From Branchiostoma floridae (taxonomy: Eukaryota > Chordata > Leptocardii > Amphioxiformes > Branchiostomatidae), in NCBI RefSeq assembly GCF_000003815.2, contig NC_049992.1:7402493-7466492 (forward strand): DNA of 64,000 nucleotides, in the 5' to 3' direction. The notes under the pieces were generated by a model. That model did not search any database, was not told where the DNA came from, and worked only from the letters and a program-made list of their open reading frames with translations. A program made the translations under genes and the position numbers. This document shows, in pieces, positions 1 to 64,000 of this stretch. Within the stretch, counting starts at the first letter, position 1, and each line of letters starts with the position of its first letter.

Positions 1-285
1 CGGCTGCCATCATAGTGTGACCACTTGCACTGAGAAGGATCCTGCAATTTCAATAAGTGTCAGTGGTCTTTACTAGTAATGTGCTTGAGGTGGAAATGCA
101 GGACCTCCATTTAATGTCCAATAGAAGGGACAGCCCCAGCCAAAGCAATAGCTACTTATTTTTGCCCAAGTAAAGTGAGGAAAGTCTTTCCCCAAGGCCA
201 CAAGATCGATGTCTTGACAAGATTTTTACTGCCACAAATGTTTCAACACTTGCAGTGTATTGAAATTTGCCTTCACAAGAAAAAG

Positions 286-485
286 TACTGTAAATGCAGA
301 AACTTTCACGGTGGATTAATGTTCATGGTTTTTGTGGTGGGCGCTTCACCGCGAATTTAAATCCACCGCGAACATTATTCCATAGCAGTAAGAGACTACA
401 GTGCATGTTGCTACCGCGAACTTCAAACCACCGCGAAAAGTTGTTTTTCCTTCTACTGCGAAATTAAATCCCTGTGTCATGCATT
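286..485. mobile_element. Miniature DNA transposon (CTGTAAATGCA family), degenerate copy
   Basis: Begins TA-CTGTAAATGCA and contains the family's repeated internal words (CACCGCGAA, TTAAATCC). The right inverted terminus is lost. Compare the intact copy at 31861-32039. Confidence 0.7.
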
Positions 486-857
486 CAGACCTTCTTTGCT
501 CCTGACCACTCCCCAACTAATGTCAGCACTAGGTTGGGAATCGCCTGAAATCCATCCAATTGTAGCCCCAGTTTGCTCCACTGATCACATTCAAAAATAC
601 AGTTGTCTTGTGCATGCAATCAACTTTTATAAACTAGTAGGCAATCCCCCAACCATGTTCTGGAGAGGGTCAAGAGACCATGGATGGCTATGTGTGACAG
701 GCTTAAAAGCAAAAGTGATTTCATGTGCATTTTAAGGGAGTTATCAGTAACATTTTGGTGACCTTGAATTCTTGAGATAATACTTTGACAGCTGTATGAA
801 AATTTACAGTAAAAATATTCCTATGTTCATAAATCATAATGAAATTTTCTATTCCAG

Positions 858-3800
858 CTCCTGGTGCGAAGCGTCCTTGCCAATGATTTTGCAGCTCCCA
901 GCTACAGACTGCTGGGATGGTTGTCAGCGGTACAGTTAGGGTTCAGTCTACTGCAACATGTGCACAGGACATTCTCTGGGGGCAGGTCGGGGCAAGGCCT
1001 TGACAGAGAGACAACCTCAGAACACAGGTATGCATGTATGTCTATCTGTTAGTTAGTTACCTTCACCATGCAGAATTTCCTTTTGGTTGTCTGTGTGTGC
1101 CTGTGTGTGTGCGTATGGGTGTGTCTGTGTGTGTGTGTGTGTGTGTGTGCATATGTGTGTGTCTGTCTGTGTGTGCCTGTGTGTGTGCATATGTGTGTGT
1201 CTGTGTGTGTCTGTGTGTGTGTGTGTGTGACTGTGTGTGTGTGTGTGACTCTGTGTGTGTGTGTGTGTGTCTGTGTGTGTGTCTGTGCCTGTGTGTGTGT
1301 GTGTGTCTGTGTGTGTGTGTGTGTGTGTCAAGAATCTATTCACAGAATTACATGTAATTCAAGGCTGAAATTTATTGCAATTAAAAGGAAATGGACAAAA
1401 AATGATAAACGCACGGATGTCAGCCATCTTATCAAATCAATATGGCCATACTTTAGTATACTTTTCTCTTGAAAAGTTGAAAAATCACATTGTTCTACTT
1501 ATTTGACAGTAACAACTATGAACAAGTCATCATAAATCACCAAGTTTCCATCTTACATTCTACAAAATTATCATCTTTTATGATGTGACCTCCTGTCATT
1601 TCATGGTTCTCCTAGAAACTAGATCAATTAGTTGAAGAGGTTCATCAGTCATGTATGCAAACAGTTACAACAAATTTTCTCAATCAATGACTGTTTTTGA
1701 AAAGGTACAGGACATACCTCCCACATTTTCGATGTCGACCAGTACAACCGCGTGACGGGGAAGACAAAATCTCAGTTCTCGCGAGAGAACACGAGACTAG
1801 GTCAGGCTTGCGTNNNNNNNNNNNNNNNNNNNNNNNNNNNNNNNNNNNNNNNNNNNNNNNNNNNNNNNNNNNNNNNNNNNNNNNNNNNNNNNNNNNNNNN
1901 NNNNNNNNNNNNNAGAACCAGGTAGAGCAGTCCCACAGTCATTGATTGATGAAATTTGTTGTAACTAGATCAATTAGGAATTTTCATTTCTCTGTTTTAG
2001 TTCTTCCAAATCTTCTTTGGCTGGTAAATCTTTGTCGGCGCCGTCACACTTTTCTGAGTCTTCTGTGATCTCTTCTTCAATAGTATCAAGTGTAACAACA
2101 CCAGATGTCCCAGGTTTACACCTGTTTGTGCTAGTTGACACGCCTGCACAGCCAATCATTTCATAAGCAGTCTGCTCTTGATGGACAGACTCTATGGTAG
2201 GCGAACTCTTGATTTTAGACCCAACACAATCCACTGTCTCTTGACCTCTCTTGTAAAGTGAAGTATTTCTTCTAACATTTCTACTTATGGGCAGATGTAC
2301 TTCAGCTCTTGTGGTATGAAATTTTGAGGAGTACTTGTTCCTGTCTTCACATCTTTTGTTTTGTGATCCCTGCCCACAAGTATTTGCAATGCCTTTGTCG
2401 TTTGTTCCTCTGTGTGGAGGTGCACAAAGTGCATTTGACGTTGGTTTACCTTTGGTGTCTTCTTCTTTTATTTCACTGTAGTGGTTACCAGATGGAACAT
2501 ACACTTCATCCTCGTTTATTTGATTGTAGACGTTGTCGTTTTTTTGACCCGTGTTTAACACTAAGTCTTGTTCCTGTTTGCCACAGGCATGCTCGTCTTT
2601 TATTTTGCAGTAGTGGTGACCAGATGGGATGTACACTTCATCCTCCTTTATTTGATCGTAGTTGTTGTCGTTTGTTCGACCTCTGTTTGATACCTGTTCC
2701 TCTTTATCACAGCCATGCTCATCTTTTATTTCGTAGTAGTGGTGCCCAGATGGAACGTACACTTCAGCCTCATTTATTTCATCATAGGCAATTCCTCTCC
2801 GTTGCACTGCTGCATCATTATCATAGTTGCTTTCATGATTGTTATCATTTCCACTGTTCTCACCGAGGCAAAAGAAAGCGACACGTACACAACATATAAT
2901 GATAACTTGGACTGCCACTACGGAGCCTACTATCAGAGGTATCCTTAGATTTGTATTTGTTTTTTCAGTAGTGGCATTGATGAGAGAAAAAGACATTGGG
3001 TTCTGTATCAACGAGGTTGTTTTTTCTGGTGTCTCTGCTTTACCATCTATGTTGTCAGCACTAGTAAGAGAGTCGTTGTTATACACTGCAGTTTTTTCTA
3101 CCCCATTCCTAACCCTATCCTTCAGAAAACAATTTGTTTCCTCTGCTTGCTTTGGTGTCGATGCATTAATATAGAAAATGTGTTTATGATCATAGATGAC
3201 ATAAAAGCAGGCCACCCTGGACACATTAGGATTCCTACCATGATCCTCGACCTTGTCTGTAGTACTTTGAAATTCTGCTGTTTTATTTTTCGTAGTAGTG
3301 GCTACGATACTAAAAGCGTCCACTTTTGAGGAACCTGGGTTACTACTGTTTCCTAGTCCAAAGACTCGCAGGTTAGATGCACCCTTTAAGGGAAAAGTGA
3401 TACCCTCAGAGTCTTCCCATGACTCGAAACATTGAGTCGAAAATGACCTGTCCTGAGGGCTTTTGCTATGCTTTGCTATAACGACGAAGGGAGAGTAAGA
3501 CATAAAATGACCCAAACGATAAATCTCTTGGAGTGGATTACAAGAATCCAGATTAATTGGGACTTTTGCCTTGAATTTTGCCATGCTGTACCAATCAACA
3601 GAGAATAAGTCCGTGGAGGGTTCATAGTTGATGTGAAAGACCATACCGTCAACCTCCAATCGTATCCACTGGTGATTACTCTGTTCAGTGTTGTACCAAG
3701 GAGTTTCGATCAAATCTTCGTTAAGGCCACAATTTTCTACCACAACGTGCCATGCCATTTCATGCACAGTATCTGACTTTAAGGCAACAAGCTTGTTTCC

Positions 3801-6800
3801 ACCAAGAATAACTGTGATGAGGTTTTTAAGGGTGAGAAATGTTTCTTTTTGCAGACACACTAATTCGTTGTCACTTAAGTCCAGAAACTGCAGGTGGTAC
3901 AAGGAATCGAACGCATGAGGGAAAATCGTTTTGATTTTGTTTTTGCTAAGAATTAATGTATTTAGACTGTCCATCCCAATGAGCCAGTGATTGCGTACTT
4001 CTCGCAAGTCATTACGGTGTAGATCTAACGACTGGAGGTAAGGCAGGTTTTCAAAACACCCTGGATCTAAACTGGAGATGTGATTGTTTGAAATTGATAG
4101 GTAATGCGGGGAATGCCTATTTCTGGTATACCAGTTTCGAGGGATATGCGTTAACATGTTATCATCTAAAGTCAGACTTAGCAGCCACAAAAAGTCTCTG
4201 AATGTTCCGTTGTCCAATTCAGTTATCCCTGCATCAATGAGATAAAGATGGGTGAGGGAAGAAGGGTCGATGGCGGAGAGTTTTTGCGACGATAATATCC
4301 CATATCGATAGCCCCTTATTCCGAGCATACTGACACCCGGGAAGCACTTTCCTGTGGGCAAACTAATGATTTCATCCGCATGTTTGTGATCGACGTCACA
4401 CGAAACACACTCCACCTTAGTATATCGAACATGCATGGTGGGAAAAAGTTTGTTGTACCTAGTCTTAATGTCAGCAGGCACACAGGAGGAAAATTCTTTC
4501 CTTTCGCATGTTGGAAAGCAACTCTGATCTGCTGCAGAATTGTACGTCATCCACGATGCACAAATGTTCAGAATGAGGAATTCAAACAGAAGTCTTGAAT
4601 TCATAGTGAAAAGAGTCATCCTCAGCCAATTTGTTCAACTCACTGCAGATTGACTATTTTTTGTTGTTGGACTACTTTTGTAGCCTCATGTCTTGTAACT
4701 CAAAGTCTTGTTGCTTGGTGAATAGTTACTAGTACTACTAGATCACCTTAAGCAGAGGATTATATCTATTTTTATAATTTTATTAAGAATTATATTGATA
4801 ACCCTGAAGAGTAAGGTGTCCTTGGCAAAAGAAAAGTGAGTGGTAGCTATATCGCACTGCAGTATCTGAGGAGTTATGGAAAAAGGATTGTCTCAAGCAA
4901 TACGCTTCAAAGTTGACAAAAGTAGTAGCATTTGCCTAGACGTGGTTTTGGTTGCTTTTACAGTGACGTAGCTAATGCTGATGTAGCCAGATGGGTGCAT
5001 GCACACCAAGGAGTCAATGAAACGTATACCTGAAGAATAGTTTTTGACTGTAGGTGTTGGATGTCCCAAAGTACTGGTGGAATGCTGGAGTTGTTGCCCT
5101 CAGAGTTTGCACTTGTCGGGGCTAAAGCTGGACCGATGCGGTGCAGTTGATGAAACAACGTCAAGCTGAAGAGTGAATTTTCAGGCGGCCCCTTTTTTTT
5201 CAGTTGATGAAATTAGTTTAGGATGTTCTTTTAAGTTTTTTGGTTTACTTGGGTGTATGGAATGGTGCTATTTTCGAAAAAGAAGAAACAAGAAATGGCC
5301 TGCCCTTCTCATAAATTGTATGTGGGCTCCAAATGATGTAGAGTGAATCGAGTTGTGGCGTGAAGTGTCTTCAGACCAGTCCATTTATTCCCATGACCAG
5401 ACCAATTACTTATATAACTATATATTTACTACAAGGACTTCCTGCATGTTTCAGCAATGTCCTTGGCTGAAGTAGGCCGTGCGTTACCAAGGAACATGAC
5501 TATTCAATCGGAAGGAAATTGTCTTGGATTGGTCCTGTGGCAAACGTGTCCAAACATGTGTTATGAATTTTTTTTAATGACCATTGTGGAATCCTGCTTA
5601 TATCAAAGTTTCTGACTTGGAATCATGTTCATAATATTGTAACAGAACCATGTACATGTATCAAAAACAGCCCTTTTCATACATTTCTACTACAAAAATA
5701 AAGCCCTTGACACATTTTCATAATGTTTAACATATCTGGCTGCTCTCCACAAAATCATGATGTTCAAAAGGAAAAAGGTCTGTTTCAGATTCTCCTTCAG
5801 GAAGACTTTTGTCATTCACTCGATTTCTTGACAGAGGAAAAAGTGTTACCAATTGTTCTTACGGTAAACTCAAAGCTCCTCTTTTTAGTTTTCACTTTCA
5901 CATCTTTATTTCTAATTAAGTCATAATTATAAGGGAGAATGTCCTAATTCATGGTGTCAGTTATCCTCGTTTGCAGACATTCTAGGGTTATTTTGGGGGA
6001 AGTGCAACTGAAATTGTTATTTTCAGCAGGTTTTCTAATGCTGGAGGATATCCAAAATGTCACGTCTGTTCATTGATCTAAAGTTGAAAAGTTCTGTCTA
6101 AGTACCTTTGATTGAATTCGTTGACCAGGATCTTTACTGGTGGAATCTCCAATTCTTCCATCAGAGATCTGGATCTCTGTCAACAGAGATTCTACCAGAT
6201 TGACTCATCCTGATATATTATACTATATAAGCTGGTTTATGTCATACCTGGGCCGCGAAAACATTCGATACAGGTGTTCCAGACCGTGTGATAACTTTCT
6301 TCGAGTAAATCGAACTATTTCGAACGGACCGAATACGGCATGGTTGAAAATTCGAATACCGAATTTGGACGTTAGAATTGCTGTTGTTACAATCTTTTGT
6401 TCGAGGACACAACATTTTCTCAACTTTTGGTGCATTTCGCATCGAAACATGTGTTTTCTCAGGTGGGTATAACATAGGTAAGATACAACACGTTGTATTC
6501 TGCATCACCCTCGGTCCCAGCCCTCCCGCGGGTGGGATCGCCCTCTGGCCGTCGGGCGATCCTTCCCACGGTCAGGCTTGTACCTCGGGTAATATGCAAT
6601 ACACCATGTTGTATTCTATATGTACAGTTGCAAATCCTGTATTCTCTATATACTGTATCTAAAACTTTTGCTCTTTATTTTGCAGTGCTAATGCTGTGGC
6701 CTCGACCTCGTCGTCTGAAGTCCACCCCAAGTCGCGATGTTCTCTGTGCCTGGAGACCAGAAGGCACCCCACAGCCACGCCCTGTGGTCACCTCTTCTGC

Positions 6801-7806
6801 TGGGGGTGCATCATGGAATGGGGTAGTGAAAAGGTAATTTGACTTTTTTGTACAGTCATTATTGAATGTGGTAGTGAGATATATAAAACCATTATCTCTG
6901 TATCATTGAATTGGAAAGATAGGCATTTTTCATCTTGAAATTGAGTACATGTAATATGAAAGATGATTTTTGTTTGAATACTTGAAAGTGTGGCTGCTTG
7001 TGGTGTCATAATAATAAACTGTTATATTTACATGGTGTCAAGGTCTTCACACTCTGCCACGTGCTTGCCCCATCTGGTTGAAATTCCGTGCAGCCAGTGG
7101 CGCAAGTTTGCACCCTGGTCTAAACACGACTGGGAAATAGTCGCATTGTCCTTTTGTTGGGGTGGGGGCTGGCAAAGCCGACAACCCCATGTATGAGAGA
7201 GCTTTATTTATTAACCTCAAGCATAAAAGAACCCAACGCACTCGTAGAAGAGAGGGGGAACCTATTGTGTTTGCCAGAAAATGCAAGCCGCTACGAATGA
7301 AGTTGCTCGCACTACCACCAGTCTGCCTAAATGTCCTCAAACGGCTCTAAAATGGGACAACAACCTTGTAAGGCGCTCTGGATACATTGTTTATGCATCT
7401 ATGAATAAAAAATGCAGCAAGTCCTAAGTATTTACAATTTCTTTCGAGTTAATCTGCTGGTTTCAAGATAAAAGCAATTTCTGGTCACCACATTGAATCG
7501 TCTGTGTAAGGAGTGTGTAAGGAGTGTTTATTATTCATAAATGCATAAGCTATGTATCCAGAGCGCCACACAAGGTCATTGCCCTATGTACACTGCATAT
7601 TGGAGATGTTGGAGCTCATTTGAGGTGTTTAAGCAGACTGCGCTACCATTAGGTTCTTGAAAAAGGTGTAATGCTTCACCTCAATTGACGATGACTGCTT
7701 TTATCTTAATGTTTCTTCTGTTATCTTTCAGCCGGAGTGCCCATTGTGCAGAGAGCCATTCCAACTATCCAGACTTGTCTACCTGCAGAACTATCAACCA
7801 AGTTGA
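858..7806 (+). CDS. PEX10: PEX10-like peroxisome biogenesis RING E3 ubiquitin ligase (3' part of gene, three exons)
   Basis: Three exons are visible: 858-1027, 6686-6833 and 7732-7806 (stop TGA at 7804-7806). All have AG acceptors and the first two GT donors; phases 0, 2 and 0 join without frameshift. Exon 1 encodes a membrane-region stretch ([16 protein letters not shown]). The last two exons encode a C3HC4 RING finger: CSLC, then [11 protein letters not shown], then CPLC, followed by the short PEX10-type tail ending [10 protein letters not shown]. In the PEX10 family this RING acts with PEX2 and PEX12 at the peroxisomal membrane to ubiquitinate the import receptor PEX5. The 5' exons lie left of the window. 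The 5.7-kb intron between the first two exons holds an antisense LRR gene, a GT microsatellite and the N gap. The RING match is close enough that I regard the family as secure; orthology is inferred. Confidence 0.9.
1088..1328. repeat. Interrupted (GT)n/(TG)n microsatellite
   Basis: About 240 bp of GT dinucleotides broken by CT, CC and CATA variants. It produces long spurious open frames on both strands. Confidence 0.95.
1814..1913. other. Assembly gap (100 N)
   Basis: One hundred unknown bases inside the PEX10 intron, just 3' of the LRR gene's stop codon. A round 100 usually marks a gap of unknown size, so the LRR 3' flank may be incomplete. Confidence 0.98.
1974..4619 (-). CDS. Intronless LRR single-pass receptor with three tandem ITAM-like tyrosine units
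   Basis: A single uninterrupted 881-codon reading frame. It has a hydrophobic N-terminal leader (about residues 8-22), an N-terminal Cys cluster, about seven leucine-rich repeats (roughly 120-300, with LxxLxLxxN-type cores such as [11 protein letters not shown] and [11 protein letters not shown]), a long ectodomain with N-glycosylation sequons, and one hydrophobic membrane span near 557-585. The roughly 295-residue cytoplasmic tail contains three repeats: Y612DEI/Y628YEI, Y654DQI/Y670CKI and Y698NQI/Y714SEI. In each, YxxI motifs are separated by exactly 12 residues, with a conserved middle EVY(V/I)PSG. This fits the loose ITAM definition YxxL/I-x6-12-YxxL/I, so signalling through SH2-domain kinases is inferred. 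The gene lies antisense inside the PEX10 intron. No named ortholog is recognised. The lack of introns suggests a retrocopy-derived or lineage-expanded receptor family. Confidence 0.85.
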   Translation of the reverse strand: MTLFTMNSRLLFEFLILNICASWMTYNSAADQSCFPTCERKEFSSCVPADIKTRYNKLFPTMHVRYTKVECVSCDVDHKHADEIISLPTGKCFPGVSMLGIRGYRYGILSSQKLSAIDPSSLTHLYLIDAGITELDNGTFRDFLWLLSLTLDDNMLTHIPRNWYTRNRHSPHYLSISNNHISSLDPGCFENLPYLQSLDLHRNDLREVRNHWLIGMDSLNTLILSKNKIKTIFPHAFDSLYHLQFLDLSDNELVCLQKETFLTLKNLITVILGGNKLVALKSDTVHEMAWHVVVENCGLNEDLIETPWYNTEQSNHQWIRLEVDGMVFHINYEPSTDLFSVDWYSMAKFKAKVPINLDSCNPLQEIYRLGHFMSYSPFVVIAKHSKSPQDRSFSTQCFESWEDSEGITFPLKGASNLRVFGLGNSSNPGSSKVDAFSIVATTTKNKTAEFQSTTDKVEDHGRNPNVSRVACFYVIYDHKHIFYINASTPKQAEETNCFLKDRVRNGVEKTAVYNNDSLTSADNIDGKAETPEKTTSLIQNPMSFSLINATTEKTNTNLRIPLIVGSVVAVQVIIICCVRVAFFCLGENSGNDNNHESNYDNDAAVQRRGIAYDEINEAEVYVPSGHHYYEIKDEHGCDKEEQVSNRGRTNDNNYDQIKEDEVYIPSGHHYCKIKDEHACGKQEQDLVLNTGQKNDNVYNQINEDEVYVPSGNHYSEIKEEDTKGKPTSNALCAPPHRGTNDKGIANTCGQGSQNKRCEDRNKYSSKFHTTRAEVHLPISRNVRRNTSLYKRGQETVDCVGSKIKSSPTIESVHQEQTAYEMIGCAGVSTSTNRCKPGTSGVVTLDTIEEEITEDSEKCDGADKDLPAKEDLEELKQRNENS
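6237..6477. mobile_element. Miniature element, TTATGTCATACCTG family
   Basis: Inverted ends TTATGTCATACCTGGGCCGCG and GGTGGGTATAACATA. A related copy lies at 53710-53982 and a decayed fragment near 28980-29075. It lies just upstream of the PEX10 RING exon. Confidence 0.7.
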
Positions 7807-8585
7807 CCACGCTTTTAAAACACAGATAATATACACTGTCTGTATATACATTTATGTATATAGACAAAAAATGCTAAGAGAAGCAAAGCTAAATTTATTT
7901 TGCATCATGAAAACTGACAGATGCCATATTAAAAGTTAATTATACAAAAAATTGCTGTCTTCAGTATGTACTGTTTTATTCAGATTATGTATTAGATTTC
8001 TCCATTCACAGAAGATAAACTCTAGGTATTTTATCTTCCGAGTTGTCATTATTTTCCTCATTCTCCCTTGCTGCGCGAAAGTGTCCTCTTTTGTGGGTAT
8101 GTCCTCTAACCAGCTGTCAGACAATCATGTAAATGAATTTTAAGTGAATGTTTTTTTATGATTGATTGACAGCTTGTCAGAGGCAGTGCCCACAAAAGTG
8201 GAAACCTCAGACCATTTACCATTTAGCAGAGCCCCCCAAGGTTTATTGTGTAGGCCCCAGGTCCAAAACGATAAAAAGTTGACTAACCAGGTCATAAGGC
8301 CACGTGAACTATGTCCTATGGGTGTTCTATGACATATGCTGACCCAAATTTGAGTGAGAGGGTAAGAAATTACGATCATTTGCATTAAAACATTTTGCAG
8401 TTTTGAGTTTTATTACAACTATGACATTCATAGTAATTTTATGAAAAGTAACTAGTTGCATATATCAGCAAAAAGCACAAGTATTTTTCTCCTCTAGGGA
8501 AATGTAAAAATCAAATGTGCATGTACTTCTCATACATAAAGTTAATGGCTTACTAAAATAACAGTTATTGTTACTATATACATCG
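7807..8585. other. Convergent intergenic stretch between PEX10 and the EGF/Ig/TSP1 gene
   Basis: Contains both 3' untranslated regions. I see no further gene, no tRNA and no clear repeat, apart from a diffuse transposon-like segment near 8080-8320. Confidence 0.5.
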
Positions 8586-8665
8586 CTATGGATGCCTCCT
8601 CGTTTGGGCTCCTTCTTGCCATCTGTGTTGATGACCTGTGTGTTGTCCGACCTTTTCAACTTCAG
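8586..8665 (-). CDS. Candidate terminal exon of the EGF/Ig/TSP1 gene
   Basis: On the minus strand a strong polypyrimidine tract ending in CTGCAG precedes 8665. Read in the phase demanded by the last TSP1 exon, it gives 26 codons of polar sequence and a TAG at 8586-8588. In another phase the same stretch stays open to about 8465, which would need an intervening exon I cannot see. Treat the C-terminus as unresolved. Confidence 0.35.
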
Positions 8666-11600
8666 CTGCAGAAAGAAAAAAAGTTTAAAGCAATATGGCG
8701 GAGGAGCATTTGCGACAATCTTGTGTTTGGATGTCAGCCTTGATCGAATTTCAAAGTTAGATGTTGGCATATTCATTTGGAAATGATGTCTCTTTTTGTG
8801 AGTGTTTCAATATTCTTGAATTGTAAAATTCCGTATAAAATCTTCAGGCTTATATTAATGTAATGTAAAACCTGATTAAATCTTGTGCCCCCAACAATGT
8901 TTTCTAAAACTGCAGTATTCTGAAGCTGTTCAAGCGTCTATAGAGCGATTTAAGAATGGGGGTTTGGAGTTGAATCCCACCTCTGACACCATGTTGTACA
9001 ATGTATCTCGCTGAGACACAGTAACTTTTTTACGCAACTTCTTGGAGCACACCATGTTGGATTATTCATGATAGACTGTACTAAGTTGTATAGTTTGTAA
9101 GAGATTCTATCGGATATCTTATCACTTCCTGTAACAACCCCTTACTGTAAAGTGTGTAACACAGACAAGCCTTTACCTGTGCAGGCCTCCACCATACAGG
9201 GCTGCTGCTCTACACTCTCTCCGGAACAAGCCTGTCCGTCGCGTCTACCGCACTGTCGCCGGCGGTACCTCTTGCCGACACCACACGTGTTGCTACACTC
9301 ACTCCACTCACTCCACTCTCCCCACACACTGTTAACAGCTCCTGAAGATAAAAGGGTTAAATGTACATGATAATTTTTTTCATTGTTCAAGGTCTCATAA
9401 CACAGTATTTATGGGCGAGTAGTTCAGGCACAAAATAGTGCGTCACAGTTCTTGAAAGAGCCATTGAAATTTTGGTTGGGTAGAATTTTGTGCATGAGTC
9501 TTGAAGCATGGTGACCTCTGCTGGAGGTCAAATAAAAGTGTTTTTTTTATAAGACAATGAGCAGGCAAACTTCAGCTCATTTACACATATTTTGTAGATT
9601 CTATCCTGAATTTCAACATAATCAATTCTTGTTCATTACTTTTGCACCGTGCACTTTGGGGTCCTTAACAATGTAAATCCCCATAGGCGAAATACTGTGG
9701 GGGATCCGCAGGTCAATCCGCCATGCAAATTGATGGTGGTCGATTATAGTTCAGGGCCTAAAACTTCAAGATTTTTTTCCTGGTCAAATGGGTAGAAATC
9801 CTGGCAGTTTTGAGGTGGGTGTGACAGGGGAGGGTTTCAACTTTGTGATTAGGGCCAAAAAGCTGAGTTTGTGTGGTTTTTAGGGGGTATAAAGTTGGGA
9901 CTTTTTTGTCCTAGCACATGGCCTCCTCACTGGGTTGTGGTGCGGTTTTGAGGTCATGGGTCAATCTTTCAGTTTCCCGGAAGTTCTCGCCGTTAGATTC
10001 ATGCCGAAATGTGGTTTGTCGGATAGCTGAGATGTCGGGCTTTCATATGAGGGTATGTTTGTGTGCCAGTAACGTCAGATAGTTGAGTTACTAACAGTTG
10101 CTTTCTCCTCTTTTTTGTATAGGAACCCATTGTTTAGAGGCTGCAAATTGAATCACCTGCGGATACCCTGAAGTGTTCCAGGTATCACCCTGCCCTCCCC
10201 CTTTTTAGCTATTTTGGGGCTGAATACACCTCCATATGTGTGAAAGATGGTCCCAGGGGACATGCCATGCTAAATTTGTTGAGAATTTCCTATATTTTAG
10301 CTGTTTTGGGTTCACTGGCGTGCTAATGGGCACTGCTTACAATGAAAATTGCCATTGGTGTAAAATGACTTGAGAGGGAGGATGGACTCTAGAGTCTATC
10401 ACTCTTTCATTTGACCTGCATTTTATTGGCAATTGCAAAAGTAAATTATGAATAGTCCAAAAGAGTTAGGTTGGACGTGAACCACGTTATTTGGCAACGT
10501 CCCAGGGGAGGAGCCGCGAAAGCGGTCGAGCTCATGGATACAGGAGGTGTGTTACTAAGCCCCATTATCCTGTGTTTTGCTAACTTTTTGGGGATGTTAG
10601 CATGATGTTAGCATGTGGCAGGTATCATGACAGCATACCAGAGTCTGTCAGTGCCATTTTCATAACAAAAAATGAAGAAAGTGGTGTGTGCATTGAGTGA
10701 AATTGGCTTTGACCTACTTTATTAAGTGCCCAGCACACACCTTCTGAAAGTCCCTACAAAGCCTCTGAAACAACACTTCATGACCAAATTTCAGGTCTCT
10801 GTCACTGTAGAGGCAGTCTCTGTGTGTCAGAGTGACTAGCTTTTGGCATTTCTTGGCCTACATATGCCAGGTTTCTTGAAAACAGCTCTTGGTATATATG
10901 CCCTGCCCCCCCCCCCCCCCTTCAGACTCTGATGGCAGCCATGATACCTGTAATAAAAGTGAGTCCCAGGGGAGTATAAATCATTGAAATTCTTTCATAC
11001 TTAGGATAATATGTAACAACCCCTGTCTCCATTGTATGATAAAACTTTTTTTGTAAAATTCTGAACTTGGGCTCTGTGAAGGGGATCCGCAGGTCAATCC
11101 GCCATGCAAATTGATGGTGGTCGATTATAGTTCAGGGCCTAAAACTTCAAGATTTTTTTCCTGGTCAAATGGGTAGAAATCCTGGCAGTTTTGAGGTGGG
11201 TGTGACAGGGGAGGGTTTCAACTTTGTGATTAGGGCCAAAAAGCTGAGTTTGTGTGGTTTTTAGGGGGTATAAAGTTGGGACTTTTTTGTCCTAGCACAT
11301 GGCCTCCTCACTGGGTTGTGGTGCGGTTTTGAGGTCATGGGTCAATCTTTCAGTTTCCCGGAAGTTCTCGCCGTTAGATTCATGCCGAAATGTGGTTTGT
11401 CGGATAGCTGAGATGTCGGGCTTTCATATGAGGGTATGTTTGTGTGCCAGTAACGTCAGATAGTTGAGTTACTAACAGTTGCTTTCTCCTCTTTTTTGTA
11501 TAGGAACCCATTGTTTAGAGGCTGCAAATTGAATCACCTGCGGATACCCTGTGCTCTTCTACCTCAAACTGCACATGCACAGCGAGATGCATCATGGGTA

Positions 11601-14600
11601 ATAAGTTGAAGGCCTTTGAGACAAACAAAATACGTCTGAACAAGGATAGTGTGAACAGGAACAAAATATGCATATGGTTTAGACAAGAACTATTTACTTC
11701 AGTGTTCTAACCAGCATGATTTTTTTCCGTTCCCTCTGATTTTGAATATGGAAATCCTGCCGGGCGCCAAAGGTGCGACGATTCTATGGAATTTGGGGGC
11801 ATGCTCCTCTGGAAAATTGTGAAAGCTAGACCCTCTGAAACGCTATTTCCTACATTCTTTGTAGATTTTGGGCAGATTTTGTTTGCAGACTCTGCTTGGT
11901 TCAATGGCACCTGTTTTAATATCTTAACATGCTGATTTTTGTCCACCATAGAGGACAAAATGGGCAAAATATTTGTCCATCACTAGCAGCAAAATTCTGT
12001 CAAAAGAGGGAAGGACGGACGCTGTTATGGGCCTTCATCTTTGACTACAACCAAACCATTTATACGTCCCTACTTACTTATCCTCTTCATCCCTTGCGAG
12101 ACATATTAGATCTCCTGGATTGCTTAGTTGACCCTGGCATTAAGAACCCTGTCAAAAGTGGCCACCTACATATGTATCTACTGTAGAATGAGGGCGCACT
12201 GACGAAGGCAGGTATTTTTATTTATTCATTGAATTTTCAGACAAATTAGGGGTCCATTCGATTTTCCCAAATTGATTTTCAATGAGGCCCAGCCAAGAAC
12301 ACAAAACAATAAAAATCATCAACATCACAAAGAAAATGAATAAAAAAATTATTACAACTTGTACATTAAGTACACCTGTACATGTAACACAGGATGTTGT
12401 AGTTATAACATGAGTAGTATAAGCAACAGAAGGCACATATTGAAAATGTGTTTAATACACATTATATAAACGAAAACCAAAGAAAAATCAAAAGAAATCC
12501 TTACTCATGAGTCAAGTCCAGGTAACATTTTAAAAGTGGGGATTTTTTTGGAAAGTTAGAGGTCTTAAACGATGCGTAAACGTTGCATGTTTTTCAAAGC
12601 AGGTTTAAAACAGATTAAGGAGAAAATTTTAGACTGGCTGATCGTAGGACATGAAAAAACACAATAAAAATCATCAATGCCACAAAGTAAATACATTTTG
12701 TAAATAAAAAAGATTTAACAATTTGCAAATTAGGTACACAGATTGAAAAGAAAATTTAAACTGACTGACCGAGGGACTCCTTATCGGCCCCGTAACACTC
12801 CGGGTTGTGTTCCCCGCACTTCTGCTGCTCTGCGTCGGCACCTGCACATTGCCGCCCGCTGTACCGGGGTGCGGGGTTGGTGCACGACCGTCTTCGGACT
12901 CTCCTTCCCACCGAACATGTCACGGAACAAGCTGACCAAGCACCCCACTGTGTCCAGCCACCATCAACTATCGTTAATCATGGAAAAATTAAACAATTAT
13001 TGGAATTGGATGCAGTCAAACCTGTTCAAGTGACCACATCTACATGTATATAGCGACAACCCTTTGGAGAATTAACGTGGAAAGAATACGTTTATGTTAC
13101 TATTTTTATGTTACTAAGTCTTTGATTGTCTGACACTTGGTTAGAGACCACATCCACAAACCTCAGCCCAGTTTAGCAGAGCCTATCCAAGGTATATCGT
13201 ATAAAGGCCCTGGGCCAGGCTGTATGTAGGAGTGTATGTATGACAGTAGTGATTTACCTAATCTCCAAGCAGATCCTACTGTAGCATAAGCTAGCATCAA
13301 AGGCTGGCAGAGGAGTGAAGCCGGCCTGGGAGTGTGTATGCTACCGGAGCCCGTCTGACTCCCATTGGCTGGCTATACTCTTTGCTTTGATACTATCTTA
13401 TGGCACCGTAGGATCTGCTTGGATTTGAATACCTGCACATGCTGGTCGTTGCTTGCACATCTCGCTCTGGTAGAGGTTTCCCTCGCAGAAGCGGCCGCCG
13501 TGCGCCGGGGCGGGGTTGTCGCACGTGCGGGCCCGCTGCCTGGTGCCCCCGCAGGGCGCGGTGCAGGGCGCCCAGGGAGACCACACCGTCCACTCTCCGT
13601 TCACTGCAAAAACAGTGATTATCAATTAACCAACCAACCAATGGTTTATACAGATCAAAGATTAGATGTCGGTGGCGTATGCAGCTTTAAACTAGCGCTA
13701 AACCAGATTTGACCAGATTCGACCAATACCGTATTTTCTAACTACAGTCAAACCTGCCCAAGCGACCACCTCTTCATATCAGGACTGTCAAATCAGGACT
13801 GAATAAACATAGATTAAGTAAATCAGGCCAATATATTTTAGTTGATATACATAGATTATGTAAATCAGGTCATGCCTTCCCTAGGTGATGAGGAAAAAAT
13901 GTTTGGCGAAAGTATGAGGTCACGTCGTTTGAGATATTTCGTGTCTTTGTTTTTTCATTTCACAACAATTGTACATGTGCATGGGAAAATTGAATACGAA
14001 AAAAAATGAATCGAGTAGCTGGGGCAATGATCGCAAGGAAAAACGCAATGTACAGCGTGTACAATTCAGTACATTACGTTTTTCCTTAATCTTCAAGCAG
14101 ATGCTACGATGCCGCATAAGTTAGTATTAAAGCTGGCGAAGGAGTATAGCCGGGCCCGTTTGACTCCCTTTGGCCGGCAATACTCCTTGGCCAGCTTTGA
14201 TACTATCTCTAAGGTACCATAGGATCTGCTTTGAGACTAGTTTTTCCTTGCGATCGTTGCCCCAGTTGAGTTAGGATCGAGCAGTTCTAAAACCCACCTG
14301 GACACGGCGGAAGTCCCGTACAGGTCCCTTGTTCCACGGAGGGCCCGTCACACCTCATACCGCTCTCCGGGTGTGTGCAGACCCGGACCCGTGTGTTGGT
14401 TGGGTGTCCGCACGTTTCCATACACTGGGACCACGGCGACCACAGCGACCACGCACTGATGGCTGGGAGAATCGTGAAAACTGTTACATTACTCATTTAC
14501 AAGTTCTTTATCTGTATCTGCATCTGTACTATATCTATAAACCCTGCGTAACTGCCGTTCGCCGTAACACACCAGCTTCGCAGGCCCGCGGCGCGGCAGC

Positions 14601-17600
14601 AACTGGTTATATTACATAGAACGACAGGTCACACCTAACTTTTGCACACCTATCTGCAACTTTCCAGCAATGATTCCCCTACTGTGCATGGTGATGATAT
14701 ATTGCACTCTCTGATAGTCATGGGAAAATATGAATTTTGAACACATCATCGTTGTAGTATATTGTGACGTTACATGTTCCAGAATACGTCGAAAACACAT
14801 GCATTTCTGTACACTTCGAATTCCACCGTGCACTCATGGCAAAAAGAGGTAAAAAAATGACTACAATATGACGTTGTAGTTATTTATAGAATATGTTTTG
14901 AAAAGCTTACGTTCCCTTATGTTCCAAAGAAAGCCGGGTACTAAAGGCTAAGTGCCTGGTTTCTAAAAGACATGTTCCGGGTGCTGAAACGCCATCCGCT
15001 CCCTCACATAACTACCAGTTATGTGAACACTAGCTCAGAAATGTAAGTACCTAGGATCGTGGTGCCTTGAAAAGTCAAACATTCATGTTTTTCGGAGACC
15101 TATCGTATAGAGTGGGCCTCATTGTTATCAGGTAGATATATAGCTTCCAGTAATGTTTGTATCTGGATAAGCTGTGCATGACTTAGGTATAACAGGCCGG
15201 TCAATGTACTGCAATGCCTCAGTCACATTTGTTTTATGGATGACCCGTATACGTTATGAGTGAAGACGGCCGATCTCGGTCGGGCTCTGAAGTAGGTGTA
15301 CATCTTTCCAAACCAATGCCTTACCAGGTAGCTTACAGGTCGTTTTTTGTCGTAAGCTTATCCTAGGTCAAAGGGTGTCAATAAAAAGCTAAACAAACAT
15401 ATCCAAAAACCTGATTATCAATGTGAATTATTGCTCTGTCGATGGGTTATTCCTCACCCAAACAGTCCTTGCCGTCCCCCATGTACCCCGCTTTGCACTC
15501 GCACAGGAACGACCCCAACGTGTTGGCACACTCTGCGTCGTCATGGCAACTGGTTACGTCTTCATCTTCTTCTGCGCATTCATCAATATCTGGGAGGTAA
15601 ACGATAGCAACAACAATAACGTTACCTATTTTATCGTTATGTACTTCATGTTGAAAAATCCAGACTCACCTTCTGTCTTCAAAAATATAGCTGTTATGTC
15701 TGAGGGGAACGCAACTGTAACTTCATAAGCGTCAACATTCAATCGCATTCCAGGAAGTTCGTTCTCAGAACGCGTTTAAATATTGACGGTTATGACGTAA
15801 CTTACATTCCCTTCTGACGAAGCAGTTTTTGTTAATCAAATATTTCATTTCAGGTAGAGCATTTGAAAATGTCAAATGTTTAACAAAACAATGCAGTTCC
15901 CTCTGTCTGTGATAACGCTATAATGTACATTCTTATCATTTGCAATGTGGTAGAAGACTGTTGGTGGACTGTTCCATTTCAAGATGGCTTTGAAAACCTT
16001 AATTTTAAAATTAAGTTCTGTCCACAATCAAATCACTTTTATTCTGCTCCAAGGCCTACCCAAACAGCGACAATTCAAAATACTTTTAGCTATCTTTACA
16101 ACGTTAACATAATAAAAACAGTTGACAGAAAAAAACTCTTGCGAGGAATGATAAAGAAGAAAATGGTCACCTTCGCAGCTTGTCCGCCCGTCACCCCTGT
16201 ACCCTGTGGGGCACTCACACTGGTACGAACCTTCCGTGTTGCGGCACGAGGCGTTCGGTAGGCAGTCTGCTAACTCCGCCGAGCACTCGTCAATGTCCGC
16301 GCAGTGTTCGCCGTTACCAAGGAAACCCGGGTTACACCTGCAGTGACCTGCGCTTCGAGTGCCGTTACAGGTTTTGCTGATGTCTGTCGTGAAATTTTGA
16401 GTTTTTCTTTTTACAATTAAAATGGCAAAACGTTTTTGTCTTGTTGAAATATTATTCAATATAGAAAGAGGGAAAGGGGAGGGAAAGAGAGAAAGACGGA
16501 AAGAAAGAGAATCGCGACACACCTTAAAAGATATACACACACGCATGTGCGCGCGCGCACACAAACGCACGCTGAGAAGGAAAGAGAGAGAAACAAGATC
16601 TCACTATGAATATTAAGATGATTCTAGCATCTAAATCCGTGTATCATCTTGAGAGTCTACTTAAACAGTAACATACCCATGTGACGTTAAAGTTTACCTT
16701 TCTTTACGTGGAAGCGTCTTGTTGCTATCAGCTCCATACCGGGTACCCCTTCTTTCCTTCCAAACATCTCTGCTCGGTATACTCCAAAGTCTTTCTCCTT
16801 CATGTGACTCAAGGATAGGGTGGGACCTGTAGTTTCTGGATAAAGAAAGGCATTATCTAAGTTCGCAATTCTGTCGGTATTAAAGATGTTTCATTTGACG
16901 AATATTCTCAATAACCCACTTTAAAATCAACGAATAAAGGTTACACAACAAAAAAGATCATAGTGATGGAATACCTAGCAGTTGTTCGTGTTGTCTAGTG
17001 AAGGCTGTCAGGTTTCCTTCTTTCTTCCAGCGGACATGGTGAAGTTTGTGTGGTTTGGGTATATAGTTCTGTAGTTTTATAATCATAGAATCTCCGGGCA
17101 AAAAGGCTCCAACAACTGGAATAAAGAGAGTACGTCGATGAAGGTTAGACATTCTGGTGATAAGATACGCCAAACAGAAGTTACTCAAGCAACAGGATGT
17201 GGTTTTGGAAACGGTCAGGCGTTTCAGATAACATCCGTTATCTGAAGCTTAGCATTTCAATTTATTTGCGTAAAGAAGAGAGTAGAAAACCATGATTTGC
17301 AGATGTATACCTCCAAAGAACTGCTAGTGATCCCCCAGTTTTCTACTCATGAAATTTAACATTACTAAGAACGTATCCTGTAATGAAATGTTGTAGAACA
17401 ACGCGTACGTTTGTGGCTGAAGAAAGTTGTCCATGATCAAAAGAATAATGTTCCATAGAACGAGACTTTCGTTTTTTCTTTCTCAGCTGTCTTGAACATT
17501 TTTGCTTGTTTCGCAATAATTGTTTCTTTCTACCACTGTTATTATCGAGTAAACAATCTCACAACTAATTCAATTCGATTGAGTTCTCACCTATAAGGTT

Positions 17601-20222
17601 TGTCTCCAGTCCAAAGTAAACCCGGGTAGGAGAAGGATTTAGTCGCTCGTCTTCGGCGAGATCAAAGGCTACCACGGGGCTCGTTCCCAACGTACTTTGC
17701 TCTGTCGGTTGTACTTCTGCCCAGTATAAATTTTCGTAAAAATCGTCCTCCTCTATGTGAGGAATGGTGAGCGTTCCGCCTTCTGGGATAGGACGGTCCT
17801 CTGGTTCTTCTTTTTGTGGAGGTTTTAGCAGCTTTCGATAACTAACAGAGAAAAGGGAAGTTACCATTCATTTGAATATTCACAGACGTAGTTTTCCCCT
17901 CAAATTTCCAAAATGAAAACGTAACTTTACGTTTGCTATTGAATATACGCCAATTTCTTGTAAGCAATTGGTAGGCATTTTGCCATGTTTGGAAATATAT
18001 TTGACATAAAAAAATTATCAGAAATGTCAACTTTCTTCCATCTTTCTCAAGATTTTTCTAATACTTACAGAATAGCCCGGTGCTGTATAGAATGCACGAA
18101 ATGAATGTTGTGCTTACTTCTCAAGTCTTAAAGTGCGATTTACTATTCTGAATTTTCCCTCAGAAACTCGTACTTTGATACAGTTCACGGAATTGGTTTT
18201 CTCCGTGGTGCTGAAACTGTTATCACACGTTATGTTACCGTGGTTTTACATTTTGTTAGTCGAACAGAGGCTGCTTTGTACGATCTATAGTATGGTCGAC
18301 ATTTTTGGAACGGCCAAAAATGCGCGCGGGTGTCTTCCAATAATAAAAAAAATCATTAGCTATATATTATTTGACAGTATATATATGGTGCTGTACCTGT
18401 ACGACGTTAAAAAAGAAATGCTTAGCTGCTAACCCCCCCCCCCCCCCCCCAAAAAAAAAACACGTACCTGTTGAAATTTGGAGGTTCTCCTACGTAAAAC
18501 TTAAACCATTGGATGGGGACGTTTGGCGCTCCTGGCGATTTGACTTGGAACTGCACCTCTTGTCCGGGCAGTTTGTTCATAAAACATGACTGAGCCCCCG
18601 TCTCGTTACATCTGCTTGGATGCGCAACAGCCAGGACAATGGGAGGGACTACAGATGAAAATGACAAGAAAACAGATACCTATAAAGAAAGAACTTAGCC
18701 GGTACAATATCATCTTGGTAGTCGTGATCTGTATTGATCTGTACGTGATCTGTACCTACAGAATTGATAAATCAGTTATGTTTTTACCCACGCAGCTGTT
18801 GCAACCCATACATATCTGTACGTACCTACTAAGTTGCTGCAACTCATATCTACCTATTCGTGTCTACATTTCATGTAATTCACGCCTATCTGTACGTACC
18901 TACTCAGTTGTTGTAACTCAGTCCTAAATTCATGTATCTACACGGTAGCTGCAACTCATGCCTATTCGTACGTGTTCCTACTCAGTTGTTATAGCTCACT
19001 CCCATCTGCACGTACCTACAGAGTTGTTGTAACTCACTTCTATCTGTACGTACCTACTCAGTTGTTGTAACTCACGCCTATCTGTACGTACCTACTCAGT
19101 TGTTGTAACTCACACCTACCTGTACGTACCTACTCAGTTGTTGTAACTCACACCTATCTGCACGTACCTACTCAGCTGTTGCACCTTACGCCTATCTGTA
19201 CGTACCTACTCAGTTGTTGTAACTCACGCCTATCCGTATGTACCTTCACAGTTGTTGTAACTCACCCCTCCTGTACGTGCCTTCATGGTTGTTGTAACTC
19301 ACTCCTACCTGTACGTACCTACTCAGTTGTTGTAACACACTCCCACCCGACGTACCTACTCAGTTTTTGTAACACACTCATACCTGTACGTACCTTCACA
19401 GTTGTTGATCCCGTCGCCCTGCCATCCCGGCAGACAGCGGCAGTAGTACGCCTGTTCCGTGCCGGGTGGGTAGACCGGGTCCCGCGCGCACACCGCCGAC
19501 TCGTGACACTCCAGCCCCACAGCTAGACATCGCTGCGCATCGGGGTCTGTGGAAAGTTTACATACATGTGCTTAAGGTCAAAAACATAAAACAGACAATA
19601 GCCAAATTCAAAGTCGCAAATGGGTCCGACACCGACTGTTGTACTGTGTGCGTTTTCCAGACGTTTGGCCACCTAGACGTTTTCCCCTAATCCTAGCCCC
19701 TAATATAAGAACATGCGACAGTCCTTAGAAGTTACGCTACAAATATAGGAATTTGTAGGAACTTCATAGACCAAAGAATTCTGCAGGGGAAGGTGAATCA
19801 TTCTAACGTCGATGGCGACAGGCGTACCTCTTAGCGGCGAAATATCATGATCCTATACATTAACATGTAACTTATATAACCGTACGTACCGCCTGGGGGT
19901 TTTGCTACGTCTCATAGAAGAACAGCTTTAAATTCAGCTGGCTTGGATCGAGATATGTGCCCAGTTTGACAGCCAGGAACGAATTATTTCTAGTAAAAGT
20001 TACTCACTAGCGAATAAACGTCACAACAACACCACAACAATAAACAATCAACAACTGTTGCCGTCCCGACATTCCCTTGTTCTAGTCCACCCAACCAAAA
20101 ATAAAGCGTCGTTTAAAACAATTTCTAACGCTTTTAACAACAACAACATTCTTACCGTTCTTTAGGCCCACAGATAAACCGACCGAGAAAAATGTAATGT
20201 AAGCCAGCGTCAAAACGTGCAT
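8586..20222 (-). CDS. Secreted EGF-Ig-Ig-EGF3-TSP1(x4) modular matrix or cell-surface protein
   Basis: Exons in transcript order: 20156-20222 (signal peptide MHVLTLAYITFFSVGLSVGL), 19394-19546 (EGF), 18468-18648 and 17591-17841 (Ig-like 1), 16975-17115 and 16698-16835 (Ig-like 2), 16171-16383 (EGF plus calcium-binding EGF with DIDEC), 15458-15589 (calcium-binding EGF), then 14298-14462, 13433-13603, 12770-12967 and 9177-9341 (one TSP1 domain each). A possible last exon is 8586-8665. I checked every junction: GT/AG throughout, all phase 1 except the intron within Ig-like 1 (phase 2), and frames close exactly, giving about 684 codons if the last exon is right. The TSP1 domains carry WxxW motifs; those of exons 9 and 12 keep CxxTCG O-fucosylation sites. 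Both Ig-like domains seem to lack the canonical disulfide cysteines. No membrane span was found. The architecture recalls hemicentin- or thrombospondin-type proteins, but I recognise no ortholog. Confidence 0.75.
9700..11548. mobile_element. Element with two identical 471-bp terminal direct repeats
   Basis: Segments 9700-10170 and 11081-11551 look identical base for base and flank a 910-bp non-coding interior. Each begins GGGGATCCGCAGGT and ends with its near-inverse (ACCTGCGGATACC). CTGTG occurs immediately outside both ends (9695-9699 and 11549-11553), a possible 5-bp target duplication. The ends lack the TG...CA expected of LTRs. It lies in the intron between the third and fourth TSP1 exons. 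Confidence 0.75.
13258..13432. mobile_element. Palindromic MITE (AATCTCCAAGCAGATCCTAC family), copy 1
   Basis: Long inverted arms: left AATCTCCAAGCAGATCC, right GGATCTGCTTGGATT, with TAGTATCAAAGC-type words inside both. The right end runs to the splice donor of the TSP1 exon at 13433. Related copies are at 14091 and 29104. Confidence 0.8.
14091..14247. mobile_element. Palindromic MITE (same family), copy 2
   Basis: TCTTCAAGCAGATGCTACG at the left and ATAGGATCTGCTTTGAGA at the right. The middle contains GCTGGC...GGAGTATAGCCGG in both orientations. Confidence 0.75.
18432..18460. repeat. Poly-C/poly-A tract
   Basis: About 18 C followed by 10 A, directly 3' (minus strand) of the first Ig exon's donor. 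Assembly length errors are likely here. Confidence 0.9.
18790..19410. repeat. 38-bp minisatellite containing a splice-donor motif
   Basis: About 16 tandem units of period 38 bp, each with CAGTTGTTGTAACTCAC and TGTACGTACCTACT. On the minus strand each unit reads AACAACTGAGTAGGTACGTA. It resembles the exon 2 donor junction (AACAACTGTGAAG|GTACGTA) at 19394, which forms the array's right end. Confidence 0.85.
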
Positions 20223-20665
20223 CGTCCGTTACTTGTTTTCCATTTCTTGCCGTCGATACAGTCGTAGCAGGCGATTTCAGACGAGAAATGTAGTTGCTAC
20301 GGTACATACGCCGTTGCTAGGATACGCTTTGGAAGCGTTCTATTCGATAAACGGTTCTGGAACGAGGCATCCGAGTACAAAACTTCATTTGCAAGTTGTG
20401 AAATTTTAGCCAATGTTTTTTTTCTATAATAGTTACGTTTACGATTCACAAAGCGAAGACAAAACCTCGTACTTAGTCAAGATTACGTTTTCGCTCCGCT
20501 CTTTAACTGTGAGTAGCCAGATTCCGCATCTCAGCTTTGTTACGCCACAGCCGTTTGAATTTCTTGATGGAACGCCATTGACCGAATTTGGTTCCAGAAC
20601 GAGTGATGTTCCCTTGACTACCGCTAGAAACTGTGTGTGGGATGGATATGTAACACGCAGTTACT
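20223..20665. promoter_or_regulatory. Shared divergent promoter region of the two TSP1 genes
   Basis: A 443-bp gap separates the start codons of two head-to-head genes (minus at 20222, plus at 20666). I see no clear TATA box and no repeat in it. Bidirectional regulation is inferred from arrangement. Confidence 0.45.
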
Positions 20666-23600
20666 ATGAAACTTTACCTGAGAACTGTTGCGGCGGCTTT
20701 GCTGGTGATTTTGCAGGTCAACTGTAGATATGTCCAGACGGCAGGAGGTATGGACTTAAAAACGTTTTCAGCAGTCAGTTTGCTCTATTCAATTTTCATG
20801 TTGCTTTCTCAAATCAACGTCTTCAAAACTGGTTCATCGTGAAATTTTCTTCTACTTCACCACAGATATAAACGTTTATGATTTTTACTATCACTGATAC
20901 ATTGATTTAATCTTGTAGAAATGTTAGTGACAATATAGATGCCTCTGTACTTTTTATTGTCGTCCGTTGCAGTACCGTTAGTCTGTGCTGTTGTTTGTTT
21001 GCTGTTGTTCAGAAAGATATTTTCTATTGTAACTCTATGAATCATAACAACAGTCTTCACCTCTTTTCACCTACGTATACAAAACGGAGGTATTTTTTCG
21101 CCGTGTCTGTTTCCGTTTCTGATATATATTGGCAATAACATAGACAGACTTTCAACCACCTTTAAGTTGTTGCTCACTTTCATTACATAACCATTTTAGG
21201 TGTACGTACTACGTAGGGTTCTCTCACAACTTATTTTCACAACGTCACTAGGAGTCGTCACTAGGAGTCTATATCTTATTTTTTCAGACAACGTTAACGT
21301 TAACTTGGATCCCCTTGCTGAAAAATACAAGACGGAAAATACGAACCACGTCATCAACCCAAGGGATGTTGCTGGTACAAACAGCAGACCAGTACGCCAC
21401 GGAAAAATAAAGCCAAGGTCACGTGAGCATTCAAAACTTCATCACAGAAGTAAGACAAGGAGAGGAACTCCACTTGAGGGCTCTCATTATGGACTGACGT
21501 CACCAGAGACGCAGGAATCACGTGACCACAAGAACCTAGAAGCACTTCTGACCATGATGAAAAGTAAGCGAGGAAGATTTGTTGAAAATTTGATAGAACA
21601 AAATTGCATGGTGGAAAAATAGTGGCGATTGGAATAGTATCTCCTTTCTGATTTTCAAGTATTGTAACTATAGATACAAGTCACAACAAAGACAAAACAT
21701 ACATGTGAAAGTAGAAGTTCGGCTTTTTCTCGCTTCTTGGTACAGTATTGTTATAAAAAGCCGTTTAATTGCACAACACATCTGCCAGCATATTTCGTGC
21801 AATTTATTGAACGCAAAACGAAGCAACTCAATTCCATCCTCAGATAAACCATCGCTTATGTCATTGGAATTGTATCTGAAATCTAATCACTAAACTGGTA
21901 TTCTGAACCACGCCTGAGATGAACAGAGAGAATGGGCCGCTGCAAAGACGTAATAATCATATATAACGTTATATCAAACGCTGCAAAAAGGCGTGAAAAA
22001 CAAGTCGGATTCAAGATCTACTTGGGCGTATCTTACGTTCAGGTGGGGATGTAGCTCAGAGGTAGAGCGCTCGCTTCGCATGTGAGAGGCCCCGGGTTCA
22101 ATCCCCGGCATCTCTAGAATTTCTCTTTTGCTTTTCACCGAAACCGCTGGACAACCAAGTCCAGTGTTAATCTATTTGTGAGGAAAAACACACTGGTAGC
22201 GTTGAAAAACGACAGACAACCAAGAACTTAATTGCTCAAGCGTTGATTTAATTGATGATGACAGTTTGTTCCCGAGACGTTTTAGTTTTCGGATGGCGGC
22301 TTTTATTTCGTCAAAGTTTCTTAGTATGTTCAGAGACATCATTTGCATGGTTGAATATTCGAATATATATCGGGTGTTGCACTGAGTATTTTCACTTTCC
22401 ATGTAAATCTAGATAGATCCACGTATATTGGCTGTCATGTGTCATCTCAGTACATGTGCGTAAAAATGCGTTGTGAGTCTTTGTGACTTAAATTTAAACG
22501 TATGTACTTTTGTACAGGTAACTTCATCAAAGACTCAAATAAACTTTACAATCTGAAGCTGAAGACCGCCCATTTCCGCTCGATTTGGAAGGCTGAATAG
22601 CACCTGCTTGTTGGGCAGCCTTGTCTTAGGCTACCAGTGTGTTTTTCCTCACAAATAGATTAACACTGGACTTGGTTGTCCAGCGGTTTCGGTGAAAACT
22701 AAAAGAGAAAATCTGGAGATGCCGGGGATTGAACCCGGGGCCTCTCACATGCGAAGCGAGCGCTCTACCTCTGAGCTACATCCCCACCTGGGTAAAACAA
22801 AACGTCGCCAAATGCTAGATGTTTTCTCTTACCTGTTTTGCACGCCTTTCATGTGGCGTTTGAATGTAACGTTATATCTTAAGTGTTACTGACGAAAGAT
22901 ACCGGATGGCTGTCTGAAACGCCTGACCGTTTCAAGATCATATTCAGTTGCTTGAGTAACTGCTTTCTGGTGTACTTAACTTGGTTGGGCACAAATGTAC
23001 AATGAATATCTTTACCAGTCTTCACTCTTTCATTTATTTCCCAGCGTATGGGGGAGACAACAGCGACAAGCAACTGGGTGGAGACTTCGAGGAGTGGACC
23101 ACGTGGGGCTCGTGGGGCGCATGCTCCAAGACGTGCGGACCGGGAATAACCGTCCGGATCCGAACCTGCTCCGGAGGGAAGTGCAGGGAAACGTCTGAGC
23201 TGGCGCAGCAGGAGTGCCGCCTAGCGGATTGTGGTAAGTCTGCACCAGCGTAACAGAAGCGCCTTCTAGCGGACTACTGTAAGTCTTGAAATCTTGAAAA
23301 ATGCCGCTCAGGCCGAATGAAAGCTCCTTGGATGTATCAAGGCTAAATCCTAAATAAAGGTCGAAAAAAAAAATTGCCAAGCTACCTAGCGGATTGTGGC
23401 AAGTTGGTCTGTCACTTGAATGGGCAGATTATATGGTATCTAAAGGTTGACAACGATGATAAGGATACTATATTAGGAAAAGCACACTGTTTCGGACAGT
23501 AAGCCATATCATATGGCAGGTTCTCGAATGGAATGACTCTCTAGACATTCATAAAATGGCCAGATGATTGAACAAACTTCTGCACACGAAAAGTGCTGCA

Positions 23601-24999
23601 GAAATTATCCATACTTAGTATTTTCAGAAACAAAATGTGCACAAACTGTTTTTCTAAATCTTTTTCAAACTGTCTTTTGTTGAAGTACCGATCTATTGGT
23701 ACCACATGGCTTTATTATAACAAGGATATTATGAATACCAAGTAGTCTCATTCTCATACTAGTGTACAGAGCCTCGCCTACAGCCTATTTATTGCAGATT
23801 TGGGGACTCTGCTACACCAAGCTGGGGTTTCCACTCTTGTGGATGTGGCCAATTAGAGAATGCAATGCCTAAATGTTTTCTTCAATAGGTAAGGCCTTAT
23901 CTGATTGACTTAACGTTAGTTCACCTTTATCCACGGTGTAAGAAAACACAACGGATTTAGGTTGCCCCGTGGATAAAGGTGAACTAGCGGTACAGCTGGT
24001 TAGAGGACGGGCACTCCAAAGTGGAAATCTCAGCCTACCAAGGTTTAGGCCCAGCGGGCTCTGCATAGAGGAATGAGTAGTCCAGAAGCTCATCTTGCCT
24101 AGAGTTGTCTGTATTTGCTTTTGCAGCGACCACTGCCAAACCATCCCAACCAGCAACAACCGAGGCACCATGTGAATATGGCATCCTTTGTGAGCAGGAG
24201 AGAATGTACAAATATCTGAAGAAGGAGGTGAAAGGTACATATGTAGTGAACACCTGAACACATTAATTGAATTTATCCAGCAATAGTATCATTTTGTATT
24301 TGTGAACTGTATCTTTTCAACCTGTCTTGTTGTGACCTGTACTTAGCCCGGTGTGGCAAAAGTGTGCAATAAAGGTCTTCATTCATTCATTCATTCATAT
24401 TTTTTTGTATCCGTTAAATGGTTGGGTATCTTTTCAACGTGTTTTGTTGTGACCTGTTCTTAGCCCGGTGTGGCAAAAATGTGCAAGAAAGGTCTTCATT
24501 CATTAATATTGGCCTTAAGTCTGCAGCATTATGCTTTCTCTGTCCATATCTGAGAATGATTATAAGAAAGTCTGACTGAGGACTGAAATCCAAGCTTACT
24601 TCCTGAGAATACTACAAGTAATTCCATTCTGATTTATGTTTTCAAGGTACACCCTTGATTTGCTTTTGATCTTCTTTTGACTAAACAAAGGTTCAAACAA
24701 ACAAAAGCACATACAGGTGAAAATCCCAAACTGACATAAAAAATTCATGTCTTGCAGAACTCCTTGAGGAAGATAGGAAGCTGCTCCAGACGACTAAAGG
24801 CGCTAATACCGAGCTCGCTGTGATCCTGGGTGGTACGGTCATCCTCATCCTGGGCATCATCTTGCTCTGTATCATCAGATGTGTCGACAGGAAGATGGAG
24901 GAAAACAAGAGAATCAAGAGGGAAGCCAAACGGAAACAAAAAGAGAAGGACCAAGTTGGCGTACCCTCAACTTCAAGGTCCTTTACATCTATGAAATAG
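20666..24999 (+). CDS. Single-pass membrane protein with one TSP1 domain
   Basis: Five exons: 20666-20747 (signal peptide, MKLYLRTVAAALLVILQ), 21288-21563 (basic, low-complexity linker), 23045-23233 (TSP1 domain, WTTWGSWGACSKTCG), 24127-24234 (Thr/Pro-rich stalk with two Cys) and 24758-24999 (coiled-coil-like stretch, membrane span LAVILGGTVILILGIILLCI, short highly basic tail, stop TAG). All four introns are phase 1 and the sum is 897 nt (298 codons plus stop). The TSP1 domain has the WxxW C-mannosylation motif and a CSKTCG O-fucosylation site. It is transcribed divergently from the EGF/Ig/TSP1 gene, which also uses phase-1 TSP1 exons. Two tRNA genes sit in its second intron. The function is unknown; an adhesion or matrix-sensing role is only a guess from the domain. 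Confidence 0.8.
22045..22115 (+). tRNA. tRNA-Ala (anticodon CGC)
   Basis: A 71-nt cloverleaf: acceptor GGGGATG pairing with CATCTCT (two G-U pairs), D-arm GCTC/GAGC, anticodon stem CTCGC/GTGAG around loop TTCGCAT, T-arm CCGGG/CCCGG with loop TTCAATC. GTTCAATCC gives a B-box. A T-run (CTCTTTT) follows as a Pol III terminator. It forms one arm of an inverted repeat with 22715-22785. Confidence 0.9.
22715..22785 (-). tRNA. tRNA-Ala (anticodon CGC), inverted second copy
   Basis: The reverse complement of the copy at 22045. It differs at the last base so that the acceptor stem closes with G-C (CATCTCC), which makes it the better-paired of the two. The minus-strand downstream sequence contains T-runs for termination. 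Confidence 0.9.
23221..23400 (+). repeat. Re-duplicated TSP1 exon 3 donor junction
   Basis: The exon end CTAGCGGATTGTG|GTAAGT recurs at about 23266 (TCTAGCGGACTACTGTAAGT) and 23384 (CTAGCGGATTGTGGCAAGTT). These are two decaying copies within 170 bp downstream. Confidence 0.7.
24290..24510. mobile_element. Tandem 3'-tail fragments of a retroelement
   Basis: Two related about 90-bp segments share TTGTTGTGACCTG...TTAGCCCGGTGTGGCAAAA and end in ATTC repeats (TCATTCATTCATTCAT). This looks like the 3' tail of a non-LTR element or SINE. It lies in the last intron of the TSP1 membrane gene. Confidence 0.6.
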
Positions 25000-27900
25000 G
25001 GGGGAGGAAAATCTTCATTTTAAATTTTTTTTTTGCTGAGGAATATACATGTCAAGTGCTCTGGGCATGTAAGGCCACACATATTTAATTTGTTGATTCT
25101 CAGATTGAAAAAAGATACATTGTATGCTAAAGGCCATGCTGATTTGATTAAATGGATAACATCCATGCATGCATCTCCCGAAAAGTTTTTCTGTAAATCG
25201 TACAAAGCAGCTGTAAAATCATAACATATATGCCATAAAAGTTGAAAGAATATTGGAAAAGCAAATGCTAATGTTACAGAGTTTTAAAGTAAATTCCAAA
25301 GTGAAGGATCAACAATAATGAATCTACCGTTCATGACTAGTATTCCATACTCTGTGTGTTAAGGAATTTGTTAAGTCTTCTGACCACTTAGATTCATTAT
25401 GAAGGCAACTTTTTGGGGGAGGGGGGCACCTTTTTTTCACTCTCGCCTCAGTTTTGGGGTTCCCTAAGGATATCATCCATGTAATTAAATCAACATGGCT
25501 TAACTGGAAAAACATATGCATGATAATAACAAAGCCTTAGGACCAGGTTTATGCCTTGGTTCCATTATACTCAGTTTTATGAAGTGAATAAAGTCATTCA
25601 AGTTTTTTCCCATGCCCTATTCTTTTATGATGTCGACTAGTCATGTTATATTTTCACGTTAAAACCTCTGAGGTCGATGGAAATCAACTGTTTTGGCCTA
25701 TTGACATAAAAAAAGGTAGCGGTTCATTATCAAACATTTCGGAAAAAAATCTCTTACATATCTTGCAGTGATTTCCCCACCAAGTCCATATGTTTATTAT
25801 CCAGAGTATTATACCGTGTGAACGTATCAACCCCAAGCTGGCATAATAAGCCTGTTCTTGGTTTAAACTGCACATGCAATAGGTCAAAGGTGAAGAAAAC
25901 CTTCAACCTTCAACAGGAACCTTCAACTTTGACATATTACCCACAGTACACCACACTGCTCATGCACAGTCCAAACCTTGAAATGGCTTATTCAACTCTT
26001 TTGTCCTTTTAATTATACTACATAAAGAAATCATCTCCTGTATTCAACATACATGCATGTACAAACAAGAATGTTTAAACCATTTCCACATGTGAGCTAA
26101 CAGTTACACAAGTACATACATTTCGTAAACATTGCAGCTTTTATCAACGAAGTCTTTCCAGAGGCAAGTGTTGAGTTCATAAGCTGAGTCAAGGAGCTTT
26201 ATCTGCTAAAAGCTCCTTGGCTGAGTTGAGGCACCAATTTTTGTAGCTAAACTACACATTTACAGTACATTAACATAATCACCAATGGAAGCCGTCTGTT
26301 ACAGTACTCTTTTAGGGCTTTAATGATTTAGTCTATTTATCTTATACTAGTTTCTTTTCTTCATTACAATGTGGTGCTTACAACTTTGGTCTTGCTTGTG
26401 CGTTTTTTTTCTTTTGGTTCTTCTACATTTTGAAATACCCAACCACTTTAAATCTAATACCATAACAACATTTTTGTTTATGAAATAAGAATAACACTTA
26501 CATATGGAATAAAATATACATATCCTTGCACATATGCAGGAAACTAATACAAACGAATATTGCTGTATCCTTATGCCATCACATATTTTCTACTTTCTAC
26601 TGTAACACGAAAAAATCCAAATTTCTGTTTAACTATATTACGTTAGGTAAGTAGGTATATTCATAAATCCACAATTATACATACAGCACCCATCCAAAGT
26701 GGAATTTGCCCCTGCTGTAGTGCTTGCATTACTGTGTGGACCAAGGGCTATAAACATGAAGATGGGAACCACCCTATAACTGAATGGTACAGGAAGGATT
26801 TACTCAACACCCAAGGGTCACCAGATAAACCTAGGGATATTTGTACAACTTTAAAAGCATCATTTGTTATTCTGAAAAATGAATTGAGTAAAAGACAACA
26901 CATAGTATATAGTGTAACCTCAAGGATTATAAAAATCTGGTTGTTTCTTGTCACTTTAAATTTGTTGCAAAAGAAGTATGCAAGAATTCGAAGACAATAC
27001 ATCACTTTTTCCCTGCAAAAGAACTCAATAACTATCATATACATGTACTTATACATTCGAGACATCTCATTGTAACAGAAAATACACCTTGAGGGCTACA
27101 CATGGAATAGATACTACAGTTACCTTAATATTCAAGTAAAACAATATTCAATTCAAACTCTACAACTGGATGAAAATGAGACATTTAGTTTGGAACATTT
27201 TGAGAGACATACATTACTCTTCTTCAGTTTTTTTTCAGAATAACTTAAAAAGTTTAAGAAAAAATAAAAAGCATTTGTGACGGACTACAATGAAGCTGAA
27301 GCACTGGATGCAACAACAAAAAATAAATTATGCAGCACTAAGGACTCTTACAACAAAAGTGTACACACACAACAAATGGACAATTGTATACAGGCAGGGC
27401 TCGAAATTCATTTTGGGGATTAGGTGCACTGGTGCACCCAGCTAAAAAAATTGGGTGCACCAAAAAATTTTTGGGTGCACCACTTAGATTTAAATAGAAT
27501 GTCAGAAAAACCTAATAACAAAACTAAGTTACAAACTTTCAAATTCAAACTACCATGATGGACATTTTTATTATCTTTCTAACACTTAGATGTCAAGACT
27601 ATGATGTATACTAGCATACTTGATATCTTTACATACATAAACCTAAGAAAATATTTGGGTGCACCCTGTGCACCCACTGAATAAAATTGGGTGCACAGTT
27701 CCAATTTTGGGTGCACCTGGGTGCACATGCACCCAGTATTTTGAGCCCTGTATACAGGTATACACATGTACATACATCTTACTTAGTATATATTTTTGCC
27801 ACTTTGTTATGGTTGCAATTACTAATTGTGTTTGAACATATCCATCCTACACTTGCTCCTCTGATCGCTTCCTTGCTGAATAAAAGGTAGTCTAGCACCC

Positions 27901-28604
27901 ATCCCCATTTAAACGTTTGGACCTTACATGTATGTTTGTGCGTAGGGCTTTTCCTTTGATGTCATCTGCACCATGTTGGATAGAATACAACACGGTGTAT
28001 TCCATATCGGAATCCATCAGCCAAATTAGGGCCTTATTTACATAATCAAGGGTAAAAGTAAAAGAGGTTAATATCATCTAATTTACTTCATCATATGGAC
28101 TGGTACTTATAATTTTATAAGCACTTTATAGCTTTCAGAAACAAATCTACGGCTCGACCCATGGTATCCAGACCAAGGAGACCCACAAGTATTTACAAGG
28201 CCTGAACTTGATCCTAAAACCTGACATATATTTCCATAACAAGGGATTTCAGTTCAGCTTATCAAGAGAACCTTGCTCACCATAGACGTCCTCTAATTTA
28301 CTGCGACCAATGAAATCTTTTCATCATAATGATATGTGTAGTAGTTCAGCCAATAGTAGACAAGCTACACCACTGTCTAAGTTTTCATTCCTAACTAAGA
28401 GTATGCTTTATCGAACACATTCATATTTTCACGTTGAGACAGATGTACGTTGTGCGATGGGATAGGTCTACTATGGGCACTTTCACAAATGGAATCCTTG
28501 TCTATGATCATAAGTACTTCTTATAAGTTCTCATAAGTAGTAATAATCTTCTCCGTAGTAAGAATCTTCTCCTAAGATTGACTGTGAGTCTAAGACAGCC
28601 AACA
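25000..28604. other. Convergent intergenic region
   Basis: Between the stop codons of the TSP1 membrane gene and the SLC66A1-like gene. It holds AT-rich untranslated sequence, dispersed repeat fragments near 25110 and 25380 (GGCCATG...ATGGAT...ACATCC family) and one hAT-like miniature element. I see no supported coding region. Confidence 0.6.
27395..27750. mobile_element. hAT-like miniature transposon with perfect 8-bp target duplication
   Basis: Ends CAGGGCTCGAAAT and TTTTGAGCCCTG are inverted. The 8-bp TATACAGG flanks it on both sides (27387-27394 and 27751-27758), as expected for hAT elements. The interior is full of GGGTGCACC/GGTGCACCC words. Related copies are at 47464 and 55105. Confidence 0.92.
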
Positions 28605-31600
28605 TCACACCGAGATGGCCCCATCTGCAGTCTGCAGGATAGGAGTGGTGTCTCCATTGTCCTTTTCTTCGTCTTCAGCTCCGTAAACAAAGAACTGTAG
28701 AAATAACTGGGATAGAGTTAAGGATGGAAACGTATGGTGGAAGATGTTGTAGATATTATAGTTTCTTACGAATGTTTTCATAGGGCTATGTTAATTCAAT
28801 TGCATGGATGACATCCACATGTGTCTAGATGTGGGGCTGCCCACCCTCCGCGGGAAGGATCGTCTGACGGCCGAAGGCCATATTCGGCCCGTTTGAAATA
28901 GTTCGATTTACTCGAAGGAAGCCTGTGTGATACAACTAAGAACCTGTGTGATACGGGAAGTTATCACACGGTCCAAACACCTGTATCGAACGTTTTTGCG
29001 TCACAGGTATGACATAAAACAAGTTATCACCCAGTCCCAAACACCTGTGTTGACCTTTAGCGAGGTATGGCACAAGGTAATCTCTAGGCAAATTTACCAG
29101 ATGTACCAGTGGCATAAGATAGTATTAAAGCTGGCTAAGGAGTATAGCTGGCCAAAGGGAGTCATCAGCCTTCGATAGCCAAACACACTCCTAGACTGGC
29201 TTCACTCCTTTAGCAGCTTTTGATACTATCTTATGCTATGGTAGGATCTGCTTGGAGATTAGGCATGAGGAAGGATACAGTTGCGTCAAAGGTCATGGTG
29301 CCGAGACTGCCGACCAGCCAGGGGAGGTGGCGGATGATGAAGTATCCCTTGGTGCTTTGCAGCAGGATCTGGAGTCCATACAGCAGGTTCCCCAGGATGG
29401 CTAGAGAGAACATCCAGATAGACAGGCCTTCTGTCGACTTACGCTTCCACTGGGGGGAGGGGGGTAGGAGGCAAAAGGAAAAATAAACAGTTCAATTCAT
29501 GATACAGTATAAGTAAATAAAGAGAGGGCTTGAGCGCAGTACATAGATACATAGCTGATAGAATTATGGATGGCCAGAGAGAACATCCAGATAGGCTTCT
29601 GTTGACTTACGCTTCCACTGGGGAGGGGGGCAAAAGGAAAAATAAACAGTAAAATTCATGATATAAGTAAAAAAAGGGAGGGTTTGAGTGCATTACATAC
29701 AGCGAGAATACAGTGCTGATAAAATTATGGATGACTAGGGAGAACATCCAGATAGACATGTACAGGTGGGGAGGGGGGCGATTGGGGTAGAAGGAAAGAT
29801 TAAAGCTGAAAACATTTCCGTGTGACATAAGATGGACACCAATATGGAACCAAGCAAGCAACTGTCACATCAGACAAAAGACAGTGTTTGTATGTAAGCA
29901 AGTCTAAATTCAGCAAAGAGGAATTTAGCATGTGATGTGTCTTGACATATTGCAAGAAAGAATTGCAATTCCGAGCCCCATGCAGCTTTTTTCAGTACTG
30001 CAGCAAAAATTACGGCTTTTGTTTTGTCTTAGGGACTTACTACGGTCTTAGATTGCTCTAAAAGAATTACCATAAAAGCGTGCCCCCAAGCAGCTACCCT
30101 TCAACACTGCAGGGGTGTCTTTGTCAAAGACTTTGAACAGGATAACTGAAGTGTTCTTTTTGATTTGCATCAAGATATATACAAATGGAAGCTGTTATGC
30201 TTCATCTTACAAAATGTTGTGCTACGTTAAGAAGAATGTTTGATGAGGAAAGTACATTTGCACACTTACATTTTTGTAGATTTGAGGCATACGAGACCCG
30301 AGATACAGCACAGAGGAGCCGATACCGACGGCATAGCCAGCATCACTCTCGGCATCCTGTGACATTAATAAACCGTCATATTCAAAATGCATTTTTCAGA
30401 CATTTGAACTTCGAAAAAAGTAGTACACACACACACACAAAAAAAAGTAAACATATAATGATTATTCACCAAATTAAAGAACTTACCCATCTTGATGATA
30501 TAATTGGAGGAAGTAAATATTGCAGCAAAAGTTTTTAAGTTGGTAAATAATAAAATATGGCTTTAACTGTATATCATCTTCCAAAGTTCAACCTACAACC
30601 CTGTGATAAAACAATGAACGCTGCGCTTATCAATTTGTCTTTTTCAAGTTTCAAATCTTCCCATACTATCAAATTTTTGACTGTGCTAAAAATAACGATC
30701 CAGATTGTCCATTACAAATTTTTGACCAATGATAGCGTGTCAATGACAAAAAAAATACACAGTTTGACCAATGAGAGGATGGCTGCATATTTACATTTTG
30801 TGTGTTTATTTTGTATCTGTCTATATTTTACCAGGATGGGACTACAGTATTAGTCTATTGTGTCTCAATAATAAAAGGTATCAATTACAAAGAAAAGACT
30901 TACAGGAAAGAGAGGGTGGTTGAGAAGGGATCGTCCGGAGGCGTGTTTGACGGTTGCCATGGCGGCGTCCCGTTGCCATGGGAACAGGCCGAAGACGAGG
31001 CCGTTCAGTGACAGCATCAGACAGCACGAGAGGACAGCATTGTTGACAGAAAAATCGTCACCGCCAGGAACAGCTAAACTCAAACTTTTATCTGTGAGGA
31101 AAAAGAGGAAAACTATTTCTGACAATTAAAATTTATTCACAGAATTCCACCCGCCACACATATCCTACTGTCTAAAGCCTATGTCACATTTCCAAACCGG
31201 GGTCCAGCAGGGCTGTTTGCAGAAACGAAAGATTTAAGTTTATGCCAATAAATTTGCACAAGGCATGCTGTTGGATCATTTTTAATTCGTTTTGTGTGCT
31301 TTTATCAGTCATGATTAAAAAAATGTATCAAGAGATCAAATCCAGAAATGAAGAAATTGTGTTATACACTGTGAAGAGCTGGCTGTGTAGTCATTTGATC
31401 AACCTTCCTGATCACTTAGATTTCAAATAAAAATGAAAGTACAAATGTAACTTTTTTTTTTACCAAACAAATTGTTATTTGCACACTCGCATCGGTTCTG
31501 GGGTTCTCAGAAGATATTATTCAAATAATCGAATCAACGTGGCCTATCTTATACAACAAAGTATCAAAACCAGACTTACTTTTTCTCCTGTTCTTTATTA

Positions 31601-34195
31601 GACAGTAGAACCACTGTGAGATCATCAGGCAGTCCATGAACACATAGTATATTGCAGTGTATAGCTGTATGGGAGGAGCAAGGAAATGTTTCATTAGTTA
31701 TTATATAAAACAAGCAAGGTTAAACTCACATCACTGTAAAAATGAAATTTCATCATTCCAACAGGTGCACTAAGACAGGCTGGGATTTTGTGGGCATAAA
31801 AAATTTGCATGGGAAAAACTTGTGTGTGAAAAATCTGTGTATGACAACATGCACAGTATACTGTAAATGCAGAAATGTTCGCGGTGGATTAATGTTCGAA
31901 CTTAAAACCACCGCGAACATTTGTCTGTTATTATATTAGACTGCAGTCCATGGTGTTACCGCGAACTTAAATCCACCGCAAAGTCCATTTACCCTGCTAA
32001 CGCGAAATTAAATCCCCGCGAACTTAAATGCATTTACAGTAGTTGATTCCCAAGGGTTCTACGATCTTTTTACAGCTTCAAACTTAAACGCTTCAAATTT
32101 TCAAAAGAGATGACAAAAATGGATTAAATATGATATTGCCGCATGATAGAGGTCAAAGTCCTGTTCTGTCAATATTCTGGTGATTTTACAGTGATTTTTA
32201 AATGTTTAGTTTTTGGTGGCAAAAAAAGTTGAAACTTGTGTATTCCCTTCAGGAGAGAACAATGCTGCTATCTTTCTAGGAAATCATCATCAAATGATAT
32301 TTCATACATGGTTAATTTTCTATAATTCTGGAGCTGACCTGTATGGGCAGTTGACCCGTGAGAAGACAGCCTATGAGGTTTGCCGTGTCTCCGAACAGCC
32401 ACAGTAGCAGGAACGGTAACGACAGCGCCGTGTCAGCGTTTCCGCTCTTCCAACCTTTGTACAGCTGACTGGAAAAAATTGGATCCATGTCATTACAGTT
32501 ACACCTCAGAGGATTTAGTTTATGTAAGTGATTCTCAGATTTAAAGAAAAGAAAAATTTTAGACATAGGAAAAGGAGAAAAATTATAGCCTCGTATCCAG
32601 CCGTATTACATTATTTTTTTTTATAGGTCCAGAGTCTCTTCTGTCCTCTCCACTATTTGCAGAGAGGACAGAAGAGACTCAGGAGCTATAATACGGCTAG
32701 ATACCAGGCTAAAAAAATTAGACGGGGCTAAGAAAAAACAGATATTATATGATAAAGAGAAGAAAGCAAATAAATGCTATATTAAACACAATACTTACAT
32801 GTACAAAGTGTTGCCCTAAAAATACATTGCACAGAACTTTTTATCTAACCCAGTGGTAGAAATACTTTTTTTCAGTCTTCTGCAATCTTGAAAATCTATC
32901 TGCAAATTGCAGATTGCAGACGGGTATTTTGAACACTGTAACCCTTCCTGGTGTATCACTAACATAGTTGGGAATATCCCTTTTTCAAAATTTGTTCAAT
33001 GTTTCTGTGTTTCTAATAAATGTAGTAGATAAGTTTGAATTGCAAGATGGGGACAATGGACGATAAACTGGACAGTACATGTGGGTGTACATGTAGCACA
33101 TGGCATGTTGTGCAACCAATGTAAACATACAGTTAATCAACAACCACATTATATAAACATTGTTGGCCTACAATGTATTTAAACCAACAACTTTGATACA
33201 CTGAAAAATGGCAAAACTTATAGCCATTTGACACAGAGGGCCTAAATGCTCTTTTCCTTTTTTTAGTCTTTTGTGAGCCACCCAAAATCAACGTAATTCC
33301 TAAATTACCTAATAAGCCGTAACTTGTGATAGGTCACTTCCATCTTATGCAAAGGTCACAAATAAACTCCGGTCTATTGGAACAGGTGGTTCCATAGACA
33401 GGACTTTTCATCATTATGTCAGTGGGAAAAATTATATAACAGGCCACAAAAAAGTGGTTCTTATGAAGCAGTGGTCACTTGTACAGGTTTGACTGTGACA
33501 ATGTATTTTTTAAAAGCTTGATGTTATGTTGTATTTTATAGAGGTATATTATTTATTTTCCCCCTGGTCATAGTAAAGGTTAGGATATTTGGAAGTAGGT
33601 CATGACTCAGGAATGTCACATGATAGTAACATGACTGGTCAGTACTCTCCAAGCAGATGTTACAAGGCAATGAAACATTTTTCAAGCTCCCCTTTCTTTT
33701 ACAAAATAATACAGTGTATAAAATATAAAGGTAAAAGGAAGGTAAAAGGAAGGTAAAAGGCAGTGGAAGGAGAGGGATGGGCTATGCCTACCGAATACCA
33801 TGCCCTAGACAGAGAGGATAACAACCCAAAGCGAATACTTTGAATCAAGGAGGTTGAAAAAAAATTTTTTTTCAACCTCCTTGTTTGAAAGGAAGTACAA
33901 AAATGTCAACAATCAGAGAAAGCACCAATCGACAAACACAAATGAAGAGGAACCAAAAAACGAGAAGATCACTTTATACTTACGGTAAACTGACTACAAT
34001 CCAGCACAGTATAGACACCAGACCCAAGATGAAACCTGTGTATTCCTTTGGACCAACCACGCACTGGTGGAACGTGTGCCATATCCACTCCACACCGCCG
34101 TGTTCCGAGCAGTTCACGGGAAAGTCCGGGTCCATGGTGGGATACACTGCGCTCCACTCGCGGGAGTCATTGTAGGACAGTTGGAGGTAGTGCAT
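28605..34195 (-). CDS. SLC66A1: SLC66A1/PQLC2-like lysosomal cationic amino-acid transporter
   Basis: Seven exons on the minus strand: 33984-34195, 32339-32468, 31580-31664, 30904-31091, 30270-30356, 29279-29449 and 28605-28694. Frames join exactly (963 nt, 320 residues plus TGA). The start has ACCATG context at 34195. The two PQ-loop dipeptides are visible: LPQLYKGW across exons 1/2 and MPQIYKN in exon 5. Also visible are the family-typical NLIGCLLTGQLPIQ segment and HHLPW-like RHLPWLVGSLG near the C-terminus. PQ-loop SLC66A1 proteins export cationic amino acids from lysosomes. The tail holds DTTPIL, which fits a DxxxL(L/I)-type lysosomal sorting signal. The exon 6 donor (ACT|GTATCC) is weak and a miniature transposon lies about 15 nt beyond it; the protein seems a few residues short there compared with the family. 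Confidence 0.88.
29104..29264. mobile_element. Palindromic MITE (same family), copy 3
   Basis: The right end GGTAGGATCTGCTTGGAGATTAG lies about 15 bp beyond the splice donor of SLC66A1 exon 6 (reading the minus strand). The left end is truncated but retains ATAAGATAGTATTAAAGCTGGC. Confidence 0.75.
29393..29812 (-). repeat. Tandem copies of the SLC66A1 exon 6 acceptor and exon start
   Basis: The true unit (about 29393-29567) spans intron, acceptor and the first codons WKRKSTEGLSIWMFS. A second copy (about 29568-29728) keeps acceptor and WKRKST but has a deletion that breaks the frame. A third (about 29729-29812) is more decayed. Copies 2 and 3 lie in the intron upstream of the real exon and are pseudo-exons. 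Confidence 0.85.
31861..32039. mobile_element. Miniature DNA transposon (CTGTAAATGCA family), intact copy
   Basis: Inverted termini CTGTAAATGCA and TGCATTTACAG are flanked by TA on both sides, as expected of Tc1/mariner-type insertions. The interior is a partly palindromic run of CCACCGCGAAC words. Size is about 180 bp; non-coding. Confidence 0.85.
32588..32712. mobile_element. Short palindromic (foldback) element
   Basis: Inverted arms: GTATCCAGCCGTATTA with AGAGTCTCTTCTGTCCTCT on the left; AGAGGACAGAAGAGACTC with TAATACGGCTAGATAC on the right. The loop is only about 11 bp. It lies in an intron of the SLC66A1-like gene. Confidence 0.75.
33846..33883. repeat. Perfect 38-bp palindrome
   Basis: CAAGGAGGTTGAAAAAAAA is followed directly by its exact reverse complement with no spacer. 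It would extrude as a cruciform or form a hairpin in RNA. It lies 100 bp beyond the SLC66A1 first coding exon donor. Confidence 0.95.
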
Positions 34196-35056
34196 GGTTT
34201 CTTAAATGTCTTGCAGAGGTCACAGAAAATCTTTGTCCATTCAACAGCTCCAGACAACTACTTGTTCTTTGACCCTGTTGACCCAGTTGTTGACAGTTTA
34301 CTCCAATCCAGGGCCTTGCCCCCTTCCTGGATAAGCAAGAATAAAAACAATATGTAAATAAGGCCAAATGAATTAAAAAACTTGTTCAACAGGTTTTTCT
34401 GCCTTGGAAAAATACTTTTATTCTACTAAAGTGAGATAGAAATATACAATTTTCAATTTGTAACTGAGACAGAAAAATATCATTTATGCAAATTAAAATC
34501 TAACTTGCACACCAATAAATGGCTCAAATTTAGTTCTTGCTGCCTTTTGACATCAGGAAAATGTGGACGTAAATCATGCAAATGAGGGACAAACTTTACA
34601 TAATTTATGAGGAAAAGATACAATAACCTTTCTTGCTTATACATGTATATGACTTTCATTACTTTTTTTTTGCTTTGGGTGAAGAAGGCAATAAACTGAT
34701 ACAATTTATGCAAATGGGGGACCATATTCATCAGTGACAAACAATTATGAAACATCATCTGAAAAATATTGTTTGGTCAAATTGGTGACAGTATGAGTTC
34801 ATTGAACTCCAGTTCAATTTTGATCTAATCCAGGCCTCAGCTTTCTCAAGCCCAACACAAACACAGATACAGTTATCAAAACAGACCTGGGAAGGATGAG
34901 CCTCATCAGTCATAAAAACACAGCTCAGTTGGTGGTATCCAAACAAGTGGTTTGTAATCTGCTGACCCTGGTTTGATTTCCGGGTGTCGACATGTTTTTT
35001 TTTTTTCTGTTCCTACTCGCCCCTCTGAATTGTTACGTTGGTTCCCACACCGGCCC

Positions 35057-35150
35057 TGTTAGGAACAGGCTAGAAATGTGCCACACAGTGAGTAACAGGC
35101 TAGCGGATGTGCCACACTGTGAGTAACAGGCTAAGATGTGCCACACAGGG
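35057..35150. repeat. Short tandem repeat (about 35-bp unit, three copies)
   Basis: Units share GTAACAGGCTAG...ATGTGCCACAC with small length differences. It is non-coding and lies upstream of the SLC66A1 start codon. Confidence 0.7.
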
Positions 35151-35827
35151 ATGTCGATCTCGGGGATTCAAGGACGAATCTTGCAAAGAAATGGGGGAGT
35201 TGTGTATTAGAGGCGGACTCAAGTAGCGTCAAACTTAAACCGGAATCGGCTGATCAGCCTTTTCTAGCGCAGTGGTCTTGCTGCTGGGTTGTAATCTGTA
35301 TGTTTGGGTGTCGGCATGTTTGTTTGTTTCTGTTCTTACTTCTTCTTCTTCTCCATCTTACTCACCCCTCTAAATTCTTACAAATTGGAAGGACGAAAGC
35401 TTTTTATTGTGTCTTGTCACAAAGTTGCCATACCCAGTTTTTAAGAAACAACAATCGAAATGAAACAAAAATTGTTACCATGACAAAAACATTTACAAAA
35501 CCATGATTATGGAAAGTACATTTGAGGATTTTACAGTAGTTTCCTTAGATGTAGAACAAGTAATTGAACTGGGTAGGCCTTGCTCCACATTCACCACTAT
35601 GTCCAGCAATTTGCAATTCTTTGATAAGCAAGATACAACTTCACAAGTGGACATGCCTGCATAATCATGAATACTTAATTAATTACAGAACCTCCCTGGT
35701 GTAAACAAGAATGGTGCTAATCTGCCACATAATTGGTCAACAAACTTGTTTTTCCCATCAATTATGACATTGAACAAAATGGCCAAAACGTCATCTAAAA
35801 TTGTCACAAATTATATTTATACTTACA

Positions 35828-36034
35828 GAAAATCATACATTTTGATAGCCCTCTTGATCTCAGCCCTCTGCTTATAATTTCGGAACGGAAGTCGAAAAAT
35901 ATTTGATAACTTTTTGGGGAACAGCTGAAAAACAACACAGCAAAGCAAGCAAAAACGCCGGCTTTCTTACCTGACAAACAACGCCGACGATCGCCAACAG
36001 TTCCAACTGTCCGAAACAACCTGACTGTAGTCAT
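35828..36034 (-). other. Possible 5' untranslated exon of the SLC66A1-like gene
   Basis: Reading the minus strand, a consensus donor (CT|GTAAGTA) follows 35828 and lies upstream of the coding exon, whose start codon is at 34195 behind an AG-containing tract. This makes a non-coding first exon plausible. The upstream limit is unknown; it was set at 36034 only because the stretch looks continuous. Confidence 0.35.
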
Positions 36035-36126
36035 AAAAACATTATTGATCTACTATTTTACGATTTAAAGCATATCTTGTGACCTTTGAAGGTGTCAGTG
36101 GTGATGAACATCCGCCATTACTGATT

Positions 36127-36136
36127 GTCACATGAC
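36127..36136. promoter_or_regulatory. E-box palindrome resembling a CLEAR element
   Basis: The palindrome GTCACATGAC differs at one central base from the CLEAR consensus GTCACGTGAC, which TFEB/TFE3 bind at lysosomal gene promoters. It lies between the putative leader exon of the SLC66A1-like gene and the EIF4G first-exon region. Function is inferred from position only. Confidence 0.3.
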
Positions 36137-36309
36137 TGTGTGTGCAACGTGCCGGTCAGAGGTCACAACTTTTGCTTGACAACCATAGAATTATTTCCAA
36201 TTCACGATTCTTCCGATATTTTGTATGAATCTTGATATAATATTTTGAAATAATACTCGAGATTATATTTTTGAATAGAATTAGACGACAGCGACCTCAT
36301 TATGTATCC

Positions 36310-36471
36310 ATGACATCATCCGATTCGACCCGAAACTTTCCGGAAATTGCCGATTGTCTCCTTGCGGGCTATCGCAAGAAGGTACGCCATATTGATAAGT
36401 TGCTCTCGAGATCGTTGCCATCTAGCCTAAAATACATCATCTATTCCAAATGTGAGTACATATTTATGTAG
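36310..36471 (+). CDS. Short reading frame at the EIF4G 5' end (uORF or alternative first exon)
   Basis: An ATG at 36310 opens a 53-codon frame (MTSSDSTRNFPEIADCLLAG...) that is protein-like in composition and contains a good internal donor (T|GTGAGT, about 36450, phase 1). That donor could splice in frame to the 33-nt exon at 50465. Otherwise it is an upstream frame in the EIF4G leader. I do not recognise the peptide. Confidence 0.3.
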   Translation: MTSSDSTRNFPEIADCLLAGYRKKVRHIDKLLSRSLPSSLKYIIYSKCEYIFM

Positions 36472-36617
36472 AAGAAGAATCGATCTTTCTAAATGTGTGG
36501 ATATTTTTGTGTTCCACAGGAGATTCCCCTCATAGGAGACAAGCCTATAGGGGTCCTTCGTGGAAGGACTTCCATGCGATCTTGGTCAACCATTCATCGT
36601 GATCTGGACGTTTTGCA

Positions 36618-36730
36618 ATGAGTTTAAAGCAAGGGAAGAACTCAACTGTCTCTCCAGGCCCTCAACAGATACAAGTACAAGCACAGAGTGGAGGACCTAA
36701 TTCCAGAACGTATCCTTGTCGTACAAAAGT
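36618..36730 (+). CDS. EIF4G3: Candidate first coding exon of EIF4G (distal promoter form)
   Basis: An ATG opens MSLKQGKNSTVSPGPQQIQV..., a Gln/Pro/Ser-rich peptide compatible with an eIF4G N-terminus. Several donors lie at its end; only GTGA|GTAAAC (phase 1) fits the acceptor at 50465. The sequence is AT-poor relative to its surroundings. The exact 3' boundary is uncertain. Confidence 0.45.
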
Positions 36731-39700
36731 CGTGAGTAAACGGGGGAAGGGGGAGGTGGGGTTACAGTTTCAGCCATACCGGCCTGTGTGTGAGAGAGAG
36801 GCCCGGAAAATATGGGTTGGGTCTTTCGTGACTTCTCGTCTGTTTTTTGCCTACGTAGCGGAATGTGTGAGATGCTAGCTTAACAGTTGTCATGTGTCGC
36901 CTGTAAAAACTTGTGAAGTTAAGTGTGTAAGAGTAAAGCAGAAGTTTTGTTGTGTGAGTTCGTGTTGCGTCACGTTTAAGTGACACGTTTCCTTTACCAC
37001 ACCGGCAAGCCGGCCATGTGACAAGATGGCCGCTCACGTTTGTAGCTTGCTCCACCCAGTAGGATAAAGAATATACCCCGAAATTGTCACGTCTTTCTCA
37101 AAATTCTCACTTAAACTAACCTCAGAAGGCGTGTTTGAGTCAGGGGTTTGTTGTCGGTCACCTGAAGAGCGGGTCACCAGACGACCCTTTTCTCCATATT
37201 GTTAGGCAAATTTTGCCACTGTTGAAAGGAACTACGACCTTGCCATTTTTACACAAAATGTGCCAGAACGTCACTCAAATTTTTTGTCAAATCCCTACAT
37301 TTTCCTTGAGACGATTTCTGTGGGAATGCAGCCATTGTACTGCCAGGAATGTTGTATAATGATATTAGCCAAGTGTTGATTTAAATCAAGCAGGTATACT
37401 CCACAGTAATTTCTGTCATAATTTGTTACTTCTGCTTATATTTTCATACACAATTGGCTACAGGTAAAAGTGTTATGTTCTATGAGATAGAAATTTCAGA
37501 CTTATGCGCATCTATATCTTAAGATACACTAGTATTCAGGATGGAGAAATGTACTGCGAGTAAAAAAATTGTGCTCCGTACCTTAGTTGAATATTGTTTG
37601 AAACAATGACTACAATAGATGTGTAGCACACATAGAAATTTACCTTATGTTTTAGAAACACAGGTTTCATTACTCTAATTACTGTAGATCATTGTGAGAT
37701 AACATATTTGAATTTTAGTTTACCCTGTTAAACAATCTGTACACGATGAAGAACTACTGGTTTTTCAGCAGCTAAGACTACTAGCAAATTTGCATTTTTT
37801 TCAGAGCTACAGGATATTCCTTTGTTTTTGCGTATGCATGGTTTGGTTCGGTTTACCTTGGAACCAGGAAACAACAATAAACAGATCCGTTATTATCTTG
37901 CCCACCCCTTTTCCTATGGGAAAGTCACATGTGTTCGATATCTAATGATATTCAGATTAGAATTCATTGAAGAAAAATGCATCAATAATTATAATACCTC
38001 AACATGGCTCTGTGTGATCATACATAACTGAACATTGAGTCATAACTGATATAAGAGGGTTTTTATGTGTATTTAGTTGTTATCATTCTAGGCCAGGCAT
38101 GAAAGCGTAGGCGGCTCCTCCTTTGCTCTTTTTTATTTCATTTGTCAGGAAGTCGAGTGAAGAGGTGACCTTGTTTGGGCCAGGGTGCGATAATCTGTTT
38201 TGCTGGAGAGACCTTTGCATTAACGTGAGTTATTACCTGTGACAGATGTGTTGCCCTTTCGGCCAGACAGTCTATATTTGGACTCTAAATCCTAAACAAC
38301 AAGAATTCTCTTACAATGATGCAGAAAGCAGAAGTGAAACCAGTCCTTTTTTTTTCCCAAGCTTTAAGTGATAATGTTAAAGAAAAGAGGGAACAGATTA
38401 GTGAATAACTCTACTTTGATTTTGCCTAAATTGTTTCTTTATAGTTGGATGTCTTTGTGTATTATCTGTGATCAGACAGGTTGACCTCTGACCTTTAGGC
38501 GGGCACAGGTGTGTGAGGATACCGCTCTTCTTTGTTGAACTGTCTCGCAGCCATTCGCTGATGATAAACGCTTTCTCTCGGGAACGACGGTAAATACAAA
38601 CAAAGGGTTGGTCGTGTGGCAGCTGGCTTGGAATGAAAGGAAGGTGAATCCTTATGTCTCTGGGGGTATGATTGTTTTAAAGCTTGGATGATTTTGTTAT
38701 CCAGGTCCTCAAAGAGATATCCCCTCTATCCCATTTCATTCACACACTTAGCCTATATCAATAACAAAATGAACCTGGTTTATAGAGAGAGTTATACATA
38801 GTCCTTTGTGATGAGTTGAAGGATCAACAGTAAAAAAATCCCTGTATAAAACAGCACCTTTTTGTAGTGGTCTTTCATGTTTTTCTTTGTTTAGTGAGGG
38901 AAATAGAATATTGTCAGCATATTTCCTATTTGTGGCCCAGGTCGGAAATATGGGGTGTTTCATGGTTTCCATCTTTTTTTTTTTTGTGAGCCAAGTTACA
39001 GACGTGCAAGAGTGCATGTGTCTGGTACAGTGTGGTATGTTGGCCATGTTTAATTTAGCTGCATGCGGTGCACCAGTGACTCATGGACCTTAGGTGGGGT
39101 CAGAGACAACAAGTGCACATACAGCTGCTCATTTGCATAAAGGTTAGGTCTCAGTGTTGTGTATTTCACAACTGAGAAAAATGAAGTATGAAAGATACAT
39201 TGTACTTGTTCAGTTGTTAGGAGTTTTCTGTCACATTGTTTACTTAAAAAGCATATGTAGCCAAAGGTGTTGTACACTTATTTCTATAGCATCTCTTTGT
39301 GTATTGTTTGGTTTGTAGATTTTTGTGGGTCAGAAAATTGTCAAAGTACAGCAAATTCTACAATTCAAGTTGTTACCATTGTTAGATATGTAGGCTGCAG
39401 AGGTATGGGGATATCCCTGTGAAGAAATAGCTTTCTATTTTTGGTGCTACATGGCTGTATTTGGACCAGGGGCATTTACAATGGACTCTAGCAGTTAATG
39501 TGCACATTGAATAGACAAAGGTGGGCCATTGGCATGGTTTTTGAGGGCAGTTAGGGAAGTGAAATTGGAAAAAAGTAAGTGAAAACATCTTACCCAATAG
39601 AAAATAGTTCCAACAATGTGAACACAAGAACAGTTCTTTTTAGCTCTTTTCCAATTTTCTTCCTTACTTTGTACTATTTGCTTAGTATGTGTGGTAAATA

Positions 39701-42700
39701 AACCTCAAGATTTTTATTACTGAAGGCTTTGTAGTATTTAGGTAGATACAAATGTCACGGATGTATTTATTACAACAAATGTTGCTTTGTGCGTGTATGC
39801 CCCAGCCCAAATGTGGATGGCATGTTGTGGGATCTCACCAGTTGGTACAACAGTGTCTTACCTGTTTACACGTTGAAATACCAAACCTTTGTGTCGCTCC
39901 CAAAATAGTAACTGACTGCTGTAACATGCTTACAAGGCCGATGACTCGGCAGTTTGCGGACAGTGCCCTCGACTGTGCCACAAAGGGTTCAGGTGTTAGA
40001 GACTAGGATAGGTGAAGGGCCTGTGGTTAAGTACGATAAATCGTGAAATTTTCACCTTGGTGTTATGACTGTGTTGTTCGCTCTGCGAAGCTACTTTCTG
40101 TCTTGAAATGTTATTATAGATGCTTTGACTGTGGACCTAGAATACTGAATACCTTTTTTTTCATTCTGCAAATTAAGTCCCCACAAATATGAGTTTTACA
40201 GTATACTTACGTTTTTTTTTTTTGCAGTAGGGGGATGGAGATAGGAAAAAATCTGTGCATTTTTGTTGTATTTTTTGTAAGTTTTTGTCTTCTCATTGTG
40301 TATTCTTTCATGACGTTTTTTTCTCTAAACCTGTTATGCAAACTTTTTTGTTCCTTCAGACATTTTTTCCCCTCAAACGTTTCTTAATACCCACCTTGTG
40401 TAAATACCTATGCAGGAGACTTGACCACCTTTTGTAAACAACCACACATACCTTACAGACAACCCCTTCTTCATGGTTGGGGGGAAATGTATGGGTGAAA
40501 AGGATCATGGGACGGCAGTGATGCAATCAAAACAAAGGCCATGTTTTTGTCTGGGTCTGGCAACAGGAGAAGGTCTAACTAAAGGTTAAAAGTCAAGGTC
40601 CGCAAGTCACTTTCTCCCACGATGTCTTTGTGGTGAAAATCGCTGTGAATATTGGTAAATTCTTCTTGTTTATTTGTGATATATCTTTTTGTTTTGCTAG
40701 ATGCAAGGTCAGTTCATTAACCATTTAACATATGGAAGCATATTTGACTGAAGTAGTTTCTGTAATTAATTCTAAGCCAGGTGTGCAAATCATTATCTTT
40801 GCTGGTTTCTTTGTGGTGAAAAAACTGTTAAGATGAAGAAAAACTACCGTCAATATGAAATTATCATTGTGATATTTGTAGTCCATGTTATGTTTTTATT
40901 GTGTGTGATATTTCTGGGTAGATTATTATGATAGCCAGAAGAAAATCTGTCAGATTGATATTGATTGCAAAATAATATTTGACTTGGTACATGTAAGCTT
41001 TGGATTGCCGTCCATTGTATGATGTATAGCAGTGGAATTTCCCTTGCACAACGGACCAAGATATTCGTTGATATTATAGTCTTTTGCTGCAACCATTGAG
41101 AAAAGTAGATTTCTGTATAGTTAAGTCTTGATCTCGATATTCTACCATTTTTTCCCTAGAACGATGACTTCACTTTATGAAAATGCTGATGTGTGCCTGT
41201 GGGAAAGGCGACAATTGATGGGTGGCGGGGGCAGTGAGTTCAAGGTTTTCCCTGTAATGTGTATTTGTGTTTGCTTTAACAGATGTTGCACACAGGAAAA
41301 GAACCCATAGTAGGAAATATTACCCTTCTTTACTTGTTAACTTAACTGTCCCAAAGGGTTCCAGTTTAGATGACGATAATTGCAATGATAGGGGACTAAA
41401 TACGAGAAGATTTGGTGATGATTTTATTTGTTAAGTCAACACTGAATCCCTTGTCCCAGAATTAGGTTAATGTATGGAGTTTAAACACCCTCTGCGCTTG
41501 CCTACTGGCTTTACTTCACAGCATTTCCCATAGCAGTAAAGTCCTAAAGATGCTTAGGGTATAGATAGGAGCTGATATCAAAAGCAAGGCAGGTCTTGCT
41601 TTGATAGATCTGTTGTAGCTTCTAGATTGTGTGTCTACCTGTGAACACTTGGCTGCATAATGTTTTAAAAAGCGGCAAAATATGATAGGATCAAATAGAA
41701 AACCCGATCTTTTTTTATCTATATGTTGTTGCCTCTTGTCAAAAGAAGGAGGCTAGCTGTTTGTATAGTTTCAAGAAAAGAAAAGTCTGTTAGTATCATT
41801 TTCCTTCTTGATAAATGCCCGACTTGACCATGCTTACTTTTGCATATGCTGTTTTTGGGAATGTCTGATTTCAGTTTGTGCCTTGCATTATGAGACAAAT
41901 TTAGCAGCAAAGCATTATTAGTCTTGCAATTTTCAAGATTGGTTTATTTTTGCAGTAACCAATCATTTTACCAGGAATCCGTGGCATAGCGTATATGCTT
42001 TTCCTATGTATTACTACTGCACAACAGGGTTGTTACAACGCCCCTACTAAAAATTTAAAACCACTGAAAGCTATCACTGAAAGTCTTTACTTGGCATGTA
42101 CTTGCTCGTGTTGTTGGTTACCTCATTTTGTTGTTGGTTACTTCAAGGTTTCGTATTTATAAAAAAATGTCATCCCCAACATTTTTTGTTGCCGTCACTG
42201 AGCATTTCCTGGTCACCCAAAACTGCTACCCTTTCTACCTTCCTTGGATTGTGAATTATGTGTAATCATGTTGAGTAAGTCTTTTTTTCCTGGTATTGTG
42301 GTGCTGGTACCACCATCCGGAAGTAATGACAGGGCAAATGCTGTGTGTGATTATACTTAATTGTCACTTGTCATAATGACAAGGCAGAAGTAAAAGGCCA
42401 TACTTACTGACTGAATTGACAAAATCCAGGAAGGGAAGTTGTTAGATTTAAAAAAAAACCTGCAATCTGTAGCTAAGGTTTCAAAAAACATTGTTATTAA
42501 TTTCTAAAACTTACACCGTATGTCCTTTTCCTTACTGATAAGTTGAGTGTTTGAAAAGCTGTTGATACTATAAAAACCTATGACCATGACCCGAGAACTA
42601 GAATACAGAATAGCGATGTTTCACTCTCAGCTCTTGTTGTACCAAGGTCAACCAGCAATAACCTGTACCTCAGTCAAGGTTGGCATGTTGATTTCGAGTA

Positions 42701-45700
42701 TCTCTTATCTCTGACTCTGACATCTTCTAGTGCTAGAAACGTATCGTAAAATGTTTAAAAAGTTAACGTCAACTAACACCATAAACCTAGATTAGAAATT
42801 GCTTTTATAAAGTAATTCCACATCTAAAAATATGGTACACTTGCAAGAGGTTGAATTTAGTCATTATGCTGAGGAATTCAATATATATTTTTACCATAAC
42901 GTAAGCAGGTATGATTCTTGTTAGCTGAAGGAATGGTACTTCTTTCTGGATGGCTTCAACAAAATAGCATCACTATAGCACAAACTTACAAAACTACAGC
43001 ATCAAATACTTTTATAATCGAGATAATCTTGACACGTAGCATATAAAAGAAATTTGTAAGAATATTAAGTTATTACAGAAATAATGTGATTTGTATCAGA
43101 GACAAGAAACCTCAAGGATATCACTAGGGAGGGCTGTACTGATATGAAAAATTATGATATTTAAAAAGGAAGAAAGAAAAATGCTACATGTTGTGGTGTA
43201 ATGCATTCGGGACTATGTCGGTATGAAAACGAGTGGTTTAATGTGCCCCGTGCGGCGAGTCCTCGCCCCGTGGGATCCACTCCGATGCGCCACTATCTGC
43301 ACCATTTCGGATGCAGGATGGAGGTTTGGAAAATTAGAAGATCCATCAAAGTACGCCGACATCTAAACGCTACGTCCGCAGAATGCCAAACGGCCCCTTC
43401 GGACCCTGCTTACATTCCAGCAATGCGCGGTAAACTGATTTTCTGTCCTTGCTTTTTTATTTGGTGAAAAATTACTGATTCTGATCGTGATGTAGTTTTC
43501 ATGTGGTGAGTGACATGCGCTGAGATGTCGACTGAATATCAAATAGGTTTTTCTACCCTTTCGTCGCAGCATGTGGTAAAAGCATGCATTATGCATTTTC
43601 TTCCAGATTTCCTATACGGTGATATTTGGTGATATATGTAGTAGGAACGGTGCTGTCGCTTGTTTTTGATGATGGTTGTCCTAAATGTGTTATTTTGCAA
43701 GTAGAGGGCTGTGCGTTTGTTATACATGTAGTGTCAATATTTGCCAGTGATAATATCTGATAGTGTAGAAACTGACGCAGTGTGTGTGTTGCGTGGAAGA
43801 AGGTCAGGTGTAATTGTCCGGAGACGGTTCACGACATTGAGGTTTTGTCGGAACGTGGGGTTCGTTACACCGTTTTAGCATTTGTGGCACGCCATACACC
43901 CTCGGATAACCCTTGCTTTGCGGCCTAACCTGTAACCAATGCAGATTTGAGCCAGAAGGTTTTTGTCAATGCTATTGGTGTTCCCATCTTCGTAGTTATA
44001 CATGGATATCCTAGAGAGATTACTGCTTTAAAGGCCATTTCAAATAATGATTTTGTTCATACAAATTTCTCTAGCTCACAGATGTTCTCTCTCCTTTTGA
44101 CTACATGGGTTATTCTGTTTCAGACAATATTTGGTCGCTTTTCAAATACGGTTTCAGCAACACAGTTAAGGTAGTTTGGAAATACTGCTTGATTGATCCT
44201 CCTCCCTGCTACATAAACTCCCCAACAAATACATATTTGGTGCCAGAACGTTTTCCTTTGTAGGTTAGGGAAAAGTTAGGGAAAGGTTAGGTTGGCAAGT
44301 GGTGTAGGTTTTCAGTTAGCTTTCTGGATGGCCCCTACCTTAAACTTGTAAAGTGAAACCCATCCATGACCGAAAAGTCCAGACCTTGTACCTAGCTGTG
44401 GGTAGTATTACCCTGCATAAACAAAGACTGTCTCAACTGGCGAATTCATCGTGAAACTGTTGAGTTACGAAAATCTCCAGCAGTTAAAATTGGTATCATT
44501 TATTTTCAAATACCAGACCTGTTAGAATTAGTATAGCCTGTAATATTTCTCGTATGTTCCTTTCCACATTCATTACACGATAGATTTATGACGGTGCAAA
44601 TGGAAAGCATTTTGGGACATTAATGGATATGTCATGCAAAATTTGGCTGTCTTTTTACAGGAATTGTGGTCCTAAATCCTTGGTACCAGGAAAAAAATTA
44701 TAGGAGGTATGCAGCTGCCGTGTCAGTAAAAGAAAAATGCTCTGCCCCAGAACGAGTTTGTACGCAGCTGTTGAGGTCTAACACACACCTGCACACGGCT
44801 GATATGTCCGTAATAATGCCGCGAATTATTCATGTAATCTGGGCCCTCTGAACCCAGACTGATGAATCGATCGGCGGCGCTGTTTGACTGATGCTCCCGC
44901 CAAATTAGTGTCACTAGAATGGCACATGCACGCCTGTCTTCAGCTTGCTTAACCCGTGCTCTAACTTCGTTATGCAGATCCAATCAAATCTGCTTAGGTT
45001 TAATTTTTGTAACGTATTGCAGAGATGAACATATCATAAAGTAAGGAACTCGAGGAAGTCAGTGAGTTTTCAGAAGCATTGAAATTTAACACGGTTGATT
45101 TAAATATTCAAACACATTAGCAGCCAATGACCCAAGAGAGGATAGCTCATCACAGCTGTCAGAATGGATAAGATATCTTTTGCGGGGAAGTGTAGTATGA
45201 AAGGTCATGTATTATTTTTCTCCTAAGAAAAATTATTTTGAGAAGGAATCAAAGGTGTTTCACTTTATTTGATTTTCGCTTATTCTGGCGTCTAGCCAGA
45301 ATGTCACTAATTTTCTATATCTTTATATATTTTCCTTAAAATTATTTTAGAATTCCTGCCATCTAGGTCCTTTCACATGACTAATAAAATTGATGAACAA
45401 AATGGTATCGACATCAAAGGTTTGTACATCATAGTAATAAACGTTTTTTTCAACCGTACTTAAGAGAGCCTTTTATCGATGCATGTACTCAATCTTCCTT
45501 TTGAAGTAAGACTTTGAAGTTGAGAAGTTGCTCTCATACAAAGCTATCAACTGTTTTTACAGGGTAGCTCCTAGTTACACAGCATCCAAGGTCAAATACA
45601 TCTGCTTCCTGAAGGTCAAATGTTATTACACTAAGCTGAGCGGAGCATAAAGCAGTGACCACTACCATTCATTTTGCTTCAAAACCAGGTGCTAGAAATA

Positions 45701-48700
45701 AAGGATGTTAGAAATGACTTGCTGTATTGTTACAGTAATAGTGCATAATGTTGTGGAATACGTAGCATACTTTTGCTTCAAAAGAGCGCTAGAAATAAAG
45801 GATTTGCTAGAAATGACTTGAGCTGTTTTGTTACAGTAATAGTACATAATCTTGTACAATATGTAGTATATGTTTGCTTCAAAACTGGGTGCTAGAAATA
45901 AAGAATTTGTTAGAAATAACTCGCTTTATCATTACAGTAATAGTATATTCTTGTGCAGCATCGTTTGGTTTTTAATAAATGCACAGGAGAGGTAAGAATC
46001 ATGAAAATTTTGCCATCAGGAATAGAAAAGGGATAACTGAGATTGGAACATCTGTGCTGGTGCCAAGAGACAATGGTCCAAGTCCGCAATGCTCCATTGA
46101 CCAAACTTCCTCTCCTCAAAGCTTTCTTGAATGATTAATGAAGTTGTGGCAGGCAGCTGCTGCTGTCCTACTGTCTGGGCCTGGTGACTGATGACCTCTC
46201 AACTTTGACCTATAATCAATCTTCCTGATTATTCAGTCCCCTGCAGTGTTGAAAGTCATTAGTGTTTTTTTTTTCATATGACAATTGTTACAAAAAATTA
46301 ACAGATGGTAATATTTGTAGGCTTGAAAATCAAAAGGGACTCGCAAGTTTCAAACATGAACTGAACGTATGTAATGTCTGAGGAATTCCTTTGGGGTGAC
46401 CCAGTGTGCTTTGTCAAATTCTTGGGCACAATATTGTAAATGTTGGCATTTTTCCTGTGGTTAAATGCAAGTTTTTTCAGTAACCTCTTCACGTACCTTC
46501 TGTTCGCTTACCTCCTTGTTTCAGCCGCGATCTAAAAATCACCAAGAACACTTCGTTTTCTCCCTGGCCTTTACAGTTCAGGCTCCTGCTTTCTGTTATT
46601 GAGTGACCAAAATAAGGAATGACTCAGTAAAATATGTAGACGTTTCTATTGATGTTTTCCAGTATGCAGTCCTAGCTAAGGCCAGAAGAGTGTTTCACAT
46701 TTCATTTTTTATTGAAACAAAAATCGACGTAAAAGTGTGATATTTTGCCGCAACGATTTTGATATGGTCATTTGTATTCATTGGTAGGCGAGGCTACGTG
46801 TATCTCATCACGGGGCATCTCCAGGAGAGAGAAATGCGAAGCGATCGCAGATAATTGTTTTCCCAGCGGGGCCAAGACCGGCGTTCTATTCATCTTTACT
46901 GCTTTTGTGATACGTGTGGATTTTATATTTTGCAGTCAAACTGTTAGTCTAGTCATGCATTTTATTTGCTGGAGATGCTATGTGTTCTCTTAAAGGGTAA
47001 TGTGATGATATTTTGTGGTTTCCATTTTTCATGTCAGTGAATGAGGTTTATGACTCTTGGCGATAGGGTCATTCAAAATAATTCAAATTCGATGTCTCTT
47101 ACAGTTACAATTAACATGTGGTGTATATTTTTTAATGATAGTATTTGACATCCTTTTGTGAGCTAATTTTTTGTGGGGAAAGTTTGAGGAATTGGGATAT
47201 CGTAGAGATTTTGTTCTGTACGCTACAATGCGATGGAACGTAGATAGTGCCAGCGCCTGGCAGTGAAGGAATGACATGTGGCCTCGCTGTTTGGTGAGCC
47301 GTTGAGAGCCCGGCTCGTTATATGAAATATAATTTTCTGGTTGAATGAGCAGCGTAGGACAACTGCTAAGAGGTTTGATAGCATTGCAAATAAGGCATCA
47401 CATATGCAGGCTTGCCTGTGTCTATGCTGATTAACCTTCGCCAGAAGTTTATGTTTTGAGCATCAGGGCTCGAAATACTGGGTGCAGGTGCACCCAGGTG
47501 CACCCAAAATTGGAGCTGTGCACCCAATTTTTTTCTGTGGGTGTACAGGGTGCACCCAAATGTGCACCCAAATATTTTCTTACGTTTATGTATGTGAAGA
47601 TATCAAAGTACAGTGAAACTTGTCTAAGAAGACCACCCTGGGGACCAGTGCAAAGTGGTCGTTTTAGACACGTGGTCTTCTTGTGCAAAGAAAGAAAATG
47701 TGACAAGATAGGACAGACACAATGACTTCAAAGTTAATGGTCTTTAAAATAGTTTAATTCCACGAACCTGTACATTTGCGCATGAGAAACATTATCACTG
47801 TTGAACGGTCTTCCTGTATGATTCATATAGTATTGTTATACCAACTGATGTAAAATTGAAACGTTTCCAAAATTTAGGGCTATTCTTTCAAATTTTCGTA
47901 GCTTTTTGTTGCCGGAGCAGCGTCATTTTTCCCGCCGGCATTGTCTGTCAAAAACTTGTGAATGGGCGACACCGTCAAGACAATGGTCCATATTGCTACA
48001 AAAACATCGCTGTTTTCAGTGGAGAATACGACGCCCCACGAGCGTTTTATAATGCAATTTTCGTGTTAACAACGCTAATTCAAGTAATTGCCTATCTTTT
48101 TACTTTGTGAATCACAGCCAACGGGTCAGAAATAAGTTGGGGAGCTTACCGCCATAACAAAAAAGCACGCGCACACACGCCCGACAAGACGGGAACCTTC
48201 TTTCAAATCGGCAGCACGGCAGAAAAATAAATGGTTCATTTCAACGCTGTTACCCATGAAAATAATGTGGGTGAGTTTGTTTCTCTTCTGGCGCGGGTCT
48301 TAAAGTCTCAACGCTGCCAAGAAGACGAAAATTTGCCGAGAAAAACAAGTTTAACCCCACCGACGCTTCTAATCATGGAGATGTTGACAAATCGACGCTT
48401 CACTAGAAGCAGGGGTGAGCAGCTTCTCAAAAAGACACACATACACCTTTTATTCTCTAATGAAATGTGTTATAAAGTTATAAAGATATCTTATATCTGT
48501 TACCTTTACTTTAAACAAGTTTTATGAAAATAAATTTGCATTTTGTATGGTTTAAATGTAGAGTACAATAACAACACACGCAACATTTCTACCTACACTC
48601 CAGTGGACTTTCCCAATGACACCGTTTGACCTCTTGGGCGCCATGTTTGATTTTGGCTCGGCGTGATAACAGAACCCAAACACACAGATTTTGCCGTTAT

Positions 48701-51700
48701 TTCCCGGCAGTTATGATAAAAAATCGATGATGTTATACCCTTGAAAATAACGCAGTGGTTTCGGTAACATTTTAGTTGCCAAAACACAAGCCAATTTTAG
48801 CGATATTTCTCGCGAGTTATCATCAAATATCGACAGTTGCTACAGTCTTGAAAATGACGCAGTCGTTTCGGCAAGTTTACTTCGCCAAAACACAAGCCGA
48901 TTTTAGCGGATTTCCCGCCAGATATCATCAAAAATCGAGGCCACTACACACTTGAAAATGACGCGGTCGTCTTCGGCAACATTTCGGTCGCGGGCGGACC
49001 GGATTCGGGGTGGTCGCGGTCACAGAAGACAAGTGGTCGCTTTGGCCACGTTGCTTAATGCTTGTGTCTATGGGGAGGAAAATCGGGACCGGCCAAAAGC
49101 GGTCGTAATAGGCCGATGGTCGTCTTACAGACGTGGTCGCTTATACAAGTTTCACTGTATACTAGTATACATCATATTCTTGACATCTAAGTTTTAGAAA
49201 GATAATAAAAATGTCTGTCATGGTACTTGTTTAAGAATTTGATAGCTTGCAACTAAGTTTTATTATTAGGTTATTACTAAAGTTTTTTTGGTGCACCCAA
49301 TTTTTCAGGCTGGGTGCACCAGTGCACCTAATCCCAAAAATGAATTTCGAGCCCCGAGCATGTTTGTCTGTCTGTGTGTTCACAGCTTAACTCGAGAAGA
49401 CTTTGATGGATCCTGATAGTATTTGGTAGAAGGGTAGGGGTCAGAAAAACAAAGGTCAAGTTCGATTATGGGCCCCCTAGCAGAAGTTACATTTTTAATT
49501 TCTTGTGTTCTGGACATGCTGTAGTTGTTTTTTTTTGTAGTAGATAGCCCTTGTTTCTACTAATCTGAACAGAGAACAGATACATTTTTCAGTTATGAAT
49601 ATTGATGTTCTGATTTTAGACCATAGCAATTCAATTTATTGCTTTTAAAGAGAAAAAATTGTGGAGTAGAAGATAAAGAAAGTTAAACATCCTTTTACTC
49701 ACTGCCCAGGCAACAGGCCCACCTCTAACGTGGTCGTGCTCTGTGTTCAGGCGGTGGGAGATAAATACTTTTGTTTGGTGCTACAGCCTCGAGTGACGTT
49801 ACCAGACTTCAGAGGCTCATGGTCCAATCATACATCATCATCATCATGTTTGCTAACCCTATGCAAAAAAAAAAAATGAAAACCACTTACTTTCTTAAAC
49901 TGGAACTGAAAGAAATTTTGTTGTCTTTCTGGCTTTTGATACCATTTAGTATATCATTTTTCATAACTTTGGTATGGAATCAAACGCACAAGGATCACAA
50001 ATCTGGTACTGCTTTACGATCAGTGACTGGTTAAGAGGGGTTCTTGGCTCTTGGTTCTTAGCTGAGTAGTGGATCCAAAGTCGTCCTCTGTTCTCAAGGT
50101 CAGAGATTGGTTCTCAAGGTCACGTTGGTGGAGGACACGTCTGGCATGTGATATCAAGTTTGTGTAGATTGTGAGAGGGGGCTTCATGTCAAAATGGGCA
50201 AGATGAAGAGTTTGAGCTTTTAGAAAGATTTAGGAGACTGTGATTGGTTATATTTAAATGTGATTCAATGAAGCCCACACATCTACGTGCAAGCATATCT
50301 AAACATATGCAGAGCAACAGACGATAAACTGGATAGGGACATATGATTCAGTTACATAAGAATAAGAAGTATTTTTTTTACCATCTTACTGATTCTTAGA
50401 TGCTAAGGATTGTTCTCATTTAATGAAAATGATTTTCTCTCTAAGAATATTTGCCTTAACCCAGACCAACACAGACTAAGAGGTGGCCCACCTCCAAGTA
50501 AGTATCCTGCATTTTCTTACTATCTCAAATGTATGTAGTTATGTGTACATCTTTAATAACAGTTTCAATATATTAAGTATAGAAGTCAACACACATTTTA
50601 TTAAATGCATTTAGGTTACCGAGCACACAAAATAGTAATAAAAGCCACAAGAGTGCAAAACACAAGGTTATTGTACAAAGAAGAGGAACAAAAATAGCAA
50701 AACCTCATTAGGTACCTATGACATGTCTGCATTTCCTTCCTGTCCTTTGAGGAAGTAAAACTAAATAAATTCAGGAAACAGTGAGTTGACTTCCTGTCTT
50801 AGAGAAATACCTTGAAATACATGTAGTAACAACTTCCTTTTATGTAGTAGACCAAGAACATTGCTCTCCAGTTGAAATAAGATATAAGAAATGCATTTTA
50901 AAGGGAAATGAGACTGTGCAGGAGTTAGCTAGCTGTACTTCCTGTAGCTCAAATAGATCCACTTCCTGTGTGTGCTTTTATTAAATACGATTTCCTGGGA
51001 TGGGGTTATGTCAGGACAGGTGTTGTAGCTGAAGAGAACGTGGGCGTCTCTCAAGCATATAGCTGTGGAAAACAGGCACAAAATTCTATTAGCATCTGCA
51101 AGCTGCTGTTGGTATTGTAGTGATTTCAGTTAAGCTTGAAATGTTACCATTGACAACGCTGTAGAAAAAGATAGCTTGATACCTTCAAGAAGGAAGTTCA
51201 CATCTGACTGGGGCACTGTTTCTCTGTATGTTCACACCTATAACACTAGATCCTTCTGATGAATTTGTTTGAATTTTGGCATGTGGGTAGTGGTTGAGAT
51301 GTTGAAAATACATGGCGATTTTGGGCACCGTAGCAGTATTGTTTATACGTTTTCTTCTGTTTTTCCCTCTCCAGGACCAGAAGACTATCACCAGCCCAGA
51401 GCAATCCCAGCATACACCCATCCTGGATCGGCAGCTCAGCAGCAGGTCTGTTTCTTACCTCCCAGAAGAATGGAGGTGTTGTTTTCACCTCATCAGTTCC
51501 GTTTGTCTGTATTTGTATGTGTTCCCGCTGCAATAACTGAAGAACAACTGTGGTGATATTAAGTTTGTAGATAGGTGTCGTGAACAGAAGGTCAAGTCGA
51601 GTTTGGGCCTCCTGGTGGGTAACCTTGGTACTGCAGCAGAACCAGTGTTATATAAATGCAGGACATGTTGTGGTCTTCATTTTTCAGTGGCAGATAGATC

Positions 51701-54700
51701 TTATTACTGTCACATTTTCAGTAGTATTTGTTATGTATGCATGTTTGTGTCTTAATGTTTAATTGTGTAACAGCTTTGATTGCCATGAGATTTGGTCTTG
51801 TCTTATGAAAGAAAGTATAAGATTTTTCGGCCCCCTGGCAGCTTTCCTTTCTACTACAACAGAACATTTAATTTTTTTCTGTCTCGTCTTCTGGACAAGC
51901 TTAGAATAAGGCAAGCTATTTTCTGAACAGTTAAAAGTAGTACAGAATTGAGAGAAAAGTGTAACACTTGCTATCTAATCCAATCTGTTCTAATGTTTTC
52001 TTCCAGAAAACTTAGAACTTGATTTGTTGAAGAATATAATTGACACGAAACTATTGAAAAGTAGTCAGCAGTCATGTCCCAAAACATTCCATCATAAAAT
52101 TAAAACTATTTTTGTTGACTTTTGTGGAAAGCAACTCTATGTTTGCAAAGTTCTTGACAGAAACTCTTGTGAAGCTGACAGCTTTCCTTTCTACTACAAC
52201 AGAACATTTAATTTTTTTCTGTCTCGTCTTCTGGACAAGCTTGGAATAAGGCAAGCTATTTTCTGAACAGTTAAAAGTACTACAAAATTGAGAGAAAAGT
52301 ATAGCACTTGCTATCTAATCCAATCTGTTCTAATGTGCAAATGAATGGCTTTCAAAATGAACCTTGTCACTCAAGTTTTACTTCAGAAAACCCAAGATAG
52401 TAACTAGTATCAATGTCAGCACAGCTGCTAATGATGAGGTGTGGTCACAGCATAGATAAAAAAAATGATCTTAAGAAAGTCGTGGTAGTTCCCAAGATAG
52501 CTTGGTACGAATATAATCTGCTAAATATATTACAGCTTGGAATGTCAGGTAGATGTTAATTTGAACAGTGTGTGATGGTCTTTGATCTTTGTGAAGAACT
52601 CAAGGTGTGCACGGCTGAATGGATGCTATCATTAGGTATTAGTGGATGGTAACTTGTCTGAAGGAATCAGGTCCAATTTGGTGGAAGGAATCCGGTCCAA
52701 TTAGAAAAGATGTTGCCCACAATGAGTAGAAAATGGGTCCAAATGTGGAAAGGTTCTATTTTTAAGCACACACGACACACTGTAGCTCACTATACTGTGT
52801 AGTGTGGATAATGTGATACATTATCCATCAAGTCCATCTCTCTCTCTCTCTGATTGCTGGGCTGGGATTTGAACAGGTGATGTTAGTTGAAGACAATCAA
52901 AGACATGTTCAAAATTTTTGCACCAGAAAGGGTTGTCATTGATCTTTGTCGTTTCTGGTATAACCTTGCAAGTAATGGTGAAACGCAATGGAAATTGCAG
53001 TTTAAAACATGTTGTCAAAACTTGATCAGTGGTCAAAAGTGAGGTTGCCCCATCAGAATTTCTGGTTGCCCCACTTCCAAGTTATTACCTTTTTCAAATC
53101 AGCTACTTATCCGTTATCTTTTCTTCCAGTTACATGTAAAAACTTGTGTTTTATCTTATGAAGAAATAGATAAAAAAAGCTGATGCATGTTGGTGAGGAA
53201 AAGCGGTGTTCCAAAACTTCAGGTTTAACATTAAGTTACGCCATTAAGTTACGCCATTAAGTTACGCCAAGCAAAATGTGGTTGTGTTTGCAGTTGTGCA
53301 AGTGGGTATTTCCAGCACTGTTGAGTGTTGAGCGATTTCTTTCTTTGTGTTTTTCCTTCTGTAGATACAGTGTATACAGAATGTAATGCTGTCTAAACCA
53401 GAACTTTGTCTGTCATTTTTCTGCAGGGCTTGCCAATCCAGCAGGGGAGGCACCCCCACACTGCCCCCTCCCCTCATGACATGAACAAAGGCCAAGTCAG
53501 CAGCCAGGGCCCCCCTCCCGTGGTGGGCACCCCCCCTACAGGCCCCTCCCCGGGTCCGCAAATGTCCCAACAGACTCAGATGTATGCTTCAGTATCCATG
53601 TCACAAGGCCACAGGTCGTCCCAGGTAAGGATAGGAACATTGGTTCAGGCATTTATGAACTATTAGGCATCGGTTATTATGTTCTACTTTGTTATATATG
53701 CATATATATTTATGTCATACCTGGGCCGCGATAACGTTCAACACAGGTGTTCTGGACTAGATGATAAAAAGCCGTATCACACTGGCTTCGAAGTTGTATC
53801 GCATAAAAAGTTTGAACGTAGTTCGCATTTGCCAAGTGCACCGCGGTCAAAAATTCGAATACCTGATTCGGACTTCGGAATTCATTGCTCCCGTTACAAT
53901 TTTGTTTCGAGGACTCCAAGTTTACTCAACTTATGGCGCATTTTGCATCGAAAGTTGTTTTCTCGGGTGGGTATGACATAAATAAAATGTAACGTGGTGT
54001 ATTCAGCATCACTTTCAGGAGCTAACCTAATAGTTTTCATTAGAAACAAAATCCATACATTGTAGCTAGTACTATGAAAAGGGGTTGTAAGAAAGGGTGG
54101 ACAGCTTTCAAGTAAGGTAAGTTGACAAAGTGTTAATACACAGTATAGGTGGGGATCTGCTTTCCTCTGACTATCTCGCATAATTGCATGAAAAATTGTA
54201 CTCTTCTTATAACATTACCTAATCATCGTAATGAATGATAAGATTTCAAATTCAAACAGATTGTGTATAATGTGTACCAATGCTTCCCTTGGGGATGGAA
54301 TATGACAAGTTGAAATTGCTATGCTGTGAATGTAACAGGTTGACTTTGCAGTTTTTCCCATTTTGTAAATTATAGAGCATATTAGAAAGAATATATTTTG
54401 CATTCATGTTTTCTTCTGGAAAACTTAGAACTTTATTTGTTGAAGAATATAATTGACATGAGACTATTGAAAAGTAGTTGGCAGTCATGTCCCAAAACAT
54501 CCTATCATAAAATTAAAACTACTTTTGTTGACTTTTGTGGAAAGCAACTCGATGTTTGACAGAAACTCTTGTGAAGCTGGCAAAACAGAGCAACAAGTCT
54601 GCGAGCTCCTATGGACATTATTAGATGAAATACTACACAATTTTTAGGAATGTTCGCAGGTAAATGAGTCCCGTGTAATGGTCTTGTGGATTCTCACCTA

Positions 54701-57700
54701 AAAATGTAGACTTGCTAGTGATTATGGAGTTCTGACAATCAACATATTTAGCAGAAAGTTGCAACACCTGACTTGTAGAAAGATAAGATGGGAAAGTCCT
54801 GCAAAGTCAAGCCTTCCGTGGGAGGATTGGTTGGTGTCCCACGTTGTGGGTGGTGTTGGGTGGTACGTCCTTGTGACTGTGTGTACTGTTTGTGTGCCCC
54901 TCTTATGCATGACAGCCGGGAATGGGCAGACACATGCAGGTAGCTCTCTTCATATATTTGCACACTCACTGGCTCACTCCTCACACTATTGCCTTATTTT
55001 ATACACACACAAAACAACTATAGTTAGACCCGGCTCGAAATACATGTCTGTTAGCTGCAATGCGCGGGACGAAAATTTAAAGATTGCATGTTACAATTAG
55101 ATACCAGGGCTTGAAATTCATTTTTGGGAATTTTTGGGTGCACCACATAAAATAGAGTAGAATATCAGAATAACCTAACTGCAAACCTACTAGTCTGTGT
55201 AACACAAACTCCGCTGTCCAGGGCTCTAACTCGGCGGATGTTTGGCGGGCTGCTATAAGCGAGATTTAATCAGGCTACAAACCTACTAAATTAGTAATTT
55301 GAACGGCGCTCTTTAGAAAACGGAAGTACTATGACAGTCATTTTATTATCTTTCTAACACATAGATATGGTGTTTACTTAGTATACTGACATCTTAACAT
55401 ACATAAGCCTCTGAAAATATTTGGGTGTACCCACTGAAAAAAATTGGGTGCACAGCTCCAATTTTGGGTGCACCTGGGTGCACAAAACCCCAGTATTTCG
55501 AGCCCTGGATATGTAGAATAAATTGTGCAACATGATTTTCATTCTTCGAAATGGTTCAGGCTGCAAAGTTGCAAGGAGTTACAAAGTCATATAGGATGAT
55601 GCCGTAAATCGTGGTAATTTTTTTTCAGTGTTTGTGTGCTATGGTATTGTTTAGACTGCCAGCGTAGAACACTGAAAATCTCCTTTCCACTTTTACTGCG
55701 ATATTAAATGTCTGTGAAAAATGATTATTTGGTATTTGGAAAAGTTGTTAATATTACAAGTGAATATTTTAGATAACTGACAAATATTGCAGTTAACAGA
55801 CAAAAAATTTTTTGAGCCCTGAAGACATGAACATGCATATAACATTGCATTTTTTGGCATCCATTTTAGAATGCTAGATAGTCCATCTTTTCAAGGAAAC
55901 ATGTACTTTCTAGGTAGTTTCTAGGTAGTTTGCCTTAGAACATACAGGCATTTGAATTACTACTACTAGTACTACATGCTGTATCTGATCAGATTGTAAC
56001 CAAAATCCCCTTGCTTTTAACCCACTGCACCACAAGGGAGGTCCGAGACAGGTAAACATGAAATTTACGCATCTTTTTACGCTCGTTTCACTACAACCTA
56101 CCACCTTACTCTAGCTCCCTTCCAATGAATCGCATCAGTTTTTCTCCTTTGTTCTAAGACTCCTTTAAGAATAATCAGAAAAATGTCTTTTCTAGAATCG
56201 TTGATCTATTATTATGTTTTGGCTCTGTTTTGAAATTGGAGAGTGTTGGAACCAAGGAAATCAATCGGTGTGTCCTTAATTGTCATCTGGACCATGATTG
56301 GTTCTGATGGAAGAATCATTACTCACACCCATGCAATGTAACTAATCACAATTCATCTTACATCAACAACTGTTACCCTTATATGCCAACTGTTTGATTT
56401 CCAGTATGTAATTTGAATTGATTCTTAAAAATTCTTTGCTCTTTTTTTCTCTCTTCTGATTCCAAAGCACCAAGGTCCGAGACAAGGCCACCAGGTAAGC
56501 TGCGTCTTGTTTAAAACAGTTTCTCTCTATTTTTACTCTGTCACAAGCCAGAAACAATCTTACAACAAATAAGATGCAGGAAGATGTATTTCTTAGAAAA
56601 GCTTTTAGTCAATGCCTCAGGAGTGGATCCTTCTCGTATTGTTGTTGTGTTGCAATTGTGTGTTGACATATTCATGTCAGAAACCTACTAGAAAAATGTT
56701 TATGACGGTTAGACATCCAGGTAAACAATATTCGAATACAATTCAATCTCCACAACTGAAAAAAAGCGGAGATGTACTTCTGGACATTCTGAGTGACATC
56801 CATCACTCTTCTTCAGCGTCACTAGAATGAAATGGCAAAAACAGTTGAATACAAGTACATCTTACTAGAAAATGTTCAACCCTGCAACCATTTTTTCTAG
56901 TAAGATTTACTTGTAAGTTGAATTGTTTCTGCCATTTCATCCTAGTGATGCTGAAGAAGAGTGATGGATGTCAGTCGAAACGCCCGGAAATATATCTCCA
57001 TTTTTATCCACTTATAGAGGTTGAATTGTATTTGAACACAGGACTGTGTATTACTTTTAGGCCTCATCATCTTTAACTGGGACCTGCTAGAAGCTAATGA
57101 GAGAAGGCCATGGCCTGGCTGTGGTACTGGTGCGGAACGATATGATGATGATGATGATTTGAACACTGAAAAGATTGTTTTTTTATGTCTGTGAAATGAA
57201 GGTCTTAACGTTCGTAAATTTTCCCCCTCCCCAGCCCTACTACAGAAGTTCGGGTCCCACAGCCAATGGCAGAGTGCCGTACCAAACGGGGCCGAGATAT
57301 AGCGCTCCCCAGACGGTCACGTCGGCGCCGCCCCCTCAGATGTTCCAGCACCCGAACCAGATGATTCCTGGCCATGTCCCGCAGCAAGCGTACCCACAAC
57401 CCACGCTGTTCATACCCCAACAGGTAAGGCACGGTTGTTTCTTGTAAGGCCATGTTGATTGGATACACTAGAAGCCTGTTAATTGCACAACGGATAACCG
57501 CACACTTCTGTTTATGGCACGGAAATCCCAAAATCCGAAACCAGTGCAGTCCAGCTGGATAACTTCGTATTATTGCACAATCTGGATAATTGCATGAAAT
57601 ACTCTGGCAAATGGGGTGTGCAATTAAACAGCTTCTACTGTATATGGATGACATCCTCTTGTAATCCCAAAACTGATGATGCAAACGTGGGCAGAAACAA

Positions 57701-60700
57701 AAGGTTGGCAAAGAAAGAAGTTGCAAACACAGAATATGGTATAGGTAACAATACAATTCTTCGTTTTTATTCTTTTACTTATCTTCTTGACTTTGGCATT
57801 GACTTTGGCTTTCTGATACAAGTCTGTTTGCCAATATTTTTACCAACGTGTGGCATATATTTGCTCATTTTGCTGCTGCTTTGCATGATTTACACTATGG
57901 TGAAAAACATTTCTTTTGGAAATGTGCGAATGTCATCCAGTCCATATAATGGAATCACCAAGGCCTGAAGTAGCGGTGGTTAGTTGAGTTCTCCATTGGG
58001 TGGCTTGGGAAACCCATGTCACTCAGATATGTCTGAAAGCGATCAAAAATTTTCATGAGAAAGTTTCATTATTTTTTTTCAAAGAATTGCAACAGGAGAT
58101 ACAAACTTCTGTATTAAAAGAAATTACATTTTTAGGAGTTTCCATGCAATTTTGATTGTCAGGATTTTGGAATTTTGTGTTTTGTCATCAAAAAGAGTAT
58201 TTTGATAGGGTGAGATATTTTTCCATCCATTTCAAATCTTTCCCTTTTTCAAAGGAGAACCTAAGACTGCATGTACAGGTATAATTGTGCATTGTTTGTA
58301 GCATGGCTGTGTTCTTTGTTACTTGTCTTTCTTACTTTGCTGCTCTAATGTCCATGTCTGTCACTGTGTGCTTCCTTAGACAATAACGGCTCATTTAAAC
58401 TTAGGACCAGATCACAAAATATTTCACTCGCTTTTAAGATTCAGATTCAGTTTTATTTCAGTTGGCCAGGCATGTGACATATTCAATATTCACATGAAAT
58501 GCACCAAGATTTACAACATTCAAAGAAGACTTAGCTAAAATATAAGTACACATATAGTTTTAAAAACTTGATGCATGCCGCTCATAATTTAGAGTGACGA
58601 CAGTAGGTGAAACGTAGCTTACTCCAGCTAACACACTACAAAACATTTGACTAGTTGGCTGAAATGGTGTACTAAAACTTGCAAGTCCTACACAAGTATT
58701 TTTCCTGGCAATGGTCCTCATACAGTCATAAGAGCCCTTCAGAAACCTGTACTTGAAAAATGTTGGGGCAAAAGAGCATGGTCTGGTTGCAAAATGGCAT
58801 CTAGAATGATGATTCAATTGGTGAATTCTGTATGACACGTTGTGTGTGAATACACTATTTCCAACTGACTAGAACAAGCCATTCCAGTTTTCATACACAC
58901 ACCTACCTCTAATATAATAATACAGTTTGAATCTTGACCGAACCTCCATAAAAAGTGCATGGTGAGTGAGACAGAACTAGAGTGTGAATTCTGCTTTGTT
59001 GCCACCTTTGCAGACTCTGTGAATCTTGAGTTAATGTCAACGTTAGTCCAACATGTTTGCAGAGCTAATTGCCTGACAGTGTGAGTGTTCCTACCTGTGT
59101 GTTGCTATGCTGTGTGCTCTGCTATGCTTTGCTCTCGCCTGTCCGCTGTACTAACTCCCAAACTCCGTACTCAGTACCCCCCTGTATTGCAGTATCGTCC
59201 GCAAGCCATCCCCCATTTCCAACCACCACAGCCGACCATCCAGAGCGCCACGGCGTACTTCCAGCCGGCGCCACAGGGCCCTGGACCGGGCGGCACCCAG
59301 GCCACCTACAGGACAGGCGGGGAACAGCTACAATGTAGGCACCAATACTGCTTATATGTGGTGTATTATTACCTCTAGTTTAGAAGGTTGTGTTTTTGTG
59401 TTTTTTCTAAGGACCGGGGAACAGCTACAATCAGGCTTTTAGCTAGGATTTTATTATAGGGAGTCCAAATTTATTGTTGAGTCGCGGTAAGTAACTGTTG
59501 TAGGGGGGTCCGGGGACATCCACCTTCCATGGTGCAGAGTTTTTGATGATTTTAAGTTTAAAAAGTGCATTCTAAGGTATCCTAAGAGGTAAAAGTACTG
59601 TTACAGAGGTCTCAGAAGAAGACTGTGACCACAGATGACCTGGTAGCATCCCTGGTCAATCAGAATTTCATGCCTGTCAGAGGATTTTTTTCCCAGTGTA
59701 AGGGGGTCCAGAGCGTCAAATTTCTTGTTATTCTAAGAAAAGTGCGTCCAGATGAAACGTTGACGCATGCCTGGCTAAAAGCCTGACTACAATGTAGGCA
59801 CCAATACTTAGTCTATTTATCTGCAGTGTGTTATCACCTCTAGTTTAGAAGGTTGTGTTTTGTGTTTGTTATAAGGATAACTTTTAAAACTTTTTATGCA
59901 ATATTGATAATCAGATACAATATTTAGGCAACAGTGCAGTATCTTGGTGGAACAGTATCTTTTGCAGTTTAAAGTTTTTGGTTGAGTCTGGAAGTTATTT
60001 GCTTCCTTTTTTTCTCTGCCATGTATTTGTTTTGTTCAGTTGTAAGTATGTCACGAGGTGACAGCGTGTTAAGTCACTGTTAACCCCTGGTGTGGGGAGT
60101 GTCACCCGAGTAATTGGGAGCAGATGTACAGGGGTTTGAGAAGGGACACGTATCAGGGTGGGGGATTCCAGGAGAGACACCGACAGGGTAGGACGTGTCC
60201 ACTTGATCTCTGAATAAAGTCATCATCTCCGCCACATCATGCCTCTGTCCTGATCCTTGACTTGACTCACTCCCTGCCACCGTGACATCTGGTAGTACGG
60301 CTGGGGTGAGTCAAGTTCAACGGACGGGACAGGGGCAGACGAGAGCCGTTCAGAGACGTAGGACAGAGTGCCGATCCGGAGTACCGAGCCCGCGGGGTTG
60401 ACCAGCAAGTCCAGCAAGGGGCAGGCGACAGGCGAGCGTCGGTGGCCGAGGCGAGCGAGAGGGAGCAGCAGAGGAGGCGTCGTCCGAGAGATGCAGGCCG
60501 ACTTCTACTCTGACAGAGAGCCGGCCCGGAGTGCCTGCGGCAGTAACGACCTGCGGTAGCGGCAAAGAGAGCGGCAGTGGCCGGGGCAAGGCTGGACAGC
60601 CACGCGGCGGGCGGGATGGTGACCGGAGAAAGAGCAGGCCCGGGCAGAGAGTCTATACAGAGAGAGACACAGGAGGAAGGTCGGTGGGCTCGCATAGTAT

Positions 60701-63530
60701 CATTGGCGCACCGTGCACACCGGCCTAGTTCTGTTACTTACTTTGTTCAGCTTTGTTGTAGTAGTTTTAGACTTGTTAGAATGTAGGCAACCAATGTTAG
60801 ATAAATTATGTCAGTGCTATCAGGAATACAGTATAGATTAGCTGAGCAGCGAGTATCATGCGGACGTGGCGGAAGTCAGTGGGGGGGAGTCACCAGATAG
60901 GTCAGTTTAGATGTAAGATAGACATATAGAGATAGAATTATAGATATACATGTGGGTTTTACTCCCCGGGATAGTAATGTGTAGTTCGTATGATGTTACC
61001 ATATAGCAGGTCAGGGGTGTCCGGCGTTTCATGTAGTTGTCTGAAGGTCTATTTGTTGTGTTTATGTGTTGAGGAGATATTAATGTTTAAGTCGAGAGGT
61101 AGAGGAGAGAGCAGCGGAGTTGAGTTGAGACGTAGATGAGGTGTCGAGGTTAGAAGTCCGGTGTTATGTGTATGTGCGTCAGTGGTTGCTTTGCGTTGTC
61201 CTGTCCGACCCCAACCTCTACAGGCGTGATCCCACAGCACGACTCGGCAGACAACGATGCCCCGAGGGCCCGACGTCGTATAGGAGTCGCCGTCGTGGGA
61301 GCATCTAGCAGGGAGGCCTCTGTTGACAAGACAAGCCTCTTCCCGACGGGCAGAGGAGTTCCTGTCGTTTCCTGTGGTTCCGGGACACACCCGGAAGTGC
61401 GCAAGCCGGCCGCCGAGGAGGAAGTTGGCGCGGGACACCTGGCAACCATTTGATGAACTTTTGTTGTTGTAAATTGTTATGTTTTTGTTGTTGTTTTGTA
61501 AATGTCGGAATGTCGCTGACCTGCATTGTAGAAGAATTAGTAGTATTGTATAGAAGTATGTAAAAGAAAAGCGGTGATGATCTTCCTGATAATATGTCCC
61601 GGTAATCAATAATTGATAACAGCTGTCAACAATGTGGAAATTGTTTTAAAAAATGAGGGGTGAGGTGTCACGAGGGTGTCACGAAGTGACAGCGTGTTAA
61701 GTCACTGTTAACCCCTGGTGTGGGGAATGTCACCGGACTAAGTGGGACCAGATGTAGAGGGGTCGGGAGAAGTGACACGTATGAGGGTACGGGGATTCCA
61801 GCGAGAGAAGCCGACAGAGAAAGACGTGTCTACCAGAGCTCCGAATAAAGTCTATCATATCCGCAACATCATGCCTCTGTCCTGATCCTTGACTTGACTC
61901 ACTACCATGCCACCGTGACAAGTACACCCCCTAGGCCAAGCCCATGTAGACAACCTAGCAGCAGAGAGGTTATATCAGGACCTGTTCCCCAGATTTCCAG
62001 AGTTACGGGTACAGACACCTCAACCGTTCCATCCGGTTCCCCAGATTTCCAGAGTTACGGGTACAGACACCTTAACCGTTCCATCCCGTTCCCCAGATTT
62101 CCAAAGTTACGGGTACAGACAACACAGCAGCAAAGAGAAACCTTAACCGTTCCATCCCGTTGCCCAGATTTCCAGAGTTACGGGTACAGACACCTTAACC
62201 GTTCCATCCCGTTCCCCAGATTTCCAGAGTTACGGGTACAGACACCTTAACCGTTCCATCCCGTTCCCCAGATTTCCAGAGTTACGGGTACAGACACCTT
62301 AACCGTTCCATCCCGTTGCCCAGATTTCCAGAGTTACGGGTACAGACACCTTAACCGTTCCATCCCGTTGCCCAGATTTCCAGAGTTATGGGTACAGACA
62401 CCTTAACCGTTCTATCCTGTTCCCCAGATTTCCAGAGTTACGGGTACAGACACCTTTACCCTTTTATCCCGTTCCCCAGATTTCCAGAGTTACAGGTACA
62501 GACAACGCAGCAGAGAGAAACCTTAACCATTCTTTCCCGTTCCCCAGATTTCCAGAGTTATGGGTACGCGCCCCAGGCCCAGCCCATGCAGACGACCCAG
62601 CAGCAGAGGCCGCCCTCGATGCCCACAGGACAGATCACCATGATCCCTTCCCAGCAGCCCCCACAGCCGCCTCAGCAGGTAACCCCGCCTCTCGTGAGTC
62701 ACCGTTTTCCTTGTTTTATCTTTTGTTTTTTATTTTAGAGTAGAAATTTTGGACATTATTCTTTGTTGACCTTTCTTTCTGGTTTTGGTTGTCACAGACT
62801 GGTTTTATGACAGAATTCAGTTTGATTTAAAGAAGGAAAGACATGATTTTCATTGTTAGATTCCAACAATATTTTCAGATGCATGTTCCATAAGTTTTTT
62901 TTTGAGGATTTTTCAAAATCAACTTTCCTGTTGAAGACTTTTCTTTGAAAGTGACCTGTCCCTGACCCAATTTATACTCGTTATCTGAAAAGTCGAGAGT
63001 TGGATATGATTATACATTTTTACGAGTTTCTGTACTAATAGAAGTTACAAGATATGGTCCATGCATACAAAACTGCCCCCTGGCATCAAGGTAATGAACT
63101 GCAACCATTGGTTGACTGAGATACACAATGCATCCTTGACAAGACAGTTGTACTTTTTGTTGTCTAAATTTGACTGAAGGAAGAAACGCAAATTGGGGGG
63201 GGGGGGGGCGTGGATAGTGTTAAAGATTTGCATTTGTATGTTTTGTTCTGCCTTCCTGAGTTATGACAAATGTAGTCTTGGGCTATAACAGGCTCATAAC
63301 CATGACATTTCTTTACAAGTGAATTTTGTTTCTGTTTTTCTCCATCACAGCAACAACAGACTCAGCAGCAGCAACAGCAGCTGCCCCAGAAGAGGGAGAG
63401 GAAGATCATCAAGATCACAGACAACACGGGGCGGGACGTGACAGAGGAGATCCTGAGCGGGGGCAGTGGGAGCAGTAACCCCACCCCACCCAACTCGGGC
63501 AGGTCAAGTGCCACAGCCACACCGCCGCAG
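36618..63530 (+). CDS. EIF4G3: EIF4G1/3-like translation initiation factor, N-terminal exons (gene continues beyond window)
   Basis: Supported exons: 51375-51445, 53427-53624, 56468-56494, 57235-57423, 59193-59334, 62548-62678 and 63351-63530. Preceding them are a 33-nt exon at 50465-50497 and a start exon of less certain position (36618 onward, or 43201 onward). All junctions checked are GT/AG and in frame. The product is Pro/Gln-rich (PYYRSSGP, QPTLFIPQQ, long Q runs). The last exon encodes KRERKIIKITD...GRDVTEEILSGG...NPTPP, the conserved eIF4G segment that precedes the eIF4E-binding and MIF4G regions, which must lie to the right. eIF4G is the scaffold of the cap-binding complex. The first intron may be nearly 14 kb, whereas the downstream introns range from about 0.7 to 3.2 kb and hold many transposons. 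The choice between EIF4G1 and EIF4G3 is inferred; invertebrates usually have one gene ancestral to both. Confidence 0.85.
43201..43429 (+). CDS. Candidate alternative first exon of EIF4G (proximal promoter form)
   Basis: A GC- and CpG-rich island (about 43230-43430) in an otherwise AT-rich intron contains an open frame ending PAYIPAMR followed by CGCG|GTAAAC, a donor in phase 1 that would splice in frame to the exon at 50465. An in-frame ATG at 43288 or 43201 could start it. The evidence is composition plus donor phase only. Confidence 0.35.
45674..45955. repeat. Three tandem copies of an about 100-bp unit
   Basis: Units start TTGCTTCAAAA at 45674, 45773 and 45874, share GTGCTAGAAATAAAG and end around TTACAGTAATAGT. 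They have diverged by roughly a tenth to a fifth by eye. Confidence 0.85.
47464..49356. mobile_element. hAT-like miniature transposon split by a nested element
   Basis: Outer ends CAGGGCTCGAAATACTGGG and CCAAAAATGAATTTCGAGCC match the 27395 element in reverse orientation, with the GGGTGCACC words at both ends. GAGCAT occurs at both outer boundaries as a partial target duplication. The middle is interrupted by 47611-49157. Confidence 0.85.
47611..49157. mobile_element. TA-flanked non-autonomous DNA transposon nested in the hAT-like element
   Basis: Inverted ends CAGTGAAACTTGT with TAAG and GACCAC words following on both sides. TA lies immediately outside each end, and aligning to the 27395 element shows the TA was the target. 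It is 1547 bp with no transposase frame seen. It includes three about 106-bp tandem repeats (about 48688-48990) with TTTTAGCG, TATCATCAAA and CTTGAAAATGACGC words. Confidence 0.85.
50465..50497 (+). CDS. EIF4G3: 33-nt small exon of EIF4G
   Basis: Flanked by TTAACCCAG and GTAAGTATC, phase 1 at both ends, encoding QHRLRGGPPP plus shared codons. It joins in frame to PEDYHQPRAIPAY of the 51375 exon. Only the phase-1 reading avoids a stop. Confidence 0.6.
51838..52336 (+). repeat. Tandem duplication with an unknown 80-residue reading frame
   Basis: The stretch 51838-52006 repeats at 52176-52336 with few changes. Between them a splice-acceptor-like TTTTCTTCCAG opens an 85-codon frame (52010-52266) with charged, protein-like sequence (KNIIDTKLLKSSQQSC, FYYNRTFNFFLSRLLDKLG) and a TGA. 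A third, broken 5' copy is at about 54410-54580. I do not recognise it; it may be a captured terminal exon or a mobile-element fragment inside the EIF4G intron. Confidence 0.55.
53229..53270. repeat. 14-bp tandem repeat (three copies)
   Basis: ATTAAGTTACGCC-type unit repeated three times in an EIF4G intron. Confidence 0.85.
53710..53982. mobile_element. Miniature element, TTATGTCATACCTG family (second copy)
   Basis: Termini TTATGTCATACCTGGG and GGTGGGTATGACATAA are inverted repeats. Internal sequence resembles the copy at 6237. It starts 85 bp after an EIF4G exon donor. Confidence 0.75.
54410..54580 (+). pseudogene. Broken copy of the unknown 52-kb reading frame
   Basis: Matches 52010-52170 closely (GAAGAATATAATTGACA, CATAAAATTAAAACTA), but a short deletion after GGAAAGCAACTC and the loss of the acceptor break it. 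Confidence 0.6.
55105..55507. mobile_element. hAT-like miniature transposon, third copy
   Basis: Ends CAGGGCTTGAAATTCATTTT and CAGTATTTCGAGCCCTG, with GGGTGCACC words near both. The interior differs from the 27395 copy and includes unrelated sequence. I could not find an exact target duplication. Confidence 0.8.
56468..56494 (+). CDS. EIF4G3: 27-nt microexon of EIF4G
   Basis: A pyrimidine-rich tract and AAAG precede it, CCAG|GTAAGC follows it, and it is phase 0 on both sides. It encodes HQGPRQGHQ, matching the Gln/Pro/Gly-rich style of the neighbouring exons, and may be skipped without a frameshift. Confidence 0.65.
56726..57037. mobile_element. Foldback element with about 140-bp inverted arms
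   Basis: The left arm includes ACATCCATCACTCTTCTTCAGC and ATGAAATGGCA; the right arm carries their reverse complements (GCTGAAGAAGAGTGATGGATGT, TGCCATTTCAT). Both outer ends show AATTCAA/TTGAATTGTATT. A related single arm lies near 27120-27240. Confidence 0.75.
57466..57640. mobile_element. TA-flanked MITE (CACTAGAAGC... family)
   Basis: Ends CACTAGAAGCC..GTTAATTGCACA and GTGCAATTAAACAGCTTCTACTG are inverted and bordered by TA. The insertion splits a dispersed repeat (AAGGCCATGTTGATTGGATA / TATGGATGACATCC) also seen near 25125. It lies 42 bp after the donor of an EIF4G exon. Confidence 0.75.
60049..61920 (+). mobile_element. Non-autonomous LTR retroelement (TRIM-like)
   Basis: LTRs 60049-60287 (239 bp) and 61677-61920 (244 bp) are closely similar, start TGTCACGA and end CCGTGACA, and contain AATAAAGT near the 3' end. 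The 4-bp AGTA flanks the whole element (60045-60048 and 61921-61924). A purine-rich tract (AAAAAATGAGGGGTGAGG) precedes the second LTR. The 1.39-kb interior is GC-rich with no gag or pol frame that I can recognise, so mobilisation would need another element. Inserted in an EIF4G intron. Confidence 0.9.
61921..61972 (+). pseudogene. EIF4G3: Degenerate copy of the EIF4G 62548 exon
   Basis: ACACCCCCTAGGCCAAGCCC and CAACCTAGCAGCAGAGAGG align to the body of the real exon (62570-62610) with scattered substitutions, including in-frame stops. It directly follows the second LTR, so the retroelement inserted into this pseudo-exon. Confidence 0.8.
61984..62547 (+). repeat. EIF4G3: 52-bp minisatellite built from the EIF4G exon acceptor
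   Basis: Eleven units start GTT(C/G)CCCAGATTTCC at 61984, 62036, 62088, 62159, 62211, 62263, 62315, 62367, 62419, 62471 and 62539. The spacing is 52 bp except two longer units (71 and 68 bp) that retain ACAACACAGCAGCA-type exon sequence. The last unit is the true acceptor of the exon at 62548. Confidence 0.92.
63193..63210. repeat. Poly-G run
   Basis: A run of mostly G in an EIF4G intron; a possible length artefact. Confidence 0.7.
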
Positions 63531-63599
63531 GTAGGAACTCAGTCATTCACTCTAGTGTCTTAAACTTGTATCTGTATGAAGTTCATGTGTTTAATGCCA

Positions 63600-63735
63600 G
63601 TTTTAAGAGCCCAACTCGGGCAGGTCAAGTGCCACAGCCACACCGCCGCATGTCCGAACTGCAACTACATTCCTGATTTGGTCATCCTCTCTAATGTCTA
63701 GAAATTGTATCTGTATGAAGCTCGTTTGTTTCAAG
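63600..63735 (+). repeat. EIF4G3: Tandem duplicate of the EIF4G 63351 exon end
   Basis: CCCAACTCGGGCAGGTCAAG through CACACCGCCGCA (about 63610-63650) repeats the last 41 bases of the exon ending at 63530. The following about 75 bp repeat the intron start. The donor in the copy is destroyed (CAGGTAGG became CATGTCCG). Confidence 0.88.
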
Positions 63736-64000
63736 CCAGTTTCAATATTCTTCATGTTATAGACTCTCGGTAGAACCAATGTGCTGTAAATTTATTTGTT
63801 ATGAGGGGGACTTCATTTTACAGTAGGAGGGGAAGTACAATTTTAGCAGCATTTTAAGTGCATGGTGAAACTTAACTATGGTATGCAGGGGTACATCATA
63901 CAGTACCGATTACGTTTATGGTCCGGTCCCACGCGGTTTACACGCGATTTAATCTCGATTAAAAGTCGTGCAAGTCGCGATTAAAAGTCGTGCAAGTCGC

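Follow-up and report, generated by a model that had tools for sequence, protein, structure and literature searches.

Can one receptor chain in amphioxus carry both a leucine-rich repeat (LRR) ectodomain and the paired tyrosine motifs of an ITAM? The question is raised by a gene in the window, that is, the whole stretch of 64,000 nucleotides of Branchiostoma floridae DNA analysed here. The original prediction described this gene as an LRR receptor with a triple ITAM and possibly as an unrecorded design. In the wide definition, an ITAM consists of two YxxL/I motifs with 6–12 residues between them; canonical ITAMs have a spacing of 6–8 and an acidic residue at position −3 of the first tyrosine.

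The receptor encoded in the window

The minus strand is open without interruption from 1974 to 4634. Within this reading frame lies the single-exon coding sequence of the LRR receptor (1974..4604, minus strand, as are all features below), which encodes 876 aa from the start MNSRLLF and finds itself in the genome as a 100% self-match. An alternative upstream in-frame methionine at 4619 would yield a protein of 881 aa, and the residue numbers of the original prediction are 5 higher than those used here because they were counted from that methionine. The protein has the features of an LRR receptor, namely a putative signal peptide (a hydrophobic N-terminus judged by eye), LRRs and one span. The LRRs occupy residues ~117–273 (3786..4256; Pfam LRR_8, 2.3e-36), and the PDB chains matched by phmmer, IGFALS, LGR4/5, TLR3 and others, are general LRR proteins. 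A membrane-proximal ectodomain follows at residues ~279–501 (3102..3770). It is common to the family, with 10 invariant columns among 14 family members, and corresponds to no recognised domain: its profile found nothing in the PDB at E≤5, and its best Pfam match, at E 0.1, falls far short of the Pfam cut-off. A one-sequence AlphaFold model of the window ectodomain reached a mean pLDDT of 31, too poor for a fold search. The sole strong hydrophobic span, identified by hydropathy, is the predicted transmembrane helix at residues ~557–577 (2874..2936), and the remaining ~300 residues (578–876; 1977..2873) would form the cytoplasmic tail.

Extracellular LRRs are also found in Toll-like receptors and in variable lymphocyte receptors (VLRs) and VLR-like proteins, the VLR gene being incomplete in the germline and assembled from LRR cassettes. 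The amphioxus receptor differs from these proteins in its long tyrosine-bearing tail. Assignment as a Toll-like receptor was rejected, as TIR is not among the Pfam matches at E≤1, and VLR-like assembly was rejected on the basis of the complete open frame in the germline.

The tail contains three tyrosine cassettes, at residues 607–626 (2727..2786), 649–668 (2601..2660) and 693–712 (2469..2528). Their YxxI motifs are paired as Y607/Y623, Y649/Y665 and Y693/Y709, the two motifs of each pair being separated by exactly 12 residues, so that the predicted arrangement of three YxxI-x12-YxxI units behind an LRR ectodomain and one span is confirmed in the 876-aa frame. Each unit holds a third well-kept tyrosine, Y616, Y658 or Y702, within the sequence VY[VI]PSG, which had been overlooked previously. 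Further along the tail, a second family motif (2253..2321) has the family form FYAATAEVxLPTT...SLY, with the first tyrosine replaced by histidine in the window gene, and a lone YEMI at residues 814–817 (2154..2165) corresponds to the common family form EQTAYEM. When the last 276 residues were shuffled 100,000 times, three YxxL/I pairs, at any spacing from 6 to 12, arose in 3 cases. The three units are copies of one DNA repeat with steps of 132 and 126 nt, two of them matching the reference copy at 78% and 62% identity, and are therefore not three independent events. Given this tandem repetition, the decisive evidence has to be independent of it and comes from the paralogues.

A receptor family with four tail types

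Judged by its relatives in the genome sequence, the window gene belongs to a large germline family of predicted LRR receptors, most of them intronless. In the B. floridae genome (513,431,437 bases, 431 contigs), the full-length protein, searched at E≤0.001, gave at least 67 matches, several per gene, a total that is a lower bound with scoring covering the best candidates only. The weakest match covering the LRRs in this search had an E-value of 9.5e-34. Fifty distinct receptors were read, each with an LRR-type ectodomain, a span and a tail, and nearly all of them are intronless single frames. The original prediction had suggested looking for the same tail in other LRR genes of the genome, and this tail type is indeed present in 31 of the 50 receptors.

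The tails were sorted by eye into four types, A to D, ahead of the construction of the ectodomain tree. Type A comprises the 31 genes that include the window gene; its cassette has a consensus of roughly Y[ND]...[SC]EI-KDED with three tyrosines and is present in up to five copies, and it is degenerate or shortened in L009, L013, L014, L018 and L024. Type B (4 genes) carries YCEIKDEDVYDPTRTHTYSEI with a spacing of 13, type C (12 genes) carries repeats of YWEIPDEYYNYYNTRPGAQHP with a spacing of mostly 17, and type D (3 genes) carries YSEIPDHVAAAQRPLPETPHTYWQI with a spacing of 17, together with an RPLPxxP element in all three members. Tail type follows the ectodomain tree: in an unrooted maximum-likelihood tree built from the ectodomains only, every tail type occupies one side of a branch with 99–100% support.

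A genome search with one tail as the query gave 48 matches, 46 of them with E-values up to 0.28. All 46 lie in family genes or in three new frames (L075, L076 and L077) that combine membrane-proximal-like sequence (recognised by eye), a span and cassettes, with the LRR part absent within the frame; one match at E 0.60 that contains stops was left aside. In this one-query search, the cassette was not seen on any other type of ectodomain at E≤0.28. The counts and the tree cover 50 proteins and exclude the three new frames, which came to light once the tree was complete. L020 was also dropped, as L053 covers its gene more fully, and so were the short frames L042 and L044, which have neither span nor tail. 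For L033 and L046 the second frame was omitted, as was the additional reading of the L006 gene that L053 contains. Runs of N occur in L009, L029, L033 and L053, and L046 is apparently frameshifted. An apparent frame of 2054 aa around L020 was traced to runs of N and rejected as artefactual.

Sequence conservation and selective constraint in the cassettes

The exact YxxI-x12-YxxI arrangement occurs as 38 units in 24 of the 31 type-A genes, and no more than 2 units appeared in any of 2000 shuffles of these tails, with the limitation that the 38 units are not independent because type-A genes share descent. The seven genes that lack an exact pair depart from it in different ways. L009, L013 and L018 keep the last YC[ED]I site and have lost or altered the first YxxI, L014 has both YxxI sites altered, L019 and L031 have an altered last site, and L024 has a pair spaced 8 (YDQI-x8-YSEI). 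The wider motif Yx[ED]I is found in 27/31, 4/4, 12/12 and 3/3 genes of types A to D, respectively (46/50).

Retention of individual tyrosines was read from an alignment of 29 full-length type-A members (L001 to L030 without L020), built without reference to the motif. The first, middle and last tyrosines of the last cassette, which is cassette 3 in the window gene, are retained in 26, 23 and 29 of the 29 members, respectively, and the last tyrosine stands within a YxxI in 27 of the 29. Upstream of the cassettes, a tyrosine in a sequence resembling LQSNPMY, in which NP is not always present, is retained in 22 of 24 members besides the window gene; downstream, the tyrosines of FYAATAEV, SLY and TAYEM are retained in 20/25, 25/26 and 18/22, misaligned rows being omitted from these counts (L001 upstream, L019 or L030 downstream). 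Tyrosines head the list of best-kept tail columns. Mean conservation is 0.88 in the seven tail columns with a tyrosine majority, four of which include 1–2 misaligned rows, compared with 0.50 across the 168 tail columns in which 20 or more residues are present.

Among close relatives, constraint is concentrated in the cassette. For eight disjoint paralogue pairs, pooled dN/dS is lowest in the cassette, at 0.26 (based on 132 synonymous sites), followed by the ectodomain at 0.49 and the remaining tail at 0.62. In close pairs, tyrosine positions within cassettes changed in 2 of 34 cases and other cassette positions in 31 of 237. Outside the cassettes, 12 of 47 tyrosines and 352 of 1490 other tail residues changed; the tyrosines there change as often as the other residues, and hence only the cassette tyrosines stand out over the short term.

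These data bear on two explanations that dispense with phosphotyrosine signalling. The DNA repeat in the window gene would suit simple repeat drift, in which a recent tandem duplication would have produced three units that have no function. The same cassette is, however, found in as many as five copies in relatives with ectodomains about 36% identical (median pairwise identity 0.36), and its low dN/dS points the same way, so that we regard drift as extremely improbable. Chance was rejected as a source of the motif by the shuffles of the window gene and of the type-A tails, together with the paralogues.

A second explanation is that the tail serves trafficking: the YxxI motifs would be sorting signals of the AP-2 type, and NPxY would mark endocytic or PTB sites. 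YxxI fits the YxxPhi sorting rule, strict NPxY is present in 16 of the 31 type-A and all 4 type-B tails, and the aligned upstream tyrosine is widely retained with or without NP; the window gene itself has no NPxY. Nevertheless, conservation between and after the YxxI sites goes far beyond YxxPhi, the middle tyrosine (VYDPS) is kept in most members although its +3 residue is not bulky, and the spacing in each subfamily peaks at one value. A pure sorting function appears quite improbable, and the tail is likely to be a signalling module based on tyrosines.

Candidate SH2 partners and the possible signalling output of the tail

Potential readers of such a module are encoded in the same genome. 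A scan for SH2 domains gave 66 matches, of which 20 short stretches were read. On C15, two exons 1.3 kb apart are of the Syk/ZAP-70 type at the level of SH2 coding sequence: the exon for the N-terminal SH2 domain matches SYK best (8.7e-42; ZAP-70, 2.8e-38), as does that for the C-terminal domain (1.8e-10; ZAP-70, 1.7e-7). An exon on C14 has the N-terminal SH2 domain of SHP2 as its best match (1.2e-33; the score combines the two SH2 domains of that chain). A candidate exon for a Src-family SH2 domain is ambiguous, matching SHP2 (5.2e-17) better than the Src-family kinases (best, 4.1e-12).

In its strict form, the ITAM explanation holds that both YxxI motifs of each cassette are bound by the tandem SH2 domains of a Syk/ZAP-70 homologue and give rise to an activating signal. 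The Syk-type tandem SH2 exons speak for it, and the pairs fall within the wide range of 6–12, the spacing being 12 in all three window units and in the 24 type-A genes with exact pairs. An aspartate or glutamate is found at −3 of the first tyrosine in 25 of 38 type-A cassettes, including 2 of 3 in the window gene. The cassette ends also resemble ITAM2 of CD3-zeta, YNEL-x8-YSEI, and the paralogue L024 has a pair with canonical-range spacing. It is, however, the only one: among 39 type-A pairs in the range 6–12, 38 are spaced 12, beyond the canonical 6–8, and each cassette has the extra middle tyrosine. The three genes that keep the last YC[ED]I site after loss or alteration of the first YxxI, and the spacings of mostly 13 and 17 in the sister subfamilies, also argue against strict pairing. 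At E≤10, the Pfam ITAM model (PF02189) had no reported match among four type-A cassette peptides, of which three come from the window gene and one from L003, or in the x8 stretch of L024, with the proviso that HMMER filters drop weak matches, whereas the controls matched (CD3-zeta, 3.5e-21 over three stretches; a single ITAM peptide, 1e-05). Against the PDB, a profile of the cassette gave one match only, at E 5.7.

The comparison with the vertebrate ITAM chains CD3-zeta, FcR-gamma and Ig-alpha/beta is accordingly mixed. Repeated YxxL/I pairs, a mostly acidic −3 position and Syk-type SH2 exons in the genome are shared; the spacing of 12, the inner third tyrosine, the location of the ectodomain on the same chain and the unmatched Pfam model set the amphioxus receptors apart. 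What survives of the triple ITAM as originally proposed is an LRR receptor on one chain with conserved, ITAM-spaced pairs, in a genome that encodes a Syk/ZAP-70-type tandem SH2; the label itself is weakened by the missing Pfam match, a spacing at the wide edge, the extra tyrosine and the sister spacings of 13 and 17. An activating ITAM for Syk is possible, with inhibition, a Src-family dock and sorting as real rivals, and in its strict form we consider it rather unlikely.

The closest published system is an inhibitory receptor. BbLcLRR, an LRR-transmembrane receptor of B. belcheri published in 2021, has 699 aa and a span at 456–478 and is expressed in the gut (PMC8211107). According to the part of the article available, it co-precipitates with and is phosphorylated by an amphioxus Lck homologue, and its sites DDYATV, HDYSEV and HDYDDP are each described singly as ITIM or ITIM-like (PMC8211107). 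In Jurkat cells it inhibits activation through three tyrosines, with SHIP1 and SHP1/2 bound after stimulation (PMC8211107). BbLcLRR resembles the present family in its amphioxus origin, LRR ectodomain, single span, several functional tail tyrosines and Lck-homologue partner, and HDYSEV is close to the GHDYSEI/GHDYCEI of the family, a comparison made by described motif and not by full sequence (MW390887; PMC8211107). It differs in its predicted WSC domain, in the position of the span (~557–577 in the window receptor) and in that no repeated cassette is described in the available text (PMC8211107). A second B. belcheri protein, FrLRR, is likewise an amphioxus LRR membrane protein found via a signalling bait, with a predicted GPI anchor and no cytoplasmic tail according to the accessible part of the report (PMC10199209). 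In the part of PMC2575513 available, other receptor types are discussed and the string 'itam' is absent. The design can thus no longer be called unrecorded without qualification, given BbLcLRR, although no description of the receptor family or its cassette was recognised in the open-licence literature searched.

By analogy with BbLcLRR, the phosphorylated tails could recruit SHP2- or SHIP-type phosphatases and damp gut immune cells. The phosphatases bound by BbLcLRR and its inhibition of Jurkat activation (PMC8211107) favour such an inhibitory role, as does the SHP2-type SH2 sequence in this genome. YxxI/L/V sites are common to the family and to ITIM receptors. The ITIM consensus is [I/V/L]xYxx[I/L/V], and its −2 residue is found at 2 of 105 YxxI/L/V sites in type A and at 0 of 106 in types B–D, or 10/105 and 3/106 when S or T is also allowed; the consensus is nearly absent and was rejected. 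Moreover, any kinship of BbLcLRR to the family is putative. We therefore judge a generally inhibitory function to be unlikely. BbLcLRR may nevertheless exemplify a wider class in which some members could activate rather than inhibit.

A broader explanation, which we favour and consider reasonably probable, is that these are self-contained LRR receptors that signal via clustered phosphotyrosines in an ITAM-like manner, probably driven by Src kinases. The sequence pY-E-E-I is the classic ligand of Src-family SH2 domains and RPLPPLP is a ligand of the Src SH3 domain; the last cassette site, Y[SC]EI, is the most constant one, and we take it to resemble Src-family SH2 ligands. Because Yx[ED]I occurs in all four tail types and because of these Src SH2 and SH3 ligands, a Src-family dock would be the simplest common function, to which the fixed pair of type A would add a tandem-SH2 option. 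We hypothesize that the LRRs and the family-specific membrane-proximal domain bind a ligand outside the cell and that the long inner tail is a multi-site phosphotyrosine dock. Receptor clustering would recruit a Src-family kinase, and this kinase would phosphorylate the tyrosines of the cassettes. Src-family-type SH2 domains would then settle on the near-constant Y[SC]EI sites, and the paired YxxI sites could take a tandem-SH2 protein such as Syk. The receptors would thereby act much like ITAM receptors, possibly with an immune output, through a new three-tyrosine cassette instead of a standard ITAM. Counting against this explanation are the 7 of 31 type-A genes without an exact pair, the other spacings of types B–D, the short-term turnover of tail tyrosines outside the cassettes, the loss of NPxY and of the first FYAATAEV tyrosine from the window gene, the ambiguity of the candidate Src-family SH2 exon, and the fact that sorting signals, too, can take the form of densely placed YxxI together with NPxY.

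More tentatively, and with less than even confidence, we propose that a chordate lineage free of antigen receptors evolved a large germline repertoire in which single chains combine LRRs with a repeated ITAM-like cassette and pass their signal to Src-family and Syk-type kinases, and in which subfamilies tried other docking codes. If true, this would place antigen-receptor-like signalling logic, built around LRRs, outside the vertebrates. The family offers a direct test of how receptor-proximal Src/Syk signalling originated before antigen receptors, with a repeated and strongly constrained cassette, dozens of natural receptors and an encoded Syk/ZAP-70-type SH2 pair. The alternative docking codes would be the YxEI repeats spaced 13 or 17 and the combination of YxEI with RPLPxxP, the latter a would-be two-handed dock for the SH2 and SH3 domains of Src.

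Additional modules in the receptor tails

Beyond the three-tyrosine cassette, the tails of several receptor paralogues carry further sequence elements. In the paralogues L026, L027 and L028, the cassette is followed by arrays of PGTSENVT-like repeats, which lie within the predicted cytoplasmic part. The type-C tails of L037, L040, L041, L043, L045, L048 and L052 each contain several copies of a second long module, AEVxLPSSTRLGGKHPSYDTAPQVWRDPQNYQIPARGR ... YMGL-like, one part of which is similar to the FYAATAEV..SLY motif of type-A tails; the L052 tail has seven YxxI units. All three genes with type-D tails (L049, L050 and L051) combine YxxI sites with RPLPxxP elements, which suggests a putative Src dock of combined SH2 and SH3 type. 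The 2054-aa open frame in L054 (C19:12690491-12696652), which surrounds the paralogue L020, is only apparent and was rejected, being made of N runs: one of approximately 1035 residues lies upstream of the gene and another within it.

Membrane-proximal ectodomain

The membrane-proximal ectodomain (window 3102-3770) is specific to the receptor family and its cysteines are conserved. Profile searches of Pfam and PDB with this region gave no match.

Surroundings of the receptor gene

The 100-N gap and a pair of inverted arms of 32 nt each, at 1663-1694 and 1935-1966, are bracketed by a 15-nt direct repeat at window 1617-1631 and 1963-1977. Window 1617-1977 is a small mobile-element-like insert, located at the stop codon or 3' UTR of the receptor gene. 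It stands between this gene and a long GT-rich array (1090-1330). Ten exon-like frames near the receptor gene were scanned. Those at 16031-16600 (-), 22960-23250 (+) and 24721-24996 (+) include EGF/cEGF domains and a thrombospondin type 1 repeat, and one of the frames has a single hydrophobic span.
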